From contig NZ_KK211217.1 in assembly GCF_000621165.1 (NCBI RefSeq), forward strand, positions 434,001 through 498,000: DNA of 64,000 nucleotides. Direction: 5' to 3'. The notes under the pieces were generated by a model, which saw nothing but the letters and a program-made list of their open reading frames with translations, searched no databases and was not told where the DNA came from. Positions 1 through 64,000 of this stretch are shown here, piece by piece. How positions within the stretch are numbered: the stretch's first letter is position 1; each line of letters starts with the position of its first letter. This DNA is from Enterovibrio calviensis DSM 14347. GTDB taxonomy: Bacteria; Pseudomonadota; Gammaproteobacteria; Enterobacterales; Vibrionaceae. The position numbers and the translations under genes are program-made.

Positions 1-108
1 AACAAATTCAATGTCGGGGTTGGCATTGAGGAACGCAATGGCTTCTTGCGCATCCGGCAGATTTGTATCTTTAGCCGTGAACATTTCCCTGTCTGTTTGA
101 TATCGCAT
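1..108 (-). CDS. Glutamine synthetase-family protein, N-terminal part (glutamyl-polyamine synthetase-like)
   Basis: Only the first 36 codons lie in the window; the gene runs off the left edge. The reverse strand reads MRYQTDREMF..., then an N-terminal helix ending in NPDIEFV. That matches the start of PuuA-type glutamine synthetases, where a beta-strand with this pattern opens the beta-Grasp domain. A GGTAGG purine run just upstream is a weak ribosome binding site. The gene is divergent from puuD-puuA, so it is probably a second gamma-glutamyl-polyamine synthetase. The family call rests on a short stretch plus context; the catalytic domain is not visible. Confidence 0.7.
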   Translation of the reverse strand, partial: MRYQTDREMFTAKDTNLPDAQEAIAFLNANPDIEFV

Positions 109-124
109 TAAACACCTACCTGAG

Positions 125-139
125 TGTAAATTATATTAA
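125..139 (-). promoter_or_regulatory. Candidate PuuR operator in the divergent promoter region
   Basis: TGTAAATTATATTAA matches the reverse complement of the E. coli PuuR site (AAAATATAATGAACA) at 11 of 15 positions. It sits 17 bp upstream of the start codon of the left-edge glutamine synthetase-like gene. The region from 109 to 425 holds no gene and separates that gene from puuD. It is AT-rich and must hold promoters for both directions. This is the weakest of the three PuuR-like matches in the window. Confidence 0.4.
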
Positions 140-425
140 CCACCTCCGTGGATATCTCTGAGTGAATAGTAAACACACACTAATGTCAACTACGTCGCAT
201 GTCACATAACGCTTATTATTCCTTCAAATCAATGCGATAAGGTTGGATAAATCAGTCGATTAGCTTTGTTATGGAAATGATAAATAAATCCTCAAATTTT
301 GTTACCTTGGTCTCTTGCGTAATTTATTTTTAACGTGTAGCGTGTGAAAAAACGAACGGGTAAGTGGCAAATACGTCATCGAAGTCTCCCTCAGTATGGG
401 CATAGCGAACGAGCAAAGGATGGTT

Positions 426-1205
426 ATGCGTGGTTCAACAACTCCATTAGTCGGCGTCACCGCGTGCAGTACTCAGTTAGGATTGCATCCTTTCCATATT
501 GCCGGTGAGAAGTACGTTAACGCAGTCGTTGATGGGGCGGGTTGCTGTCCACTTATTATTCCTGCCTTGGGCGACGCACTGCCAATGCGACAACTTCTTT
601 CTTCTTTGGATGGCCTGATGTTCACAGGGTCTCCGTCAAACATTGAGCCTCACCATTATCAGGGCGATCCTAGTGATCTCGGTACCGATCACGATCCTAA
701 ACGCGATGCGACAACCTTGCCGCTAATGAAACTGGCGTTGGAAATGGGTGTGCCAGTACTGGCCATTTGTCGCGGATTTCAGGAAATGAATGTGGTGATG
801 GGCGGCTCTTTGCATCAGAAATTGCACGAGGTGGGTGGTTTCATTGAACACCGTGAAGACAAGACCGCCAGTGTTGACATTCAATACGGCATTTCTCACA
901 CCGTGACCCTTGAACCTGGGGGCCTTCTCTGCGAGGCGTGGGGTCGCACCTCTGCCGATGTTAATTCTGTTCATACTCAAGGAATTAATCAGTTAGGTAA
1001 GGGCTTGCGACCAGAAGCGACTGCACCAGATGGGTTGATAGAGGCTTTCTCTGTCATTGATGCAAAAAATTTCGCATTAGGGGTTCAGTGGCATCCTGAG
1101 TGGATGGTCACAAAAAATCCTTTTTATTCAGCTATCTTCGAAGTATTCGGGGATGCCTGCAGAAGAAGAGCGAAATCGCGTGAGAAAGAATATGAGCAAG
1201 CTTAA
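426..1205 (+). CDS. puuD: Gamma-glutamyl-gamma-aminobutyrate hydrolase
   Basis: This cytoplasmic class I glutamine-amidotransferase-like hydrolase cleaves gamma-Glu-GABA to glutamate and GABA, the last step of the Puu pathway. The catalytic triad is visible: Cys115 in AICRGFQEMN, and His223 and Glu225 in GVQWHPEW. At 259 aa it is close to E. coli PuuD (254 aa). The ATG at 426 is preferred because AAAGGA lies 5 bp upstream; an in-frame ATG at 396 has no good ribosome site. The stop overlaps the start of puuA, so the two are translationally coupled. Confidence 0.88.
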   Translation: MRGSTTPLVGVTACSTQLGLHPFHIAGEKYVNAVVDGAGCCPLIIPALGDALPMRQLLSSLDGLMFTGSPSNIEPHHYQGDPSDLGTDHDPKRDATTLPLMKLALEMGVPVLAICRGFQEMNVVMGGSLHQKLHEVGGFIEHREDKTASVDIQYGISHTVTLEPGGLLCEAWGRTSADVNSVHTQGINQLGKGLRPEATAPDGLIEAFSVIDAKNFALGVQWHPEWMVTKNPFYSAIFEVFGDACRRRAKSREKEYEQA

Positions 1206-2538
1206 AAAATGGTTAAAAGATAATGAAATCACAGAGGTAGAGTGTGTTGTCGGTGATCTTTCTGGTATTGCACGAGGAAAGATAGCGCCTGTCGATAAGT
1301 TCATCAACGAAGGTGAAATGCGCCTACCAGAGAGTGTATTGCTGCAAACTGTGACCGGTGACTATGTCGACGATGACATTTATTACGCGTTGTTGGATGA
1401 AGCGGATATCGACTTCATTTGTAAACCTGATGAAGACGCCGTGTATCTCCTACCATGGACGATAGAAAAAACCGCACAAATCATTCACGACACCTTCGAC
1501 AAAATGGGAAACCCCATTGATTTGACGCCACGAAACGTGCTCAAAAAAGTCCTCAAGCTTTATGAGCAGCACGGCTGGCAGCCCGTCGTCGCGCCAGAGA
1601 TGGAGTTTTATCTCACGGCTCGAAGTGCGGATCCTGATTTGCCGCTAGAGCCACCCATCGGGCGTTCTGGTCGTGTCGAAACCGGACGCCAGTCATTTTC
1701 TATTGATGCCGCCAACGAATTCGACCCACTTTTCGAAGACATGTATGACTGGTGTGAAACTCAAGGGTTGTCCATTGATACCTTGATCCATGAGGAAGGT
1801 GTTGCCCAGATGGAAATCAATTTCCGTCATGGCGATCCACTCGTTCTTGCAGACCAAGTATTTGTGTTTAAACGCACCTTGAGAGAGGCCGCGCTCAAGC
1901 ACAATGTGGTCGCCACCTTTATGTCCAAGCCCATCACGGATGAACCCGGCAGTGCCATGCATTTGCACCAAAGTATTTTGGATGTGAAGACAGGCAAGAA
2001 TGTGTTTACCAACGAAGACGGCACAAGCTCCTCGCTGTTTTATGGACACATCGCCGGATTACAACAGTTCATTCCTCAAATGTTGCCTTTGTTTGCGCCG
2101 AATGTGAATTCGTTCCGCCGTTTCTTACCTGATACCTCCGCACCAGTGAATGTGGAGTGGGGGGAAGAGAATCGTACATGTGGTTTACGAGTACCGAGTT
2201 GTTCACCGCAAAATCGCCGCGTTGAAAACCGCCTTCCGGGAGCGGATGCCAATAGCTATTTGGCGATTGCCGCGAGTCTGTTGTGTGGCTATATCGGTAT
2301 GGTGAGAGAGCTAAAACCGACGCCACCTGCACAAGGCCGTGGTTACGAAATAAAAAGCCCAACACTGCCGTACACACTCGAAAGCGCATTGGAGTGCATG
2401 GAGAGCTGTGATGAGGTTTCGGAATATTTAAGCGAAGCGTTCGCCAAAGGCTACATCGCAGTGAAACGCAAAGAGCAAGAAAACTTCAAGCGAGTGATCA
2501 GCTCTTGGGAGCGAGAATTCTTGCTGCTAACGGTGTAA
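1192..2538 (+). CDS. puuA: Gamma-glutamylputrescine synthetase
   Basis: ATP-dependent ligase of the glutamine synthetase fold that joins glutamate to putrescine in the first Puu step. The N-terminal strand ECVVGDLSGIARGKIAP and the catalytic-domain signatures PEMEFYL, EEGVAQMEINF, GSAMHLHQS and NRRVENRLPGADANSYL are those of the PuuA/GlnA3 branch. Length is 448 aa from the ATG at 1192, which has GAGAAAG just upstream and overlaps the puuD stop by 14 bp; a start at 1153 is possible but lacks a ribosome site. The acceptor could be another polyamine, since a second family member lies at the left edge of the window. Confidence 0.88.
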   Translation: MSKLKKWLKDNEITEVECVVGDLSGIARGKIAPVDKFINEGEMRLPESVLLQTVTGDYVDDDIYYALLDEADIDFICKPDEDAVYLLPWTIEKTAQIIHDTFDKMGNPIDLTPRNVLKKVLKLYEQHGWQPVVAPEMEFYLTARSADPDLPLEPPIGRSGRVETGRQSFSIDAANEFDPLFEDMYDWCETQGLSIDTLIHEEGVAQMEINFRHGDPLVLADQVFVFKRTLREAALKHNVVATFMSKPITDEPGSAMHLHQSILDVKTGKNVFTNEDGTSSSLFYGHIAGLQQFIPQMLPLFAPNVNSFRRFLPDTSAPVNVEWGEENRTCGLRVPSCSPQNRRVENRLPGADANSYLAIAASLLCGYIGMVRELKPTPPAQGRGYEIKSPTLPYTLESALECMESCDEVSEYLSEAFAKGYIAVKRKEQENFKRVISSWEREFLLLTV

Positions 2539-2608
2539 GTATTCCAATCATTAAAGCTAGCTATTAGCAGACTAAAGAAAAGCACGAGAGCAGCGATGAT
2601 AAAGACGT

Positions 2609-2639
2609 GACAACCTGCGCGGTATAAACGCGGGTTGTC
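2609..2639 (+). other. Intercistronic stem-loop between puuA and the aminotransferase gene
   Basis: An 11-bp stem with one G-U pair (2609-2619 with 2629-2639) and a 9-nt loop, ending about 20 bp before the ribosome binding site of the next gene. There is no T-run, so it is not a classical terminator. It could stabilise the upstream message or weaken read-through. Confidence 0.45.
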
Positions 2640-2670
2640 GATAATAAACCAACATGGATGTGGAGGTCGT

Positions 2671-4059
2671 ATGACACACGCCGTGCAAAATCCAGATACA
2701 CAAACCCTACAAGCATTAGACAACGCACATTATCTTCACCCTTTCAGCGATCACAAATCGCTCCGAGAGAAGGGCGCAAGAATGATAGTGCGTGCAGAGG
2801 GGGTATACATTTGGGATAGCGACGGAAACCGCATCCTCGACGGTATGGCGGGTCTTTGGTGTACCAATATTGGCTATGGCGAAAAGCGCTTGGCCGATGC
2901 TGCACAGCGTCAAATGCTCGAACTTCCTTACTACAACAGCTTTTTCCAATGCGCACATCCACCGGTGGTGGAGCTTGCCAAAGAGATTGCTGATCTTGCC
3001 CCTGACCACATGAATCAGGTGTTCTTTACAGGGTCGGGGTCGGAGTCTAACGACACGGTTCTGCGAATGGTGCGCCATTATTGGACACTGAAAGGACAAC
3101 CTGAAAAATTCACCATTATTGGTCGTCACAACGGTTACCACGGCTCGACGGTTGCAGGTGCGAGTCTTGGTGGAATGAAAGCCATGCACAAGCAAGGTGG
3201 CTTACCTATCCCAGGTATTCATCACATTCCTCAGCCTTATTGGTATGGAGAAGGCGGAGACCTTTCTCCTGAAGCCTTCGGCATTCAAGTCGCACAAGAG
3301 CTTGAAAAAGCCATTCTTGAACTTGGCGAAGACAAGGTCGCGGCCTTTATTGCTGAACCATTCCAAGGTGCAGGTGGCGTGGTGATTCCCCCTTCTACCT
3401 ATTGGCCGGAAATAAACCGAATTCTGGAGAAATACGACATTCTGATGATCGCTGACGAAGTGATCTGCGGTTTTGGTCGAACCGGCGAATGGTTCGGCAG
3501 TCAGCACTTTGGCATCAAGCCAGATTTCATGCCGATCGCCAAAGGAATGACCTCAGGTTACATCCCCATGGGCGGCGTGATTGTCAGCGACAGAGTGGCG
3601 AATACTTTTGAAGAAAAGGGCGGTGATTTTAACCATGGTTACACCTATTCGGGTCACCCTGTTTCTGCCGCTGTGGCGCTAGAAAATCTGCGCGTAATGA
3701 AAGAAAAGAATCTGGTTCAGTATGTCAAAGAAGACATCGGCCCTTATCTGCAAAGCCAATGGCAAACACTCGCAGACCACCCGCTGGTGGGAGAAGCTCG
3801 TGGCCTCGGACTTGTCGCCGCGATTGAACTGGTAAAAGACAAAACTACGCGATCGCGATTCGACGAATCTGTCGGCATTGGCGAAATATGTCGCGACCTA
3901 AGTGTCGATAATGGCCTAGTTATGCGGGCTTGCGGCGACACCATGATTATCAGCCCACCGCTTGTGATCACTCATTCGGAAGTGGATGAACTTGTTGAAA
4001 AAGCACGTTTAGCGTTGGATCTCACCTTCGAGCAACTTCAAGTGCTTGGCGCGGTGTAG
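2671..4059 (+). CDS. spuC: Putrescine--pyruvate-type class III aminotransferase
   Basis: PLP-dependent class III (omega) aminotransferase of 462 aa. SpuC-family enzymes move the amino group of putrescine to pyruvate, giving 4-aminobutyraldehyde, a glutamylation-free route to GABA. Visible marks are GMAGLWCTNIGYG near the N terminus, GSGSESNDT (phosphate-binding loop), YHGSTVAGASLGG, MIADEVICGFGRTG with the PLP-pyridine Asp262, and IAKGMTSGYIPMG with Schiff-base Lys291. The ATG at 2671 has GGAGG 5 bp upstream; an earlier in-frame ATG at 2635 does not. It lies between puuA and the importer genes. Specificity for putrescine rather than spermidine or taurine is inferred from context. Confidence 0.78.
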   Translation: MTHAVQNPDTQTLQALDNAHYLHPFSDHKSLREKGARMIVRAEGVYIWDSDGNRILDGMAGLWCTNIGYGEKRLADAAQRQMLELPYYNSFFQCAHPPVVELAKEIADLAPDHMNQVFFTGSGSESNDTVLRMVRHYWTLKGQPEKFTIIGRHNGYHGSTVAGASLGGMKAMHKQGGLPIPGIHHIPQPYWYGEGGDLSPEAFGIQVAQELEKAILELGEDKVAAFIAEPFQGAGGVVIPPSTYWPEINRILEKYDILMIADEVICGFGRTGEWFGSQHFGIKPDFMPIAKGMTSGYIPMGGVIVSDRVANTFEEKGGDFNHGYTYSGHPVSAAVALENLRVMKEKNLVQYVKEDIGPYLQSQWQTLADHPLVGEARGLGLVAAIELVKDKTTRSRFDESVGIGEICRDLSVDNGLVMRACGDTMIISPPLVITHSEVDELVEKARLALDLTFEQLQVLGAV

Positions 4060-4178
4060 CGTTAATAGTATGGGTGATTGAGATGCGTGTGCTTCGGCAG
4101 ATGCATCCCGATCAGACCAGAAAGGAAATACGTGGCAGGGAGACAGGGATGTGGCAGTGCGCTCTCTCTCCTAAATAG

Positions 4179-5318
<1,140 letters not shown>

Positions 5319-5500
5319 CGACGCCTTGTCGCAGGTGTTACGCCGCGCTTATCCGCAGATTTAGCGCGGCGTGTTTCTATACCAAATGTATCGCTCGAAG
5401 GAGAGCCACTTAGTGAGATTAGCTGCCTAAGCATGTCGCATGTTAGGTGGTTGTCCTTCCAGAGCAGTGACCGCGATTGCAGCAGTAAGTAGGAGGTCTT

Positions 5501-6652
5501 ATGACGACCAGTAATCCGCAACCCAGTGATTTGCACCGAGGCGCAGGGCAGGGCGCGGCGAAAAAAGAGCCGCTGTTAAAAATCGATCGTGTCAGCAAGT
5601 TATTTGGCGATGTACGTGCCGTTGATGATGTGTCGTTAACTATCGATCGCGGCGAGATATTCTCGTTACTTGGCGGTTCAGGTTCGGGTAAATCGACCTT
5701 GCTGCGCATGCTGGCCGGTTTCGAGAAACCGTCCAGCGGTCGCATTTATCTTGATGGGGAAGACATTACTGATATCCCTCCCTACGATCGACCGATCAAC
5801 ATGATGTTTCAGTCTTATGCATTGTTTCCCCATATGACTGTGGCACAGAACATTGCGTTTGGACTCAAGCAAGACAAGATGAAGAAAGACGAGATCAAAC
5901 TTCACGTAGAAGAAATGCTACGTCTTGTTCGCATGGAAGCCTTTGCCAACCGTAAACCCCATCAGTTATCAGGCGGTCAACGCCAGCGTGTGGCCTTGGC
6001 GCGTTCACTCGCCAAACGGCCGAAGCTATTGCTTCTTGATGAGCCCATGGGCGCATTGGATAAAAAACTGCGGACGCAAATGCAGCTAGAAGTGGTGGAG
6101 ATTCTGGAGCGTGTAGGTGTGACCTGCGTGATGGTAACCCACGACCAAGAAGAAGCCATGACCATGGCAGGGCGTATTTCGATCATGCATGAAGGGTGGA
6201 TAGCGCAAACGGGCACGCCAACCGATATTTATGAAAGCCCGAACAGCCGAATGATTGCTGAATTTATTGGCTCGGTTAACTTGTTCGAAGGCGAGATTGT
6301 CACTGACGAAGCTGACCATTGCATTATTGAATCACAAGAAACGCCGCAGCCAATGTTCGTCGGTTACGGTGTCGCCACCAACCTTGAAGACAAGAAAGTG
6401 TGGCTAGCGGTTAGGCCAGAAAAAGCGCTGATTGGACGAGAGAAGCCGGATGATCAATACAACTGGGCAAAGGGCATCGTTCACGATATTGCGTATTTGG
6501 GTGGCACTTCAGTGTATTACGTCAAACTGCCATCTAACAAGATTGTTATGTGTAGCATGGCCAATATTACGCGTCGCCAAGACAGACCCACATGGGACGA
6601 TGAAGTCTTCATCAGCTGGGAGGCCACCAGTGGTGTGGTGTTACGCGTATGA
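5501..6652 (+). CDS. potG: Putrescine ABC transporter ATPase subunit
   Basis: Energises polyamine import at the cytoplasmic face. In order: Walker A GGSGSGKST (residues 58-66), Q-loop in MFQSYALFPHMTV, signature LSGGQRQRVALARSLA, Walker B LLLLDEPMGALD and the switch His in MVTHDQEEA, followed by a C-terminal TOBE-type beta domain. At 383 aa it is a full-length PotA/PotG-type ATPase. The start has GGAGG 6 bp upstream. Its last four bases ATGA are also the start of potH, indicating coupled translation. Confidence 0.9.
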   Translation: MTTSNPQPSDLHRGAGQGAAKKEPLLKIDRVSKLFGDVRAVDDVSLTIDRGEIFSLLGGSGSGKSTLLRMLAGFEKPSSGRIYLDGEDITDIPPYDRPINMMFQSYALFPHMTVAQNIAFGLKQDKMKKDEIKLHVEEMLRLVRMEAFANRKPHQLSGGQRQRVALARSLAKRPKLLLLDEPMGALDKKLRTQMQLEVVEILERVGVTCVMVTHDQEEAMTMAGRISIMHEGWIAQTGTPTDIYESPNSRMIAEFIGSVNLFEGEIVTDEADHCIIESQETPQPMFVGYGVATNLEDKKVWLAVRPEKALIGREKPDDQYNWAKGIVHDIAYLGGTSVYYVKLPSNKIVMCSMANITRRQDRPTWDDEVFISWEATSGVVLRV

Positions 6653-7599
6653 CCCATTCAACTTCTGCCGCCAAACCGAGCGCCGGTGCAGCAGCCCCGC
6701 ATAAATCACGGATCCTGTTTCCTAAAGGCCGATATGCCACCATGGGCTTTCCGTTTTTCTGGCTACTACTGTTCTTTGCGCTGCCGTTTGCCATCGTTTT
6801 AAAAATCAGTTTTTCAACGGCAGCCATTGCGATTCCGCCTTATGAAGCCATTGCGCAGTACGCGGATGAGGTGCTCGAGATTGTTATCAACCTAGAAAAC
6901 TATATTCGTATTCTTGATGACGATTTGTATTACCTCGCGTATTTGAGTTCTCTCAAAATCGCGTTCTTCTCGACATTGGGCTGTTTGTTCTTAGGTTACC
7001 CGATGGCGTATGCCATTGCCCGTGCGCCGGCACGAATGCAAACCGTGCTGTTGTTGCTGATCATGCTGCCGTCATGGACGTCGTTTTTGATTCGGGTTTA
7101 TGCATGGATGGGGCTGTTGAGTAACACCGGCATTATTAATAGTTCCTTGATATGGCTGGGGGTGATCACCGATCCCATTCAAATACTCAATACCAATGTC
7201 GCGGTGTATATCGGCATTGTTTATACCTATTTGCCGTTCATGGTACTGCCGCTTTATGCCACGTTAGTGAAGCTGGACGGGAGTTTGCTCGAAGCGGCGT
7301 CCGATCTCGGTTCACGTAACTTCAATACCTTTTGGAATGTAACCTTGCCGTTGTCAAAAGGCGGCATCATTGCTGGCTCCATGTTGGTGTTTATCCCAGT
7401 CGTGGGTGAGTTCGTGATCCCTGAACTGTTAGGCGGCCCTGAAACCTTGATGATAGGGAAAGTGCTGTGGCAGGAATTCTTTAACAACCGAGACTGGCCA
7501 GTTGCATCAGCATTGGCGATCGTGATGTTGTTGTTATTGATCATTCCGATCACCCTGTTCCATCACTATCAATCCAAAGACATGGAGGCTGACCGATGA
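6649..7599 (+). CDS. potH: Putrescine ABC transporter permease, first subunit
   Basis: Inner-membrane permease of 316 aa with six predicted membrane segments and the binding-protein-dependent permease fold. The cytoplasmic EAA loop, which docks the ATPase, is visible as LLEAASDLGSRNFNTFWNVTLPL. A hydrophilic N-terminal stretch of about 25 residues precedes the first helix. It overlaps both neighbours by four bases (ATGA), the usual tight potGHI arrangement. Confidence 0.9.
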   Translation: MTHSTSAAKPSAGAAAPHKSRILFPKGRYATMGFPFFWLLLFFALPFAIVLKISFSTAAIAIPPYEAIAQYADEVLEIVINLENYIRILDDDLYYLAYLSSLKIAFFSTLGCLFLGYPMAYAIARAPARMQTVLLLLIMLPSWTSFLIRVYAWMGLLSNTGIINSSLIWLGVITDPIQILNTNVAVYIGIVYTYLPFMVLPLYATLVKLDGSLLEAASDLGSRNFNTFWNVTLPLSKGGIIAGSMLVFIPVVGEFVIPELLGGPETLMIGKVLWQEFFNNRDWPVASALAIVMLLLLIIPITLFHHYQSKDMEADR

Positions 7600-8438
7600 A
7601 ACGTTGGCAATTTTCTACCGTGATGCTCTGGGTCGGGTTGGTGTTTCTTTATCTGCCCATGTTGATCTTGGTGATCTACTCATTTAACGCGTCCAAGCTC
7701 GTGACCGTTTGGGGAGGTTTCTCTCCAAAGTGGTATGCCGAGCTGTTTAAAGATGAGCAGATCTTACAAGCGGTCTGGACGAGCCTACGCATCGCGTTCT
7801 ATAGCTCCACCATGGCGGTAATTATCGGCACGCTGGCGGCATTTGTGATGACGCGATTCAAACGATCATGGGGACGACTTAGCTTGTCGAATATGATCAC
7901 AGCGCCTCTGGTGATGCCTGATGTGATCATCGGTTTGTCGCTGTTGCTCTTGTTCGTGCAAATGGGCGAGCTGTTTGGCTGGCCAGCAGAGCGCGGCATG
8001 ACAACGGTGTGGATCGCGCACTCGACGTTTTGTGCTGCTTATGTGGCGGTGGTGGTGTCATCGCGATTGCGGGAACTCGACTTTTCCATCGAAGAGGCGG
8101 GCATGGATTTAGGCGCGACGCCGCTGAAAGTCTTCTTTGTGATAACGGTACCTATGATATCTCCTGCGCTGGTGGCGGGTTGGCTGTTGAGTTTTAGTTT
8201 GTCGTTAGACGATTTGGTGATAGCGAGCTTTGTCTCTGGGCCGGGATCAACCACCTTACCCATGGTGGTGTTTTCTTCGGTGCGCCTTGGTGTGTCACCC
8301 AAGATCAATGCCCTCGCTACGTTGATTATTCTGGTTGTGTCTTTGTTTGCTTTCTTGTCTTGGTATGTCGCCCGTCGAGCGGATCGCAAGTCGCAAGAAG
8401 AGATGAAAAAACTCAGTTTGGAATCAGAGCAACATTAG
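7596..8438 (+). CDS. potI: Putrescine ABC transporter permease, second subunit
   Basis: Second inner-membrane permease, 280 aa, partner of PotH. The EAA loop reads SIEEAGMDLGATPLKVFFVITVP. PotI-family marks include LVMPDVIIGLSLLLLF and the late segment FSLSLDDLVIASFVSGPGSTTLP. It starts at an ATGA overlap with potH and is followed after 13 bp by puuB, so import and oxidation genes appear co-transcribed. Confidence 0.9.
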   Translation: MKRWQFSTVMLWVGLVFLYLPMLILVIYSFNASKLVTVWGGFSPKWYAELFKDEQILQAVWTSLRIAFYSSTMAVIIGTLAAFVMTRFKRSWGRLSLSNMITAPLVMPDVIIGLSLLLLFVQMGELFGWPAERGMTTVWIAHSTFCAAYVAVVVSSRLRELDFSIEEAGMDLGATPLKVFFVITVPMISPALVAGWLLSFSLSLDDLVIASFVSGPGSTTLPMVVFSSVRLGVSPKINALATLIILVVSLFAFLSWYVARRADRKSQEEMKKLSLESEQH

Positions 8439-8451
8439 GAAGCCGACCATC

Positions 8452-9780
8452 ATGCAGGAACACGCAGGCTCACAAGGAGCGTCACAATCTATGCAAAATC
8501 CGCCGATAGAGCATGCTGCCTCTTATTACGCAGCATCAGCCAATGCGTCAGCACAAAGAGATGTGCTGAACGAAGATATTACCACTGACGTGTGTATTAT
8601 CGGCGCGGGCTATACCGGTTTGTCCTCCGCGTTGCATCTGCTAGAAGCGGGATTCAACGTCATTGTGCTGGAAGCCGCAAAAGTGGGTTGGGGGGCGTCT
8701 GGTCGTAATGGCGGGCAGATAGTGAATAGCTACAGCCGTGATATCGACGTGATAGAGAAAACGGTCGGTGCAGAAAGCGCGAAGCTGTTTGGTGAAATGG
8801 CGTTTGAAGGCGGCAAGATCATTCGTGAACGTGTTGAAAAATACAACATTCAATGTGATTTGAAAAACGGTGGTGTATTCGCCGCGTTGAATGCGAAACA
8901 GATGCGAGAACTGGAGCATCAAAAGGCGTTGTGGGAACGCCATGGTAACAATCAACTGGAACTGTTGGATACGACTGAAGTTCGCAGTGTGGTTGATACC
9001 CAGAGTTATGTGGGTGGTCTGCTCGATAAGTCGGGTGGGCATATTCATCCGCTCAACTTGGCATTGGGCGAAGCGGCGGCAGTAGAGAGCTTGGGCGGAA
9101 AAATCTACGAGCATTCTGCCGCGATCCGTATTGAGCGTGGTGAACCTGTCAAAGTGTTTACCGATAAAGGCTCGGTAACGGCATCATTCTTGATTGTGGC
9201 AGGCAACGCCTATTTGGGTGGACTGATGCCAGAACTTCGCGCCAAATCGATGCCATGCGGGACACAAGTGATTGCTACTGAGCCATTGACCGACACTCAA
9301 GCCAAGAGCTTGTTACCACAAGATTACTGCGTAGAAGATTGTAACTACTTACTGGATTACTTCCGGTTATCTGGCGACAACCGCCTGATTTACGGTGGTG
9401 GTGTGGTTTATGGCGCAAGAGATCCCGCCGACATCGATGCGATTATACGTCCCAAAATGCTCCAAACGTTTCCTCAGTTGAGTCACGTTAAAGTTGATTA
9501 TCGTTGGACGGGCAATTTCTTAATGACCTTGTCGCGACTACCGCAGATGGGACGGATTGGTAGCAACATCTACTACTCACAGGGGTGTAGCGGTCACGGT
9601 GTCACTTATACCCATTTGGCGGGACGGTTGATATCGGAAATGATGCGTGGTCAGGCCGAGCGTTTTGATGCATTTGCCAGCTTGCCTCACCTTCCGTTTC
9701 CTGGCGGACATAAACTGAGCGTGCCTTTCTCTGCGTTAGGCGCTTGGTATTACACAGTCAGAGATAAGTTTGGGATATAG
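8452..9780 (+). CDS. puuB: Gamma-glutamylputrescine oxidase (FAD-dependent)
   Basis: DAO-family flavoenzyme of 442 aa that oxidises gamma-Glu-putrescine to the aminobutyraldehyde, releasing ammonia and hydrogen peroxide. The dinucleotide-binding motif is CIIGAGYTGLSSALHL near residue 50. GWGASGRNGGQ follows, as in PuuB/OrdL proteins, and a C-terminal FAD contact lies in YSQGCSGHGVTYTHLAG. The start at 8452 has AGGAAG upstream; an internal ATG at 8491 with AAGGAG before it is a possible alternative. It is the last gene before a bidirectional terminator. Confidence 0.85.
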   Translation: MQEHAGSQGASQSMQNPPIEHAASYYAASANASAQRDVLNEDITTDVCIIGAGYTGLSSALHLLEAGFNVIVLEAAKVGWGASGRNGGQIVNSYSRDIDVIEKTVGAESAKLFGEMAFEGGKIIRERVEKYNIQCDLKNGGVFAALNAKQMRELEHQKALWERHGNNQLELLDTTEVRSVVDTQSYVGGLLDKSGGHIHPLNLALGEAAAVESLGGKIYEHSAAIRIERGEPVKVFTDKGSVTASFLIVAGNAYLGGLMPELRAKSMPCGTQVIATEPLTDTQAKSLLPQDYCVEDCNYLLDYFRLSGDNRLIYGGGVVYGARDPADIDAIIRPKMLQTFPQLSHVKVDYRWTGNFLMTLSRLPQMGRIGSNIYYSQGCSGHGVTYTHLAGRLISEMMRGQAERFDAFASLPHLPFPGGHKLSVPFSALGAWYYTVRDKFGI

Positions 9781-9792
9781 CGATAGAAACAC

Positions 9793-9816
9793 AAAGCGCC
9801 CATGTTGGGGCGCTTT
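9793..9816. terminator. Bidirectional terminator between puuB and puuR
   Basis: Perfect 9-bp stem AAAGCGCCC/GGGCGCTTT with a 6-nt loop between two convergent genes. The A and T ends of the stem serve both strands. Confidence 0.7.
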
Positions 9817-9843
9817 ACTGGTTCGAATGATATGTTTTTGTGC

Positions 9844-10392
9844 TTAGAAGTTTGCTGGTGTCGTTGCACTGAAGATTCGGCATTCCTCTTCGAATGGATT
9901 CGCAAAGCGGTGAGGGCGATTGCTGTCGAAGTAATAGCTATCTCCGACCTCTAACACATAAATATCATCGCCAACCGTGAGTTCCAGTTTTCCTTCAATC
10001 ACAAGGCCAGCTTCTTCACCTTCATGCTGAAGCATGTCTTCACCTGAGTTTGTGCCTGATGGATAGATTTCAGACAAGATAGACAAGGCGCGATTGGGGA
10101 AGGCTTTGCCAACCACTTTCATTGAAACGCCATTAGAACCAATCTCAAGCAGATCTTCTTGTCGATAGATAACCGGTGTGGATTCGCTTTGGCTGATATC
10201 AGTAGAGAAAAACTCAACCAGAGACATTGGGATGCCAGACAGCACTTTTTTGAGAGAGCTTACGGATGGGCTGACACTGTTTTTCTCAATCATTGAAATA
10301 GTGCTGTTGGTTACGCCTGCACGTTTCGCTAACTCGCGCTGAGATAATCCTCGGTTTTTACGAACGGCCTTGAGGTTTGCACCAATATCCAA
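9844..10392 (-). CDS. puuR: Putrescine-responsive transcriptional repressor
   Basis: 182-aa regulator with an N-terminal XRE-type helix-turn-helix (residues 5-60, with LSQRELAKRAGVTNSTISMIE as the core) and a C-terminal cupin domain (about 105-180, including EGEEAGLVIEGKLEL and DSYYFDSNRPHRF). In E. coli PuuR represses the puu genes and is relieved by putrescine. It is read away from the second puuB-like gene. The intergenic space from 10393 to 10726 holds no gene but carries a near-perfect PuuR site. Confidence 0.88.
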   Translation of the reverse strand: MDIGANLKAVRKNRGLSQRELAKRAGVTNSTISMIEKNSVSPSVSSLKKVLSGIPMSLVEFFSTDISQSESTPVIYRQEDLLEIGSNGVSMKVVGKAFPNRALSILSEIYPSGTNSGEDMLQHEGEEAGLVIEGKLELTVGDDIYVLEVGDSYYFDSNRPHRFANPFEEECRIFSATTPANF

Positions 10393-10696
10393 TGTCCCAC
10401 TCTCCTTTGACTCAGTAACACATTTTACTACTGTAATAGATTTTGAACGTGCGATCCTACTTGGTGGGCTGTGATAAGCAAGTATTTTGTGATGGTGTCG
10501 TCACAACGTAAAAAATATTCACCAAACTATGATAGAGGAGTTTGAGGTTTTAACGGGTTGCTGAGACGGAAAAACCCCTAATTTACGCCAGATTTCATAT
10601 ACACGTCATTGAGTGATCTGAGCCAGAAGATTATCAATCAAATGCTCAATATGTATATTTTTCGCTTCACCTCGCTGTGGTGAATACGTTAATCTT

Positions 10697-10711
10697 TGTT
10701 GATTATATTTT
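10697..10711 (-). promoter_or_regulatory. PuuR operator, 14 of 15 match
   Basis: TGTTGATTATATTTT differs at one position from the reverse complement of the E. coli PuuR site. It lies 15 bp before the ATG of the second puuB-like gene, where a bound repressor would block that promoter. Together with the adjacent puuR gene this is the best-supported operator in the window. Confidence 0.72.
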
Positions 10712-10726
10712 ACACGGGTGCTGGTC

Positions 10727-12031
10727 ATGAGTTCTACATCATCAAAACTTGCGCATACACAGTCCTATTACGCTGCGACGGCTAAATATAGCCAGCGTTA
10801 CCCTGAACTGACAGAGTCGGTAACGACGGATGTCTGTATTATTGGCGGCGGATTTAGTGGGGTGAACAGTGCGATAGAACTTGCGTTGCGTGGGTATTCG
10901 GTGGTGTTGTTGGAAGCCAACAAAATTGGCTGGGGCGCATCGGGGCGAAACGGTGGAGAGCTTATTCGCGGTATTGGCCATGGTGTTGAGCAGTTCACCC
11001 AGCAGATTGGCAAAGAGGGCGTTGATGCGATAAACCGCATGGGCATAGAGGCGGTAGAGATCGTCAAAAATCGGGTCGAAACATTTAACATCGACTGTGA
11101 TCTGACGATGGGTTACTGCGATCTCGCGCTAAAACCCGCGCACATGAAAGAGCTAGAGGAAGACTTCAGTGGTTTGAAACAAGCTGGCTATGAGCACGAA
11201 ATCCGCATGCTAACGAAAGATTCGCTGACGGAAGTGATTGGTTCAGATCGCTACATTGGCGGCATGTTGGACATGGGAAGTGGGCATCTCCATCCCTTGA
11301 ATCTCGCCACAGGCGAAGCGGCTGTGGCTGCCAGCCTTGGTGTTCAATTGTTCGAAGATAGCGCCGCGCTAGAAATTGTTAAGGGAAGTAAGCCTCTCGT
11401 AAAAACCGAGAGAGGGCAGGTGAGTTGTCAGTATGTTCTGTTGGCGGGCAATGCTTATATTGGTCACAAGTTAGAACCCTATGTTGGGGGTAAAGTCTTA
11501 CCGGCAGGCAGTTACATTATTGCCACTGAGCCGTTAACGGATGCTCAGGTAGATAGCATTATTCCGAAAAACATGGCGTTTGCCGACCTGAGTATGGCGC
11601 TGGATTACTACCACCTTTCAGGTGATAACAGACTGCTGTTTGGTGGGCTTTGTACCTATTCAGGGAAAGATCCTAAAGATATCACAGCGGCATTGTTACC
11701 CAATTTGGAGCGTGTTTTCCCTCAACTCAAAGGGGTGAAAATTGATTTCGAATGGGGCGGGATGATAGGTATTGGTGCAAATCGCCTTCCGCAAATCGGC
11801 CGACTTCCGGATGCGCCGAATATCTTCTATGCACAGGCTTACTCAGGCCATGGCGTGAACGCGACGCACATGGCAGGAAAAGTCATTGCTGAAGCCATAT
11901 CAGGCACCGCGGAACGTTTTGATGTATTTGCTAAAGTGAAACATATGACCTTCCCTGGTGGCCCATTGCTTCGTTCGCCTCTGCTCGCTATCGGCATGAC
12001 CTATCATCGAATCAAAGAAGCACTTCAGTAA
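10727..12031 (+). CDS. FAD-dependent oxidoreductase, PuuB/BauB-like (second copy)
   Basis: 434-aa DAO-family flavoprotein closely similar in layout to the puuB product. It has CIIGGGFSGVNSAIELA as the FAD dinucleotide motif near residue 45, GWGASGRNGGELIRG, MGSGHLHPLNLATGEA, and a C-terminal YSGHGVNATHMAGKVIAEA. The natural start is the ATG at 10727; an in-frame GTG at 10718 is less likely. Likely substrates are glutamylated polyamines or, as for Pseudomonas BauB, an intermediate linked to beta-alanine formation. The PuuR site just upstream ties it to polyamine control. Which amine it prefers cannot be read from the sequence. Confidence 0.75.
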   Translation: MSSTSSKLAHTQSYYAATAKYSQRYPELTESVTTDVCIIGGGFSGVNSAIELALRGYSVVLLEANKIGWGASGRNGGELIRGIGHGVEQFTQQIGKEGVDAINRMGIEAVEIVKNRVETFNIDCDLTMGYCDLALKPAHMKELEEDFSGLKQAGYEHEIRMLTKDSLTEVIGSDRYIGGMLDMGSGHLHPLNLATGEAAVAASLGVQLFEDSAALEIVKGSKPLVKTERGQVSCQYVLLAGNAYIGHKLEPYVGGKVLPAGSYIIATEPLTDAQVDSIIPKNMAFADLSMALDYYHLSGDNRLLFGGLCTYSGKDPKDITAALLPNLERVFPQLKGVKIDFEWGGMIGIGANRLPQIGRLPDAPNIFYAQAYSGHGVNATHMAGKVIAEAISGTAERFDVFAKVKHMTFPGGPLLRSPLLAIGMTYHRIKEALQ

Positions 12032-12041
12032 CGCAAGTGCT

Positions 12042-12307
12042 TATACCCAAGCAACCTGAAGATGCTCGATTTCAGAGGCCATCAGAGTGTTCAATTCAAG
12101 GCAAATTCTTGTAGGGATAGTCACTCTATTTCAAGGGAATTTAACGATGAAGTGGACACTCTGAGGGCCTCCCTTCGGGCGAGTTTACTGACGCCATGCT
12201 CGGTGTTGTCCCTTTTTGATGGAACTCACTACATCGGCAAAGGGACGCCTTGATCATAACGTCAGTAAAGCTCGCTCAATCCTGCATCTTCAGGTTGCTT
12301 GGGTATA
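12042..12307. mobile_element. MITE-like element, 266 bp with 24-bp perfect terminal inverted repeats
   Basis: Both ends carry the same 24-bp sequence in opposite orientation (12042-12065 and 12284-12307), starting TATACCCAAGCAACCTG. No transposase is encoded. TA at each outer edge could be a target duplication of a Tc1/IS630-like transposase acting in trans; this is inference. A 63-codon frame inside it (12062-12253) is not convincing as a gene. The element lies between the second puuB-like gene and the hydrolase-OsmC gene in a 509-bp gap. A 64-bp relic of one end recurs near 54.4 kb. Confidence 0.75.
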
Positions 12308-12540
12308 CACAGCTCTTGATTTCTTTAAATAATAAATTCAGCCACTTAGCGTCTCAAAAATAAGCTTGAGGCGCGTTGTCATACTTTTCTAGTTTTCCGG
12401 TCTATTAACTATCCGAGTAATCTGAAAATACGCATGGTTAGATGTTGCTTTGATCACTCAAAGCTAGCTAACTCTGCAATACTTTTCTAATGCAACGAGG
12501 GAAGTGTCTTAACTGGGCGCTTGTTAATCAGGAGAAAGAA

Positions 12541-13758
12541 ATGGCTGGAAAACGTAACAAAGTGACCTTCACGAGTGGCGGGCTAGAGTTGGCTGGGTTG
12601 CTGGAAACCCCAGAACAGAACGTTCGTGGCTATGCGTTGTTCGCTCACTGTTTTACCTGTGGCAAAGATGTGGCGGCGGCTTCGCGTATTTCTCGCGCCT
12701 TGGTCAATATTGGTTTCGCTGTTTTTCGATTCGATTTCACTGGCCTTGGTGGAAGTGACGGGGATTTCGAAAACACGAACTTTTCATCCAATGTTGACGA
12801 TCTTGTTGCTGCGGCTGATTTCTTACGTGACAACTACGAAGCGCCATTACTCCTAATCGGTCATAGCCTTGGTGGTCGCGCCGTGTTGTCGGCATCACGT
12901 CGTATCCCTGAAGTGGCGGCCGTTGCGACAGTGGGTGCGCCTGCGGATGCCGATCATGTTTCTAAGCAGTTCGCAGCACACGTAGAAGATATTGATGCAA
13001 ATGGGCAAGCGGAAGTGAGCCTCGCGGGTCGTCCGTTTACCATCAAAAAACAATTCCTTGATGACATTCGCGCCGAGAACGATGACATCGAAAACTTGCG
13101 TGTTCCGTTGTTGGTCATGCACTCGCCCATCGATAAAATTGTTCTGATCAAAGAAGCAGAGAAAATCTACACCCGCGCCAAGCACCCGAAAAGCTTCGTC
13201 ACGTTAGATACAGCAGACCATTTGCTAACCAACAAAGACGACGCCCAATACGTGGCCGAATTGATTGCGGCTTGGTCTCAGCGCTATATCGACAAAGCCT
13301 CGCCAATCAAAGAGGCTGAAGTCGGTGTGACGCGTGGTGAAGTGCTGGTGAGTGAACACAACAAAGCCTTTACGCGCACTATTCAGACTGACCATCACCA
13401 ATGGTTTGCTGATGAACCGATTGATTTCGGGGGTGACAACCTTGGCCCTGATCCTTATGAGCACTTGTTGGCTGGTTTAGGCGCATGTACGTCCATGACC
13501 ATTCGTATGTATGCCAATCGAAAGAAGCTTGCCTTGGATGACGTAAAAGTCACGTTGTCGCATTCTCGCCAACATGGCGCAGATTGCGAGCATTGCGATG
13601 AAGAACATTCCAAAGTCGAAGTGCTTGCTCGTACGATCGAGTTGGTGGGGAATTTGACGGAAGAAGAACGCCAGCGCTTACTTGAAATCGCGGATAAGTG
13701 TCCGGTACACAAAACCTTGGAAAGCAAGATTGTGATCACCACGGCGTTGGCGGACTAA
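12541..13758 (+). CDS. Alpha/beta-hydrolase fused to an OsmC-like domain
   Basis: 405-aa two-domain protein. The first 250 residues are an alpha/beta-hydrolase: nucleophile elbow GHSLGG with Ser109, Asp in MHSPIDKIV and His in TADHLLTN complete the triad. The last 130 residues are an OsmC/Ohr-type domain with two cysteines, in [17 protein letters not shown] and [12 protein letters not shown], which in this family reduce organic hydroperoxides. The ATG at 12541 has GGAGAAA upstream; an earlier ATG at 12490 does not. Such fusions are known in proteobacteria. It may protect against peroxides, including those made by the PuuB-type oxidases, but that link is only positional. Confidence 0.82.
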
Positions 13759-13865
13759 AAGATAGATCCTAGGGAGAGCAGGTCCTAGGAAGAGCAAAAG
13801 CATGACAGTGCTTCCTATCTTCAAAGAACCGTTGCAGTACCCAGTACCTTCTTCCCTCCAAACCA

Positions 13866-13896
13866 AAACGGGCAGTGAATATCACTGCCCGTTTTT
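13866..13896. terminator. Bidirectional terminator between hydrolase-OsmC gene and puuC
   Basis: Strong 13-bp stem (13866-13878 with 13882-13894, loop ATA) ending in a T-run on the plus strand and an A/T-rich flank on the other, between convergent genes. Confidence 0.8.
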
Positions 13897-13915
13897 TATT
13901 GAGATGTTGTTGACG

Positions 13916-15412
13916 TTATAACGCTATCCATGTCGCTTTCACTTCGGTGTATTTCTCAAACGCATGAAGTGATTTATCGCGGCCGTTGCCGGATTGTTTA
14001 TAGCCACCAAACGGTGCGGTCATGTCGCCGCCGTCGTAGTGGTTAATCCATACCATGCCGGTGCGCAGCGCCTTCGCTGTTTTGTGTGCTTTGGAGATAT
14101 CAGATGTCCATACCGCAGCAGCAAGGCCATAATCGGTATCATTGGCGATAGCGACCGCTTGCTCAGGTGTATCAAAGGTAATGACTGACAGCACGGGGCC
14201 GAAAATTTCTTCTCGGGCGATAGGCATTTCATTGTTCACATTATCAAACACCGTGGGCTCAACGAACAAACCGCCTGTCTCTGGCATGACTCGACGCCCT
14301 CCACAGACCATGGTTGCACCACTTTGTGCCCCTTTTTCGATATAACCCAATACGGTATCCAGTTGTTGCTTATCGACCACTGCGCCCACTTGCGTGTCTG
14401 GGTCTAGAGGATGACCGGGTTGCCAGTCCTTGAGATGTTCAACGACCTTCGCAACAAAAGCATCTTTGATTGACGCCTCAACTAACAAGCGAGAGCCTGC
14501 AGTACATACTTCCCCTTGGTTGAACGCAATCGCAGAGGCTGCAGATGCCGCTGCAGCATCAAGGTCGGGTGCATCAGCGAATACAATGTTTGGGCTTTTG
14601 CCGCCAGCTTCTAGCCAGACGCGTTTCATGTTGGATTCGCCCGCATAGATCATTAGCTGTTTAGCAATCTTGGTCGAGCCAGTAAAGACGAGGGTGTCTA
14701 CATCCATATGAAGGGCGAGTGCTTTGCCGACGGTATGACCGTAACCGGGTAAGACGTTTAATACGCCTTTTGGCATACCCGCTTCAATGGCGAGCTCACC
14801 TAATCTGATTGCGGACAGCGGCGATTTTTCAGACGGTTTCAATATCACTGAATTGCCAGACGCTAAGGCTGGGCCCAGTTTCCAACACGCCATCAGCATC
14901 GGGAAGTTCCAAGGAACGATAGCAGCAACGACTCCAATAGGCTCGCGAGTGATCATCCCTATTTCATTATGCGGTGTTGGGGCGAGCTCATCATAGATTT
15001 TGTCGACGGCTTCACCCGACCAGCGAATGGCGCGGGCAGCACCGTTTACATCTACGGCTTTGGAATAACGAATGGGCTTGCCCATATCCAACGTTTCCAG
15101 AATGGCTAGCTCGTCACTGTTTTCTTCAATCAGCTCGGCAAAGCGAATGACGATTTTTTTACGTTCTGCAGGGGGTAAATGTGCCCACACACCGGATTCA
15201 AATGTTGCTCTGGCGTTGGCGACGGCCACGTTAGCATCTGCCAGATCGCAACTGGCTACCTCGGCCAATGCGCGTCCATCTATTGGGCTAATGCAAGAAA
15301 ACGTAGCGCCGGAAGCGGCATCTTGGTGTTCGCCATTGATAAATGCTTGTCCTTTGATAACCAGTGAATCGGCGAACGATTCCCAGTCTTGACGTGACGT
15401 GCGAGATGTCAT
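13916..15412 (-). CDS. puuC: Gamma-glutamyl-gamma-aminobutyraldehyde dehydrogenase
   Basis: NAD(P)-dependent aldehyde dehydrogenase of 498 aa (E. coli PuuC is 495), oxidising gamma-Glu-gamma-aminobutyraldehyde to gamma-Glu-GABA. Visible are the NAD-binding PWNFPMLMACWKLGPAL and FTGSTKIAKQ, the general-base Glu in VWLEAGGKSPN and the nucleophile Cys in NQGEVCTAGSR. The ATG at 15412 has AAGGGG about 6 bp upstream; an in-frame ATG at 15454 would add 14 residues without a ribosome site. It is divergent from the bauA-mmsA pair across a promoter region with a PuuR-like site. Confidence 0.87.
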   Translation of the reverse strand: MTSRTSRQDWESFADSLVIKGQAFINGEHQDAASGATFSCISPIDGRALAEVASCDLADANVAVANARATFESGVWAHLPPAERKKIVIRFAELIEENSDELAILETLDMGKPIRYSKAVDVNGAARAIRWSGEAVDKIYDELAPTPHNEIGMITREPIGVVAAIVPWNFPMLMACWKLGPALASGNSVILKPSEKSPLSAIRLGELAIEAGMPKGVLNVLPGYGHTVGKALALHMDVDTLVFTGSTKIAKQLMIYAGESNMKRVWLEAGGKSPNIVFADAPDLDAAAASAASAIAFNQGEVCTAGSRLLVEASIKDAFVAKVVEHLKDWQPGHPLDPDTQVGAVVDKQQLDTVLGYIEKGAQSGATMVCGGRRVMPETGGLFVEPTVFDNVNNEMPIAREEIFGPVLSVITFDTPEQAVAIANDTDYGLAAAVWTSDISKAHKTAKALRTGMVWINHYDGGDMTAPFGGYKQSGNGRDKSLHAFEKYTEVKATWIAL

Positions 15413-15524
15413 ATCTGCCCCTTTAGTCCATGTGAAATGCTGATATTTTGCCACTGTGCCCTATTTCAAAATATTTTACAAATAGTGCTGTAAATTGTTT
15501 TTATATTGAACATAGGCCATTTAC

Positions 15525-15539
15525 TGTTCGTTATATTTG
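15525..15539 (-). promoter_or_regulatory. PuuR operator, 13 of 15 match, in the puuC/bauA divergent region
   Basis: TGTTCGTTATATTTG matches the reverse complement of the E. coli PuuR site at 13 of 15 bases. A facing partial copy, TATATTGAACA, lies at 15502-15512. A further palindrome with TTTACA and TGTAAA arms 8 bp apart is at 15475-15494. The placement between the two divergent starts would let PuuR control both puuC and the beta-alanine genes. Confidence 0.62.
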
Positions 15540-15613
15540 ACATAGTATTGCAAATATTGCTCAGCTAGCAACAACTCATTAACAACAATGACGGCATGGA
15601 AGGATACCTGACT

Positions 15614-16948
15614 ATGGCAGTGCAAAAACCACACAATGAGGGCGTGACTCTAGATAATTTCTGGATGCCTTTCACCGCAAATCGCCAATACAAAGAAACG
15701 CCTCGTTTGCTCGCGAAAGCGAAAGGGATGTATTACGAGGACATTGACGGAAATCCTGTTCTTGATGCGACCGCGGGTCTTTGGTGTTGTAACGCTGGGC
15801 ATAGTCGACGAGAAATTTCTGAGGCGGTGAGCCATCAAATTTGTGAATTGGATTATGCGCCGACGTTTCAGATGGGGCATCCATTGCCGTTTGAGTTAGC
15901 ACAGCGCCTTGCTGAGATGGCACCTGGCGATCTCAACCGTGTCTTTTTTACCAATTCCGGATCGGAATCAGGCGATACGGCACTGAAAATTGCGCTGGCC
16001 TATCAGCGAGCGCGAGGTCACGCTAACCGCACCATGTTTATTGGTCGCGAATTGGGCTATCACGGTACAGGGTTCGGTGGTATTTCAGTGGGTGGCATGG
16101 TGAATAACCGTAAAGCGTTTAACGGTCAGCTTTTACCAAGTGTTGCGCATCTTCCTCATACCTTAGATATGGAACGAAATGCGTTTTCAAGAGGATTGCC
16201 AGAGCACGGTATTGAAAAAGCTGATGCCTTGGAGCAACTGATTGCTTTGCATGGCGCAGAGAATATTGCCGCTGTGATGGTCGAGCCAATGTCTGGCTCG
16301 GGCGGTGTAGTGTTACCGCCAGTGGGTTATCTGAAACGCCTTCGCGAAATTACCCTTAAGCATGACATCTTGTTGATTTTTGATGAAGTGATCACAGGTT
16401 TTGGTCGTGTCGGTGATGCCTTCGCCGCGCAACGTTGGGATGTGACGCCGGATATCATTACCACCGCAAAAGCGTTGACCAATGGTGCAATTCCAATGGG
16501 AGCCGTGTTGGCGAGCGAACGAATTTATGATGCTTGCATGCAAGCACCCGAAGATACCATCGAACTGTTCCATGGTTACACCTATTCAGGGCATCCGGTT
16601 GCGGCAGCAGCGGCATTGGCGTCGTTGAATATCTATCGTGATGAAAAACTGTTTGAGCATGCCCGAGAAATGGAAACCGAATGGCAAGACGCCGTGCATT
16701 CTCTGGCGAGCCACCCCAACGTGATTGATGTGAGAAACACAGGACTTATCGCGGGTATTCAACTTGCTCCAAGTGATAAAGGAGCAGGAAAGCGTGGTTA
16801 TGATGTCTTTACTCGCTGTTTCCATGATGGGGTGCTGGTGCGAGGGTCAGGCGACATCATCGCTATGTCACCGCCGTTGATTTTGGAATCTACACATATT
16901 GATCAGATGGTGAGCACGCTGGAACGCGCCATCAAAAACGCGTTATGA
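15614..16948 (+). CDS. bauA: Beta-alanine--pyruvate-type class III aminotransferase
   Basis: 444-aa PLP enzyme of the omega-amino-acid:pyruvate aminotransferase group, turning beta-alanine and pyruvate into malonate semialdehyde and alanine. Marks: [14 protein letters not shown] near the N terminus (characteristic of this group), [38 protein letters not shown] and Schiff-base Lys in [14 protein letters not shown]. The ATG at 15614 with GAAGGA 9 bp upstream is preferred over the ATG at 15596. The adjacent semialdehyde dehydrogenase 22 bp downstream supports the beta-alanine assignment, as in the Pseudomonas bau cluster. Confidence 0.8.
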
Positions 16949-16970
16949 GTTAATTAAGGAAGATATGGAT

Positions 16971-18455
16971 ATGTCTGTAACACACTACATTGATGGTAAA
17001 TACACAGCGGCGAGTGAAAGAACGCAATCCTTGTTTAACCCAGCAACGGGAAAGGCATCTGGTGAAGTATCACTGGCGTCGGTGTCTGAAACCGAAGCTG
17101 CCATCGCATCGGCGAAAGCGGCGTTTCCAGCATGGTCTGAAACCTCACCGCTGCGTCGTGCGCGTGTGATGTTCAAGTTCAAAGCGCTCGTTGAAGAACA
17201 CATTGACGAACTGGCTGCACTCATCACCAAAGAACACGGCAAAGTGCTGGATGATGCGAAAGGTGAGCTGACTCGTGGTTTAGAAGTGGTGGAATTCGCC
17301 TGTGGGATCCCACACCTATTAAAAGGTGAAATGACGGAGCAGATTGGCTCTGGCATTGATGCATGGTCGCTTAACCAGCCACTGGGCGTTGTTACAGGGA
17401 TCTCGCCGTTTAACTTTCCCATTATGGTCCCCATGTGGATGTTCCCCATCGCGATTGCGTGTGGAAATACCTTCGTGATGAAACCCTCGGAGAAAGATCC
17501 TAGCTCGACGCTGCGTATTGCCGAACTGTTAACAGAAGCGGGGCTGCCAGATGGTGTGTTTAACGTTGTTAACGGTGATAAAGAAGCCGTCGACGTACTG
17601 TTGACTCATCCTGACGTGCAAGCTGTGAGCTTTGTGGGCTCAACACCCATCGCAGAATATATCTACAGCACCGCCTCGGCACACGGTAAACGTGTTCAAG
17701 CATTGGGTGGCGCAAAGAACCACATGGTGGTGATGCCAGATGCTGATCTTGACCAAGCCGTTGCTGCGTTAATGGGCGCTGCATATGGGTCGGCGGGCGA
17801 ACGATGCATGGCGATTTCTGTTGCCGTTGCCGTGGGCAATGTCGCAGACACCTTGATCGAAAAGCTAACTCCGAAAGTCAAAGAGCTTCGGGTCGGAAAT
17901 GGCGAGATTGAAGGCATGGAAATGGGCCCGTTGGTCACGGCTGAACACCTTAAGAAAGTAGAAGGTTATGTGGCGACAGGTGTCGCTGAAGGCGCAACGC
18001 TGGTGGTTGATGGTCGCGGCGTCACACCTGAAGGTGGTGATGGCTTCTTCTTAGGGGGATGCTTGTTCGACAACGTCACAGAAGACATGACCATTTATCG
18101 CGATGAGATCTTTGGCCCTGTACTGGCAATCGTACGTGTGCCAGATTACGCCACGGCAGTTCAACTCATCAATGACCATGAGTTTGGCAATGGCACAGCG
18201 ATATTTACTCAAAACGGCGATGCCGCACGACAGTTCTGCCATGAAATACAAGTGGGTATGGTTGGCGTGAATGTTCCCATACCCGTGCCGATGGCTTTCC
18301 ATAGTTTTGGTGGTTGGAAGCGTTCTCTGTTTGGACCTCTGCATATGCATGGCCCTGATGGTGTGCGTTTTTACACGCGTCGAAAAGCGATTACGGCGAG
18401 GTGGCCGACAGGTATTCGAGCAAATGCAGATTTTGTCATGCCAACCATGAAGTAG
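16971..18455 (+). CDS. mmsA: CoA-acylating (methyl)malonate-semialdehyde dehydrogenase
   Basis: 494-aa aldehyde dehydrogenase that converts malonate semialdehyde with CoA and NAD to acetyl-CoA and CO2. The MmsA group is recognised by [21 protein letters not shown], by [16 protein letters not shown] in place of the usual general-base Glu segment, by catalytic Cys in GERCMAIS, and by the C-terminal [15 protein letters not shown]. The ATG at 16971 sits 8 bp after AAGGAAG. It forms an operon with bauA and would finish beta-alanine breakdown. Methylmalonate semialdehyde from valine is an alternative substrate. Confidence 0.87.
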
Positions 18456-18508
18456 CGCTGATATTGCCCCTCAATGACGAAGGCACGTGTGCAGTGAGAC
18501 AAAAACAA

Positions 18509-18538
18509 GAAGGAGCCGTTAGCGGCTCCTTCTTTTTT
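18509..18538 (+). terminator. Rho-independent terminator after mmsA
   Basis: 10-bp perfect stem GAAGGAGCCG/CGGCTCCTTC with loop TTAG and six T residues, 54 bp after the mmsA stop. Confidence 0.88.
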
Positions 18539-18596
18539 GTATGGTCAGTTTCACTGTTTGGCTTGTCAGATTCTTTCTGAGTTAGCCTCGCACAAG

Positions 18597-19205
18597 TTAT
18601 GCGACGAATGGGTATTCGAGTCGTTCTGGCTTACTGAGTTGGTAGCCTTGGAAAAGATCAAAGCCTAGCTTGCGCGCAAAGAGATACTCTTCTTTGGTTT
18701 CGATTTTCTCAGCGAGGAGCTGAAAGTTGAAGGCTTGGCCATATTCCTGCACGAACTGGGTGATGGAATCTAACGACAGGGCACGAAAATCAATTTTGAT
18801 GATATCGGCAAGTGCGAGAAAAGGGATCCAATCATTCGAAGGAACGAAGTCATCGAGGGCGATGCGGTATCCTTTACCTTTCAAATCAGCGAGTTTTTCA
18901 TAAAGTGCTTTGTCAGCCGTACAGTCTTCAAGCACCTCTATAACAAGGTTTTCGGCAGGGTACTGCAGGGCGATATCACTGAGTAAACTGTCGTAGCAGA
19001 AATTCACAAAGCACGGCAGACCGTTAGAAATTGCTTCATCAGACAAATTTCCTTCCATAAAAAGGTCGTCGAGTATGCTTTGTGTGGCTATGTTGGCATC
19101 AATGCAAGGAAACGCGTCTCGAAGTCCATCTCGAAACAAAAACTCATATGCGACAAGATCTTTTTGCGCATCATAGATCGCTTGTCTTGCAAGGTTCAAA
19201 CTCAT
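18597..19205 (-). CDS. Short EAL-domain protein (YuxH-like without HDOD domain)
   Basis: 202-aa protein made of a single compact EAL-like domain. The signature reads EFLFR (ExLxR kept). Likely metal and catalytic residues recur in VNFCYDSL, LVIEVLED, ALDDFVPSN, IKIDFRA, LLAEKIET and FQGYQLSKP. EAL domains hydrolyse cyclic di-GMP. The closest pattern is the YuxH/CdgJ group, whose members carry a second HDOD domain of about 200 residues; it is absent here. The DDFG loop is changed to DDFV, so activity is uncertain. The ATG at 19205 is taken as start; a TTG 21 bp earlier is in frame. Confidence 0.72.
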   Translation of the reverse strand: MSLNLARQAIYDAQKDLVAYEFLFRDGLRDAFPCIDANIATQSILDDLFMEGNLSDEAISNGLPCFVNFCYDSLLSDIALQYPAENLVIEVLEDCTADKALYEKLADLKGKGYRIALDDFVPSNDWIPFLALADIIKIDFRALSLDSITQFVQEYGQAFNFQLLAEKIETKEEYLFARKLGFDLFQGYQLSKPERLEYPFVA

Positions 19206-19378
19206 AGAAAGACACAATACCTTCAACTAATGGGTGTAAAACTAAGTGTATATCACGTCTCAAATGTAAGAGAATGAGTTAAGACTGATATTTCGCGATG
19301 AGAAATAAAGAAGCGAACATGACTAACCAGATGCTGATAGCTCAGCATCACGTCAAAAAGTCATCAACGAGTTTTCGA

Positions 19379-20107
19379 TTAGTTTTCGAATTTCCGAGTT
19401 TCTAGCGTGCAGCCCGTCGGGGTGCATGAAAGTACGGACCCTTGAGTGTACCAATCGCCAAGCACAATTCGTTGAGCAGGATCATTCTCGACAGACAAAG
19501 TATGGATCATCGGTCGATGCGTGTGCCCGTGAATAAGTTGTTTTACCCCATAGGCTTGCATGACTCGGATAACTTCGTCTGAGTCCACGTCCATGATGTC
19601 TTGAGGCTTTACTTGATTGTTTGATGTGCTGCTAGATCGGATCTTCAAACCAATCTTCTGGCGTGTCGACAAAGGCAATCGACGGAACAACCACTGAGCA
19701 AACTTGTTGTGAACTTTCTTGCGGTAGCGTTGGTAGCCTTCGTCCTGAATGCACAGGGTATCGCCATGCATGATCAGTGTCGGTTCGCCAAATAGGTCGA
19801 TAACATGATGCTCGGGAAGCAGCGTCATGCCCGCGGATTTCGCGAAGCGCTTTCCAATCATGAAATCGCGGTTACCGTGAATGAAATAGATAGGTACACC
19901 TTTGTCATTCAACGTTTTGAAGGCATTGGCCACATCGCATTGTAGCGGCGTATTTTCATCGTCACCGATCCATGATTCAAACAAATCTCCAAGCACATAA
20001 AGCGCGCTGGCAGACGGCGCTTCTTGTTCCATAAAACGGAAGAAGCAAGCAGTAATGTCTGGATGAGTTGGACTGAGGTGGAGGTCTGCAATAAATAGTA
20101 CGGTCAT
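19379..20107 (-). CDS. lpxH: UDP-2,3-diacylglucosamine diphosphatase
   Basis: Calcineurin-like metallophosphoesterase that removes UMP from UDP-2,3-diacylglucosamine, giving lipid X in lipid A synthesis at the inner membrane. All metal motifs are present: DLH (Asp8, His10), VLGDLFESWIGDD, IHGNRDFMIG, MHGDTLC and IHGHTHRP. Length 242 aa matches the E. coli enzyme (240). The start at 20107 gives MTVLFIADLHLSP, matching the family N terminus; an upstream in-frame start at 20134 would overlap the ppiB terminator. It follows ppiB as in other gammaproteobacteria. Confidence 0.92.
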   Translation of the reverse strand: MTVLFIADLHLSPTHPDITACFFRFMEQEAPSASALYVLGDLFESWIGDDENTPLQCDVANAFKTLNDKGVPIYFIHGNRDFMIGKRFAKSAGMTLLPEHHVIDLFGEPTLIMHGDTLCIQDEGYQRYRKKVHNKFAQWLFRRLPLSTRQKIGLKIRSSSTSNNQVKPQDIMDVDSDEVIRVMQAYGVKQLIHGHTHRPMIHTLSVENDPAQRIVLGDWYTQGSVLSCTPTGCTLETRKFEN

Positions 20108-20115
20108 AAATAAAA

Positions 20116-20139
20116 GGGCAGTGGTTAAAACCACCGCCC
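20116..20139 (-). terminator. Terminator-like hairpin between ppiB and lpxH
   Basis: Stem GGGCxGTGGTT/AACCACxGCCC with one mismatch, followed on the minus strand by CTTTTATTT. It sits 9 bp upstream of the lpxH start, so it may attenuate read-through from ppiB. Confidence 0.55.
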
Positions 20140-20148
20140 ATTGCCACC

Positions 20149-20646
20149 TTATTCTTCGATGGTTACGCTGTTGATCATCACTTCTTCAACAGGCACATCT
20201 TGGTGCACGTAGCCCCAATTGCCAGTTGCAACGTCTTTGATCTTGTTAACCACGTCCATGCCTTCAACTACTTCGCCGAATACACAGTAACCCCAACCGT
20301 CCATTGACTCAGATTTGTGGTCTAGGAAAGTGTTATTACCCACGTTGATGAAAAACTGTGAGCTTGCTGAATGCGGTTCCATAGTACGCGCCATTGCTAG
20401 CGTACCAATTTTGTTGCTAAGACCGTTGTTCGCTTCGTTTTTGATTGGCGAACGCGATTCTTTTTCTTCCATGCCAGAGGTCATGCCGCCGCCTTGGATC
20501 ATGAAACCATCGATCACACGGTGGAACAGAGTGCCGTTGTAGAAACCGTCACGGCAGTATTGCAGGAAGTTTTCTGCCGTTGCCGGTGCTTTTTCTGCAT
20601 TTAGTTGGATTTTGATGTCGCCAAAATTGGTATGAAGCGTAACCAT
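20149..20646 (-). CDS. ppiB: Cytoplasmic peptidyl-prolyl cis-trans isomerase B
   Basis: Cyclophilin of 165 aa with no signal peptide, speeding prolyl bond isomerisation in the cytoplasm. Recognised by [29 protein letters not shown], active-site Arg in [23 protein letters not shown] and [12 protein letters not shown]. Length and motifs match E. coli PpiB (164 aa). It stands divergent from cysS, the same arrangement as in E. coli. Confidence 0.94.
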
Positions 20647-20882
20647 GTTGTGTTCCTCAAAAGAGCATTTAGCTTTAGATAAATGATTCTATCCCAACGG
20701 GCGTCACATTCAACCGATTGCGACAGAAAAAACCTTAGAGTGAGGACAGGTGAGTGCATATTGTTCTGAATTCCAACATCCTTAAATCGCTTAGGTATAT
20801 AGCCTTGCCTTAAATGAAAGGAAAAGGTGTAATATGCAGTTCTTGAATGACGTTAATTACTGGAATGGGTAACCCGACAGCC

Positions 20883-22268
20883 ATGTTGAAAATTTACAAC
20901 TCCCTCACGAAGAAAAAAGAAGAATTCAAACCAATTGAGCCAGGCAAAGTTGGCATGTATGTGTGTGGGGTTACCATCTACGATTTGTGTCACATCGGTC
21001 ATGGTCGTACGTTTGTTTCCTTCGATGTTGTGTCGCGTTACTTACGCTTTTCGGGTTATGACCTGAAATTTGTCCGCAACATCACTGACATTGACGACAA
21101 GATCATTAAACGTGCCGCCGAAAATGGTGAGAGCTGTGATTCGCTGACCAATCGTTTGATCGGCGAAATGCATGCGGACTTTGATGCATTGAACATGAAG
21201 CGCCCAGATGTGGAACCTCGCGCGACAGAGTTCATTGCTGAAATCATCGAGTTGGTTGAACGTCTTATTGAACGTGGCTTTGCTTACGTGGCATCAAATG
21301 GTGACGTACTGTTCGAAGTGGCGAAGTTTGACGATTACGGCAAGCTTTCTCGTCAAGATTTGGATCAGCTTCAAGCCGGTGCTCGCGTTAATGTTGAAGA
21401 AGCGAAAAAGAGCCCGCTTGATTTCGTGCTTTGGAAAATGTCGAAGCCGGGTGAGCCTACGTGGGAATCACCATGGGGCGCAGGTCGTCCAGGTTGGCAC
21501 ATTGAGTGTTCTGCAATGAACTCAGCAATCTTGGGTAATCATTTTGATATTCATGGTGGTGGTTCAGATTTGACCTTCCCGCACCATGAAAACGAAATCG
21601 CGCAATCTTGCTGTGCGCATGATACCCAGTACGTGAATACGTGGATGCACAGCGGCATGGTAATGGTTGACCGTGAGAAGATGTCCAAATCACTGGGTAA
21701 TTTCTTTACGATTCGCGATGTATTGGGTCATTACGACGCTGAAACGGTTCGCTACTTCTTGATGTCAGGCCACTACCGTAGCCAACTGAACTACAGTGAA
21801 GAAAACCTCAAACAGGCACGTTCTGCCGTTGAGCGTCTTTACACCTCACTGCGCGGTTTGGATTTGTCGGTTGCTGCTGAAGGCGGTGAAGCATTCGTTG
21901 AGCGTTTCAGAGCAGCAATGGATGATGACTTCAATACACCTGAAGCGTACTCAGTGTTGTTTGACATGGCGCGTGAAATTAACCGTCTAAAAGCAGAAGA
22001 TGAGTCATCAGCTGCGAAGCTTGCCGCGTGTATGCGTGAACTTGCTGACGTGCTTGGTCTATTGGGCCAAGAGCCAGAAGCATTCTTGCAAGGTAATGCG
22101 CAGGGGGGTGATGACGAAGTGGCTGAAATTGAAGCGCTGATCAAAGCACGTAATGATGCACGCGCAAGCAAGGATTGGGCAGCAGCCGATGCTGCTCGTG
22201 ATGCATTGGCAGCCTTGAATGTCGTACTGGAAGACGGTGCTGGTGGCACCACTTGGCGTCGTAAGTAA
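20883..22268 (+). CDS. cysS: Cysteinyl-tRNA synthetase
   Basis: Class I aminoacyl-tRNA synthetase that charges tRNA-Cys. It has HIGHGRT (HIGH motif), KMSKSLGN (KMSKS motif) and zinc ligands in [25 protein letters not shown] and [15 protein letters not shown]. The ATG at 20883 gives 461 aa, exactly the length of the E. coli enzyme and starting MLKIYNSLT. An ATG at 20847 is in frame but would add residues not typical of the family. Confidence 0.95.
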
Positions 22269-22296
22269 ATACGACACCCAAACCATGAATAACTAG

Positions 22297-22323
22297 ACGG
22301 AGCTTTGGCTCCGTTTTTTTTTT
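22297..22323 (+). terminator. Rho-independent terminator after cysS
   Basis: 7-bp stem ACGGAGC/GCTCCGT with a 4-nt loop followed by a run of ten T residues, 28 bp after the stop codon. Confidence 0.9.
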
Positions 22324-22687
22324 CTGAAGATGATGGAAAAGCAAGCCAATTGAAAAATATCAGTGTGGAAAGGGAAAAGTGAAACACACCAAGTAAAGGC
22401 TCATTAACAGATCACTATCGCCATTGAAGGGCATTTATTGGCGTTATAAAACGGATATCATTTCATGCCATCAGCGTTTTCGACTTTAACTCTATGAAAA
22501 ATTTAGAATGACCAAATTTCTGTGCATTTTAAATACAGAAAACACGCCATTATCTTAAATTTAATACAAGAAAAATCCCTGTTTATTCCATGATGTCGGT
22601 AGACAACGTAAAAGGTTATGCGCCTCATTGAAGTGGCCAGATGGGGTTTAGTGGTGAAGCTGTACATGGACTTTTTATGTTGCTCTA

Positions 22688-22907
22688 TAGGGTCTGTTGA
22701 TCTTTGGTGGTTAAATTTTGTTCTAGTTAAAAGCATAAAACACTTTTGGCACGGGACGCGCAGTTGAACCCTTCGGGCAGCGTTTTTAGCGACTTTCTCC
22801 TGCGTTATCGACTTCTCATGTAGGCCAGCTACATATCGAAGTCTCTGCCTTGTATAAAGCCGCTACAAACAGCGGCAAAACACATCACCAAAGATCAACA
22901 GACCCTA
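22688..22907. mobile_element. MITE-like element, 220 bp with 22-bp perfect terminal inverted repeats
   Basis: The ends at 22688-22709 and 22886-22907 are exact inverted copies beginning TAGGGTCTGTTGATC. A second, smaller palindrome lies inside (around 22827-22860). No protein is encoded. The element fills part of the 22269-22946 gap, whose remainder (22324-22687) shows no gene I can support. It ends 39 bp before the porin start, so it could carry or disturb that promoter. The terminal sequence resembles a dispersed repeat I recall from Vibrionaceae genomes. Confidence 0.72.
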
Positions 22908-22946
22908 GGAAAAGAGATTAACGATAAATATGTAAGGACAGCAGCA

Positions 22947-23906
22947 ATGAACAAATTAATTTTTTCAACAACACTACTGAGCACGCTCATTTCTACTTCT
23001 TCAATTGCCTATGAGGTCTACTCCAACAACGATTCATCGCTTCTTCTTGGCGGCAGGATCGAACCCCGTTTTAATGTTTCCGATGCAAACGAAGTTAATC
23101 CCGGGGACAGTTCATTTGAAGATATTAGCCGAGCGCGCATCTATGTTGATGGCACTACCCGCGTTAATGACGATGTGTCTGTGTTTGGTTACTACAACGG
23201 AGAGTTTACTTCTGGCAGTTCTGACATCGAGAATCGCTATATGTACGCAGGTATAGCGACTGGCTTTGGCGCACTCTCATACGGTAAGCAAGATTCTTCA
23301 CAGGTCATTCTGACCGACGTTACCGACATCATGGAAACGTTTGGTGGTAGCGCCGCAGATCTCGTGACGGGAAACGAAGATAAACGTGAAAACAACTTTG
23401 TTTACAAGCTAGAGATCCCATTTGGTGTGACGGCGACGGCTAACTATGTCGCGTCTGATCAAGAGGACAATGACAGCGCCGGTATCTCGCTCATGTATAA
23501 CGACCCGATAGGATTCGCCTTTGGTGCGGGCTATGTGGGAGGCAAGCAAGGGGCTGTAGGGAGTCAGGTTGATGCTGACCAGATGAACTTCGTTGCCTCT
23601 TACACCTTGGGTGATTTCTACATTGGTGGTGTTTACGTGAACGGTGAAATCGACGACGTGGATGTAGACGGTTATGAGATCGCAGCGGCCTATACATTAG
23701 GTGATGCGATTTTCCGTTATGTATATAACAACCGCGACACTGACAATGATGCGAAGATCACTAACTATCTCGTTGATTACCATGCAATCGAAGGGGTTTA
23801 TAACCTAACCACAAACTTTGTTGGCTACATGGGTTATGAGTTCAATCGTCTGGATGGCAAAGTCAATGATGACCAGTTGCAAGCTGGTATGCGTTATAGC
23901 TTCTAA
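22947..23906 (+). CDS. Outer-membrane porin, OmpU/gram-negative porin-like
   Basis: 319-aa protein with a signal peptide of about 21 residues (ending SSIAYE), alternating amphipathic strands throughout and a C-terminal Phe (AGMRYSF), the signal for Bam-mediated insertion. The segment GYYNGEFTSGSSDIENRYMYAGIATGFGALSYGKQD is the typical strand-L2/L3 region of general porins. It probably forms trimeric 16-strand channels for small solutes. The chain is slightly short for the family. It is monocistronic, with its own terminator. Confidence 0.82.
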   Translation: MNKLIFSTTLLSTLISTSSIAYEVYSNNDSSLLLGGRIEPRFNVSDANEVNPGDSSFEDISRARIYVDGTTRVNDDVSVFGYYNGEFTSGSSDIENRYMYAGIATGFGALSYGKQDSSQVILTDVTDIMETFGGSAADLVTGNEDKRENNFVYKLEIPFGVTATANYVASDQEDNDSAGISLMYNDPIGFAFGAGYVGGKQGAVGSQVDADQMNFVASYTLGDFYIGGVYVNGEIDDVDVDGYEIAAAYTLGDAIFRYVYNNRDTDNDAKITNYLVDYHAIEGVYNLTTNFVGYMGYEFNRLDGKVNDDQLQAGMRYSF

Positions 23907-23932
23907 CGGTTAATCATCTAATAGATGAAATA

Positions 23933-23966
23933 GAAAAGGAGCCGTTCAGGCTCCTTTTCGTATTTT
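23933..23966 (+). terminator. Terminator after the porin gene
   Basis: 11-bp perfect stem (23933-23943 with 23949-23959), loop GTTCA, followed by a T-rich stretch. It lies between the porin gene and the convergent ychE-like gene. Confidence 0.7.
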
Positions 23967-24001
23967 GGAAGGGACGAGTATCGCCCTGTCCCCGAAATTG
24001 C

Positions 24002-24640
24002 TTAGTTAAGACCAGGGAAGAGCGCACGCATACCGTTCGCGATGAACTCAATACCTAGCGCACCAAGGATAAGACCCATAATACGCGTGATGACGTTGAT
24101 ACCGGTTTGGCCAAGGAATTTCACGATGGCTGGCGCGAGACGAAACAGTCCCCAAATACCTGCGGTGAACACGCAAATCGTGATGATTAAGCCAACAGTA
24201 TCGACAGACGTTGGGTAGCGGCTCGAATAAACAATGGTAGAGCTAATCGCACCAGGGCCAGCGAGAAGCGGCATAGCGAGAGGCACAACGCCGATTTGTT
24301 CACGGCTGATGGACTCAGACTGTTCTTGTTTGTTTTGTTTATCCTCGCCGAGCTTACCATTCATCATGGTAAAAGCGATGCTGACCAGCAGCATACCGCC
24401 CGCTACTCTGAACGAATCCAGCGAAATACTGAATACATCTAACAGCAGCTGGCCAGCAAGCAGAGACACCACAAGAATCGCTGCAACCGCAATACTGGCG
24501 GTGTAAGCGGTTTTGTTGCGCTCGGCACGGTCTAAGTGGGCGGTGAGTGAGACAAAGATAGGCATAATGCCAAGAGGGTTTACCGCAGCAAACAACCCAA
24601 TGAAAAACTGAAAAAATATTACAAGCTCGATGCTATTCAT
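24002..24640 (-). CDS. ychE: MarC-family inner-membrane protein
   Basis: 212-aa integral membrane protein with six hydrophobic segments, MarC/UPF0056 family. Marks are FFIGLFAAVNPLGIMPIF at the N terminus, PLAMPLLAGPGAIS in the middle and RIMGLILGALGIEFIANG at the end. The function of the family is not settled. In E. coli, ychE lies divergent from adhE, the same arrangement as here, which supports the symbol. The start at 24640 (MNSIELV) is preferred to an in-frame TTG two codons earlier. Confidence 0.85.
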   Translation of the reverse strand: MNSIELVIFFQFFIGLFAAVNPLGIMPIFVSLTAHLDRAERNKTAYTASIAVAAILVVSLLAGQLLLDVFSISLDSFRVAGGMLLVSIAFTMMNGKLGEDKQNKQEQSESISREQIGVVPLAMPLLAGPGAISSTIVYSSRYPTSVDTVGLIITICVFTAGIWGLFRLAPAIVKFLGQTGINVITRIMGLILGALGIEFIANGMRALFPGLN

Positions 24641-24879
24641 TTCCAATCACTCGGTCGGTGAATAAGGGAGGTATGATATCGATCGCAAAATGGCGATCGC
24701 GGGCGCTAGTATAGCGTTGAAATAACAAATGCCAATCAGTAGATAACGACAAAGAACGTTGCACAGAAGTAAGAGGAATTGTTGGCGTTAAATTCACGTA
24801 AATTACGCTAAGTGTACTAAATGTAATCGGAAAATTTAGTGTGGCAACTTATCAATACGCATGTCGCTTAATTTGTATG

Positions 24880-24895
24880 TGTGATCGTGGTCACA
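24880..24895. promoter_or_regulatory. CRP-type palindrome in the long adhE leader
   Basis: TGTGATCGTGGTCACA is a perfect TGTGA-N6-TCACA site, extended by A/T flanks. It lies 350 bp before adhE in a 604-bp gene-free stretch (24641-25244). The same stretch has a 12-bp perfect palindrome, TGATCCGGATCA, at 25077-25088. Distance from adhE means it may serve an upstream adhE promoter or the ychE promoter 240 bp away. No clear FNR or Rex site was recognised by eye. Confidence 0.65.
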
Positions 24896-25244
24896 TATGA
24901 AAATCTTGCTCTCCTTTTACGATGAAAAGGCGTTATACATATGTGTGAGACACAATGCACATGTGTTACATTCACGTAGTTTGTTTGTGGAATTACGCTT
25001 TCAAAACAGCGATTGTAGAGTGTTTTGATTAGAAAGTGAGCGGAAAGTGAAAAACTTTATGAAAGTTTACTACACATGATCCGGATCAACTTTCTGCTTC
25101 TCTGAAAATCTATAATCAGTTTTGAAAGTTATTTACTAAATGCTTGCTAAGGCTCATAGGACGACGTGAGTTACTTAGTTCTCTAATCAAATGAGCATGT
25201 AGTTACTAAATAATTTTTGAACTTTAGGTATGTAGGAGACAACT

Positions 25245-27947
25245 ATGCCTGTAACTAACGTAGCCGAACTCAATGCAATGGTTGAGCGTGTAAAGAAAGC
25301 GCAGAAAGAATTTGCCACTTACTCACAAGAGCAAGTAGACAAGATTTTCCGTGCTGCATCTCTGGCTGCTAACAATGCCCGAATTCCTCTAGCCCAGCAG
25401 GCTGTTGCCGAATCTGGTATGGGTATTGTCGAAGACAAAGTGATCAAGAACCACTTCGCTTCTGAATTTATCTACAACAAATACAAAGATGAAAAAACCT
25501 GCGGCATTTTGGAAGAGAACGACGAGTTCGGTACTTTCACTATCGCTGAGCCAGTGGGCATCATCTGCGGTATCGTCCCAACAACCAACCCAACTTCAAC
25601 CGCTATCTTCAAATCTCTTATCTCTTTGAAGACGCGTAACGGTATTATCTTCTCGCCACACCCACGTGCTAAAAACTCAACGAACGACGCAGCTAAGCTG
25701 GTTCTTGATGCTGCAGTTGCAGCGGGCGCACCAAAAGACATCATCAGCTGGATTGATGAGCCATCTGTAGAACTATCTAACGCACTGATGAAGCACGACG
25801 ACATCAACCTTATCCTTGCAACTGGTGGTCCAGGCATGGTTAAAGCGGCTTATTCTTCTGGTAAACCAGCAATCGGTGTAGGTGCGGGTAACGTTCCAGT
25901 TGTTATCGATGAAACCGCAGACATTAAGCGCGCAGTTGCTTCTATCCTGATGTCTAAAACATTCGATAACGGTGTTGTTTGTGCATCTGAGCAAGCGGCG
26001 ATTGTTGTAGATTCAGTGTATGACGAAGTGAAAGAGCGTTTTGCTTCTCACAAAGCACATGTACTGAACAAAGCTGACGCGGTGAAAGTACGTAAAGTAC
26101 TTTTGATTGACGGCGCACTAAACGCGAAAATCGTTGGTCAGCCAGCGGTTAAGATTGCTGAAATGGCAGGCGTTACCGTTCCTGCAGACACGAAAGTGCT
26201 TATCGGCGAAGGCCTAGGCAAAGTATCTTACGACGACGAGTTCGCTCACGAGAAACTGTCTCCAACACTGGGTCTGTTCCGCGCTGATGATTTCGAAGAT
26301 GCTGTTGCACAAGCAGTTACCATGGTTGAAATCGGCGGTATCGGCCACACCTCTGGCCTGTACACTGACCAAGACGTAAACCAAGATCGCATCCGTTACT
26401 TCGGTGACAAGATGAAAACTGCACGTATTCTTATCAACATCCCAACCACTCACGGTGGTATCGGTGACCTGTACAACTTTAACGTTGCACCATCACTGAC
26501 TCTGGGTTGTGGTTCTTGGGGCGGTAACTCAATCTCTGAGAACGTTGGTCCTAAGCACCTTATCAACAAGAAGACTGTAGCGAAGCGAGCTGAGAATATG
26601 CTGTGGCACAAACTACCTAAATCTATCTACTTCCGTCGTGGTAGCTTGCCAATCGCACTAAGCGATTTGGAAGGCAAAAAACGCGCGATGATCGTGACTG
26701 ACCGCTTCCTGTTCAACAACGGTTACTCTGATGAAATCGTTGCGTTGCTTAAAGCACAAGGCATGGAAGTTCAAACGTTCTTCGAAGTAGAAGCAGACCC
26801 AACACTGTCTGTTGTAGAGAAAGGTGCTGCAGCAATGCAGAGCTTCCAACCTGACGTAATCATCGCACTAGGCGGCGGTTCACCGATGGATGCAGCGAAA
26901 ATCATGTGGGTAATGTACGAGCACCCAGAAACGCATTTCGAAGAACTAGCAATGCGCTTCATGGACATCCGTAAACGTATCTACAAGTTCCCTAAAATGG
27001 GTAAAAAAGCCGAATTGGTATGTATCACTACCACGTCTGGTACGGGTTCAGAAGTGACACCTTTCGCGGTTGTTACTGACGACAAGACTGGCGCAAAATA
27101 CCCACTGGCTGACTACGAATTGACACCACAAATGGCAATCGTAGATGCAAACCTAGTGATGAATATGCCTAAGTCGCTAACTGCTTTCGGTGGTTACGAT
27201 GCAGTGACTCACGCACTAGAAGCTTACGTTTCTGTTCTTGCGAACGAGTACTCTGATGGTCAAGCGCTTCAAGCTCTGAAGATGCTGAAAGAATACCTAC
27301 CATCAAGCTACGCGAACGGTGCAACTGACCCAATCGCTCGTGAGAAAGTGCACAATGCAGCGACCATCGCAGGTATCGCGTTTGCGAACGCATTCCTAGG
27401 TGTTTGTCACTCAATGGCACACAAAATTGGTGCTGAGTTCCACCTACCACACGGTTTGGCGAACGCACTACTGATTTCAAACGTTGTTCGTTACAACGCA
27501 AACGACAACCCAACGAAACAAACAGCTTTCTCTCAGTACGACCGCCCACAAGCACGTCGTCGCTATGCAGAAGTTGCTGAGCACTTGGGTCTTGCGAAAC
27601 CAACTGACCGTACAGCTCAAAAAATTGAGCGTCTACTAGCTTGGTTGGAAGAACTGAAACTGAACCTAGATATCCCACTGTCTATCCAGGCGGCAGGTGT
27701 CTCTGAGAATGATTTCCTAGCGAAACTTGATGAGCTAGCGGTTGAAGCGTTCGATGACCAATGTACTGGTGCGAACCCACGTTACCCGCTTATCACTGAG
27801 CTGAAAGAAGTACTAGTGGCTTCTTACTACGGTACAGCGTTTGTTGAAGGTGAAACTTTCGAAGGTACGACTGTTATCAAGAAGAGAGAAGACCGCGACA
27901 CTGCTAAGCCAGCTGAAAAAGCGAAGAAAGAATCAGCGAAAGCGTAA
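25245..27947 (+). CDS. adhE: Bifunctional acetaldehyde-CoA/alcohol dehydrogenase
   Basis: 900-aa fermentative enzyme that reduces acetyl-CoA to acetaldehyde and then ethanol, regenerating NAD; it forms spirosome filaments. The N-terminal CoA-acylating aldehyde dehydrogenase domain (about 1-440) has Cys246 in NGVVCASEQAA, the same number as in E. coli. The C-terminal iron alcohol dehydrogenase domain (about 450-870) has GGGSPMDAAKIMW, TTSGTGSEVTPF, the iron ligands around GYDAVTHALEAY and LGVCHSMAHKIG, and HLPHGLANALL. The lysine/alanine-rich tail is slightly longer than in E. coli (891 aa). Codon use looks strongly biased, as for a highly expressed gene. Confidence 0.96.
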   Translation: MPVTNVAELNAMVERVKKAQKEFATYSQEQVDKIFRAASLAANNARIPLAQQAVAESGMGIVEDKVIKNHFASEFIYNKYKDEKTCGILEENDEFGTFTIAEPVGIICGIVPTTNPTSTAIFKSLISLKTRNGIIFSPHPRAKNSTNDAAKLVLDAAVAAGAPKDIISWIDEPSVELSNALMKHDDINLILATGGPGMVKAAYSSGKPAIGVGAGNVPVVIDETADIKRAVASILMSKTFDNGVVCASEQAAIVVDSVYDEVKERFASHKAHVLNKADAVKVRKVLLIDGALNAKIVGQPAVKIAEMAGVTVPADTKVLIGEGLGKVSYDDEFAHEKLSPTLGLFRADDFEDAVAQAVTMVEIGGIGHTSGLYTDQDVNQDRIRYFGDKMKTARILINIPTTHGGIGDLYNFNVAPSLTLGCGSWGGNSISENVGPKHLINKKTVAKRAENMLWHKLPKSIYFRRGSLPIALSDLEGKKRAMIVTDRFLFNNGYSDEIVALLKAQGMEVQTFFEVEADPTLSVVEKGAAAMQSFQPDVIIALGGGSPMDAAKIMWVMYEHPETHFEELAMRFMDIRKRIYKFPKMGKKAELVCITTTSGTGSEVTPFAVVTDDKTGAKYPLADYELTPQMAIVDANLVMNMPKSLTAFGGYDAVTHALEAYVSVLANEYSDGQALQALKMLKEYLPSSYANGATDPIAREKVHNAATIAGIAFANAFLGVCHSMAHKIGAEFHLPHGLANALLISNVVRYNANDNPTKQTAFSQYDRPQARRRYAEVAEHLGLAKPTDRTAQKIERLLAWLEELKLNLDIPLSIQAAGVSENDFLAKLDELAVEAFDDQCTGANPRYPLITELKEVLVASYYGTAFVEGETFEGTTVIKKREDRDTAKPAEKAKKESAKA

Positions 27948-27965
27948 TGATTTGAAGTAAAAAGA

Positions 27966-27991
27966 AAAAGCCCGCGAAAGCGGGCTTTTTT
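27966..27991 (+). terminator. Rho-independent terminator after adhE
   Basis: 10-bp stem AAAAGCCCGC/GCGGGCTTTT closed by a GAAA tetraloop and followed by more T residues, 18 bp after the stop. Confidence 0.92.
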
Positions 27992-28114
27992 ATTGGCAGT
28001 GGCAATACCCTTTGAACTAACAAAAGTCCGACAACGAACGTGAGTGCATTGCCTGATTTGGGTCATTTCAATGAAAAGGGCACAGAAGCGGCTACGGCGA
28101 AATTCACCTGCCGA

Positions 28115-28789
28115 TTAACTTGCTGCTTCTAAGATCCGGCCGGTGAAACTGTCGTTTTCAACGATATATGCAGCGCCATCAATCATGTCGAAATTAATCG
28201 CAGGATGGTGGTGAACGCTACCATTGTCATAATGACGCATACGTGGCAATACCCCACCAACACGTATGTTTGCATGTTCTAATTCTTCCGCCCAGCTGCG
28301 GGTTAAGCCCCGGATGACAGCATTTGAACTGTCGAGACTTTGCTCTTTTCCTATTTCAGCTTGAACGCCGGGAATATTCACAATCACGCCTTTGCGACCT
28401 CTATCAAGCATGTTGAACGCCGCACCACGTCCAAATAAATACAGATTAGAGGCAATATCAGCAATAGTGTGGTCAACGGTATCGTTGCTCGCCAATAAGC
28501 TAGGAAGGCTGCTGGCTTGCCAGTAGTTGATTAACACGTCCACCGCACCCATCTCGCGATTAATCTCCTCAAACAGAAAGGAAATATTTTCAACGCTTCG
28601 ATTGGCAAGGGAGAAGGAATAGCAAATACCACCCGTTCTCATGCACGAATCGTAGGTTGTCTGCAGCTTTTGGCGTTCAGTATCGACCAATGCAACACGT
28701 GCATTAAGCTTGCAGAAATATTCAGCCATTGCACGTCCTGTTGGCGTGCCTGCTGCAGTAATCACAATGACGGATTTTGCGATATCCAT
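28115..28789 (-). CDS. SDR-fold protein with altered active site
   Basis: 224-aa short-chain dehydrogenase/reductase fold. The N terminus reads SVIVITAAGTPTGRAMAEYF, a changed form of the TGxxxGxG cofactor motif. VDVLINYW corresponds to the usual NNAG region, and ALVDTE marks the end of strand 2. Where active SDRs have YxxxK, the alignable stretch reads SLDSSNAVIRGLTRSWAEEL, so Tyr and Lys are Leu and Asn. It probably lacks normal oxidoreductase activity. It is convergent with adhE and not obviously in an operon. The biological role is unknown. Confidence 0.68.
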   Translation of the reverse strand: MDIAKSVIVITAAGTPTGRAMAEYFCKLNARVALVDTERQKLQTTYDSCMRTGGICYSFSLANRSVENISFLFEEINREMGAVDVLINYWQASSLPSLLASNDTVDHTIADIASNLYLFGRGAAFNMLDRGRKGVIVNIPGVQAEIGKEQSLDSSNAVIRGLTRSWAEELEHANIRVGGVLPRMRHYDNGSVHHHPAINFDMIDGAAYIVENDSFTGRILEAAS

Positions 28790-29056
28790 TGTTTGACCTT
28801 TCTCGATTAATGACGACTTATTCCATTGTTATACGACATTCATTAACAACTTATACCCAGCTTTTTCAGAGGTGGATAACAATCTTGGACCATGATCTGA
28901 GAAAGTGTTACTAAATTGTTTAAAAAAGGGTGTGCAAGCTGTGTGCAAAATGATTTTTTTAGTAAGTGATCACAGTTATGTTTTTTGAGGTGGAAGAAGT
29001 TGTCTTGGTGGGTTACTTGTGGTAGGCGTGTATTTATTTCTTTTTAAATCAGAAGG

Positions 29057-29569
29057 TTAAGCTTTTGCGTTGAGCTCTTGATAGCGTTTGGCGAGTACAA
29101 GCTGATTGTATAAGTTTACCGGATCGAGTTCGGTAGTTTTAGGATTTTCAGCAGCAAGCTGTCTTCTCTGGTGTCCCGAGAGATTATGATACACATCTTC
29201 GCCCAGATTGTGCGTTCCAGAGGCAGGAAAATGTAGTGCTGACGGGGTCACACAGTGATTGAACCTTGCGCTTGCTATGCCTGCCTTGTGGAATGCATCA
29301 GCTTGCGTTCCGCATAGCTCGTAATCTTTTTCTTCTGCCACCAAGCGAGTTGGCTCTGGTAAATTTAATGCATAACGAAGATCAGATTCCGTCGCTTTTT
29401 CTGGAAAAGGAGGATTGAGCGGTGTGGTTTCTGTGGCATCCCCAGAGAGCAATGCCAGCATCAATGCAAAATCCGAACGACGCCCCTGCGTAACAGCATG
29501 ACTTAGGTGGTCACCTAGCTGTACATCAGTTATCAGTTGGGCTTTGTCGAGCGCGTGGATTTGCATCAT
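29057..29569 (-). CDS. Hypothetical protein VC-type, 170 aa
   Basis: I do not recognise a characterised family. The product is soluble and mixed alpha/beta in appearance, with no signal peptide or membrane segment. It has a proline-rich linker (TTPLNPPFPEK) and a C-terminal polar half (GEDVYHNLSGHQRRQLAAENPK). The start is either the ATG at 29569 or the next codon, also ATG, with AAAGAGA immediately upstream; an in-frame ATG at 29608 would lengthen it by 13 residues. It is flanked by metY and the SDR gene on the same strand, each with separate spacing. Confidence 0.6.
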   Translation of the reverse strand: MMQIHALDKAQLITDVQLGDHLSHAVTQGRRSDFALMLALLSGDATETTPLNPPFPEKATESDLRYALNLPEPTRLVAEEKDYELCGTQADAFHKAGIASARFNHCVTPSALHFPASGTHNLGEDVYHNLSGHQRRQLAAENPKTTELDPVNLYNQLVLAKRYQELNAKA

Positions 29570-29660
29570 TCTCTTTCGTTCTTCTGGGTACCTTCTGTTT
29601 ATCGACAACAGAACGAAAAGCTTTAACTGTTTTTTTGTTTTTTATCCAAGTGTTAGAAAC

Positions 29661-29686
29661 AAAAAAAGCCCGCCAAGGCGAGCTTT
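29661..29686 (-). terminator. Rho-independent terminator after metY
   Basis: Read on the minus strand: stem AAAGCTCGCC/GGCGGGCTTT with one mismatch, followed by a run of T residues. It lies 33 bp beyond the metY stop. Confidence 0.75.
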
Positions 29687-29718
29687 ATAAAACGTCATTG
29701 TTGAGCAGGCGTTAGGCG

Positions 29719-30987
29719 TTAGGCGTTAAGTGCTTGTTCCAGATCGGCAATAATATCGTCAATATGCTCGATACCAACCGACAGCCGAATCATTTCTGGT
29801 GAAACGCCTGCTTGCGCCTGTTCATCTTCGCTCATCTGACGGTGCGTGGTTGAAGCGGGGTGACACGCCAGTGATTTCGCATCACCAATGTTAACCAAAC
29901 GCTTGAACAAGGCCAACGCATCATAGAAACGCACACCCGCTTCATAACCGTCTTTCATGCCAAATGAAAGAATGGCAGAAGGCTGACCCTTCATGTATTT
30001 CTGCGCAAGTGCATGGTGCTCAGAATCTGGTAAACCTGCATAGCTCACCCAGCTGACTTTCTCATGCCCTTGTAGGTACTCAGCAACCTTCAAGGCATTT
30101 TCAACATGGCGTTCCATACGCAATGACAGCGTTTCCAATCCTTGCATCAACATGAAGGCATTCATTGGAGATAGTGCGGCACCTGTGTTCCTTAGCGGCA
30201 CGGTACGGGCACGCCCTATGAAGGCCGCATCGCCAAATGCTTCGGTGTAGACTACGCCGTGGTAAGCCGCTTCCGGTTGGTTGAATACAGGGAATCGTGC
30301 TTTGTGCTGTGCCCAAGGGAACTTCCCTGAATCAACAATCACGCCACCCAAGGTAGTGCCATGCCCGCCAATGTATTTGGTTAGCGAGTGAACAACGATA
30401 TCAGCACCATGCTCGATAGGTTTGCACAGCACAGGTGTAGCAACCGTGTTATCCACAATCACTGGCACGCCTTGCGCGTGGGCAAGCTCAGCCACTTTCG
30501 CTAAATCGACGATGTTACCCGCAGGGTTACCGATACTTTCGCAATAAACCGCTTTTGTTTTTTCATCAATCAAAGCCGCGAGGCTTTCAGGCTTGTCATC
30601 TTTTGCGAAGCGAACTTCAATGCCTTGCTTTGGCAGCATGTGCGCAAACAAGGTGTATGTGCCGCCGTAAAGCTGTGGTGTAGAGACAATATTGTCTCCA
30701 ATTTCCGCCAAGGTTTGAATGGCGTAATTGATAGCCGCACTGCCTGCACTGACCACCAGACCAGCAATACCGCCTTCCAATGCTGCCATGCGTTGCTCAA
30801 GCACATCATTGGTTGGGTTCATAATGCGAGTATAAATGTTGCCAGGAACAGCCAGATTGAACAGGTCGGCACCGTGCTGGGCGCTATCAAATTCATAAGC
30901 AACAGTTTGGTAGATTGGGGTCGCAACAGATTTCGTGGTTGGGTCAGTTTCGTACCCAGCATGAATGGAAAGGGTTTCGTCTTTCAT
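29719..30987 (-). CDS. metY: O-acetylhomoserine sulfhydrylase (aminocarboxypropyltransferase)
   Basis: PLP enzyme of the Cys/Met metabolism family, 422 aa, joining O-acetylhomoserine with sulfide to make homocysteine. The Schiff-base Lys lies in VVHSLTKYIGGHGTTLGG. NIYTRIMNPTNDVLEQRMAALEGG and SAGSAAINYAI are family marks, and LACHPASTTHRQMSEDEQ near the end is typical of MetY rather than MetB. The ATG at 30987 follows AAGGAAG. The upstream stretch to 31196 has no other gene; no clear SAM-type riboswitch was recognised. Confidence 0.9.
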   Translation of the reverse strand: MKDETLSIHAGYETDPTTKSVATPIYQTVAYEFDSAQHGADLFNLAVPGNIYTRIMNPTNDVLEQRMAALEGGIAGLVVSAGSAAINYAIQTLAEIGDNIVSTPQLYGGTYTLFAHMLPKQGIEVRFAKDDKPESLAALIDEKTKAVYCESIGNPAGNIVDLAKVAELAHAQGVPVIVDNTVATPVLCKPIEHGADIVVHSLTKYIGGHGTTLGGVIVDSGKFPWAQHKARFPVFNQPEAAYHGVVYTEAFGDAAFIGRARTVPLRNTGAALSPMNAFMLMQGLETLSLRMERHVENALKVAEYLQGHEKVSWVSYAGLPDSEHHALAQKYMKGQPSAILSFGMKDGYEAGVRFYDALALFKRLVNIGDAKSLACHPASTTHRQMSEDEQAQAGVSPEMIRLSVGIEHIDDIIADLEQALNA

Positions 30988-31196
30988 CGTTCTTCCTTGA
31001 AACAAACACAGATTCGGTAATATGACAGAAAGCCTAGGCGGTAAAGTTGCACCTGCTCAAGTTTTTCACCTGTGTTTTGAGGCAAGGGTTGGCAGTATCA
31101 CTATTGAAATGTTTAGGACGAGGGGTAAATGGAGACACTGCGCCTGTTATCGACTCAGTGTCATGGGTGTCATCGTTTGGGCACGTAATGATTCGG

Positions 31197-31868
31197 CTAG
31201 CGAAGGCGAACGCTAATTTGTCTCATGTGTATGCGATAGATAATTGCAAGCAGTAAGCACACAGCTGCGGGCGCAGCGAAAGACCAAGCGCCGAGCAAAG
31301 GGAAAATGAACGCACTCACCGTTCCTCCCAATATGAAGCCGATAGCAATAACGCCAAAGAGAACCAACTTACGACGGTTAATAGGCTGCCCTCGTAACTT
31401 GGCGCCAAACATCAATCCCAAATCTGTAATGATGCCCGTGATGTGTGTGGTTCGAACAATGGCCCCGCTATAGCTTGTCACCAATCCATTTTGAATACCG
31501 CATGCAGCGGCGGCTAAGTAAAGTCCATAAACCGCGTTTTGTTGCATGGGATAGACAGCGCCAAACAGCAACGCAGCTTCGACCAGTAGAAGCACGTCGT
31601 AACGTCGACCTAGAGCCAGCGTGCCATCTTTCAAAATGAAACCTGAAAGCAACGCACCACCGAAGAAGCCAGCAAGAATACTGGATAAGTGAACAAGTTG
31701 GGCTGGGTGGCTGTTGATCAAATCCGTGCCGATCAATGTGGCGGTACCGGAGAGGTGAGAAATGGCTTGATGCTCAAATCCGAGCAATCCAATGCCATTA
31801 ACGCAACCTGCAGTGAGGGCAAGAACAAATGCCCCATACTCAACCCATTTGGGAAGCTTGGATATCAC
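31197..31868 (-). CDS. DUF1275 (YoaK-family) membrane protein
   Basis: 223-aa inner-membrane protein with about six hydrophobic segments. The DUF1275 pattern is visible: GCVNGIGLLGF in the first helix, HLSGTATLIGTDL, GLYLAAAACGIQNGLVTSYSGAIVRTTHITGIITDLG and a last segment near residue 190. Function is not established; transport is often suggested. It sits upstream of metY on the same strand with a 209-bp gap. Confidence 0.82.
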   Translation of the reverse strand: MISKLPKWVEYGAFVLALTAGCVNGIGLLGFEHQAISHLSGTATLIGTDLINSHPAQLVHLSSILAGFFGGALLSGFILKDGTLALGRRYDVLLLVEAALLFGAVYPMQQNAVYGLYLAAAACGIQNGLVTSYSGAIVRTTHITGIITDLGLMFGAKLRGQPINRRKLVLFGVIAIGFILGGTVSAFIFPLLGAWSFAAPAAVCLLLAIIYRIHMRQISVRLR

Positions 31869-32059
31869 GGGTGAACCTATATTAACGTGAGGAGTCGGAA
31901 GAGTTGCTCGGCATGAGGCCGATTAACAGAGGGAAGATTTTACATCAAACCGCGTGCGATCACGCGGTTTAGATCAAAAGCTCGAGCAGAAAGCGGTGAG
32001 AGGCTCAGGTGCAAGACAGCCACTCACACCAACAATGCACCAAAGCCAAAGAGGAACGA

Positions 32060-32344
32060 TCAGTTAACCGGAATGATGGTGATGTCACCATACACGCTGC
32101 ACTGGCACGCCAAGCGACGCTTGTCACCGTCCATGTCTAAGGTATCCAGCAGATCAATCTCTTCTTCGTTTTTTGGGCTTAGGTTATTCATACCGGACGT
32201 CACATCAATCGCACATGTTCCGCACGCCGCTGACCGACAACCAAAAGGCACTTCGCTTTGCCCAGCATCTTCTAAATCAATCAGCGAACCTCCGCTAGAA
32301 AGTTGTACTGAATGTCCTGTGTGACCGAATGTAACGGTTGGCAT
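32060..32344 (-). CDS. 2Fe-2S ferredoxin
   Basis: 94-aa plant-type ferredoxin. Cluster ligands are three Cys in FGCRSAACGTCAI (spacing C-x4-C-x2-C) and the fourth in LACQCSV near residue 80. It carries electrons for an unidentified partner; no oxygenase or reductase gene is adjacent. The acidic segment EEEIDLLDTLDMDGDKRR is the expected loop before the last ligand. It is apparently monocistronic. Confidence 0.9.
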   Translation of the reverse strand: MPTVTFGHTGHSVQLSSGGSLIDLEDAGQSEVPFGCRSAACGTCAIDVTSGMNNLSPKNEEEIDLLDTLDMDGDKRRLACQCSVYGDITIIPVN

Positions 32345-32600
32345 GGCGATACTCCTAAAGCATGGCAGAGACTGATTTGTGTAAAAAGTCGTTTAAAAAA
32401 AGCCGTTTAAAAAAGCTTAGTTGTTGAATGTAAAAATGTCTTGGTACTGATCACGCTCCATTCACACTAGAACACGTTCATGCGTTGTGCATTTATCGCT
32501 ATAAAAGCTGATTTAGACGAGAAGATAGCAACTGAGAAAAACACGTCTCGAACTTCTGTGCTATTCCTCTTAATACACATATCTCAAAAAGGACACGCCT

Positions 32601-33725
32601 ATGATCTCCGATATTGAACTGTCAGGTCGCAGAGCGCCGCTCGATACCTTGTTGACACATTTGCAGCAATTGAGCCGACGCCGTGATGTGACCTTCTCAG
32701 CGTGGGCGGCGGAATTGCTGGAGATCGGGGTGAGCTACTTTGCGGCAACGGCAGGGAAATTAACGCGCGTCGGAGATCAAGAATTGCAGGTTGTTGAGCG
32801 TTTTTTCAAGACAGAAGATCGCAGTGGGCGTTGCGCGATGTTCGAAGCGGGAGATACCGCGCCGCTATCGACCTCGTTTTGCGGCATCACAGTGGGCGAG
32901 AAAACCCCCATACTTGCGCCTGATACGCGCGTGCATGACAAGCTGAAGGGGCATCTATTTATTAAAAGTTTGCCCGTTGCATACTGGGGCGTCGCCATAC
33001 ACTTTAATGGCATCGTGTGGGGAACGTTGAGTTTTTGTGGCGAGGAAATAGGGGAGGCGCATCCGCTTGATGAAGAAGCCTTGTTGCTCATGGCTGGGCT
33101 ACTCGAATTAAAGCTAGAAAACGAAGAGTACCGAGAGGAAGTGCGGGGAGCGCGCGAGTCTTATCAGGTGCTGAGTCAAAGACTAGAGAAAATTCAACAT
33201 ATAGATGCATTAACAGAGCTGCCGAATCGCGGCGCGTTGTTTGATTATTTACATCGCGAAGTGAACCAGCTTATTCGTCGAGATGGCGAGGGGGCGATTG
33301 CGTTAGTCGATATCGATTTTTTCCATATGTTTAACGAACAACATGGGCATGAAGAGGGCGACCGCATCCTCAAGGGCGTTTCGGTGGCGCTTAGACAAGC
33401 GGTGAGAAACTATGATTACGTCGCACGCTATAGTGGCGAACAATTTCTGGTGTGGTTCCCTGATACCTTGCAATCAGAGGTCGCCAAGGTATGTGAACGC
33501 ATGGCTGAACATGTGGCACAGTGCGAAGTGGACGGGACGCCAGTGACCATCAGTGTCGGTTATTGCGCATTTCGCAGTGACAGCGAAGAGAAGATCCCTT
33601 TCTCCAAGGCGCTAGATAAGCTTATCAACCTCGCTCATAGCGCGTTGGTGGAAGCGAAAGGGAAAGGGCGTAACTGCGCAATGTCCGCATCGAAGCGCCC
33701 TGTGACCATTACATCATTGTCTTAA
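32601..33725 (+). CDS. GAF-GGDEF protein with degenerate signature (SGEQF)
   Basis: 374-aa cytoplasmic protein. A GAF-like sensor spans about residues 20-175, then a coiled segment (EEVRGARESYQVLSQRLEK) and a GGDEF domain from about 205 (DALTELPNRGALFDYL, ALVDIDFFHMFNEQHGHEEGDRIL). Where active diguanylate cyclases have GG[D/E]EF this protein reads SGEQF, changing the first Gly and the fourth acidic residue. Cyclic di-GMP synthesis is therefore doubtful; it may bind GTP or partner its neighbour. The next gene, 65 bp on in the same direction, encodes a paralogue with an intact motif. Confidence 0.83.
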   Translation: MISDIELSGRRAPLDTLLTHLQQLSRRRDVTFSAWAAELLEIGVSYFAATAGKLTRVGDQELQVVERFFKTEDRSGRCAMFEAGDTAPLSTSFCGITVGEKTPILAPDTRVHDKLKGHLFIKSLPVAYWGVAIHFNGIVWGTLSFCGEEIGEAHPLDEEALLLMAGLLELKLENEEYREEVRGARESYQVLSQRLEKIQHIDALTELPNRGALFDYLHREVNQLIRRDGEGAIALVDIDFFHMFNEQHGHEEGDRILKGVSVALRQAVRNYDYVARYSGEQFLVWFPDTLQSEVAKVCERMAEHVAQCEVDGTPVTISVGYCAFRSDSEEKIPFSKALDKLINLAHSALVEAKGKGRNCAMSASKRPVTITSLS

Positions 33726-33805
33726 CACTTTGGGCATCTTATAGAGTTATAAGTCAACAAGTTGTATATGATGATGTAAATGTCTCAATTTTGGGAATTG
33801 AAATC

Positions 33806-34870
33806 ATGAGTATGTCTGAAAGTGAAAAAGTGATTCGCCGAATTTATGAGATAACGAATGACTACGAAAAAGGCTTGGACTATCAAATCGATGCGTTAAT
33901 TCGTATGGGGCTTGAACGCTTCAACCTCGATATTGGCATCCTCTCCATTATTGATGGTGACCACTATGAAATTCGTCATGTGGTCTGCCCTGACGATATA
34001 CCGATAAAACAAGGCGACTCTTTTCCATATGACATGTCGTATTGCTGGGTGACGTTAGAAGCAGACGGCCCGATAGCCATGGAGCAAGTCGGCAAAACCG
34101 ATGTTCTCGGCAACCATCCGGCTTATCAAGCGTTTGGCCTTGAGTCGTATATCGGTATTCCCATTCGAGTCAACAACAAGGTGCAGGGCACACTGAATTT
34201 CACCAGTCCTAATCCTTATCCGCGCGAGTTTAAGGAAATTGATCTCGATTCACTGTGTTTGATGGCGACTTGGCTTGAAGTAGAGTACGCGCGTCGTTTG
34301 CAGCAAGACGAGTTGGAAAAACTCAATGCACGATTGGAGGAGTTAGTTCGGACTGATCCGCTGACAGGGCTTTCAAATCGTCGCCATATGTTTGATCAAA
34401 TTGATGCCAGCATTAACATCATTAGACGTAAGAAATTGAATGGCGCCGTTATGCTTTTGGATTTGGACCATTTTAAACGGGTCAATGATCAGTTCGGCCA
34501 TCAAAAGGGCGATGAAGTCCTGGTTGCCGTGTCAGATGCGTTGAAAAGTGCGCTGAGAAATTATGACTGCGTCGGTCGCTATGGAGGCGAAGAATTTATC
34601 ATTTGGCTCGAAGATGTTGAGCTCTCGCAAGTTAACACTGTGTGCAAACGCATCCGAAAATCACTGTCAAAACTCTCCATTGATTCGCTCAAAGTCACCT
34701 GCAGTATTGGTGTTCATTACTTTACGCATGATGAGGTGATCCCGTTTGATAAGGAAAGCGTGATCAATAGGTTGATCAAGAAAGCCGACAGTGCGCTTTT
34801 TGAGTCTAAAAACTCCGGGCGAGACCGTGTCACGTTTTTTGATGATTCAGCAAAAATGACTATATCGTAA
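33806..34870 (+). CDS. GAF-GGDEF diguanylate cyclase
   Basis: 354-aa protein with an N-terminal GAF domain (about 20-165) and a C-terminal GGDEF domain (about 185-345). The cyclase has DPLTGLSNRRHMFDQI, MLLDLDHFKRVNDQFGHQKGDEVL and the intact catalytic RYGGEEF, so it should make cyclic di-GMP. No RxxD inhibitory site is evident before the motif. The ATG at 33806 is chosen; an in-frame TTG at 33791 and an ATG at 33812 are alternatives. It probably shares a transcript with the preceding paralogue. Confidence 0.86.
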   Translation: MSMSESEKVIRRIYEITNDYEKGLDYQIDALIRMGLERFNLDIGILSIIDGDHYEIRHVVCPDDIPIKQGDSFPYDMSYCWVTLEADGPIAMEQVGKTDVLGNHPAYQAFGLESYIGIPIRVNNKVQGTLNFTSPNPYPREFKEIDLDSLCLMATWLEVEYARRLQQDELEKLNARLEELVRTDPLTGLSNRRHMFDQIDASINIIRRKKLNGAVMLLDLDHFKRVNDQFGHQKGDEVLVAVSDALKSALRNYDCVGRYGGEEFIIWLEDVELSQVNTVCKRIRKSLSKLSIDSLKVTCSIGVHYFTHDEVIPFDKESVINRLIKKADSALFESKNSGRDRVTFFDDSAKMTIS

Positions 34871-34892
34871 GCGTAGCGCTAACCATGCAGTG

Positions 34893-35405
34893 CTAACGAT
34901 AAAGATACACAGACAGAAAGTAGTTAATTTGATCGTTGATGTATTTGATCGCGGTGTGTCTATCCGCACTATTTCTATCGACGCCAAAGCTGCTTGGAAT
35001 TTCTCCGCCTTCCGTGACATCCCAAGGAATAAACTTTGCGTATTCGGGCAGAGGCTTGCCGGATTGCACGGAGGAAGGGGACAAAGCGATGAGGTAATCC
35101 ACATACGTCGCTTTATAAGCTTCTATCTTCGATAAATATTGATCGCTACACGTGATGTTGTACTGGCGCAGCGCTTGGCATGCTGAGGCAACATTGCACG
35201 TGTTGCTGGTATACGCACTGAACCCTCTGAAGTAACTGTCCGCCTTATGCGTCAGTATCGACTGAGCAACCAACGAATACCCATCTTCACCATCACAAAG
35301 AAATAAAACACTGGGCTTTGCTTTATCACGGTCAGACAAGCCAATAGTCTCTTTTTCGGTCAACCCTTCTTCTCTGTATGAAGTGGATTCGCTTCCTCTC
35401 GTCAT
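34893..35405 (-). CDS. Low-molecular-weight phosphatase-like protein with altered P-loop
   Basis: 170-aa protein. Residues about 30-60 resemble the P-loop of LMW protein tyrosine phosphatase/ArsC: VLFLC followed by DGEDGYS, then a helix. Phosphatases need C-x5-R; here the Cys is kept but Arg is Tyr. A later segment, FIPWDVTEGGEIPSSFG, corresponds to the family's Asp-containing W-D/P loop. Catalysis as a phosphatase is unlikely; binding or a thiol role is possible. The ATG at 35405 has AGGAAG 6 bp upstream. It converges on the GGDEF pair and diverges from pstS. Confidence 0.62.
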   Translation of the reverse strand: MTRGSESTSYREEGLTEKETIGLSDRDKAKPSVLFLCDGEDGYSLVAQSILTHKADSYFRGFSAYTSNTCNVASACQALRQYNITCSDQYLSKIEAYKATYVDYLIALSPSSVQSGKPLPEYAKFIPWDVTEGGEIPSSFGVDRNSADRHTAIKYINDQINYFLSVYLYR

Positions 35406-35678
35406 AAATTTCTTCCTGTTTCCCGTCAACTCAAAGTGAATCGAGTTGATTGCTGTCTTGTGCGCTTTTTGACTATCGCGACAAACAAACACAGCAATGA
35501 GAGGCACATGATTAGCCTTAAGATCGCGTGTTCTGCGAGAAAAAACGTAGATATCCCCAAACTGAATGGCGTTGAGTCGTGGTACTTCAATGAGGAATGG
35601 GGAAACAACCTAAGCGCGAAACATTTCAATCGTGTGAAGTATTGATTGAATAAATGTTTCACTGGGAATTCGTTGTCG

Positions 35679-35718
35679 CTGTAATGGAATGTTCACATTT
35701 CGTTAAGGTAAGCGTCAC
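35679..35718 (+). promoter_or_regulatory. Putative PhoB box array upstream of pstS
   Basis: Four 7-bp units spaced by 4-bp linkers (CTGTAAT, TGTTCAC, CGTTAAG, GCGTCAC) fit the 11-bp periodicity of a double PhoB box, with CTGTCAT as the unit consensus. The first and last units match best. It lies about 100 bp before the pstS start. The surrounding gap 35406-35815 holds no other supported feature. Phosphate-limitation control of the pst operon is the expected consequence. Confidence 0.55.
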
Positions 35719-35815
35719 ATTAGAGCTCTAACTTCTACATCAGTTTTAAACCGAAATCGAAAGCAGTTAGCCCTTTGCGCTGCTTCAACGAATAAATATC
35801 GACTTGGAGGTTGAT

Positions 35816-36856
35816 GTGAAACTTAAGACTCTGATTGCGGCATCTACAGTATGCCTGTCAACGTTCGCAGCAGGTAACGCAGCGGCAGCAACACGTGACT
35901 ACATTAGTATTGTTGGTTCTTCAACAGTGTATCCTTTTGCGACAGTCGTAGCGGAGCGCTTCGGTCGTACATCAGAATTTGCGGTACCAAAAATTGAATC
36001 TACCGGTTCAGGCGGCGGCTTGAAGCTGTTCTGTGCAGGTGTTGGCGAAAACACGCCAGACATTACTAACGCTTCTCGCAAAATCAAAAGTTCTGAAGTT
36101 GAGCTTTGTGCGAAGAACGGCGTGAAAGACATTGTTGAAGTGAAAGTGGGCTATGACGGCATCGCATTCGCAAACTCTAAGAAATCGCAGCAGTTCGACA
36201 TCACTTTGAAAGACCTTTTCACTGCGCTCGCGAAAGTCGTGCCAGATGCAAACGGCAACCTTATCGAAAACCCGAACAAAACATGGAAAGACGTAAACGC
36301 GTCATTACCAGCAATGAAAATTGAAGTGCTTGGTCCACCACCAACGTCTGGTACTCGCGATGCATTCGTTGAGCTAGCAATGGAAGGCGGTTGTAAGCAG
36401 TACCCAGCATTGAAAGCGATGAAAAAAGCAGACAAGAAGAAGTACAAAGCAGTGTGTCACGGTATTCGTGAAGACGGTGCATTCATCGAAGCGGGCGAGA
36501 ACGACAACCTGATCGTTCAGAAGCTAGACGCTAACCCAAATGCGTTCGGCATCTTCGGTTACAGCTTCCTTGAGCAAAACTCAGACAAAGTACAAGGCGC
36601 GAAAATTGCCGGCGTAGTACCAACATTCGATGCTATCGGTGACGGTTCTTACCCTGTTTCTCGTTCACTGTACTTCTACGTGAAAAAAGCGCACTCAGAC
36701 GTAATCCCTGGCCTTCAAGAGTATGTTGCGGCATTTACATCTGAAGATGCGATTGGTGACGAAGGTTACCTGACTGATCGTGGTCTGATTCCACTATCAG
36801 CACGTGATTGGAAACTGGTTCGCAACAGTGCAGTAGATTTAACGCCAAATCTGTAA
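35816..36856 (+). CDS. pstS: Phosphate ABC transporter periplasmic binding protein
   Basis: 346-aa phosphate-binding protein with a signal peptide ending AAAA before TRDYISIVGSST. Phosphate-contact motifs are VGSSTVYPFA, ESTGSGGGLKLFCAG and GPPPTSGTRDAFVEL. The start is a GTG at 35816 with GGAGG 5 bp upstream; an in-frame TTG at 35804 overlaps that ribosome site and is rejected. Strong codon bias compared with its neighbours fits high expression under phosphate starvation. This is the longer PstS type, with a lysine-rich insert around ALKAMKKADKKKYK. Confidence 0.93.
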   Translation: MKLKTLIAASTVCLSTFAAGNAAAATRDYISIVGSSTVYPFATVVAERFGRTSEFAVPKIESTGSGGGLKLFCAGVGENTPDITNASRKIKSSEVELCAKNGVKDIVEVKVGYDGIAFANSKKSQQFDITLKDLFTALAKVVPDANGNLIENPNKTWKDVNASLPAMKIEVLGPPPTSGTRDAFVELAMEGGCKQYPALKAMKKADKKKYKAVCHGIREDGAFIEAGENDNLIVQKLDANPNAFGIFGYSFLEQNSDKVQGAKIAGVVPTFDAIGDGSYPVSRSLYFYVKKAHSDVIPGLQEYVAAFTSEDAIGDEGYLTDRGLIPLSARDWKLVRNSAVDLTPNL

Positions 36857-36925
36857 GTTGTAACCCTTGAGTGGTGGGCCGAAAGGCACACCACTTTTGC
36901 TGTATCAGGGATTTAAGGAATAGGG

Positions 36926-38308
36926 ATGACGACATCCACATTGATGGTGATATTAGTGCTGCTTACGTTTAGCGCCTATCTCCTCGCCAAAAAACGCTCC
37001 CGAGATGTTGCTACCGTGAACGGTGGTTTGAATACGCTTCACTCTCGGCCTGTGTATTACGGCTCATTTGCTGCCATTCTTGCGGCAATTCCGAGTTTTA
37101 TATTGCTGGTGATCTGGCAAGCCGTCGAGCCAAGTCTGGTTGAATCTTTGGTCATGGCGCAAGTGCCACAAGCGACCCTTGACTCGCACCAGAATATCCA
37201 ACTGCTATATAGCCAAATTATCCATATTGCTAGCGGTGTTCTTCAAACAGAAGACCCAATCCTATTGGCAGCAGCAGGACACTATCAACACCTAGAAGGC
37301 ATCGGCCAGACCTTGCGTTTTGTCGCCGTTGCAGCCTTATCTCTCATGGGGTTGGCATTGGGTTGGCGTATCGTTAAGCCGAAACTGAAAGCAAGACACT
37401 ATGTGGAAAAATGCCTTCAAATTTTTCTCATGTTTTGTTCAACACTGGCGATTTTGACTACCTTAGGTATCGTCCTTTCCGTGTTGTTTGAAGCCATTCG
37501 CTTCTTCCAAATTATTCCAGTGACCGATTTTTTGTTCGGTACTGAATGGTCTCCTCAAATTGCGCTTCGTGCTGACCAGCAAGGTGCAAGTGGCGCATTC
37601 GGCGCAATTCCGCTCTTTACCGGTACATTGATGATCTCGTTGATCGCGATGTGTATCGCTGCCCCTATTGGCCTGATGAGTGCGATTTACTTGGCGGAAT
37701 ACGCGTCTCCACGAGTGCGTAATATCGTTAAGCCGATTTTGGAAATCCTCGCGGGTATCCCAACCGTGGTTTATGGCTTCTTTGCAGCATTAACTGCAGC
37801 GCCATTCATCCGCGACATCGCGCATTCTATTGGCCTGAGCGGTGCATCTTCAGAGAGCGCGCTTGCCGCGGGAGCCGTCATGGGCGTCATGATTATCCCG
37901 TTTGTGTCTTCACTGTCTGATGACGTGATCACCGCCGTTCCTCAAACGCTGCGCGATGGGTCGCTAGGCTTAGGCGCTACGCGTTCAGAAACCATTAAAA
38001 GTGTGGTTCTCCCAGCAGCGCTACCCGGCATTGTCGGTGGGTTGTTGCTCGCCGTTTCCCGCGCCATCGGTGAAACCATGATTGTTGTGATGGCCGCAGG
38101 CCTTTCAGCGAACCTCACCGCGAATCCACTCGATTCTGTTACCACAGTCACCGTTCAAATCGTGACCTTGCTGGTGGGCGACCAAGAGTTCGATAGCCCG
38201 AAAACACTTGCCGCATTCGCACTGGGTTTGACTTTGTTTGTCGTGACCTTAGCGCTTAACTTTGTCGCACTTCGAATCGTGAAGAAATATCGAGAGCAGT
38301 ATGACTGA
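36926..38308 (+). CDS. pstC: Phosphate ABC transporter permease PstC
   Basis: 460-aa inner-membrane permease, longer than E. coli PstC (319 aa) because of an N-terminal extension of about 150 residues with two extra membrane helices and a periplasmic loop. The core permease starts near TLGIVLSVLFEAIRFF and contains the EAA loop LRDGSLGLGATRSETIKSVVLP. It overlaps pstA by 8 bp. The extended form is usual in marine gammaproteobacteria. Confidence 0.9.
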   Translation: MTTSTLMVILVLLTFSAYLLAKKRSRDVATVNGGLNTLHSRPVYYGSFAAILAAIPSFILLVIWQAVEPSLVESLVMAQVPQATLDSHQNIQLLYSQIIHIASGVLQTEDPILLAAAGHYQHLEGIGQTLRFVAVAALSLMGLALGWRIVKPKLKARHYVEKCLQIFLMFCSTLAILTTLGIVLSVLFEAIRFFQIIPVTDFLFGTEWSPQIALRADQQGASGAFGAIPLFTGTLMISLIAMCIAAPIGLMSAIYLAEYASPRVRNIVKPILEILAGIPTVVYGFFAALTAAPFIRDIAHSIGLSGASSESALAAGAVMGVMIIPFVSSLSDDVITAVPQTLRDGSLGLGATRSETIKSVVLPAALPGIVGGLLLAVSRAIGETMIVVMAAGLSANLTANPLDSVTTVTVQIVTLLVGDQEFDSPKTLAAFALGLTLFVVTLALNFVALRIVKKYREQYD

Positions 38309-39602
38309 TAGATTATTGAAAATCGCTGAAACCAAGCGAGCGAAAGTCAAAGCCGGCGTTGCACGTCGTCGCGCCAAAGAAAAGCGTTTCCGCTTTTATG
38401 GTGTTGCCTCCATTTCCATGGCCTTTGCTTTCTTGATCGTGTTGATGACGACCATTGTCTCTGACGGCTACACCGCTTTCTACACCACGGAAATCAAACT
38501 GACCGTGGATTTGTCTGAAAGCGCGTTAGGCATTGATGGGCAAGACATCAACAAAAAGACATTGATGAATGCCAGCTTCCGCAAAGTGGTACGCAAAGCC
38601 ATTCTTCAAGAAATCCCTGTTGATGGTCGTAAGAACAAGCGTGCGCTGTATTCGTTTTTATCGAACGGTGCAGAATACGATTTACGCGACATGGTGATTG
38701 CCGACCCATCTTTAATTGGACAGAAGATCGAGTACTGGGCGCAAGCCGGCGATAACTTCAACCAATACAACAAGGGCAACATCAAAGCCAGCACCCCTGA
38801 AGATGGCCGTCAGTTCAAGAACCAACAAATTGAGTGGTATGACGAACTGGAGCGTGAAGGCAATGTGCGCACAGTCTTCAACAAGAACTTCTTCACCAAT
38901 GGCGATAGCCGAGATGCAGAACTTGCGGGTATTTGGGGCGCAACCGTTGGCTCGTTTTATACCTTGTTAGTTACGCTAGCCTTGAGCTTCCCAATCGGTA
39001 TTTCCGCAGCGATTTACCTCGAAGAGTTTGCGCCGCGCAATCGTGCGACTGAGCTGATTGAAATCAACATCAACAACCTCGCAGCGGTTCCTTCGATTGT
39101 GTTTGGTTTGTTGGGTTTGGCCGTGTTCTTGAATGTGGCGGATTTACCTCGCTCTGCGCCGGTCGTGGGTGGTTTGGTGCTGACATTGATGACACTGCCA
39201 ACCATCATTATTTCAAGCCGCGCCGCGATCAAAGCCGTGCCGCCGTCAGTGCGTGATGCTGCATTGGGTGTAGGCGCATCAAAAATGCAAATGGTCATGC
39301 ACCACGTATTGCCTTTGGCAATGCCGGGCATGCTAACAGGCACCATCATCGGCATGGCCCAAGCGTTGGGTGAAACCGCGCCGCTGCTGATGATTGGTAT
39401 GGTTGCCTTCATCGTCGAAGTGCCTTCAGGCCCACTCGATGCGGCAACGGCGTTACCTGTACAAATTTATCTCTGGGCAGAAAACCCAGAAAAAGGTTTT
39501 GTTGAGAATACATCTGGCGCAATTATGGTGCTGCTAGCGTTCTTGGCATTTATGAACGCATGTGCCGTTATCATGCGTAAGCGCTTAGAGCGCAGATGGT
39601 AG
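38301..39602 (+). CDS. pstA: Phosphate ABC transporter permease PstA
   Basis: 433-aa partner permease, again longer than the E. coli protein (296 aa). After the first membrane helix (about 35-55) there is a periplasmic insert of about 140 residues ([19 protein letters not shown] onward) before the remaining helices. The EAA loop is [23 protein letters not shown]. The start codon lies inside the end of pstC, indicating coupling. The basic N terminus ([18 protein letters not shown]) is cytoplasmic. Confidence 0.9.
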
Positions 39603-39612
39603 GAGTATGGAA

Positions 39613-40494
39613 ATGACAACCACGACCACAACTGCAATGACACACGTTGGCGAATTCCCGCAGAAAAAGAAAATGGACGCGGCTGAGCACACGGCAGCCC
39701 CGAAAGAAACCTGTGGTGTCCCGTTTGTAGACGCACCAAGAATGACTGCGAGAGACGTCAGCGTGAGCTACGAAGCGGGCGCAAAGTCAGCCATTCGTAA
39801 CATCAATCTCGATATTGGTGAGAAGCAAGTACTTGCCATGATTGGCCCTTCAGGCTGTGGTAAATCCACGTTTCTGCGTTGCTTAAACCGCATGAACGAC
39901 ACGGTGCCTGGCTGTGAAGTGAAAGGTGAGATCTTGTTGGATGGCCATAATATCTATGCCAAAGAGCAAGAAATCGTTGAGCTGCGTTCACAAGTCGGCA
40001 TGGTGTTCCAACGTCCGAACCCATTCCCGAAATCCATCTATGACAACGTGGCTTACGGCCCACGTATTCATGGCTTGGTTGATAGCAAAGACGAGCTAGA
40101 CGGCGTGATTGAAGAATCACTGCGCCGCGCAGGTTTATGGGATGAAGTAGCATCGCGCTTGGACCAACCAGCAACCGGTTTGTCTGGCGGTCAGCAACAG
40201 CGCCTTTGTATTGCACGAAGCATCGCGATTGCACCGGAAGTTATTTTGATGGATGAGCCGTGTTCAGCGCTTGACCCAATCGCAACGGGCATCATTGAAG
40301 ATCTTATCGAAGAGCTGAAAGAAAACTTTAGCATCGTGATGGTCACGCACTCAATGTCTCAAGCAAAGCGCGTCTCAGACCGCACTGCTTACTTCCACTT
40401 AGGCGACTTGGTGGAGTTGAACACCACAGATAACGTGTTTAACAACCCTGAGCACAAATTGACGCGTGATTACATTAGCGGTCGATTTGGTTAA
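39613..40494 (+). CDS. pstB: Phosphate ABC transporter ATPase
   Basis: 293-aa ATPase that powers phosphate import. Walker [11 protein letters not shown]-loop in [23 protein letters not shown] (a PstB hallmark), signature [16 protein letters not shown], Walker [13 protein letters not shown] and [13 protein letters not shown]. The ATG at 39613 is 7 bp after TAGGAG; the ATG at 39607 is too close to it. A threonine-rich, poorly ordered stretch of about 35 residues precedes the conserved core. It is the last gene of the operon; no phoU follows in this window. Confidence 0.93.
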
Positions 40495-40508
40495 TCTTTG
40501 TTTCTAAA

Positions 40509-40540
40509 GAAAAAAGGCGGACATGATGTCCGCCTTTTTT
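40509..40540 (+). terminator. Rho-independent terminator after pstB
   Basis: Stem GGCGGACA/TGTCCGCC extended by A-T pairs, loop TGA, followed by a T-run. It begins 15 bp after the pstB stop and ends the operon. Confidence 0.92.
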
Positions 40541-40598
40541 GTGTCATCAGCACAGTCGTTATAACGTTGTTGACTCTATTGTCAGCGCTGGATGATAA

Positions 40599-40630
40599 GA
40601 CGTTGACGTTGACGTTGACGTTGACGTTGA
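40599..40630. repeat. Hexanucleotide tandem repeat (GACGTT)5
   Basis: Five perfect copies of GACGTT plus GA, in the 424-bp gene-poor gap 40495-40918 between pstB and the OprB gene. Perfect short repeats of this sort can vary in copy number by slippage. Confidence 0.9.
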
Positions 40631-40670
40631 TCGTTAAAGCGTAAAATAGTGGTATATCGTAAATGTGGTG

Positions 40671-40799
40671 ATGCTGAAAGAACTGCCCAAAAGCAAAATG
40701 ATTGGCTTGAATGTATTTTTCGCCATTGGAAAAGATAACCAAAAGGTGTTTGCCGACATCATTGATTGGTTTGTCGAAGAAGGCCAATTATTAGGATAA
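40671..40799 (+). CDS. Small ORF of 42 codons, possibly a gene relic
   Basis: The frame reads MLKELPKSKMIGLNVFFAIG followed by an acidic tail ending DWFVEEGQLLG. It looks protein-like (amphipathic, balanced composition), but there is no good ribosome binding site and a stop lies 9 codons upstream. It could be the C-terminal remnant of a lost gene or a true small protein. I cannot name a family. Confidence 0.28.
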   Translation: MLKELPKSKMIGLNVFFAIGKDNQKVFADIIDWFVEEGQLLG

Positions 40800-40803
40800 A
40801 AAG

Positions 40804-40879
40804 GGGCAAGCCGGAAGGAGAGAACACTTTGGGTATATTGGTGCAATCGGAGAAACATCAATATACCCATGGCTTGCCC
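40804..40879. repeat. Long interrupted inverted repeat between pstB and the OprB gene
   Basis: Two nested arm pairs: GGGCAAGCC (40804-40812) with GGCTTGCCC (40871-40879), and TGGGTATATTG (40830-40840) with CAATATACCCA (40859-40869). A 17-nt bulge separates the left arms. It may fold into an RNA hairpin or be the residue of a small mobile repeat. It lies 40 bp past the end of the minus-strand porin gene, so it could act in its termination. Confidence 0.6.
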
Positions 40880-40918
40880 AAAGGTGTGAAGCGTGTTTTG
40901 GAGAGATAAGCGGCTTAA

Positions 40919-42151
40919 TTAAAAACGAATATTCGTTCTTAGCCCAAACAGCAGGGCTTTATCTTCTGTTGATACCATGGATTCCACATACTGAAGATCC
41001 GCAGTAAAGGTCAACCAAGGTGTCGCTTGATAGGCGTAATATGCTTCAACGCCTTGTTCATTCCTCATGCGAGCATCAAGAGGCAAATTGCCCACATCAA
41101 GAATGCCATTAACGGTATCTTTTAAATCGTTGGACAGGGTGAGGTGGTAGTAACCAAGCCCCCAGCTATCTTGTGGGCGATCAAAGAACAGTGCTTGGCC
41201 GCCTAAGCCACCAGCAAATGTTGCGTCCAGAATGTTTGGGTTACCATCGGCGACAGAACCACGTAGATAGAGCCCCCAAGCCTCTCGAGGATTTCCTTCA
41301 TTTTCAGCAATGTTGTGCGTGAACTGCAATCGGGTGTTGTACTTGTACTTGGCGGTTTCAGGTGGCACTTCCCAGTTCATGCCTTCTTCCGTACTGTAGG
41401 TATATGAACCGCCTAAGGTTGTCATCCGCCCTGCCCATAGGGTGGTATACGTGGCTGAAACAGCTAAATTAATGCCATCTTCAAATGCATCATCGAGTCG
41501 TACTTTCTCGGTATAGCGATTTTTTGGATCGTATGCCATGCCAGTAAAACGCCAAGGTCCTTCAGTATGGTTGACGATAGCGCCTAGAAAAGCAGGGGGT
41601 GTGACGCCGCTTGGCGGTGCAGCAAAAGCGACATTCATAAATCCGTGACGTGTTGCGCCGCCGTAAAATGGCGCATGACGCAGTAATTCAAAGGCATCGA
41701 TTTGACCAATGAGGGCATTGGTCGATGGCGAAAAGCGATGCATGTAATACAAGCCAGAGATAAAGGCGCGCTCGTCATCTTCGTAGCCATAAAACCCAGT
41801 GTTAGGCACAGAAAGGCCGTTGATGCCGAGGTTGTTTGCCTCGCCATCTCGGTAAATCAATTGGGTGTGGAAACTGCCACCTTGCCAGAGACCTAGCTTT
41901 TCAGTGTCAGCCCCCACGAGCAAATCTAGTCGGTGTGAAGTGTTGCTGGGGCTGCCGTCTACGCCAGATTGCGCAGACTGATAGGTGTTGGTGTATTCCC
42001 CTTCAAAGGTGAGGCCTGCATCTTGAATCGTAGAGCGTGCTCCTGCCCAATCGCCAGTGAGTGTGTCTTGCGTGTATACGCTTGTTGCTGCAAGTGCGGC
42101 TGGTGATGCCAACATGACAGCAATTGGGATGATTTTTAGTGTTGTTTTCAT
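40919..42151 (-). CDS. OprB-family carbohydrate-selective porin
   Basis: 410-aa outer-membrane protein with a 21-residue signal peptide ending PAALA. Mature start is TSVYTQDTLTGDWAGARSTIQDAGL, the hallmark opening of OprB porins. Strand-rich body, with LGLWQGGSFHTQLIYRDG, FYGYEDDERAFISGLYYMHRFS and DSWGLGYYHLTLS, and a C-terminal Phe (TNIRF). OprB proteins form monomeric sugar-permeable barrels. No sugar transporter is adjacent; the gene 30 bp upstream encodes an unknown protein and is probably co-transcribed. Confidence 0.86.
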   Translation of the reverse strand: MKTTLKIIPIAVMLASPAALAATSVYTQDTLTGDWAGARSTIQDAGLTFEGEYTNTYQSAQSGVDGSPSNTSHRLDLLVGADTEKLGLWQGGSFHTQLIYRDGEANNLGINGLSVPNTGFYGYEDDERAFISGLYYMHRFSPSTNALIGQIDAFELLRHAPFYGGATRHGFMNVAFAAPPSGVTPPAFLGAIVNHTEGPWRFTGMAYDPKNRYTEKVRLDDAFEDGINLAVSATYTTLWAGRMTTLGGSYTYSTEEGMNWEVPPETAKYKYNTRLQFTHNIAENEGNPREAWGLYLRGSVADGNPNILDATFAGGLGGQALFFDRPQDSWGLGYYHLTLSNDLKDTVNGILDVGNLPLDARMRNEQGVEAYYAYQATPWLTFTADLQYVESMVSTEDKALLFGLRTNIRF

Positions 42152-42181
42152 TATTTGTATGCTTCTTGTTGTTTGCCGTTT

Positions 42182-42721
42182 TTATGCGGCTTGTCCCTGA
42201 GTAAAGGCTCGAGCTTGTGCCAGATGACAAAGCTGGAGCTGACGTTGGCAGCGCATGGATGCAGAAATCGCATCGGAGGCTTCTGGCAACGTGAGATAGC
42301 CCCGCTTGAATGCATCAACAACGGTGGCGACATTGCCGGACTCCAGTTCTTGCCAGCTAGTGATGAGCCCTTTGTGTTTTAAGTAGAGATAAAACACGTG
42401 GGTGTCGCTGTGCTCTGAATGTTCGTTGGCCTGCAACAAACGCACTATCTCCGCTTTTGCTTTTTCAATGCTTTGCGCCAGAGCGTGGTAGCGCTCTAGA
42501 TTGACGGACACTGCCATTCGAGAAAAACACGCCTGTAGCGATTGCAATGGGCCGTCTAGGTTTTCATCGTTAGCGATGGTGAAATCCAGCGCATTGATTG
42601 TTGTTAATATCGCGTTTCTCTCTGCGGGTAGAATCGCGATGTTGTCATCCATGACGAATGTTTTTACTTCCTTGCATCGCACCAGCAGCGATTGGCGTGC
42701 GTCGTGTATGCAGCTAAACAT
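42182..42721 (-). CDS. Hypothetical protein upstream of the OprB porin
   Basis: 179-aa protein, predicted soluble and largely helical, with no signal peptide; I recognise no family. Six or so cysteines are spread through it (CIHDAR, VRCKEV, ACFSR, MRCQRQLQLCH), and the C-terminal third contains LESGNVATVVDAFKRGYLTLPEASDAIS. The ATG at 42721 has AAGGTG 7 bp upstream; a GTG three codons earlier is in frame. The 30-bp spacing to the OprB gene suggests an operon. Regulation or chaperoning of the porin would be a guess. Confidence 0.6.
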   Translation of the reverse strand: MFSCIHDARQSLLVRCKEVKTFVMDDNIAILPAERNAILTTINALDFTIANDENLDGPLQSLQACFSRMAVSVNLERYHALAQSIEKAKAEIVRLLQANEHSEHSDTHVFYLYLKHKGLITSWQELESGNVATVVDAFKRGYLTLPEASDAISASMRCQRQLQLCHLAQARAFTQGQAA

Positions 42722-43088
42722 TGTCGTCACCTTTGTGATTCAGGCAGTACAAATACTAGGGATCAGAAGCTAAAAAGAACTAAAATCACCGAAAATCAAA
42801 AACCAACTAACTAGTTGTAAATAATGGTTTTTCATGTGAATTCATCGGTTATCACATAGGTTTCAGTGCTGCTTTGACGCCGGGGCTGAAGGTGATGAAC
42901 GTTTTTCTGCATCGTCATCGATTGCTGTAGGGAGGAGAGTTTGTTTTTGGTGGAAATTGCTGGTGTCGATGTGGCTCGCTGCTGTGAATTTTGAAAGCGA
43001 AAGGCCAAGTCCTCTGCAGTTTTGCTGTCGTTTGATTGTCTGTCTGGGAACGGCTTTAACGCTTTGTCCTTCGCTGTCGCGATAGCGT

Positions 43089-43152
43089 AGCTTCTTAGCT
43101 TCTTAGCTTCTTAGCTTCTTAGCTTCTTAGCTTCTTAGCTTCTTAGCTTCTT
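43089..43152. repeat. Tandem array of 8-bp unit AGCTTCTT, 8 perfect copies
   Basis: Eight uninterrupted identical copies. The array lies in the 672-bp gene-free stretch 42722-43393 and passes directly into a second, different array. Perfect identity implies recent expansion or a slippage-prone locus. Confidence 0.95.
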
Positions 43153-43215
43153 AGCCCAAAGCCCAAAGCCCAAAGCCCAAAGCCCAAAGCCCAAAGCCCA
43201 AAGCACAAAGCCCAA
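43153..43215. repeat. Tandem array of 7-bp unit AGCCCAA, 9 copies
   Basis: Nine copies abutting the 8-bp array with no spacer; the eighth copy has one C-to-A change. Both units share the start AGC. A third small repeat, (GCAAGAA)-like, lies near 43333-43350. There is no open frame across the arrays on either strand that I can support. Confidence 0.95.
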
Positions 43216-43393
43216 AGCATAAGAAACGGTTTACTGGGTTTGTTTTGTGGTTGGCATGATCAAAGTGCCAAGGCAGAGATGACGGCTCTCATGATGGGAA
43301 GTATTGGATAAGCTCGGGAGGCGAGAGGTAAAAAGCAAGAAGCAAGAAGCCTACACCACGAGGCTATAGGCCAGATTAAAAACAGAGAGAAGA

Positions 43394-43957
43394 TTAAAGG
43401 CTGGAATTGATGATTTTAGCCTCAGAGGTTGGATGCACCCTGACAATGCCCATGTAGGGGATTTCCATGATGGCTTCGGTGTTGGATATCGAAATGATAT
43501 TTCGCTGACCTTGATACATATCATGCAGCAGATCGTCGAGATATGGCTGGAACGTCGCCAAATCAAATCCTTCCGAGTGCTCGGTGATGGCAGCGGTGCG
43601 TTTATCCACCTCGAGCTTCAAACGGTTACCGCCGTTCACTTGAATACCCGCATCAAATTGCAACGTCACGAAGCCCATTAATCCCTCCGAATCAAACAGC
43701 TTCATCCTGACGGCAATGGTGGCATCACCGCCTTCTTTCACTGCCGTTTCAATTTCAGATTCAACGACACGAAGTCCCCAATGATGGCTGAGAAAACCAA
43801 ACTGGTTTGGGTAACCCCGATGCTTGAGATACCACACTTTATTTTCAGCCATGACTTCTGGATGATTAACGATGGAATGATGATGGTTAATGCCCCAAGC
43901 CCCCATCGCGGCAAGGAGTAATAGCGCCGTGATTACTCGGTGGAAGACAGATGGCAT
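43394..43957 (-). CDS. Single-pass membrane/periplasmic protein, likely partner of the upstream ToxR-like regulator
   Basis: 187-aa protein with an N-terminal membrane anchor (residues 8-24, VITALLLLAAMGAWGIN) and a periplasmic domain rich in alternating beta pattern (ATIAVRMKLF, MGFVTLQFDAG, NRLKLEVDKRT, NIISISNTEAIMEIPYMG). No cysteines. AGGTG precedes the start codon, which lies inside the end of the regulator gene (25-bp overlap). In ToxR/ToxS, VtrA/VtrC and GrvA/FidL-type pairs the second gene has this size, topology and position and forms a ligand-sensing heterodimer with the regulator. The assignment is by architecture, not by recognised sequence. Confidence 0.6.
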   Translation of the reverse strand: MPSVFHRVITALLLLAAMGAWGINHHHSIVNHPEVMAENKVWYLKHRGYPNQFGFLSHHWGLRVVESEIETAVKEGGDATIAVRMKLFDSEGLMGFVTLQFDAGIQVNGGNRLKLEVDKRTAAITEHSEGFDLATFQPYLDDLLHDMYQGQRNIISISNTEAIMEIPYMGIVRVHPTSEAKIINSSL

Positions 43958-44661
43958 AGCAGCACCTTTTTGTTGTCGTCAGCCCACGTTAGGCTTGGCA
44001 GTCTTTGGGGGGGAGTCAGCGCCGAGACCTCAATCTGGTTGAGGCGATGTGTCGCTCGCGCATCAGAAAGCAGTGATTCACACGCGGTGTAATTCAGCGC
44101 ATCTTGTCCGAGTGATCCTTTGATCACCATTGGCTGCCATTCTGTTGGTATTTCTCGTGTTGGCAGCCAGCTATCAAACATACCGTGCTGAAACATGGAA
44201 GAAAGGCTGAACAACAAACTCACTGCGCACACAACATTGATGGCGTAAAGCATCAGGGAACCACGGCGCTTCAAGCACCACTGAGCGGCCTTGGTTTGTG
44301 TGGAGCGGTGTTTTCGTAGTGTCGATTTAAGCTCGCTTTCATCAAGCAGCGCCACATCTGCAATCAAGGCATAGCCTTTCATGACCTGAGTTTGGATAAA
44401 ACGTGGCGTATCCGCTGAGTCCCCCAGCAGTTTGCGCAGGTTTTTTATCGACGTGGCAACACTGGATTTCGCGCGTTTGCCGTCCCATACCGAATTGAGA
44501 ATGTGGTCGGCAGAAATATCGATGCCCGGATTGGCAACGAACAAGTGCAGCAATTTCCATTCATTGGATTTAAGTTGCTGGGTTTCCTTTTGATGAACAT
44601 GAACAATCTTCCCTGATGCGTTATCAAAAACAATGTCCTGGTTAATCAGGTAATAGGTCAT
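43933..44661 (-). CDS. ToxR-type membrane-bound winged-helix transcriptional regulator
   Basis: 242-aa protein. Residues 1-105 form an OmpR/PhoB-type winged helix (NEWKLLHLFVANPG, SVATSIKNLRKLLGD, IQTQVMKGYALIA). There is a basic linker (110-134), one membrane helix (about 135-156) and a periplasmic domain of about 85 residues holding two cysteines (Cys194, Cys236) that could form a disulfide, as in ToxR. Such proteins bind DNA from the membrane and sense periplasmic signals such as bile. No sensor kinase is involved. Targets are not visible; the small membrane gene just upstream is co-directional. Confidence 0.8.
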   Translation of the reverse strand: MTYYLINQDIVFDNASGKIVHVHQKETQQLKSNEWKLLHLFVANPGIDISADHILNSVWDGKRAKSSVATSIKNLRKLLGDSADTPRFIQTQVMKGYALIADVALLDESELKSTLRKHRSTQTKAAQWCLKRRGSLMLYAINVVCAVSLLFSLSSMFQHGMFDSWLPTREIPTEWQPMVIKGSLGQDALNYTACESLLSDARATHRLNQIEVSALTPPQRLPSLTWADDNKKVLLCHLSSTE

Positions 44662-44708
44662 ATTTGAACGCTATGATTGCCAGTAATATTGAAATGACGC
44701 CGTGGGCG

Positions 44709-44888
44709 CTACTTCGGCGTGAGGATAAAATCGTAGAGGTTATTAACACCTTGCTGATGCAGAACGTCACTCTCATAAAGGTAGTGTTCAACCACTTGGT
44801 TGCTTTGCTGCAGTGAAGCGAAGGCAAACATCAGCATGAGGCTGACCGTTGCGGTTAAGATGATTGTTGCCAACATGTATTTGCTCAT
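44709..44888 (-). CDS. Small membrane protein of 59 aa, first gene of the ToxR-like cassette
   Basis: The frame starts MSKYMLATIILTATVSLMLM, a single hydrophobic helix (about 5-24), then a polar tail ending YDFILTPK. GGGAGGTGA lies 5 bp before the ATG, one of the best ribosome binding sites in the window. It ends 47 bp before the regulator start on the same strand, so co-transcription is likely. The topology suggests a short cytoplasmic start and an outside tail of about 35 residues. No family recognised; a modulator of the membrane regulator is one possibility. Confidence 0.62.
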   Translation of the reverse strand: MSKYMLATIILTATVSLMLMFAFASLQQSNQVVEHYLYESDVLHQQGVNNLYDFILTPK

Positions 44889-44984
44889 AAGTCACCTCCC
44901 GATCTTGAATATCACGGTATCAGTCGGCGATTATTTGCACCAATCAGTTATGTTAGGGAAAACCCATCAAACCGTGGAAAGGGG

Positions 44985-45947
44985 CTATGAATGCTGACGG
45001 AGTGTGTTTTCCAAAGTGGCGATTTTTTCCAACAAACGGGCTTTCTTTATTTCTAAAGGAATTGGCTTTCTTCCTCGTTGGTTTCTAAGGGTTGGTTCTT
45101 CTTGCGCACTTTGCGCATTGGTAAGCTTATCAAGCTCGCGCTTTGCGTGATTTAGTGCTTTTTGCCATTGCTGTACGTTACTCAGCGCAGGTCTTCCCGC
45201 CCGTTTTTGGTTGATGTTTTTCGCGTGCGTTTGCCACACCTTCTGTGGTGATGAGGTTTTGTATTGCGATGCCTTCCACCGTTCGCAAAGCTCAAAATAG
45301 GCGTCAATCATGGCTTGTTCTGCGCGAACAAACTGCACGGGTAACGGAATGGCAGGTCGCCCAGTTCGCGATTGTTGCTCCGGTGGGTAGACCAATGACA
45401 TCCGGTAATGAATCACAAACAACATTGCCTGTCTGATGTTAGTTCTTAGCCCTTGAAGCCAAGCTTTGTTTGGGCTGATTGAAGTATCAAGTTGTGCCAT
45501 CAGCTCGTCCGCCACTTGTTTGAGGCAAAGGGTTTGAGTGGAAATGTCAGCGTTGGCGAGCTGCGCAAAGTCAGCGTCAAAGTCTTGAATAAAAGAGACA
45601 GAGCGCGGGGTGAAATTTTGCGTCGAAAGGTAGAGCTGATAAAACCCAGAGAGCTGCCCAAGTAGCGCGTGAATGTGTTGCCCGTGTTCGGTAAAGGCGT
45701 TTGAGAAATTGGGGTTTCGCTGCACGCCTAGCAGCAGATTTTCAGCGTCTGCCCATAGCCGGAACTCTTCGCTGACCGCGAATAGCGTTTGGCTAAGTTG
45801 TGCTCGCTGGTGGTCGTCAAGAGAAGGGTGGAACGCCGTCATTGATGCCATAACCTGTTGATAGAGGATTCTTTTCTTTTCAAACAGGCGAGCAACCAAG
45901 CGTTCTTGGCGAAGGATGGGGCATTCAGTCGGACGTCCTCTTGGCAT
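44985..45947 (-). CDS. Hypothetical protein with four AT-hook-like motifs
   Basis: 320-aa, basic, mostly helical protein of unknown family. Four short Arg-Gly-Arg-Pro-type motifs are spread along it: RGRP at 3-6, RTGRP at 194-198, KRAGRP at 248-253 and RGRKP at 291-295. Such motifs contact the minor groove of AT-rich DNA. The ends of the chain look like coiled coils (RQERLVARLFEKKRILYQQV and KKARLLEKIATLENTLRQ). It follows the cold-shock-domain gene after 29 bp on the same strand. A nucleoid-associated or DNA-bridging role is an inference from the motifs alone. Confidence 0.58.
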   Translation of the reverse strand: MPRGRPTECPILRQERLVARLFEKKRILYQQVMASMTAFHPSLDDHQRAQLSQTLFAVSEEFRLWADAENLLLGVQRNPNFSNAFTEHGQHIHALLGQLSGFYQLYLSTQNFTPRSVSFIQDFDADFAQLANADISTQTLCLKQVADELMAQLDTSISPNKAWLQGLRTNIRQAMLFVIHYRMSLVYPPEQQSRTGRPAIPLPVQFVRAEQAMIDAYFELCERWKASQYKTSSPQKVWQTHAKNINQKRAGRPALSNVQQWQKALNHAKRELDKLTNAQSAQEEPTLRNQRGRKPIPLEIKKARLLEKIATLENTLRQHS

Positions 45948-45976
45948 TATCTTTGTCTCAGGCTTTGGGTATATGT

Positions 45977-46222
45977 TTAGTCAAGTGGCAGAATATGAGT
46001 GGCTGAATAACCACCGCTGCTTTGCTGCGTGATTTCCATATAAACGCGTTGTTCGTGGCGAAGCGTAATCGGGTCATCACAATGGATTGAAGACAAGTCA
46101 AAAAGGACATCGACTCCCATGCCATCAGGCACCGCGAAACCAAACCCTTTCTCTGCGTTAAACCATTTTATGCTGCCTTTTAGGCATAGCGTTGTGTGTG
46201 ATTTCACAGCCTTTTTCTCCAT
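45977..46222 (-). CDS. Cold-shock-domain protein, divergent
   Basis: 81-aa protein with one OB-fold cold-shock domain. GSIKWFNAEKGFGFAVPDG holds the RNP1 motif KGFGFA, but RNP2 reads VDVLFDLSSI where CspA-like proteins have DVFVHFSAI, so part of the nucleic-acid face is changed. The N-terminal 14 residues are an extension. The ATG at 46222 is chosen over a TTG 24 bp upstream; neither has a strong ribosome site. It is probably co-transcribed with the AT-hook-like gene and may bind single-stranded DNA or RNA. Confidence 0.75.
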   Translation of the reverse strand: MEKKAVKSHTTLCLKGSIKWFNAEKGFGFAVPDGMGVDVLFDLSSIHCDDPITLRHEQRVYMEITQQSSGGYSATHILPLD

Positions 46223-46463
46223 GTGGCACGAAGTCGCTTTATCCAAATCCTACCTCAATCATCGAATTAATAGGTAATAAATTAATTCGATAGTTTTCCT
46301 GAGTGACACCACAAAACCAGATCAAGATCACACCAAAAACTGATCTGGAACAAGAATGTTAACGCCTCTCCCTACTGTGTTTTTTCGAAGTTAAGTACAA
46401 AGCCCCTAAACCGTCCTGCCGCTTCAACGTGGCAGGTTGATTATTTATCAGCGGGCTTAAACC

Positions 46464-47822
46464 ATGAAAAAAAAAATTTATATTCCAATGACTTTACTCG
46501 GCATGTTGATGAGCGCGGCTGTGGTGGCAAAACCTGTTTCGCTGGAAGCCTTGTATCACGACACCTTGAACAATAACCCCCAGCTTGCTTATTCACAGTT
46601 GGAAACCCAGCGTGCTGCGGAACAAAAAACACAAGCGAGCGCACTGTATCAACCTCAAATTGACGCGTCCGTTTCGTATGGCGCACTGCGTAATGATTGG
46701 ACCACCCTAACGGAAACCGATGGGCAGGGGGCTGAGGCTAAATTGTCTGTCGGTCAGAATCTTTTTAGCCAAGAACTGAACGAAGCCAACAAATTGGCAG
46801 AACATCAGGTTGCGTTGTCATCAGTCACGCATCAAGTGGCGATTGAAGGGCTGACGCTGCAAGTTGCCAATCGCTATTTTTCTGCTTTGCGTATGCAAGA
46901 AGCCTTAAAGCAGACCGAAGCGACATTCAATGCCATCGCTGAGCACCTCAAACAAACACAGCACCGTTTCAATAACGGCTTGATCGCCGAGAACGATGTT
47001 AAGGAAACCCAAGCGCAATACGATTTGGCAAAGGCGGCGGTGATCTTTGCGCAAAATGATGTTGAGAAAGCGCTGGATGATCTTTATGCCTTATCGGGCA
47101 AGTCTTACACCGGCGTGCAGCCTTTTGACCTTTCTGCAGTAGAAGCCAATACGCCAACGCCAGCGGGCTTTTCATCATGGGAAGAAAAAGCGCAAACCCA
47201 TAGTCCGCAAATGCGTGTTCAACAGCACGTCATCTCGCTTTCAAAAGCGCAAATCTCTCTGGCGGAAGCGGGACATTTACCCACTCTGGGGCTGTTGGCG
47301 GAATATCGATACGCCTTTGGAGCCAAATCTCGCATCAAACCTATGGTTGGTGACGCAGGCGCATGGGGCGATTTAGACAACAATGCCACCACTTTTGCCG
47401 GTGTTGCGATGACGCTGCCGCTTTATCGTGGCGGTGCAACAAACTCCAAGGTCGAACAGGCCAAAGTGCAATATCAGCAAGCGCTTGAATTACGCGAGCA
47501 AACTTGGCGCGACGTGACCCGCGATGTGCGAAGCACTGAGAAAAACTTGAGTGCGTTATCAAGCGCTAATCGTGCCTATCAACAAGCGGTTATCTCAGCA
47601 GAAGCGGCACTTGCTGCCACTGAACAAGGCTTTGACATCGGAAGTCGCACCATTGTCGATGTCCTCAATGCCACTCACCAACTTTATGCCGCTAGACAGC
47701 AACAGTCAGAAGCAGAAATCAATTACTTGCTGGCAGCGCTCAACCTCAAATTTCTCGGCGGCGAACTCTCCGAACACGACATCACAGCCATTAACAGCCT
47801 TTCCCTGCGAGGCGAAGGATGA
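46464..47822 (+). CDS. TolC-family outer-membrane efflux protein
   Basis: 452-aa outer-membrane factor with a 22-residue signal peptide (ending VVAKP). Two OEP repeats of long helices are visible, about 30-230 and 245-440, for example LTLQVANRYFSALRMQEALKQTEATF and TEKNLSALSSANRAYQQAVISAEAAL. Three such chains form the exit duct. It is the first gene of a three-gene efflux operon, overlapping or abutting the adaptor gene. The 241-bp gap upstream (46223-46463) holds only a short CCTGCC/GGCAGG hairpin near 46413-46436. Confidence 0.87.
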   Translation: MKKKIYIPMTLLGMLMSAAVVAKPVSLEALYHDTLNNNPQLAYSQLETQRAAEQKTQASALYQPQIDASVSYGALRNDWTTLTETDGQGAEAKLSVGQNLFSQELNEANKLAEHQVALSSVTHQVAIEGLTLQVANRYFSALRMQEALKQTEATFNAIAEHLKQTQHRFNNGLIAENDVKETQAQYDLAKAAVIFAQNDVEKALDDLYALSGKSYTGVQPFDLSAVEANTPTPAGFSSWEEKAQTHSPQMRVQQHVISLSKAQISLAEAGHLPTLGLLAEYRYAFGAKSRIKPMVGDAGAWGDLDNNATTFAGVAMTLPLYRGGATNSKVEQAKVQYQQALELREQTWRDVTRDVRSTEKNLSALSSANRAYQQAVISAEAALAATEQGFDIGSRTIVDVLNATHQLYAARQQQSEAEINYLLAALNLKFLGGELSEHDITAINSLSLRGEG

Positions 47823-47884
47823 ATGTGCTCGGTTTGAAACCTCAAAACAGAATTCGTGACGACATAACCAGAAAGAGAACTGAC

Positions 47885-48964
47885 ATGAAAAAAGTATCGT
47901 TATCACTCGTGGCTTCAGCCCTATTGCTTGCAGGATGCAGTGCAGAAAAAGAGAACAATGCTTCTGCTGCGCCGGCGGCAACAGCAGTGACCGTGGCAGA
48001 AGCGGTGGAGGCAAATCACGCGCCTGTAAGCTTCTATGTTGGACGCATCCAAGCGATGGAATCTGCCAAGTTAACGCCGAGAACCACGGGCTATTTGTTG
48101 AGTAAGAATTTTGAAGATGGTGCACTCGTCGAGAAAGGCGATGTGCTGTTCGATATCGATCCTACCTCTTACCAAGCGGCCTTGGATGCCGCCGAAGCGC
48201 TGTTGGTTGAAGCGACATCGGCGCTTGAGTTGTCAACGCTAAACCACAATCGCAGCAAGAACATGCTGTCTACAGGTGGCCTTTCGCAAGCTCAGTTTGA
48301 CCTTAGTCTCGCAGAGTTGACGATGGCGCAATCACGTGTTGAATCCGCCAAGGCGAACGTCACTGTTCAGCAAGATAACCTTGAACAGACCAAGGTGCGC
48401 GCGCCGTATTCAGGTCGTATAGGCAAAAGCAATTTCTCTATTGGCGATATGGTAGGACCAAGCTTTGGCGCCCTGACTGACATCATTCAAGTGTCTCCGA
48501 TTGAGGCAAGCTTCTCGGTGAACGAGAACACGTTGGCGCAATACAACTTTGAGAAAAATAGCCAAACCCCTTTCACCCTCGAAATTAACGGACAAGCAAC
48601 TGGCCACATTGGTTCGCTGTCATTCGTTGATAACAAAGTAAACGCAACGAGCGGCACCATCGCGATTGCGGCTGAATTTGATAACGCTGCGGGAGAGCTG
48701 ATCCCGAATCAGTTCGTGCGTGTCGGCGTCACGAGCGGCGAACTGCAAGGTCAAATGATCCCTCACAAAGCGATTCATCAGGACGTCGATACCCACTATG
48801 TGATGACGATTGTTGATGGCGTTGCGACACGTAAAGACGTGGACGTTGCCTCACGGATTGGGCAAGACGTGTTTGTCACGGAAGGACTGGAATCAGGCGA
48901 GTCTGTGATTGTTGGCGGACTCCAACGCATCCGTGCGGGTGCACCTGTAGTTGCAGCGGAGTAA
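47885..48964 (+). CDS. RND efflux membrane-fusion lipoprotein (adaptor)
   Basis: 359-aa periplasmic adaptor. Lipobox LLAGC with Cys19 marks it as an inner-membrane-anchored lipoprotein. Barrel-sandwich halves are LTPRTTGYLLSKNFEDGALVEKGDVLFDID and NLEQTKVRAPYSGRIG, separated by an alpha-hairpin (about 90-150) that meets the TolC partner; a beta-barrel follows. The ATG at 47885 puts the signal peptide at the N terminus; an ATG at 47819 overlapping the upstream stop would add 22 polar residues before it. It links the pump to the TolC-like duct. Confidence 0.87.
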   Translation: MKKVSLSLVASALLLAGCSAEKENNASAAPAATAVTVAEAVEANHAPVSFYVGRIQAMESAKLTPRTTGYLLSKNFEDGALVEKGDVLFDIDPTSYQAALDAAEALLVEATSALELSTLNHNRSKNMLSTGGLSQAQFDLSLAELTMAQSRVESAKANVTVQQDNLEQTKVRAPYSGRIGKSNFSIGDMVGPSFGALTDIIQVSPIEASFSVNENTLAQYNFEKNSQTPFTLEINGQATGHIGSLSFVDNKVNATSGTIAIAAEFDNAAGELIPNQFVRVGVTSGELQGQMIPHKAIHQDVDTHYVMTIVDGVATRKDVDVASRIGQDVFVTEGLESGESVIVGGLQRIRAGAPVVAAE

Positions 48965-48970
48965 CGAATT

Positions 48971-51900
48971 ATGCTCAGTCAATTTTTTATCAGCCGACCT
49001 AAGTTTGCCTTTGTCATTTCTATCTTCCTGACGTTGATTGGCTTGATTGCGATTAAAACCATGCCGATCTCTGAATACCCTAGCATCACACCGCCGCAAG
49101 TACGGGTGGTGGCGTTTATGCCGGGCGCAAGTGCAGAGACCGTCAAAGAAGTAATTGGCAACCCGATTGAAACGGAAGTAAACGGTGTCGAAGGCATGGT
49201 GTACATGCAGTCACGCTCATCAAATGATGGCCGCTATTTCTTGAATATTACGTTTGAAAACGGTATCGACGCGGACATGGCAATGGTGAATGTCTCTAAC
49301 CGTGTCGCGACTGCAGAAAACCTGTTGCCGTTTGAAGTACGCGCTCGCGGGGTGAGGATCCGTAAAGCGTCGCCGGACGATCTGATGGCGATAGCTTTCT
49401 ATTCTCCGCAAGGCACCATGGATGAGTTGGCACTCAATAGCTGGGTGGAAGCCAACTTTATGGAGCGATTGGCACGTGTACCTGGGCTTGCGACCTCCGA
49501 TTTGGTCGGTGCCACCTTCGGCATGCGCGTCTGGACAGATATCGATCGTATGGCGAGCTTGGGCGTGAGCACGCTAGATGTGAAAAATGCGATTCGCGAG
49601 CAGAACGCTGTTGTGCCAGCGGGCCGAATCGGGCAGGGGCCGAGTCGCGAAAATACCGCGATGCAGTATAACTTGATCACGCAAGGGCGATTAAGCAGTG
49701 CGGAAGAGTTTCAACAAATCATCGTTAAAACCAACGCTGACGGAAGCCAGATTTACCTTGGTGATGTCGCGAAAGTCGAGATTGAACGCCAGTTCTTTGA
49801 TGCCTACGCGACCTACAATGGACAACCTGCGGCGCTGGTAACAACCTCACTGGCACCGGGTGCCAATGCGCTTGACGCTGGCGCAGCCACAATGGAAATC
49901 CTCAAAGAGATAGAAACGCTGCTGCCTGAAGGCGTGGTATACAGCGTGCCTTATGACACCACGGTGTCGGTAGAAGTCTCCATCAAAGAAATCGTGAAAA
50001 CCCTCTTTGTCGCGGTGTTTTTGGTTGTTCTCGTGACATACCTGTTCTTGGGTAACCTTCGTTCTACATTAGCGCCAGTGGTCGCCATTCCCGTGTCCTT
50101 GATTGGTACGTTCGCTTTCATGCAAATGGGCGGCTTTACCATCAACACAGTCACGCTGTTTGGTCTGATCCTCGCGATAGGCATCGTGGTCGATAATGCC
50201 ATTCTCGTGGTGGAAAACGTTGAGCGTATCCTGAATGAAAATGAAGAGATCTCCGCAACCGACGCCACCATTAAAGCCATGTCAGAAGTCACGGGTCCTA
50301 TTGTTGCTTCCACCTTGGTCATGCTGGCGGTATTCATCCCTGTCGCCATGTTACCGGGCATTACTGGCCTCATGTTCGCGCAGTTCTCGATCACGATTTG
50401 TATCGCCTTAGTACTCTCTGCAATCAACGCACTGACCTTGTCTCCAGCGCTTTGCGCTTTGGTGATGAAACGTAACACTCAACCAGCCGCGTGGTTTGTG
50501 GCGTTCAATCGACTGTTCGACAAAGTCACGGCGGGCTACAGCAAGGTCGTGACCCTGTTCGTGCGCAAAACGGCGGTATTGCTGGTGGCGTTTGCCATCG
50601 CAATTGTGGCCATGGTTCAGATGGGTAACAAGGTTCCTACTGCCTTTGTGCCTTCAGAAGATAAGGGCGTGTTAGCTGTCGCGATGTTCTTGCCAGACAA
50701 CGCATCGAAAGCCCGTACGCACGAAATTGTTTCTCAGGCAGAGGCGATTCTGGCGAAGGATCCCGCGATTGAAGACTTTGCTGCGGCTGTCGGTTTCAAT
50801 GCCTTATCGGGTGGTTTGTCATCCAATGCAGCGGCATTGTTCGTGAACCTCAAAGACTGGGATGCACGCTTGGCAATGGACGGCGATCACTCTCAACAAG
50901 CGGTTGCTCAACGATTGAACATGCAACTTTATGGCATCGACAAAGCCATGAGTATTGCCATGGGCCTGCCGCCCATCCCAGGAATTGGTATTGGTGATGC
51001 GTTGGAAGTCATGGTGCAGGACAACGAAGGCCGCAGCGCCCAAGAGTTAGCGAGCGTCACGTATTCGTTGATGGCGGCCGCGAACAACGCGCCAGAAATC
51101 ATCAATGCGATGACCACGTACCGCGCCAATGTTCCGCACTACAACGTCGAAATTGACCGCGAAAAAGCACGTCACTTGGGCGTGCCCGTGGGCGTGATTA
51201 ATGATGCGCTGGCAACCCATTTAGCCTCGGCATACGTCAACGATTTCGCGATGGATGGACGTAGCTATCGCGTGTTTGTTCAAGCCAAAGGCGAGCAGCG
51301 TGACGATCTACAAGATGTGCTTCGCATTCATGTGCCGTCTGCAACAGGAGAGCAGGTTCCACTATCGGCGGTTGCCACTATCGAGCCAACCATGGAACCC
51401 GATATGGTCACCAGCTACAACATGCTCACGTCGGCGCGCCTGCAAATGAACCCAGCACCGGGCTATTCATCGGGTGAAGCGATTGCTGCATTGGAGCGAG
51501 TGGCGGCAGAGGTACTTACCGATGGCTACACCATTGACTGGACCAACATGGCCTATCAAGAAAAGTTGTCAGGCAATGCTGCGCAAATCGCGATGGCACT
51601 GGCGCTGGTCTTCATCTATCTGTTCTTGGTTGCTCAGTATGAATCATGGGCGCTGCCTGCTGCCATCATCATGGTTGCCCCGTTGGCTGCCGTCGGGACA
51701 TTTGCGGCATTGCTGCTTGGCGGACAAGCGCTCTCGATTTACGGCCAGATTGGCATGATCTTACTGATATCCCTTGCAGCGAAAAACGCCATCCTGATGG
51801 TTGAGTTCTCTCGGATCAAACGCGAACAAGAAGGGCTACCCATCGAAGACGCTGCGATTCAAGGCGGCAAGATGCGCTTCCGCGCCGTCAATATGACGTC

Positions 51901-52090
51901 TTGGTCATTCATTCTTGGCATATTGCCTCTGGTCTTTGCAAGTGGTGCAGGTGCCGTTGCACAGAACACCACGGGCCTTGCACTGCTCGGTGGCATGTTA
52001 GTTGTGCTCTGCATCGGCGCCATGATGACCCCAGGTTTCTATGCGTTATTCCAGCGACTGCGTGAGAAGGTCAAAGCCACTGCGAACTAG
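48971..52090 (+). CDS. RND (HAE1) multidrug efflux transporter
   Basis: 1039-aa proton-driven inner-membrane pump, AcrB/MexF class, with 12 membrane helices and two large periplasmic loops. The start is typical ([20 protein letters not shown], then [12 protein letters not shown]). In helix 4 the motif is [16 protein letters not shown]: Asp408 is kept but the next residue, Asp in AcrB, is Asn409. The helix-10 Lys is kept in [15 protein letters not shown]. The gene starts 7 bp after the adaptor gene. Substrate range cannot be read from the sequence. Confidence 0.9.
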
Positions 52091-52105
52091 CACCATCACC
52101 ACCAT

Positions 52106-52130
52106 GGGTGAGCCGTTATTTGGCTCACCC
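52106..52130 (+). terminator. Stem-loop after the efflux operon
   Basis: Perfect 9-bp stem GGGTGAGCC/GGCTCACCC with a 7-nt loop, 16 bp past the stop codon. It lacks a T-run, so termination may be partial. Confidence 0.5.
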
Positions 52131-52268
52131 TAATGAACGGAAAACCCCCTCAAATGTGATTTTTTGAAACGCTATTGTCCGTCGATAATGGCGTTAATGA
52201 TTATTGAATGACTTCGCCACCGGGAAGGGACGCTAGGCAGAGCGATGAACTTTAAAAAGGAAAACACC

Positions 52269-53036
52269 ATGAAAAGAACACTTATTGCCAGCACTCTGAT
52301 CGCCGCAACGTCTTTACCAACTTTCGCGGAAGAGAGCAAAGTGATTGACCCTTCAGACCTTACTCAAGTCTACACTCAGGCCGCCGTGTTTGTGACGTCA
52401 GATGCGGATGTGCGCGTGTCTGGTATGTTGACGGGTGCGTGGAATGAAAACACGCAATTTGCCGGTTTCCTTGAAGGTAACTTTGGCGACTCAGATGCCA
52501 AGCAGGGTAAAGATTCGATGGGGGCGGACTACCTAGGAAGCCGCGGTCAGTACTTTCAAGTGCATGCAATTGATAACGATTTGATGCCTCGTGTCGGCTT
52601 CATGACAGATATCATTCATCAAAAGAATGCTGGGCTAGATGACAACTTGCTGTTTTCAGCAGGCGCGATTGGGTTGATTAACCCTAAGTACACGGGCGGC
52701 GCGATGGTGTTCCCTAATGTGAACTATACGGTTGGCGAAGTGTTTGGAGAGTCTGCTGACGGTTACATGCTCAATCTGTTTACGACTGTGCCAGTGGGCG
52801 ATTCCGGTGCTTTTTTTCAGGCGTGGCCGGAATACGTGAAAGTGACGGGCGATGTGGTCGAAATGGAATCGACGGCTTTTAACATGATGTTCAATGCGCC
52901 GATTAAAAGCGATCGCACACAGTGGCTAATGACTAAACTCGCCTACGCTTCGGCAGATGTGGTGCTGCCAAACGGCTGGGAAGTAGAAAATGAATATGAA
53001 CTGAAAGCAGAAATCGGTGTGAAGTGGTTTTTCTAA
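52269..53036 (+). CDS. Putative outer-membrane beta-barrel protein
   Basis: 255-aa protein with a clear signal peptide (MKRTLIASTLIAATSLPTFA). The mature chain has alternating hydrophobic strands (DVRVSGMLTGAWNENTQFAGFLEGNFG, YMLNLFTTVPVGDSGAFFQAWPEYVKV) and a terminal Phe (AEIGVKWFF) as for Bam-inserted barrels. I recognise no named family. The ATG at 52269 follows a purine-rich AAAAAGGAAAA; an ATG at 52245 is in frame. It is probably separately transcribed from the efflux operon because a hairpin and 178 bp lie between. Confidence 0.65.
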   Translation: MKRTLIASTLIAATSLPTFAEESKVIDPSDLTQVYTQAAVFVTSDADVRVSGMLTGAWNENTQFAGFLEGNFGDSDAKQGKDSMGADYLGSRGQYFQVHAIDNDLMPRVGFMTDIIHQKNAGLDDNLLFSAGAIGLINPKYTGGAMVFPNVNYTVGEVFGESADGYMLNLFTTVPVGDSGAFFQAWPEYVKVTGDVVEMESTAFNMMFNAPIKSDRTQWLMTKLAYASADVVLPNGWEVENEYELKAEIGVKWFF

Positions 53037-53223
53037 CCGCGCGTATCACCAGTTGATGTCCGCGTTTTGGAACGTATTCCATCTTTTATCCGTTTCTGTG
53101 CGATGAGAAAATCATCAAACTGACGAACAAACCCTCGAACTGTTTAAAGGCTGCGCAAACAAACAAGTTTCAGTAAATTCAGGCTTTACAAGCACGCGAG
53201 GGCTTTGTAATATTCGCGGCACT

Positions 53224-53314
53224 GGAGAGATGGCTGAGTGGTTTAAAGCACCGGTCTTGAAAACCGGCGTGGGTTTATAGCCCACCTAGGGTTCAAATCC
53301 CTATCTCTCCGCCA
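53224..53314 (+). tRNA. tRNA-Ser (anticodon TGA)
   Basis: 91-nt tRNA with 7-bp acceptor stem GGAGAGA/TCTCTCC, D-arm GGCTGAGTGGTTTAAAGC, anticodon arm CCGGT-CTTGAAA-ACCGG giving TGA, a long serine-type variable arm (GTGGGTTTATAGCCCAC), T-arm GGGTTCAAATCCC, discriminator G and encoded CCA. Confidence 0.97.
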
Positions 53315-53323
53315 AATCAGATT

Positions 53324-53349
53324 AAGCCCGCTCAGTGAGCGGGCTTTTT
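53324..53349 (+). terminator. Terminator after tRNA-Ser
   Basis: 10-bp stem AAGCCCGCTC/GAGCGGGCTT with loop AGT and a short T-run, 10 bp past the CCA end. Confidence 0.9.
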
Positions 53350-53507
53350 CGTATTTAAATTATACATCCTGAGATAGGGTGCAGAAGCCTAGTCAGGGTT
53401 CAGCCGAGCGAAGCGAGACAACGTTGCCCCGACGTAGTCGGATTAGGCGACGGCCCGAAGGGCGTGAGCAAAGCGAACAGTAAATCCAGTTTTCGTTTTT
53501 CTCATGG

Positions 53508-53565
53508 CTCCGCCAAATTAGAAAAGCCCGCTTGCTCTTGTTAACAGGAGCGAGCGGGCTTTTTC
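53508..53565 (+). repeat. Duplicate of the tRNA-Ser 3' end and its terminator
   Basis: CTCCGCCAAATTA at 53508-53520 repeats CTCCGCCAAATCA at 53308-53320, exactly 200 bp away. It is again followed by an AAGCCCGCT...AGCGGGCTTTTTCGTAT terminator (stem 53524-53560). The rest of the tRNA is missing. The intervening 53350-53507 has no gene. This is either the relic of a second tRNA-Ser gene or a scar of integration at the tRNA 3' end. Confidence 0.7.
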
Positions 53566-53731
53566 GTATCTGGGATATGCTTTCTTCAACCGTATTAATT
53601 CCCCATATACTCAACCCATCAATGAGGTAGCCGACGCTCGGCATTCTTGGATCGCATGGGGTAAGTGTCTATAGTGGTTCAATTCATTAGCGATAATTGC
53701 TCGCAACCACGGCTTTGTGTAGGGAGATAAC

Positions 53732-54346
53732 GTGGAAATTTGGACGCTGCTTTTCTTTATACCGGCATGCTTTGCGTTGAACATGACGCCGGGGCCGAAT
53801 AATCTGCTTTCCATGAACAATGCGCGTTGCTATGGGTTTAAATCTGCGTTTATTGCTGGGTTAGGCCGTATTACCGCGTTTGCTGTCATGATTGCGTTGG
53901 CAGCGTCGGGCTTAGCTGTGGTGCTGTATGCGTCCGAAACGCTGTTCTTTGCGGTCAAACTGTTTGGTGCTCTTTACTTGCTTTGGATTGCCGTTAGCCT
54001 ATGGCGTTCAGAATCAAGCCCTGTGTCTGAAATCGACACGAATCAAAGCCGATTTGGGCTTGCGAAGCAGGAATTCATTTTGGCGTCTGGTAACCCCAAA
54101 GCGATTTTGATCTTCACCGCTTTTCTTCCTCAATTTGTGGATGTTTCCGCAAACGTTCACCAGCAATTTTTCGTATTAGGTTGCACGTTCTTAGCACTAG
54201 AAATGACGGCAATATCTATCTATGCCGTGTTTGGCATCTACCTCAGGCAATGGTTCGCTAATCCCCGAATGGCAAAACGTTTCAATAAAGCATGTGCTGC
54301 CTTCTTAGCGTTTTCTGGTCTCAACCTCTTACTTAGTCGTCAGTAA
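53732..54346 (+). CDS. LysE/RhtB-family amino-acid exporter
   Basis: 204-aa inner-membrane protein with about six hydrophobic segments. The LysE/RhtB motif is present at the start: FALNMTPGPNNLLSMNNARCYGFKSAF, and FILASGNPKAILIFTAFLPQFVD in the middle. These proteins export amino acids or homoserine lactone-like compounds by proton antiport; the substrate here is unknown. The start codon is GTG at 53732, preceded by AGGGAGA. It is apparently monocistronic, downstream of the tRNA-Ser region. Confidence 0.88.
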   Translation: MEIWTLLFFIPACFALNMTPGPNNLLSMNNARCYGFKSAFIAGLGRITAFAVMIALAASGLAVVLYASETLFFAVKLFGALYLLWIAVSLWRSESSPVSEIDTNQSRFGLAKQEFILASGNPKAILIFTAFLPQFVDVSANVHQQFFVLGCTFLALEMTAISIYAVFGIYLRQWFANPRMAKRFNKACAAFLAFSGLNLLLSRQ

Positions 54347-54378
54347 TTCAGCACGGTGTTTCTTTGGTCATTCTTGCT

Positions 54379-54442
54379 GAACTTGCCTTGAATTGAACGC
54401 ACTGATGGCCTCTGAAAACGAGCACCTTCAGGTTGTTTGGGG
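54379..54442 (-). repeat. Relic of the 266-bp MITE-like element (one end)
   Basis: Read on the minus strand, 64 bp align without gaps to the left end of the 12042-12307 element, with about seven differences, including the core ACCTGAAG.TGCTCG and TTTCAGAGGCCATCAG. The outer end is also changed (CCCCAAACAACC for ACCCAAGCAACC). The other end is absent, so this is a degraded, immobile copy. It lies in the gap between the LysE and GST genes. Confidence 0.72.
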
Positions 54443-54567
54443 ACATATCAATGCCCGGTAGGCTGCATCTAGAGACACCTCGCAAGCTAAGGATCATAAT
54501 TCACTGATTCATTCGCTATATATGGTAGGTTGCGTAGGTATAGACCTATTCGTCAAGGAGGGCGGAA

Positions 54568-55164
54568 ATGAAAGTATATGGTGACCTGCAATCAGGCAAC
54601 TGCTTAAAAGTGAAGATGTTACTGTCTTTTTTGGATATTAAACATGAGTGGATTCATGTGAACATTTTAGACGGTGAAACGAAAACAGATGAATTCTTAT
54701 CTAAATACCCAAATGGGAAAATCCCGGCGGTAGAATTAGATGACGGTCGCTATCTAACTGAATCAAATGCCATTCTAGGGTACTTTTCAGAGAATACTGC
54801 ATTCCTCCCAACAGACACTTACTTGAAAGCAAAAATGTATGAATGGCTATTCTTTGAGCAATACAGTCATGAGCCTTTTATTGCCGTGGCTCGCTTCATT
54901 CAAAAGTACTTAGGTATGCCAGAAGAAAGAGTTGCCGAGTATCATTCTCTTCAAGAAGGAGGCCATAAAGCCCTTCAGCTAATGGAAAGCCAGCTAACGA
55001 AGACGAAGTTTCTCGCTGGGAATGAAATGACGATTGCTGACATTTCACTTTATGCCTACACCCATGTTGCCGATGAAGGTGGTTTTGATTTAACGCGTTA
55101 CTCAGCTATTCAAGATTGGTGTCATCGCATTCAATCAACGTCAGGTTATGTCGGTATGGCGTAA
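54568..55164 (+). CDS. Glutathione S-transferase family protein
   Basis: 198-aa cytosolic GST. The N-terminal thioredoxin-like domain (1-78) has SGNCLKVKMLLSFLD with a possible catalytic Ser9, the cis-Pro in GKIPAVEL, and the glutathione-contact ESNAILGYF. The helical domain contains FLAGNEMTIADISLYAYTH, the N-capping box of the family. It conjugates or reduces with glutathione; the substrate is unknown. GGAGG lies upstream of the ATG. Base composition looks a little more AT-rich than its neighbours. Confidence 0.88.
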   Translation: MKVYGDLQSGNCLKVKMLLSFLDIKHEWIHVNILDGETKTDEFLSKYPNGKIPAVELDDGRYLTESNAILGYFSENTAFLPTDTYLKAKMYEWLFFEQYSHEPFIAVARFIQKYLGMPEERVAEYHSLQEGGHKALQLMESQLTKTKFLAGNEMTIADISLYAYTHVADEGGFDLTRYSAIQDWCHRIQSTSGYVGMA

Positions 55165-55176
55165 GTCGTATTGATG

Positions 55177-55205
55177 CCCACCCTGAGTCAAACTCTCAGG
55201 GTGGG
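55177..55205. terminator. Bidirectional terminator-like hairpin between GST and PepSY genes
   Basis: Perfect 11-bp stem (55177-55187 with 55195-55205) with loop TCAAACT, between convergent genes. The T-run is weak on both strands. Confidence 0.65.
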
Positions 55206-55214
55206 TTAATAGAA

Positions 55215-55550
55215 TCACTTATCAACGTCACCGATCACGCCTTCATGGGAAAGGTCGCCAGAAAGCTCAGCCTTAATTTCGGCAAGACTCTCTTCTTCAG
55301 CTGCAACGATTTTGCCGCTTACTGCATCGACTTCTACTTCATACGCTTTCTTTCCGGACTTAACGAACACATCCCACTGCGTGTCTGGTTCGTCAAAACG
55401 GATGCCAAGCACTTCGACACCGACTTCTGCAAGTGCCGCTTTGATTGCGTCTTGCTCGCTGATAATGTTGGCGTCCTTTGTTGCGAAGCTTGGAACACTG
55501 AATGTGCTTAACGCCGCCAATACAACACCACCTAGGATTAATTTTTTCAT
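55215..55550 (-). CDS. PepSY-domain periplasmic protein
   Basis: 111-aa secreted protein with a signal peptide of about 23 residues (MKKLILGGVVLAALSTFSVPSFA) and one PepSY domain (ISEQDAIKAALAEVGVEVLGIRFDEPD, then YEVEVDAVSGKIVAAEEE). Such small PepSY proteins are often made under control of adjacent envelope two-component systems. Here the kinase and regulator genes lie immediately upstream on the same strand with a 203-bp gap, enough for its own promoter. Confidence 0.85.
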   Translation of the reverse strand: MKKLILGGVVLAALSTFSVPSFATKDANIISEQDAIKAALAEVGVEVLGIRFDEPDTQWDVFVKSGKKAYEVEVDAVSGKIVAAEEESLAEIKAELSGDLSHEGVIGDVDK

Positions 55551-55753
55551 CTGTCTTTCCTTAACATCACTTTGTTTGCGTACATTGGAACGCTATAAAC
55601 TCGATATGTATCGAGTCTAAGAGCGCTTTTGCTGTCAGTAGATGTAGCGTAAGAGACGGGATGTCGAAAAAATGTGAATAGGAAAATATTGGTCGGTTTA
55701 CATATGAATTCACGCGAGTTAACCGAAAGATAGGTAGAAAAAATGTCGACGCG

Positions 55754-57025
55754 CTACTTGAGCCCTTCGTTATCTAACCCTGTGACGCTAGCCGTGCATC
55801 CTCCTGCTTCATTTGTGTTTAGGTCTATCTGCCAGCCATATTTTCGTGCAATGTCTTGTGCGATTACCAAGCCCAATCCATAGCCTTGATTCGCTTTACT
55901 GTCGTTCTCTAGGCCAACGCCGGTGTCTTCTATCACGACGGCATTTGAGGAAACATGAATAGAGATGTGACCTTGTTCGGTGTAAGCGAAGGCATTCTTA
56001 ATCAGGTTACCAATTAAAATGCCAACAGCTTTGTGAGACACACGCAAGCACGGCGCGTGTTCAATGTTGACCGATACCTCAATGTTTTTTTCTTCCACCA
56101 ACAGTTGAAAATGCGAAAGCAGGGTCTCGATTTCGGTGTTGTCTAACTTCCACGGTGTAACTGTCTCTTCTTTCTCTCGCGTCAGTGATAACAAGGTTTC
56201 GACATAGTCTTGCATCGCTTCCACTGCGGTTGTCATTCGCACCCGTTGCTTATCCACGAATTGAGGATCGTTCGAGTGTTCAAGCAGGGATAAACTGCCG
56301 CGCAATACCATAAGCGGTGTGCGTAATTCATGACTAGCAAAGCGGTTGAACGCACGCTCTCTTTCGAGCATGTCAGCGATTTGAGATTGATAGGTGTTGA
56401 TGCTTTCAGTCAGGGTCACAAGCTCAACGGTTTTACCCGCCACTGGCAATGTTAGAGGCGATAAATCCCCTTTGGTTTTTGCACTCAATTGGTTTGCGAG
56501 TGATGCGTAAGGCTTGGTTAGCCTAGAGGCAATTTGCAGCACCACTAACAAACTCAAAATCAGCAAGCCGAAGGATAAAAGCAGTTGATTGGTCTGTGAA
56601 TTCAGCGCTTGCTCTTCGCTTAATTCAAAGATGGGATCGTTGTTGACGATGAAGGCATCCAGCATTTGGCCGTTGACCATCACGGCAGTTTTCATCACAA
56701 AGTAATCTGTTTCTTGATCGACTCTCCCTGCCTTGTAGATTTCTACGACGCTATTGGGCGTGAGTTGGCGACTAATTTCTAGTGAGTCAGGTAAAGCATC
56801 ATAGCCAATATAGGCGGTTGAAAAATTGTCGAGTACGACTTCATCGCTTTGAATATCAATGTTTTTTAAGCTGTTTGCCAACAGTTCTAAACGATGCTGA
56901 GCGGTGAAATGTTCGAGGTTTTCAACGGTGCTTTCCAATACCGAAAAGTGGATGGTGATAATGGCAAACGCCACGATCGAAAAATAGGTGAATGTCAGCT
57001 GTTTGGCGGACTTAATCTTACTCAT
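55754..57025 (-). CDS. Sensor histidine kinase
   Basis: 423-aa membrane kinase. TM1 (about 12-31), a periplasmic sensor of about 115 residues (33-147), TM2 (148-168), a HAMP-like linker, HisKA with phospho-His232 in FASHELRTPLMVL, and an ATPase domain with N-box GNLIKNAFAYTE, G1 IEDTGVGL and G2 GYGLGLVIA. The start ATG overlaps the regulator stop by 4 bp. The signal is unknown. The adjacent PepSY gene and divergent ArnC/ArnT-like genes suggest envelope stress or cationic peptides. Confidence 0.9.
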   Translation of the reverse strand: MSKIKSAKQLTFTYFSIVAFAIITIHFSVLESTVENLEHFTAQHRLELLANSLKNIDIQSDEVVLDNFSTAYIGYDALPDSLEISRQLTPNSVVEIYKAGRVDQETDYFVMKTAVMVNGQMLDAFIVNNDPIFELSEEQALNSQTNQLLLSFGLLILSLLVVLQIASRLTKPYASLANQLSAKTKGDLSPLTLPVAGKTVELVTLTESINTYQSQIADMLERERAFNRFASHELRTPLMVLRGSLSLLEHSNDPQFVDKQRVRMTTAVEAMQDYVETLLSLTREKEETVTPWKLDNTEIETLLSHFQLLVEEKNIEVSVNIEHAPCLRVSHKAVGILIGNLIKNAFAYTEQGHISIHVSSNAVVIEDTGVGLENDSKANQGYGLGLVIAQDIARKYGWQIDLNTNEAGGCTASVTGLDNEGLK

Positions 57026-57708
57026 TCTGCGCTACTCGGTTTATCGACCAATTGATAACCAATCTTCGGAACGGTGCGGATATACCCATACTCAAACGGT
57101 TTATCAATGAGGTTTCTGAGTTGATAGACGTGGCTGCGTAACACGTTTCCTTCGGGTTCATCATCGCCCCATAACGCAGTGGTCAGTTCTTCTTTTGTCA
57201 CCACTTGCGGTGCACGTGCCATGAGCAATTTGAGCACAGTAAACAACGAAGGATTTAAGGTGAACTGGCATTCACGGCGCACCGCAGTGTGTGACGTCAA
57301 AGATAAACTCAACTCGCCGAAAGTCAGTTCGCGGACTGACACTTGCCCCGTTCGACGACGATTTAGCGCTGACACGCGTGCTTCAAGGATCTTCAAATCA
57401 AATGGCTTGACCAAGTAATCATCTGCGCCATGCTCAAAGCCAGACAGAATGTCTTCCCGTTCACCCATGGCTGTCAGCATGAGTACAGGGGTGTCTACGC
57501 CATTTTCACGCAGTTTTTTGCACACCGTCATCCCGTCCATTTTGGGTAACATGACGTCCAAAATGACGACGTCATAATGATTATCTTCCACCAAGTTTAG
57601 GGCTTGAGTGCCGGATAAAGCATGGTCCATGGTGTGACCAAGCAATTCAAAGTAATCGAAGATAACACCCGCAATATCTGCATGATCTTCAACGAGTAAT
57701 ATTTTCAT
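57022..57708 (-). CDS. OmpR-family response regulator
   Basis: 228-aa regulator. Receiver domain 1-115 with acidic pocket EDH at the start, phospho-acceptor Asp51 in VVILDVMLPKMDG, Thr79 and Lys101 in LVKPFD. The C-terminal winged helix (about 130-225) has ELTTALWGDDEPEGNVLRSHVYQLRNLIDKPF and VPKIGYQL. The ATG at 57708 is preferred; a GTG two codons earlier is in frame. Promoters for this gene and the divergent glycosyltransferase share the short 57709-57833 space, so the regulator may control both sides. Confidence 0.92.
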   Translation of the reverse strand: MKILLVEDHADIAGVIFDYFELLGHTMDHALSGTQALNLVEDNHYDVVILDVMLPKMDGMTVCKKLRENGVDTPVLMLTAMGEREDILSGFEHGADDYLVKPFDLKILEARVSALNRRRTGQVSVRELTFGELSLSLTSHTAVRRECQFTLNPSLFTVLKLLMARAPQVVTKEELTTALWGDDEPEGNVLRSHVYQLRNLIDKPFEYGYIRTVPKIGYQLVDKPSSAE

Positions 57709-57833
57709 TTTCACTAAACCTGACAGACGAACTCCTCTTTATTCTTGCACAGAAAACATAAAAAAAAAGTGAACGACCTTTCTTTCACTTCTCTCCTCGT
57801 AATGTGGCTCTCACTGACGTAGGAGGTCCCATT

Positions 57834-58937
57834 TTGACAGTGATTCGATATTTCCCAGTTCAGCCAACCTCGCACACCCCGCCGTACATTTCGGTGGTGG
57901 TGCCGTTTTATAACGAACAAGCCGTTCTCATGGCCTGTCATCAGCGCATTTTGTCTGTGCTCGATACGCTTAACGCCCGATGCGAAATTATCTATGTCGA
58001 TGATGGTAGTAAGGACAACAGCGCCAATATCGCCAGTGAGTTTGATGCAGAGCACCATGATGTCACTTTGATTCGGCTCAGTCGGAATTTTGGCAAAGAG
58101 GCGGCCATGTCCGCAGGGCTTAAAGCCACGCGAGGTGACGCTGTCATATTGCTGGATGCCGACCTTCAAGACCCGCCCGAGCTTATGCCAGACATGATTG
58201 AAGCTTGGCGGTCAGGCTACGAGGTTGTGGACATGCAGCGGAAATCTCGCTTGGGCGAAAGTGCGTTCAAGCGGTTCACCGCGCGCATGTTTTATACCTT
58301 GTTGAACCGACTGAGTGACGTGCCGATTCCTGAAAACGTGGGGGATTTTCGGCTTTTGGACAAGCGGGTTGTTGAAACTGTCAATGCCCTTCCAGAACGC
58401 ACGCGTTTTATGAAGGGCTTGTTTGCATGGCCTGGTTTTCAGCGCACCGTCCTTCAATTTGACCGTGACCCTCGCTTCGCGGGCACCACCAAATGGAATA
58501 CGTCACAGCTGTTTAACCTTGCTGCGGAAGGCATTACCTCGTTCAGCACCAAGCCTCTTCGACTCGCGACGTATGCAGGACTATTAACGGGGATCAGCGC
58601 GCTGTGTATTGCAGTGGCTATCGTGTTTAAAACCCTGATATGGGGAGATCCGGTCGCGGGTTATCCCAGCTTGATGCTCACCGTGCTGACATTGGGCAGC
58701 GTCCAGTTGCTCTCCATTGGTTTGTTGGGGGAATACCTCGGTCGCTTGTTTATTGAAGCTAAACAACGCCCGCTCTTTTTGGTGAATACCACGCTCACCA
58801 AAGCGGCAAAAACGTCATCACTTCGACCCTCAACGTCGACAACAGCATCCGTATTAACATCCGCCAAAGCCAAAACCTGCGCCAAAACTTCCGTCAAAAC
58901 GACAACTTCCGCTGTATCTGAGAACCCTACGCCATGA
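57834..58937 (+). CDS. Family 2 glycosyltransferase, ArnC/GtrB-like (undecaprenyl-phosphate glycosyltransferase)
   Basis: 367-aa membrane-attached enzyme. GT2 domain 15-230 has VVVPFYNEQ, IYVDDGSKDNS and the metal-binding DAD (108-110) in VILLDADLQDPPEL, then two membrane helices (about 245-310). This class loads a sugar onto undecaprenyl phosphate. The start is a TTG at 57834 with AGGAGG 7 bp upstream. The last 45 residues are an unusual Thr/Ser/Lys/Ala-rich tail (TSAKAKTCAKTSVKTTTSAV). It overlaps the next gene by four bases. Confidence 0.85.
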   Translation: MTVIRYFPVQPTSHTPPYISVVVPFYNEQAVLMACHQRILSVLDTLNARCEIIYVDDGSKDNSANIASEFDAEHHDVTLIRLSRNFGKEAAMSAGLKATRGDAVILLDADLQDPPELMPDMIEAWRSGYEVVDMQRKSRLGESAFKRFTARMFYTLLNRLSDVPIPENVGDFRLLDKRVVETVNALPERTRFMKGLFAWPGFQRTVLQFDRDPRFAGTTKWNTSQLFNLAAEGITSFSTKPLRLATYAGLLTGISALCIAVAIVFKTLIWGDPVAGYPSLMLTVLTLGSVQLLSIGLLGEYLGRLFIEAKQRPLFLVNTTLTKAAKTSSLRPSTSTTASVLTSAKAKTCAKTSVKTTTSAVSENPTP

Positions 58938-60379
58938 ACCGTTTACGATCTTTCGTCTCACGCCTTTCGTTGACCCAATTAGCTCTTGCAACCTTGATTA
59001 TATCGTTGGGCATTCGCCTTATCACTTTGCCGATGTATTCCCTCATGGACACGACAGAAGCTCGCTATGGTGAAATGGCGCGCATCATGTTCGAAACCCA
59101 AAACTGGATCACCCCGATGTTCGATTACGGTGTGCCTTTCTGGGGAAAACCGCCGTTGTTTGCTTGGTTAAGTGCAGGAGGGATTAGTGTGTTCGGCAAT
59201 AATGAGTTTGCCGTTCGGGTACCGCATCTTTTTGTGGGCGTGCTTATCTTGACGATCACTTATCAGTTTTGTGTTCGCGCTGGGAAGTCGGTGCAAGAGG
59301 CCATGCTGTCAGTCGCGGTTTTGGCGACGAGCACTGCGTTCATTGTCATTTCTGGTGCCGTCATGACCGACACTGCGTTGGCTCTCGGAATCACGCTTAG
59401 CATGGCGAGTTTCTGGTTCGCGTTTCAGCATCAATCCAGATTGGCGGGCTACTTGTTTTTCGTCGGTCTTGGAATTGGCATACTCGCCAAAGGCCCTCTC
59501 ACGCTGGTATTGATTGGCATCAGCCTCTTTTGCTGGATAGCGCTTGATGGTCGCTGGCGACGAGTGCTGCACGCGCTTCCTTGGGTGAGCGGTACCTTGC
59601 TGATGCTGGCTATTTCCCTGCCTTGGTACATGCTGGCAGAATTCAAAACCCCGGGGTTTCTGAACTATTTCTTGGTGGGTGAGCACTTTATGCGCTTTGT
59701 GGTTTCTGGCTGGGAAGGCGACTTGTATGGCACTGCGCACAATGAACCGCGCGGCACGATTTGGTTATATGCCGCGATCGCTGCACTGCCATGGACGCCA
59801 TTGTTCTTCTGGCAATTGATCAAGCGCTTTCGACAAGGTAAAGAAAGTGTCACGAATGCGTACGCACAGTACCTGTGGTGCTGGATGCTGTCGCCTTTGG
59901 TGCTGTTTACCTTCGCAGGTAATATTCTCGCTAGTTACGTTTTACCCGGGCTACCGGCCTTTGCATTGCTGATTGCCTTGTATCAGTCAGAAAACCCACT
60001 CAACACTCGCGCCTATTTAACCGGTTTAACCACGCCCGTGCTGATCTTGTTTGCTGCGCTCGCCTTAAATTTTAACCTGACTGGGAAAACGGCGGAAAAC
60101 GCGTTGCTGACACTTTGGGAGAAACAACCGGAAGCCCGTTTCGTTGATCTTTACTATGTAGGGAGTCGCCCGTTTTCCGCGCAATATTATTCGAATGGAA
60201 AAGCAAAACGCGTATCGACGGATCTGCAAAGTACGATCACAGACCTCGAACAGCCCGCGTTCATTGTTCACGCCCATGCGCACTCAGACGACAATGCTGA
60301 TAGGTCGTTGGCGCAATGCCAGCAGAGAGCAGAGAGTAAAAAACGCGTGCTTCTGTATTGCGTGCCGAACCACGGATAA
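58934..60379 (+). CDS. ArnT-like membrane glycosyltransferase (GT83/PMT family)
   Basis: 481-aa inner-membrane enzyme with about ten hydrophobic segments. The first periplasmic loop has DTTEARYGEMARIMFETQNWITPMFDYGVPFWGKPPLFAWLS, with the acidic residues used by ArnT-type lipid A 4-aminoarabinose transferases. The C-terminal soluble domain is shorter than in ArnT (about 550 aa). Coupled to the GT2 gene (ATGA), it likely moves the lipid-linked sugar onto lipid A or another acceptor. No arnABDEF genes are nearby, so the sugar may differ from aminoarabinose. Confidence 0.82.
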   Translation: MNRLRSFVSRLSLTQLALATLIISLGIRLITLPMYSLMDTTEARYGEMARIMFETQNWITPMFDYGVPFWGKPPLFAWLSAGGISVFGNNEFAVRVPHLFVGVLILTITYQFCVRAGKSVQEAMLSVAVLATSTAFIVISGAVMTDTALALGITLSMASFWFAFQHQSRLAGYLFFVGLGIGILAKGPLTLVLIGISLFCWIALDGRWRRVLHALPWVSGTLLMLAISLPWYMLAEFKTPGFLNYFLVGEHFMRFVVSGWEGDLYGTAHNEPRGTIWLYAAIAALPWTPLFFWQLIKRFRQGKESVTNAYAQYLWCWMLSPLVLFTFAGNILASYVLPGLPAFALLIALYQSENPLNTRAYLTGLTTPVLILFAALALNFNLTGKTAENALLTLWEKQPEARFVDLYYVGSRPFSAQYYSNGKAKRVSTDLQSTITDLEQPAFIVHAHAHSDDNADRSLAQCQQRAESKKRVLLYCVPNHG

Positions 60380-60517
60380 TAACCTTGCTGGATTAGCAAA
60401 GGTGAAAAATGCAGGAAGCTGTGGGAATCAAGAAAACAAAGGGGAGTGTTGATTCTTGCGGCTGGAAATATCGGCCTCAAAGTCAGAGATTTTCGACATT
60501 AGCGGAAGCGAGTGGTA

Positions 60518-60554
60518 TGTAGGCTTAAACCAACAATTAGGGTTTAAGCCTACA
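60518..60554. terminator. Long hairpin between convergent glycosyltransferase and oxidoreductase genes
   Basis: Perfect 14-bp stem (60518-60531 with 60541-60554) and 9-nt loop, just before the oxidoreductase stop on the other strand. It has no T-run, so it may end transcription weakly or protect 3' ends. Confidence 0.6.
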
Positions 60555-60563
60555 CCGATGAAA

Positions 60564-61553
60564 TTAATCTACTGAAACGACCACTTTGCCGATGGCTTGC
60601 CCACTTGCTAGGCGCTCATGCGCTTGGCTAACTTGAGACAGGTTGAAGTTGGTGTCATCCAAAATGGCTTTCAGGGCACCAGATTCTGCAATCTCCGCCA
60701 TTTCTTTCAAAATAGCGCCATGCACTTCGCGGCCTTGGTTATGCAGCATAGGAATCAACATAAACACAACGTGCAGTGACAGGCCTTTAAAGTGAACCGT
60801 GCTCAAGTCGATCTCCAACAAAGACACTGTTGACGAGACGTGACCATTCAATGCGGCGGCTTCAAAAGAATTCAGCATGTTCATGCCACCCACCGTGTCA
60901 AAAACCATATCAAACCCACGACCATTGGTGTGTTGATTTACGTAATTTTCCACTGTCTCAGACGTGTAATCGATAGGTGTCGCGCCCAAGCTTTCAATCA
61001 ACGCGAGTTTCGATTCGCCAGAGCCGGTTGAAAAGACATTGGCACCCAAATGGCGAGCCAATTGGATGGCAATATGACCCACGCCGCCAGCGCCGCCATG
61101 AATCAATACGTTTTGGCCTTCGCTAACATTGGCGCGCTTGAGCCCTTCATAGGCCGTAATGCCAACAAGCGGCAAGGCTGCGGCTTCTTCCATGGAGAAG
61201 TTTTTTGGCTTGAGGGCAATTAGGTTTGCGTCAGCGACCATATACTCGGCCAATGTGCCAGGCAGATCAGCAAGTCCGCCTGCACAGCCATATACTTCAT
61301 CGCCCACGTTAAATGTGCCGACACCTTCACCGACTTCTTCGATGATGCCAGCGAAATCCATACCTAGAATGGCGGGCGCTGGGGGAGACAACGGTAAGTC
61401 AGGCCCCATTTGTCGGATCATGGTATCCACGGTGTTGACACTCGTTGCTGCGATTTTTACCAGCACATGGCCTTGCTTTACAGCGGGTTTCGCGACGTCC
61501 GATGCTTCAAATACCTCCGGCCCACCGAAGTTGTTCACAATCATTGCCTTCAT
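60564..61553 (-). CDS. Zinc-independent quinone oxidoreductase-like protein (MDR family)
   Basis: 329-aa medium-chain reductase. GroES-like domain with AILGMDFAGIIEEVGEGVGTFNVGDEVYG, NADPH-binding domain with VLIHGGAGGVGHIAIQLARHLGA. It lacks the zinc-ligand GHE motif of alcohol dehydrogenases, so it belongs with QOR-type enzymes that reduce quinones or enals. The start has GGAGAAAG upstream. It is monocistronic as far as visible; the following gap 61554-62014 contains only a repeat and no gene. Confidence 0.87.
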   Translation of the reverse strand: MKAMIVNNFGGPEVFEASDVAKPAVKQGHVLVKIAATSVNTVDTMIRQMGPDLPLSPPAPAILGMDFAGIIEEVGEGVGTFNVGDEVYGCAGGLADLPGTLAEYMVADANLIALKPKNFSMEEAAALPLVGITAYEGLKRANVSEGQNVLIHGGAGGVGHIAIQLARHLGANVFSTGSGESKLALIESLGATPIDYTSETVENYVNQHTNGRGFDMVFDTVGGMNMLNSFEAAALNGHVSSTVSLLEIDLSTVHFKGLSLHVVFMLIPMLHNQGREVHGAILKEMAEIAESGALKAILDDTNFNLSQVSQAHERLASGQAIGKVVVSVD

Positions 61554-61710
61554 AACTTTCTCCTTTCAGAACATGAGAAGAGTGTATTAGATGTTCTGTG
61601 GGAAATAATCAGGCTAAATTCGAATTCAGTTTTTAGATTGTGAAGATAATAAAAACCATTCAGATACTTGAAAGGACGGTGGAGTAGGCGCAGTGGCAGA
61701 GTGAAACGAT

Positions 61711-61752
61711 AAATGGAGCCTATGAAACATAGACTCCATGGTCGAGATTGCC
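61711..61752. repeat. Palindromic 42-bp dispersed repeat, copy 1
   Basis: Core ATGGAG.CTATG-AAA-CATAG.CTCCAT forms a hairpin. The copy at 63369-63410 differs by two bases. It lies in the otherwise empty gap 61554-62014. Confidence 0.75.
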
Positions 61753-62014
61753 TTATCTGTAGAGCCATCTACTCAATGTGCTTTCGCTTTGTTAGTAAGG
61801 TAGTGCACGTTAATTCTCTTCAATGGTTTTGTCTTAAGGCTCGCAGTTGAATAGGAGAAATGAAGCGTTCATTTGTTGGTCGGCGCTAAAGCGACGATAG
61901 TATGAAAGTTAGGCGATTAATACATCCATCAATGAGATAGCTTACCAATTTCGATGTGTTCTTGGGTATAAGCGCAGCGCCCGTGGTTTCAACGTTAGCA
62001 CTTAGGAGGATTCT

Positions 62015-62854
62015 TTGAAGTTTGCGAAATATTGGAAGAAGCATGATGTCACCGTCGATAGCGATATTTTTGGCCGTGAAAAGCTATCGATTTGGGGGGC
62101 ATCAAATACCAGTGAAAATGACGCTGGGGTAAATGCAGAAAAACGTTTAGCCGCAATGCGCGCTTTTCTTCAAGGGAATTTTTCAAAGGAAGACGAGTAC
62201 GAGTATTGGGTCGACTTTGTTAAAGAGGAAATACTCGAAGAAGTTAACGCGACAGACGGAGGCCTACTTGCAGTTCTTAGTCGCAATGGCTATGGCGCGA
62301 GGGTACTGAATACTGACCGTGTTGTGTTTGGCGACATTGATATCCAACCGGCGGGATTTCTTGAACGAATAATGCACCGGTTTGGTCGCCCAAAAAAGGA
62401 TAAGCAGTTCGTCATCAAACAGATCGAGACCTATCAACGTCTTCATCCATCATTGTCTTTTCGTGTCTATGAAACGCACTCTGGTATCCGATTTATTCTG
62501 ACAAACCAACATTATTCCCCTGGCGACGCAGATGTTGAGACGATTTTCCAAGCGCTAAATGTTGATCCGCTGTATACGACATTGTGTAAGCGCCAAGATT
62601 GCTTCAGGGCGCGTTTGACGCCTAAGCCTTGGAGAGTGGGCTTATCGAGGCCGAGCAGTCGTTACCCGCGTTCAACTGACGAAGAGCAGCACGAGTTTCA
62701 GCGATGGATTAGAGACTATGAATCGGCTTCTGCCCCTTATACGGCGACAAAGCATCTCGCGTCGTTTGGAGAGGCAAAAGTCAGTGCTGATATACAAAAA
62801 GTGATAGATATCCATGACGGACGTCATTCGAAGGCTTCAGCGAATCTCGCTTAA
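62015..62854 (+). CDS. Uncharacterised 279-aa protein with DxD motif
   Basis: Soluble protein of no family I can name with confidence. The centre reads NTDRVVFGDIDIQPAG, with an Asp-Ile-Asp pair after a hydrophobic strand, then FRVYETHSGIRFILT, and later LCKRQDCFRARLTPKPWRVG. The order of a DxD strand followed by a T-x-SG strand recalls archaeo-eukaryotic primase/PrimPol folds, but the catalytic His is not obvious, so this is speculative. The start is TTG at 62015, 5 bp after AGGAGG. It sits alone before a small membrane protein gene. Confidence 0.62.
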   Translation: MKFAKYWKKHDVTVDSDIFGREKLSIWGASNTSENDAGVNAEKRLAAMRAFLQGNFSKEDEYEYWVDFVKEEILEEVNATDGGLLAVLSRNGYGARVLNTDRVVFGDIDIQPAGFLERIMHRFGRPKKDKQFVIKQIETYQRLHPSLSFRVYETHSGIRFILTNQHYSPGDADVETIFQALNVDPLYTTLCKRQDCFRARLTPKPWRVGLSRPSSRYPRSTDEEQHEFQRWIRDYESASAPYTATKHLASFGEAKVSADIQKVIDIHDGRHSKASANLA

Positions 62855-62953
62855 ATCGAAATAGAGCGGAAACATCGCGCTTTGCGGAGTCGGGACTCGC
62901 AGAAAATGAACATAAAAGGGATTTTTTATTGGCACATTTAAAAGGAGATAATT

Positions 62954-63304
62954 GTGAATAAAATTGGGAAATATATAGGGATCGTATTGATAGCATTTGG
63001 GGTGATTACCCTCATGCAGTTGCTTTTCAACCTTCCTGACTATCTAAGGGATTTCCCGAATAACCCGATTTATGAGTACATTGTGGGCACTGACGAGAAG
63101 TCTTACTTTGCCACACTTGAAGGCTCCGAAGTGGTCATCTCCAATGACATCATGCGAATTGTTGCCCTGTTTTTTGGCTTTATGATTTTGAAAATATGGA
63201 TAACAGTAGGCTCAACCTTGATCAATGCGGGTCGAAGTTTACTTATCGATGACATGGAAAACGTAAAAGGGCTTTTGAATACACTGATAAACAAAAAAGA
63301 GTAG
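62954..63304 (+). CDS. Small hypothetical membrane protein, 116 aa
   Basis: Two hydrophobic helices (about 6-25 and 66-90) flank a polar loop of about 40 residues (LPDYLRDFPNNPIYEYIVGTDEKS). The C terminus is polar and helical (DDMENVKGLLNTLINKKE). GTG start with AAGGAG upstream. No family is recognised. The gene follows the DxD protein by about 100 bp in the same direction, so they may share a transcript. Confidence 0.68.
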   Translation: MNKIGKYIGIVLIAFGVITLMQLLFNLPDYLRDFPNNPIYEYIVGTDEKSYFATLEGSEVVISNDIMRIVALFFGFMILKIWITVGSTLINAGRSLLIDDMENVKGLLNTLINKKE

Positions 63305-63368
63305 CGTTGAGTTTATTGAGCTTAGATAGGACAAGCGGCTCATACCACACTTTAGCGAGGCTAGTGAA

Positions 63369-63410
63369 AAATGGAGCCTATGAAACATAGACTCCATGGC
63401 CGAGATTACC
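63369..63410. repeat. Palindromic 42-bp dispersed repeat, copy 2
   Basis: Same hairpin as at 61711-61752 (two differences). It lies 13 bp past the end of the enoyl-CoA hydratase gene on the minus strand and could act as a terminator or be a REP-like element. Confidence 0.75.
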
Positions 63411-63423
63411 GTGTTCGTGCGGC

Positions 63424-64000
63424 TTATTTGATGTCTTGCACGTTCATCACCAGTTCATTCCACTTGCGCTGGTTTTCGATGTCATGCTGAAGGCCTTGGT
63501 CATCGGCAATGGTGAAGCGTTTTAGCGCAGGTGTTTTGCTGGTTGCTTGGTACAGCCAGTAAGCTTCTGCTTTAAGGGCTTCATCGATTGGCTTGTCGAT
63601 AGACTCATAAACCGCCTGTTTACACGCATTGATCGATTCTGCAGGGAATTGCGCGATACGGTTCGCTAGGTTATCAACGTATTCACCGATCTCTTCAGGA
63701 TCAAGCGCTAGGTTGATGGTGCCCATTCGTTCTGCTTCATCAGCATCAAAGTCACGTGCGCTAAGGATGATTTCCAATGCACGGCCAAGGCCAGTTTGAC
63801 GAGCCATGCGTGACGCTCCGCCACCACAAGGCAAGATGCCCATACCCACTTCCATTTGCATGAACTTGAATTTGCCTCGTGCAGCGAAACGCATGTCCAG
63901 AGCAAGTGCCAACTCATGGCCGCCTCCACGAGCAAAACCTTCTAGCTTCGCGATGGTGGCTTGTGGAACCTTGCTGATGCGCTCACAAACTGATTGCAGG
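63424..64000 (-). CDS. Enoyl-CoA hydratase/isomerase family protein, 3' part
   Basis: The gene continues past the right edge; 192 C-terminal codons are visible. The crotonase fold is shown by GFARGGGHELALALDMRFAARGKF (oxyanion-hole segment), EVGMGILPCGGGASRMARQTGLGRALEI and the C-terminal helices. It would hydrate or isomerise a CoA thioester; the Glu corresponding to one catalytic residue is plausibly the E of MEVGMGI. The start and full length are not in the window, and an internal in-frame TTG at 63912 is not a start. Confidence 0.82.
   Translation of the reverse strand, partial: LQSVCERISKVPQATIAKLEGFARGGGHELALALDMRFAARGKFKFMQMEVGMGILPCGGGASRMARQTGLGRALEIILSARDFDADEAERMGTINLALDPEEIGEYVDNLANRIAQFPAESINACKQAVYESIDKPIDEALKAEAYWLYQATSKTPALKRFTIADDQGLQHDIENQRKWNELVMNVQDIK

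What the first reader, a model, noticed from the sequence alone, without database searches (positions are those of the whole stretch)
43394..44888. Three-gene co-component-like signalling cassette with a small first gene
The sequence shows, in one direction, a 59-aa one-helix protein with an excellent ribosome site, a winged-helix regulator with a membrane helix and a two-cysteine periplasmic domain, and a beta-rich single-pass periplasmic protein whose start overlaps the regulator gene by 25 bp. Established pairs (ToxR/ToxS, VtrA/VtrC, GrvA/FidL) have the last two features and sense periplasmic ligands such as bile salts by forming a heterodimer. The small upstream protein has no counterpart that I know in those pairs, and the partner is not recognisable by sequence. 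This could be a new member of the class with a third component.
Basis: partly seen in the sequence, partly recalled or inferred. Interest (0 to 1): 0.72.

Follow-up and report, generated by a model that had tools for sequence, protein, structure and literature searches.

The report
ToxR-like sensor beside an efflux pump
A Vibrio-family bacterium carries a second relative of the cholera ToxR/ToxS sensor pair, built into a conserved block of genes for an efflux pump and a porin; the tiny extra gene that drew attention is probably real but is found in only some relatives.

Summary
In detail: 59-aa, 242-aa and 187-aa genes on the minus strand, the last two overlapping by 25 bp. Those two are a co-component pair. 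The partner has no recognisable sequence relative, but its moderate-confidence model ranks ToxS first among solved structures, with VtrC close behind. In 7 of 7 loci the partner's ATG starts one nucleotide before the regulator's last cysteine codon, a published tendency of the class. The genome also has a separate ToxR/ToxS, so this is a second system.

The small gene is probably real but is not a general third component: 1 of 6 related loci has a counterpart in that place, and four have no room. Conserved in all 7 loci is a larger block: cold-shock-domain protein, GRP (AT-hook-like) protein, regulator, partner, 182-aa protein and OprB porin, divergent from a tripartite RND pump. A tox-box-like repeat (TGAAW-N5-TGAAA) lies upstream of the 182-aa gene, clear in most loci, weak in one, and not seen in the two regulator-less loci examined.

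Best reading: a periplasmic amphiphile sensor controlling the porin unit, with pump efflux as feedback. New variant of a known kind.

The parts
44709..44888 (-). 59-aa small protein, one hydrophobic helix or signal peptide (AFA|S); optional component
   Evidence: (GGAGGT site); same-position 56-aa ORF in L025 9436-9606
43933..44661 (-). REG: ToxR-like membrane-bound winged-helix regulator, periplasmic C194 and C236
43394..43957 (-). PART: ToxS/VtrC-like lipocalin-fold partner (by model), start codon overlapping the REG C236 codon
44985..45947 (-). GRP: 320-aa protein with four GR/GRP (AT-hook-like) motifs; the conserved gene upstream of REG in 7 of 7 loci (small gene in between in the window and L025)
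45977..46246 (-). CSD89: small cold-shock-domain protein upstream of GRP
   Evidence: Pfam CSD E 6e-12; found in 7 of 7 loci
42182..42730 (-). D182: 182-aa protein without a Pfam family, downstream of PART
   Evidence: in L011 and L026 linked through intermediate relatives, not by the window protein itself
40919..42151 (-). OprB-family porin
   Evidence: Pfam OprB E 1.7e-28; 7 of 7 loci, cut off by the locus end in L011 and L012
42827..42846 (-). tox-box-like direct repeat TGAAT-TCACA-TGAAA upstream of D182 (proposed REG operator)
46265..46285 (+). AT-rich palindrome AATTAATAGGTAATAAATTAA in the divergent OEP/CSD region
46464..47822 (+). TolC-like outer-membrane channel (OEP) of the divergent pump
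47819..48964 (+). RND periplasmic adaptor (MFP)
48971..52090 (+). RND efflux permease

Best explanation
REG and PART form a co-component sensor of the ToxR/ToxS kind. PART, anchored by its N-terminal helix, is a lipocalin-like periplasmic domain that binds an amphiphilic ligand and docks on the REG periplasmic domain (ligand and docking inferred by analogy with VtrA/VtrC and ToxR/ToxS). The signal reaches the REG winged helix in the cytoplasm, which binds the tox-box-like repeat TGAAW-N5-TGAAA about 100 bp upstream of D182 and sets expression of the D182-OprB unit. The divergent RND pump presumably exports the same class of compound, so efflux would lower the signal (feedback). CSD89 and GRP look like nucleic-acid-binding proteins of an older pump core; GRP is the likeliest binder of the AT-rich palindrome between the two operons. 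The 59-aa protein is an optional membrane or periplasmic accessory in some lineages. Shown by computation: gene content and order, partner fold (moderate-confidence model), Cys/ATG overlap, conserved repeat. Inferred: ligand, heterodimer, operator, feedback, and all roles of CSD89, GRP, D182 and the small protein.
For: Fold: the PART model (2 sequences; pLDDT 63.8, pTM 0.56; one helix then 8 strands) matches V. parahaemolyticus ToxS 8u2f (Foldseek E 1.9e-6; Z 14.2), V. cholerae ToxS 8alo_B (E 2.0e-6; Z 13.4) and VtrC 5kew/5kev/8dml (Z 11.9-11.6); the next row is Z 9.0. Signature: PART ATG one nucleotide upstream of the last REG Cys codon in 7 of 7 loci, a tendency described for the class in PMC9214523 section 9. 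Gene order: 7 of 7 loci. Operator: EM on 6 D182 upstream regions scored 80.7 (width 16) and 103.8 (width 22) against maxima of 71.0 and 90.0 in 20 shuffles each; leave-one-out scores window 25.6, L013 22.0, L011 21.1, L024 14.8 (each first in its whole locus), held-out L016 20.7; the two REG-less D182 regions score 6.3 and 10.5, the random 95% level being 10.5. ToxR site TNAAA-N5-TNAAA: PMC8517210 passage. ToxR agonists described are RND substrates: PMC10225521 passage; ToxR responds to lost RND efflux: PMC5773229 abstract.
Against: Profile-profile comparison does not link PART to ToxS (hhalign probability 1.1-1.3%) nor the REG periplasmic part to ToxR (0.5%); a mismatched control (REG part against ToxS) gave 1.6%. 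The PART model rests on two sequences, and in Foldseek rice fibrillin 5 chains rank 4-6, ahead of VtrC at 7-10. The REG model failed (pLDDT 42) and no complex was modelled. Exact TNAAA-N5-TNAAA on the gene strand occurs in only 2 of 6 D182 upstream regions and a TGAAW pair in 4 of 6. L026 scores 10.2, no better than a REG-less region; in L025 the site scores 8.6 (rank 13 in the locus), or 14.1 (rank 2) in an overlapping register 10 bp away. No consistent REG-type box at the pump promoter; 5 loci have pump, CSD and GRP without REG/PART, so the pump does not need REG. In G139 and G040 four genes separate PART from D182.
Confidence: 0.6

Rival explanations
1. REG/PART is a co-component pair that mainly controls the divergent RND pump (and itself), the porin link being secondary.
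For: Pump, CSD and GRP adjoin REG/PART in 7 of 7 loci; loss of RND efflux activates ToxR in V. cholerae (PMC5773229 abstract).
Against: The two motifs of the divergent promoter occur as well in the 5 loci without REG/PART; REG-type repeats there exceed the random 95% level (10.5) only in L013 and in REG-less L044, of 12 loci.
Confidence: 0.2
2. A three-component sensor in which the 59-aa protein is an essential subunit or periplasmic modulator of REG/PART.
For: Good ribosome site, chance 1 of 3000; same-position 56-aa ORF in L025 with AGGAGG (0 of 3000) and a weakly similar tail (shuffle p 0.026; full length p 0.12); a third, unlike 64-aa hydrophobic ORF after PART in L024.
Against: No room in 4 of 7 loci and no ORF on that strand in the 162-bp gap of L026; no match outside the own genome in 324 genomes (which also missed the L025 ORF).
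Confidence: 0.12
3. The small ORF is a translational leader or a decayed remnant, not a working protein; the rest is as in the best explanation.
For: It ends 47 bp before REG; its likeness to the L025 ORF is weak.
Against: Codon score at the level of its neighbours (0.154; REG 0.076, PART 0.137); hydrophobic N-terminus in both loci.
Confidence: 0.08

Closest known systems
ToxR/ToxS of Vibrio
   Same: Regulator architecture, DNA-binding domain (E 3.4e-9), two conserved periplasmic Cys, partner fold (Z 14.2 and 13.4), tox-box-like repeat before a porin unit (ToxR control of porins: recalled). This genome's own toxR/toxS shows the same Cys/ATG overlap, although PMC9214523 lists ToxR/ToxS among the pairs without gene overlap.
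   Different: A separate toxR/toxS-like pair lies elsewhere in this genome, beside an htpG-like gene (gene names by my recognition). Here: in an RND-pump/OprB block, in 7 of 329 family genomes, with no profile-level similarity of the periplasmic parts.
VtrA/VtrC of V. parahaemolyticus
   Same: Overlapping genes; partner fold (Z 11.9-11.6)
   Different: VtrA lacks the disulfide found in the other regulators (PMC9214523); VtrA/VtrC controls a type III secretion system, whereas the neighbours here are pump and porin genes
GrvA/FidL, MarT/FidL, PsaE/PsaF, TcpP/TcpH
   Same: Two-gene order; the one-nucleotide Cys/ATG overlap is listed for TcpP/TcpH and PsaE/PsaF; MarT shares the TNAAA-N5-TNAAA consensus (PMC11358694 passages)
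   Different: FidL-type partners carry a disulfide (PMC9214523); the window PART sequence has no Cys

Membership tests
Co-component signal transduction systems (Kinch et al. 2022) | N-terminal CadC/ToxR-type winged helix, one TM helix, C-terminal periplasmic domain | tested here: met
   Trans_reg_C E 7.6e-14 at residues 28-99; hydrophobic helix about 137-158 by reading and in the poor model, about 80 residues follow; topology not tested by a predictor
Co-component signal transduction systems (Kinch et al. 2022) | Adjacent downstream gene with N-terminal TM helix and lipocalin-like periplasmic fold | tested here: met
   (moderate-confidence model from two sequences)
Co-component signal transduction systems (Kinch et al. 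2022) | Conserved periplasmic cysteines, one near the C terminus; partner ATG overlapping that Cys codon, shifted one nucleotide upstream | tested here: met
   7 of 7 loci; described as a tendency; the disulfide bond itself is not testable here
Co-component signal transduction systems (Kinch et al. 2022) | Periplasmic heterodimer of the two proteins | not testable with these tools
   no complex prediction on offer; REG model pLDDT 42
ToxR/ToxS (orthologous family) | Sequence similarity of the periplasmic domains to ToxR and ToxS | tested here: not met
   hhalign probability 0.5% and 1.1-1.3%; the ToxR/ToxS-like pair lies elsewhere in the genome
ToxR/ToxS (orthologous family) | TNAAA-N5-TNAAA operators at target promoters | tested here: inconclusive
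   Related TGAAW-N5-TGAAA repeat upstream of D182; exact form in 2 of 6; binding not tested

The most novel reading that the evidence does not exclude
A co-component sensor that has acquired fast-evolving small secreted or membrane peptides as exchangeable third subunits: different lineages carry unlike 56-64-aa proteins with a hydrophobic stretch in the same gene block (window, L025, L024), each tuning the ligand response of REG/PART inside a self-contained detoxification module (sensor, pump, porin and two nucleic-acid-binding regulators).
Probability: 0.12. Interest if true: 0.78.

Novelty: new variant of a known kind. Interest (0 to 1): 0.52.

Why it matters
The co-component systems collected in PMC9214523 are described there as virulence regulators of enteric bacteria. 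Here one sits in 7 of 329 Vibrionaceae genomes searched, one of them V. splendidus, as a fixed part of an RND pump and porin block, with a candidate operator. It offers a compact, testable case of the proposal that ToxR-type sensors read pump substrates, and suggests that such sensors can be found by gene order and the Cys/ATG overlap where sequence searches fail.

Tried and rejected
Rejected: the 59-aa gene as a universal third component (second rival). Rejected: PART as a sequence-level ToxS (hhalign 1.1-1.3%). The REG structure model was too poor to use (pLDDT 42). No consistent REG-type box at the pump promoter. The AT palindrome is not tied to REG, since the 5 REG-less loci have it; it has one site in the own genome at up to 2 mismatches, but the backwards control pattern also gave 1 match. 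The second divergent-promoter motif (0-4 mismatches of 14 in 12 loci) had no shuffle control, and 4 mismatches of 14 is weak. Class-wide GRP search: 1 of 274 genomes, the own one. Order-wide partner search: 3 of 394, one of them (E 0.003, nine stops in the match) taken as chance. Partner search of genome contigs with the single protein: none. Pfam scans of the 7 PART and 7 GRP sequences gave only weak, unconvincing names. Sigma-70 scan of 40500-46500: 1 promoter-like site against 7.5 expected, terminators at chance level, so operon limits are not shown. Literature: five searches aimed at a third component, a pump-linked co-component or this locus; others returned nothing, and of the papers shown by 62 and 84 (4 of 4 and 12 of 18, judged by title and start of abstract, plus passages of PMC10269533) none described this locus. 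Only CC0, CC BY and CC BY-SA papers are held.

Errors of mine, corrected: the repeat pattern had one N too many; the L025 site was out of register. L012, L016 and L005 come from one genome (G040 = V. splendidus MOR1). L016, close to L011, was left out of the EM and the weight matrix and used as a held-out check.

Full report
Observation. The 242-aa protein (REG) has a Trans_reg_C domain (E 7.6e-14) and its nearest solved sequence is the V. cholerae ToxR DNA-binding domain (E 3.4e-9). The 187-aa protein (PART) matches nothing in Pfam, NCBIfam or PDB sequences; a 7-sequence profile of it gave one PDB match, Cullin-5 at E 0.22, taken as chance.

Relatives. A search with PART found 4 of 150 family genomes; a profile found 7 of 329. 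One is Vibrio splendidus MOR1 by contig name, length and position, so the family is Vibrionaceae (recalled). The own genome also holds a separate ToxR-like/ToxS-like pair, so REG/PART is a second system.

Membership. A two-sequence AlphaFold2 model of PART (pLDDT 63.8, pTM 0.56) shows a long first helix and eight strands, with a helix between strands 5 and 6. In Foldseek, ToxS chains rank 1-3 (best E 1.9e-6), rice fibrillin 5 chains 4-6 and VtrC chains 7-10. Realigned by VIA-align 2 (a second look at Foldseek's first 1000), ToxS of V. parahaemolyticus (Z 14.2) and V. cholerae (13.4) and VtrC (11.9-11.6) lead, the next row being 9.0. In 7 of 7 loci the PART ATG starts one nucleotide before the TGC/TGT codon of the last REG cysteine, which PMC9214523 reports as a tendency of co-component genes (section 9 read). 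Two REG cysteine columns are invariant in 7 of 7. Sequence profiles do not connect the periplasmic parts with ToxR or ToxS, as that paper reports for other families (parts 1-3 of 7 read; passages).

The locus. In 7 of 7 genomes tblastn finds the same arrangement: a TolC-like channel, adaptor and RND permease on one strand; divergently a cold-shock-domain gene, the GRP gene, REG, PART, D182 and an OprB porin. D182 of L011 and L026 is linked to the window protein only through intermediate relatives, and some end genes are cut by the ends of the fetched stretches. In two genomes (G139, G040) two LysR genes, a choloylglycine-hydrolase-family gene (PF02275, E 3e-35 for the G139 copy) and an amidohydrolase gene lie between PART and D182. 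A GRP profile hits 12 of 324 genomes: 6 of the 7 above (G551 is not among its hits and may not have been sampled; its GRP was found), 5 genomes of the V. splendidus genus with pump, CSD and GRP but no REG/PART in the fetched 16.5-17 kb and no PART hit, and one (G474) with a fragment only. REG/PART is thus an addition to, or a loss from, a pump-CSD-GRP core.

The small gene. The gap between GRP and REG is 323 bp in the window, 365 bp in L025 and 162 bp in L026, and 22 bp or less, or an overlap, in the other four loci. L025 has a 56-aa ORF with AGGAGG in that gap; L026 has none on that strand; L024 has an unlike 64-aa ORF after PART. An ORF of 50 aa or more with ribosome site and hydrophobic stretch arose in 1 of 3000 and 0 of 3000 shuffles of the window and L025 gaps. 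The window and L025 proteins are only weakly alike (BLASTP E 0.033; tail p 0.026, full length p 0.12). I read it as a real, optional gene.

Operator. On the 250 bp upstream of D182 in six loci (L016, close to L011, left out), EM placed its best motif on GATGAAW-N4-ATGAAAAAC-like sites, scoring above every one of 20 shuffles at two widths. This is a TGAAW-N5-TGAAA direct repeat, close to the ToxR site TNAAA-N5-TNAAA (PMC8517210 passages; the same consensus is given for MarT in PMC11358694 passages). On the gene strand the exact ToxR form occurs in 2 of 6 and a TGAAW pair in 4 of 6; the two REG-less D182 regions examined have neither. Leave-one-out scores are window 25.6, L013 22.0, L011 21.1 and L024 14.8, each the best in its whole fetched sequence; L026 10.2 (second); L025 8.6 (13th), or 14.1 (second) in an overlapping register. 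The held-out L016 scores 20.7; the two REG-less regions 6.3 and 10.5; random 250-base pieces have a 95% level of 10.5. The support is thus good in the window, L011, L016, L013 and L024, fair in L025 and absent in L026. The window site 42827-42846 is the only one in the 5.5-Mb genome at one mismatch or less, with no control match, though the pattern was built partly from it. The divergent pump promoter has an AT palindrome with 0-2 mismatches in 11 of 12 loci and 5 in L013, shared with the 5 REG-less loci.

Mechanism. The anatomy supports a ToxR/ToxS-like sensor reading a periplasmic amphiphile and setting the porin unit, beside a pump likely to export the same compounds. In V. [quoted passage not shown] Ligand, docking, DNA binding and feedback are inferred. 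GRP (its GR or GRP motifs are invariant in the 7 sequences) as binder of the AT palindrome is inference from motif type and co-occurrence.

Verdict. A member of a known class in a new setting with extra conserved partners: new variant of a known kind.

Noticed in passing
window 43088-43218: Two adjoining tandem arrays, TAGCTTCT x 8.5 (100% matches) and AGCCCAA x 9.4 (96%), between PART and D182; a possible slippage site upstream of the porin unit.
   Followed up: partly
L011 5103-6170 and L016 11697-12761: Choloylglycine-hydrolase-family gene (PF02275 E 3e-35 for the L011 copy; L016 copy 96% identical) with two LysR genes and an amidohydrolase between PART and D182; hints at bile-salt-like or N-acyl ligands.
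   Followed up: partly
L048 3439-8603: LysR, choloylglycine-hydrolase-like and LysR genes followed by a homologue of window 52245-53036 and a 201-aa ORF region matching both a D182 relative and a GRP stretch.
   Followed up: no
window 52245-53036: 263-aa protein without Pfam match, with homologues near the pump or D182 in L016 (75%), L050 and L051 (62-63%).
   Followed up: no
L051 2756-3077: OprB seen only as short pieces next to D182 in a genome without REG/PART at its pump locus; looks decayed.
   Followed up: no
window 46340-46353: Second motif CTGATCTGGAACAA in the divergent promoter, 0-4 mismatches in 12 of 12 loci (window position computed from its offset); no shuffle control was run.
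   Followed up: partly
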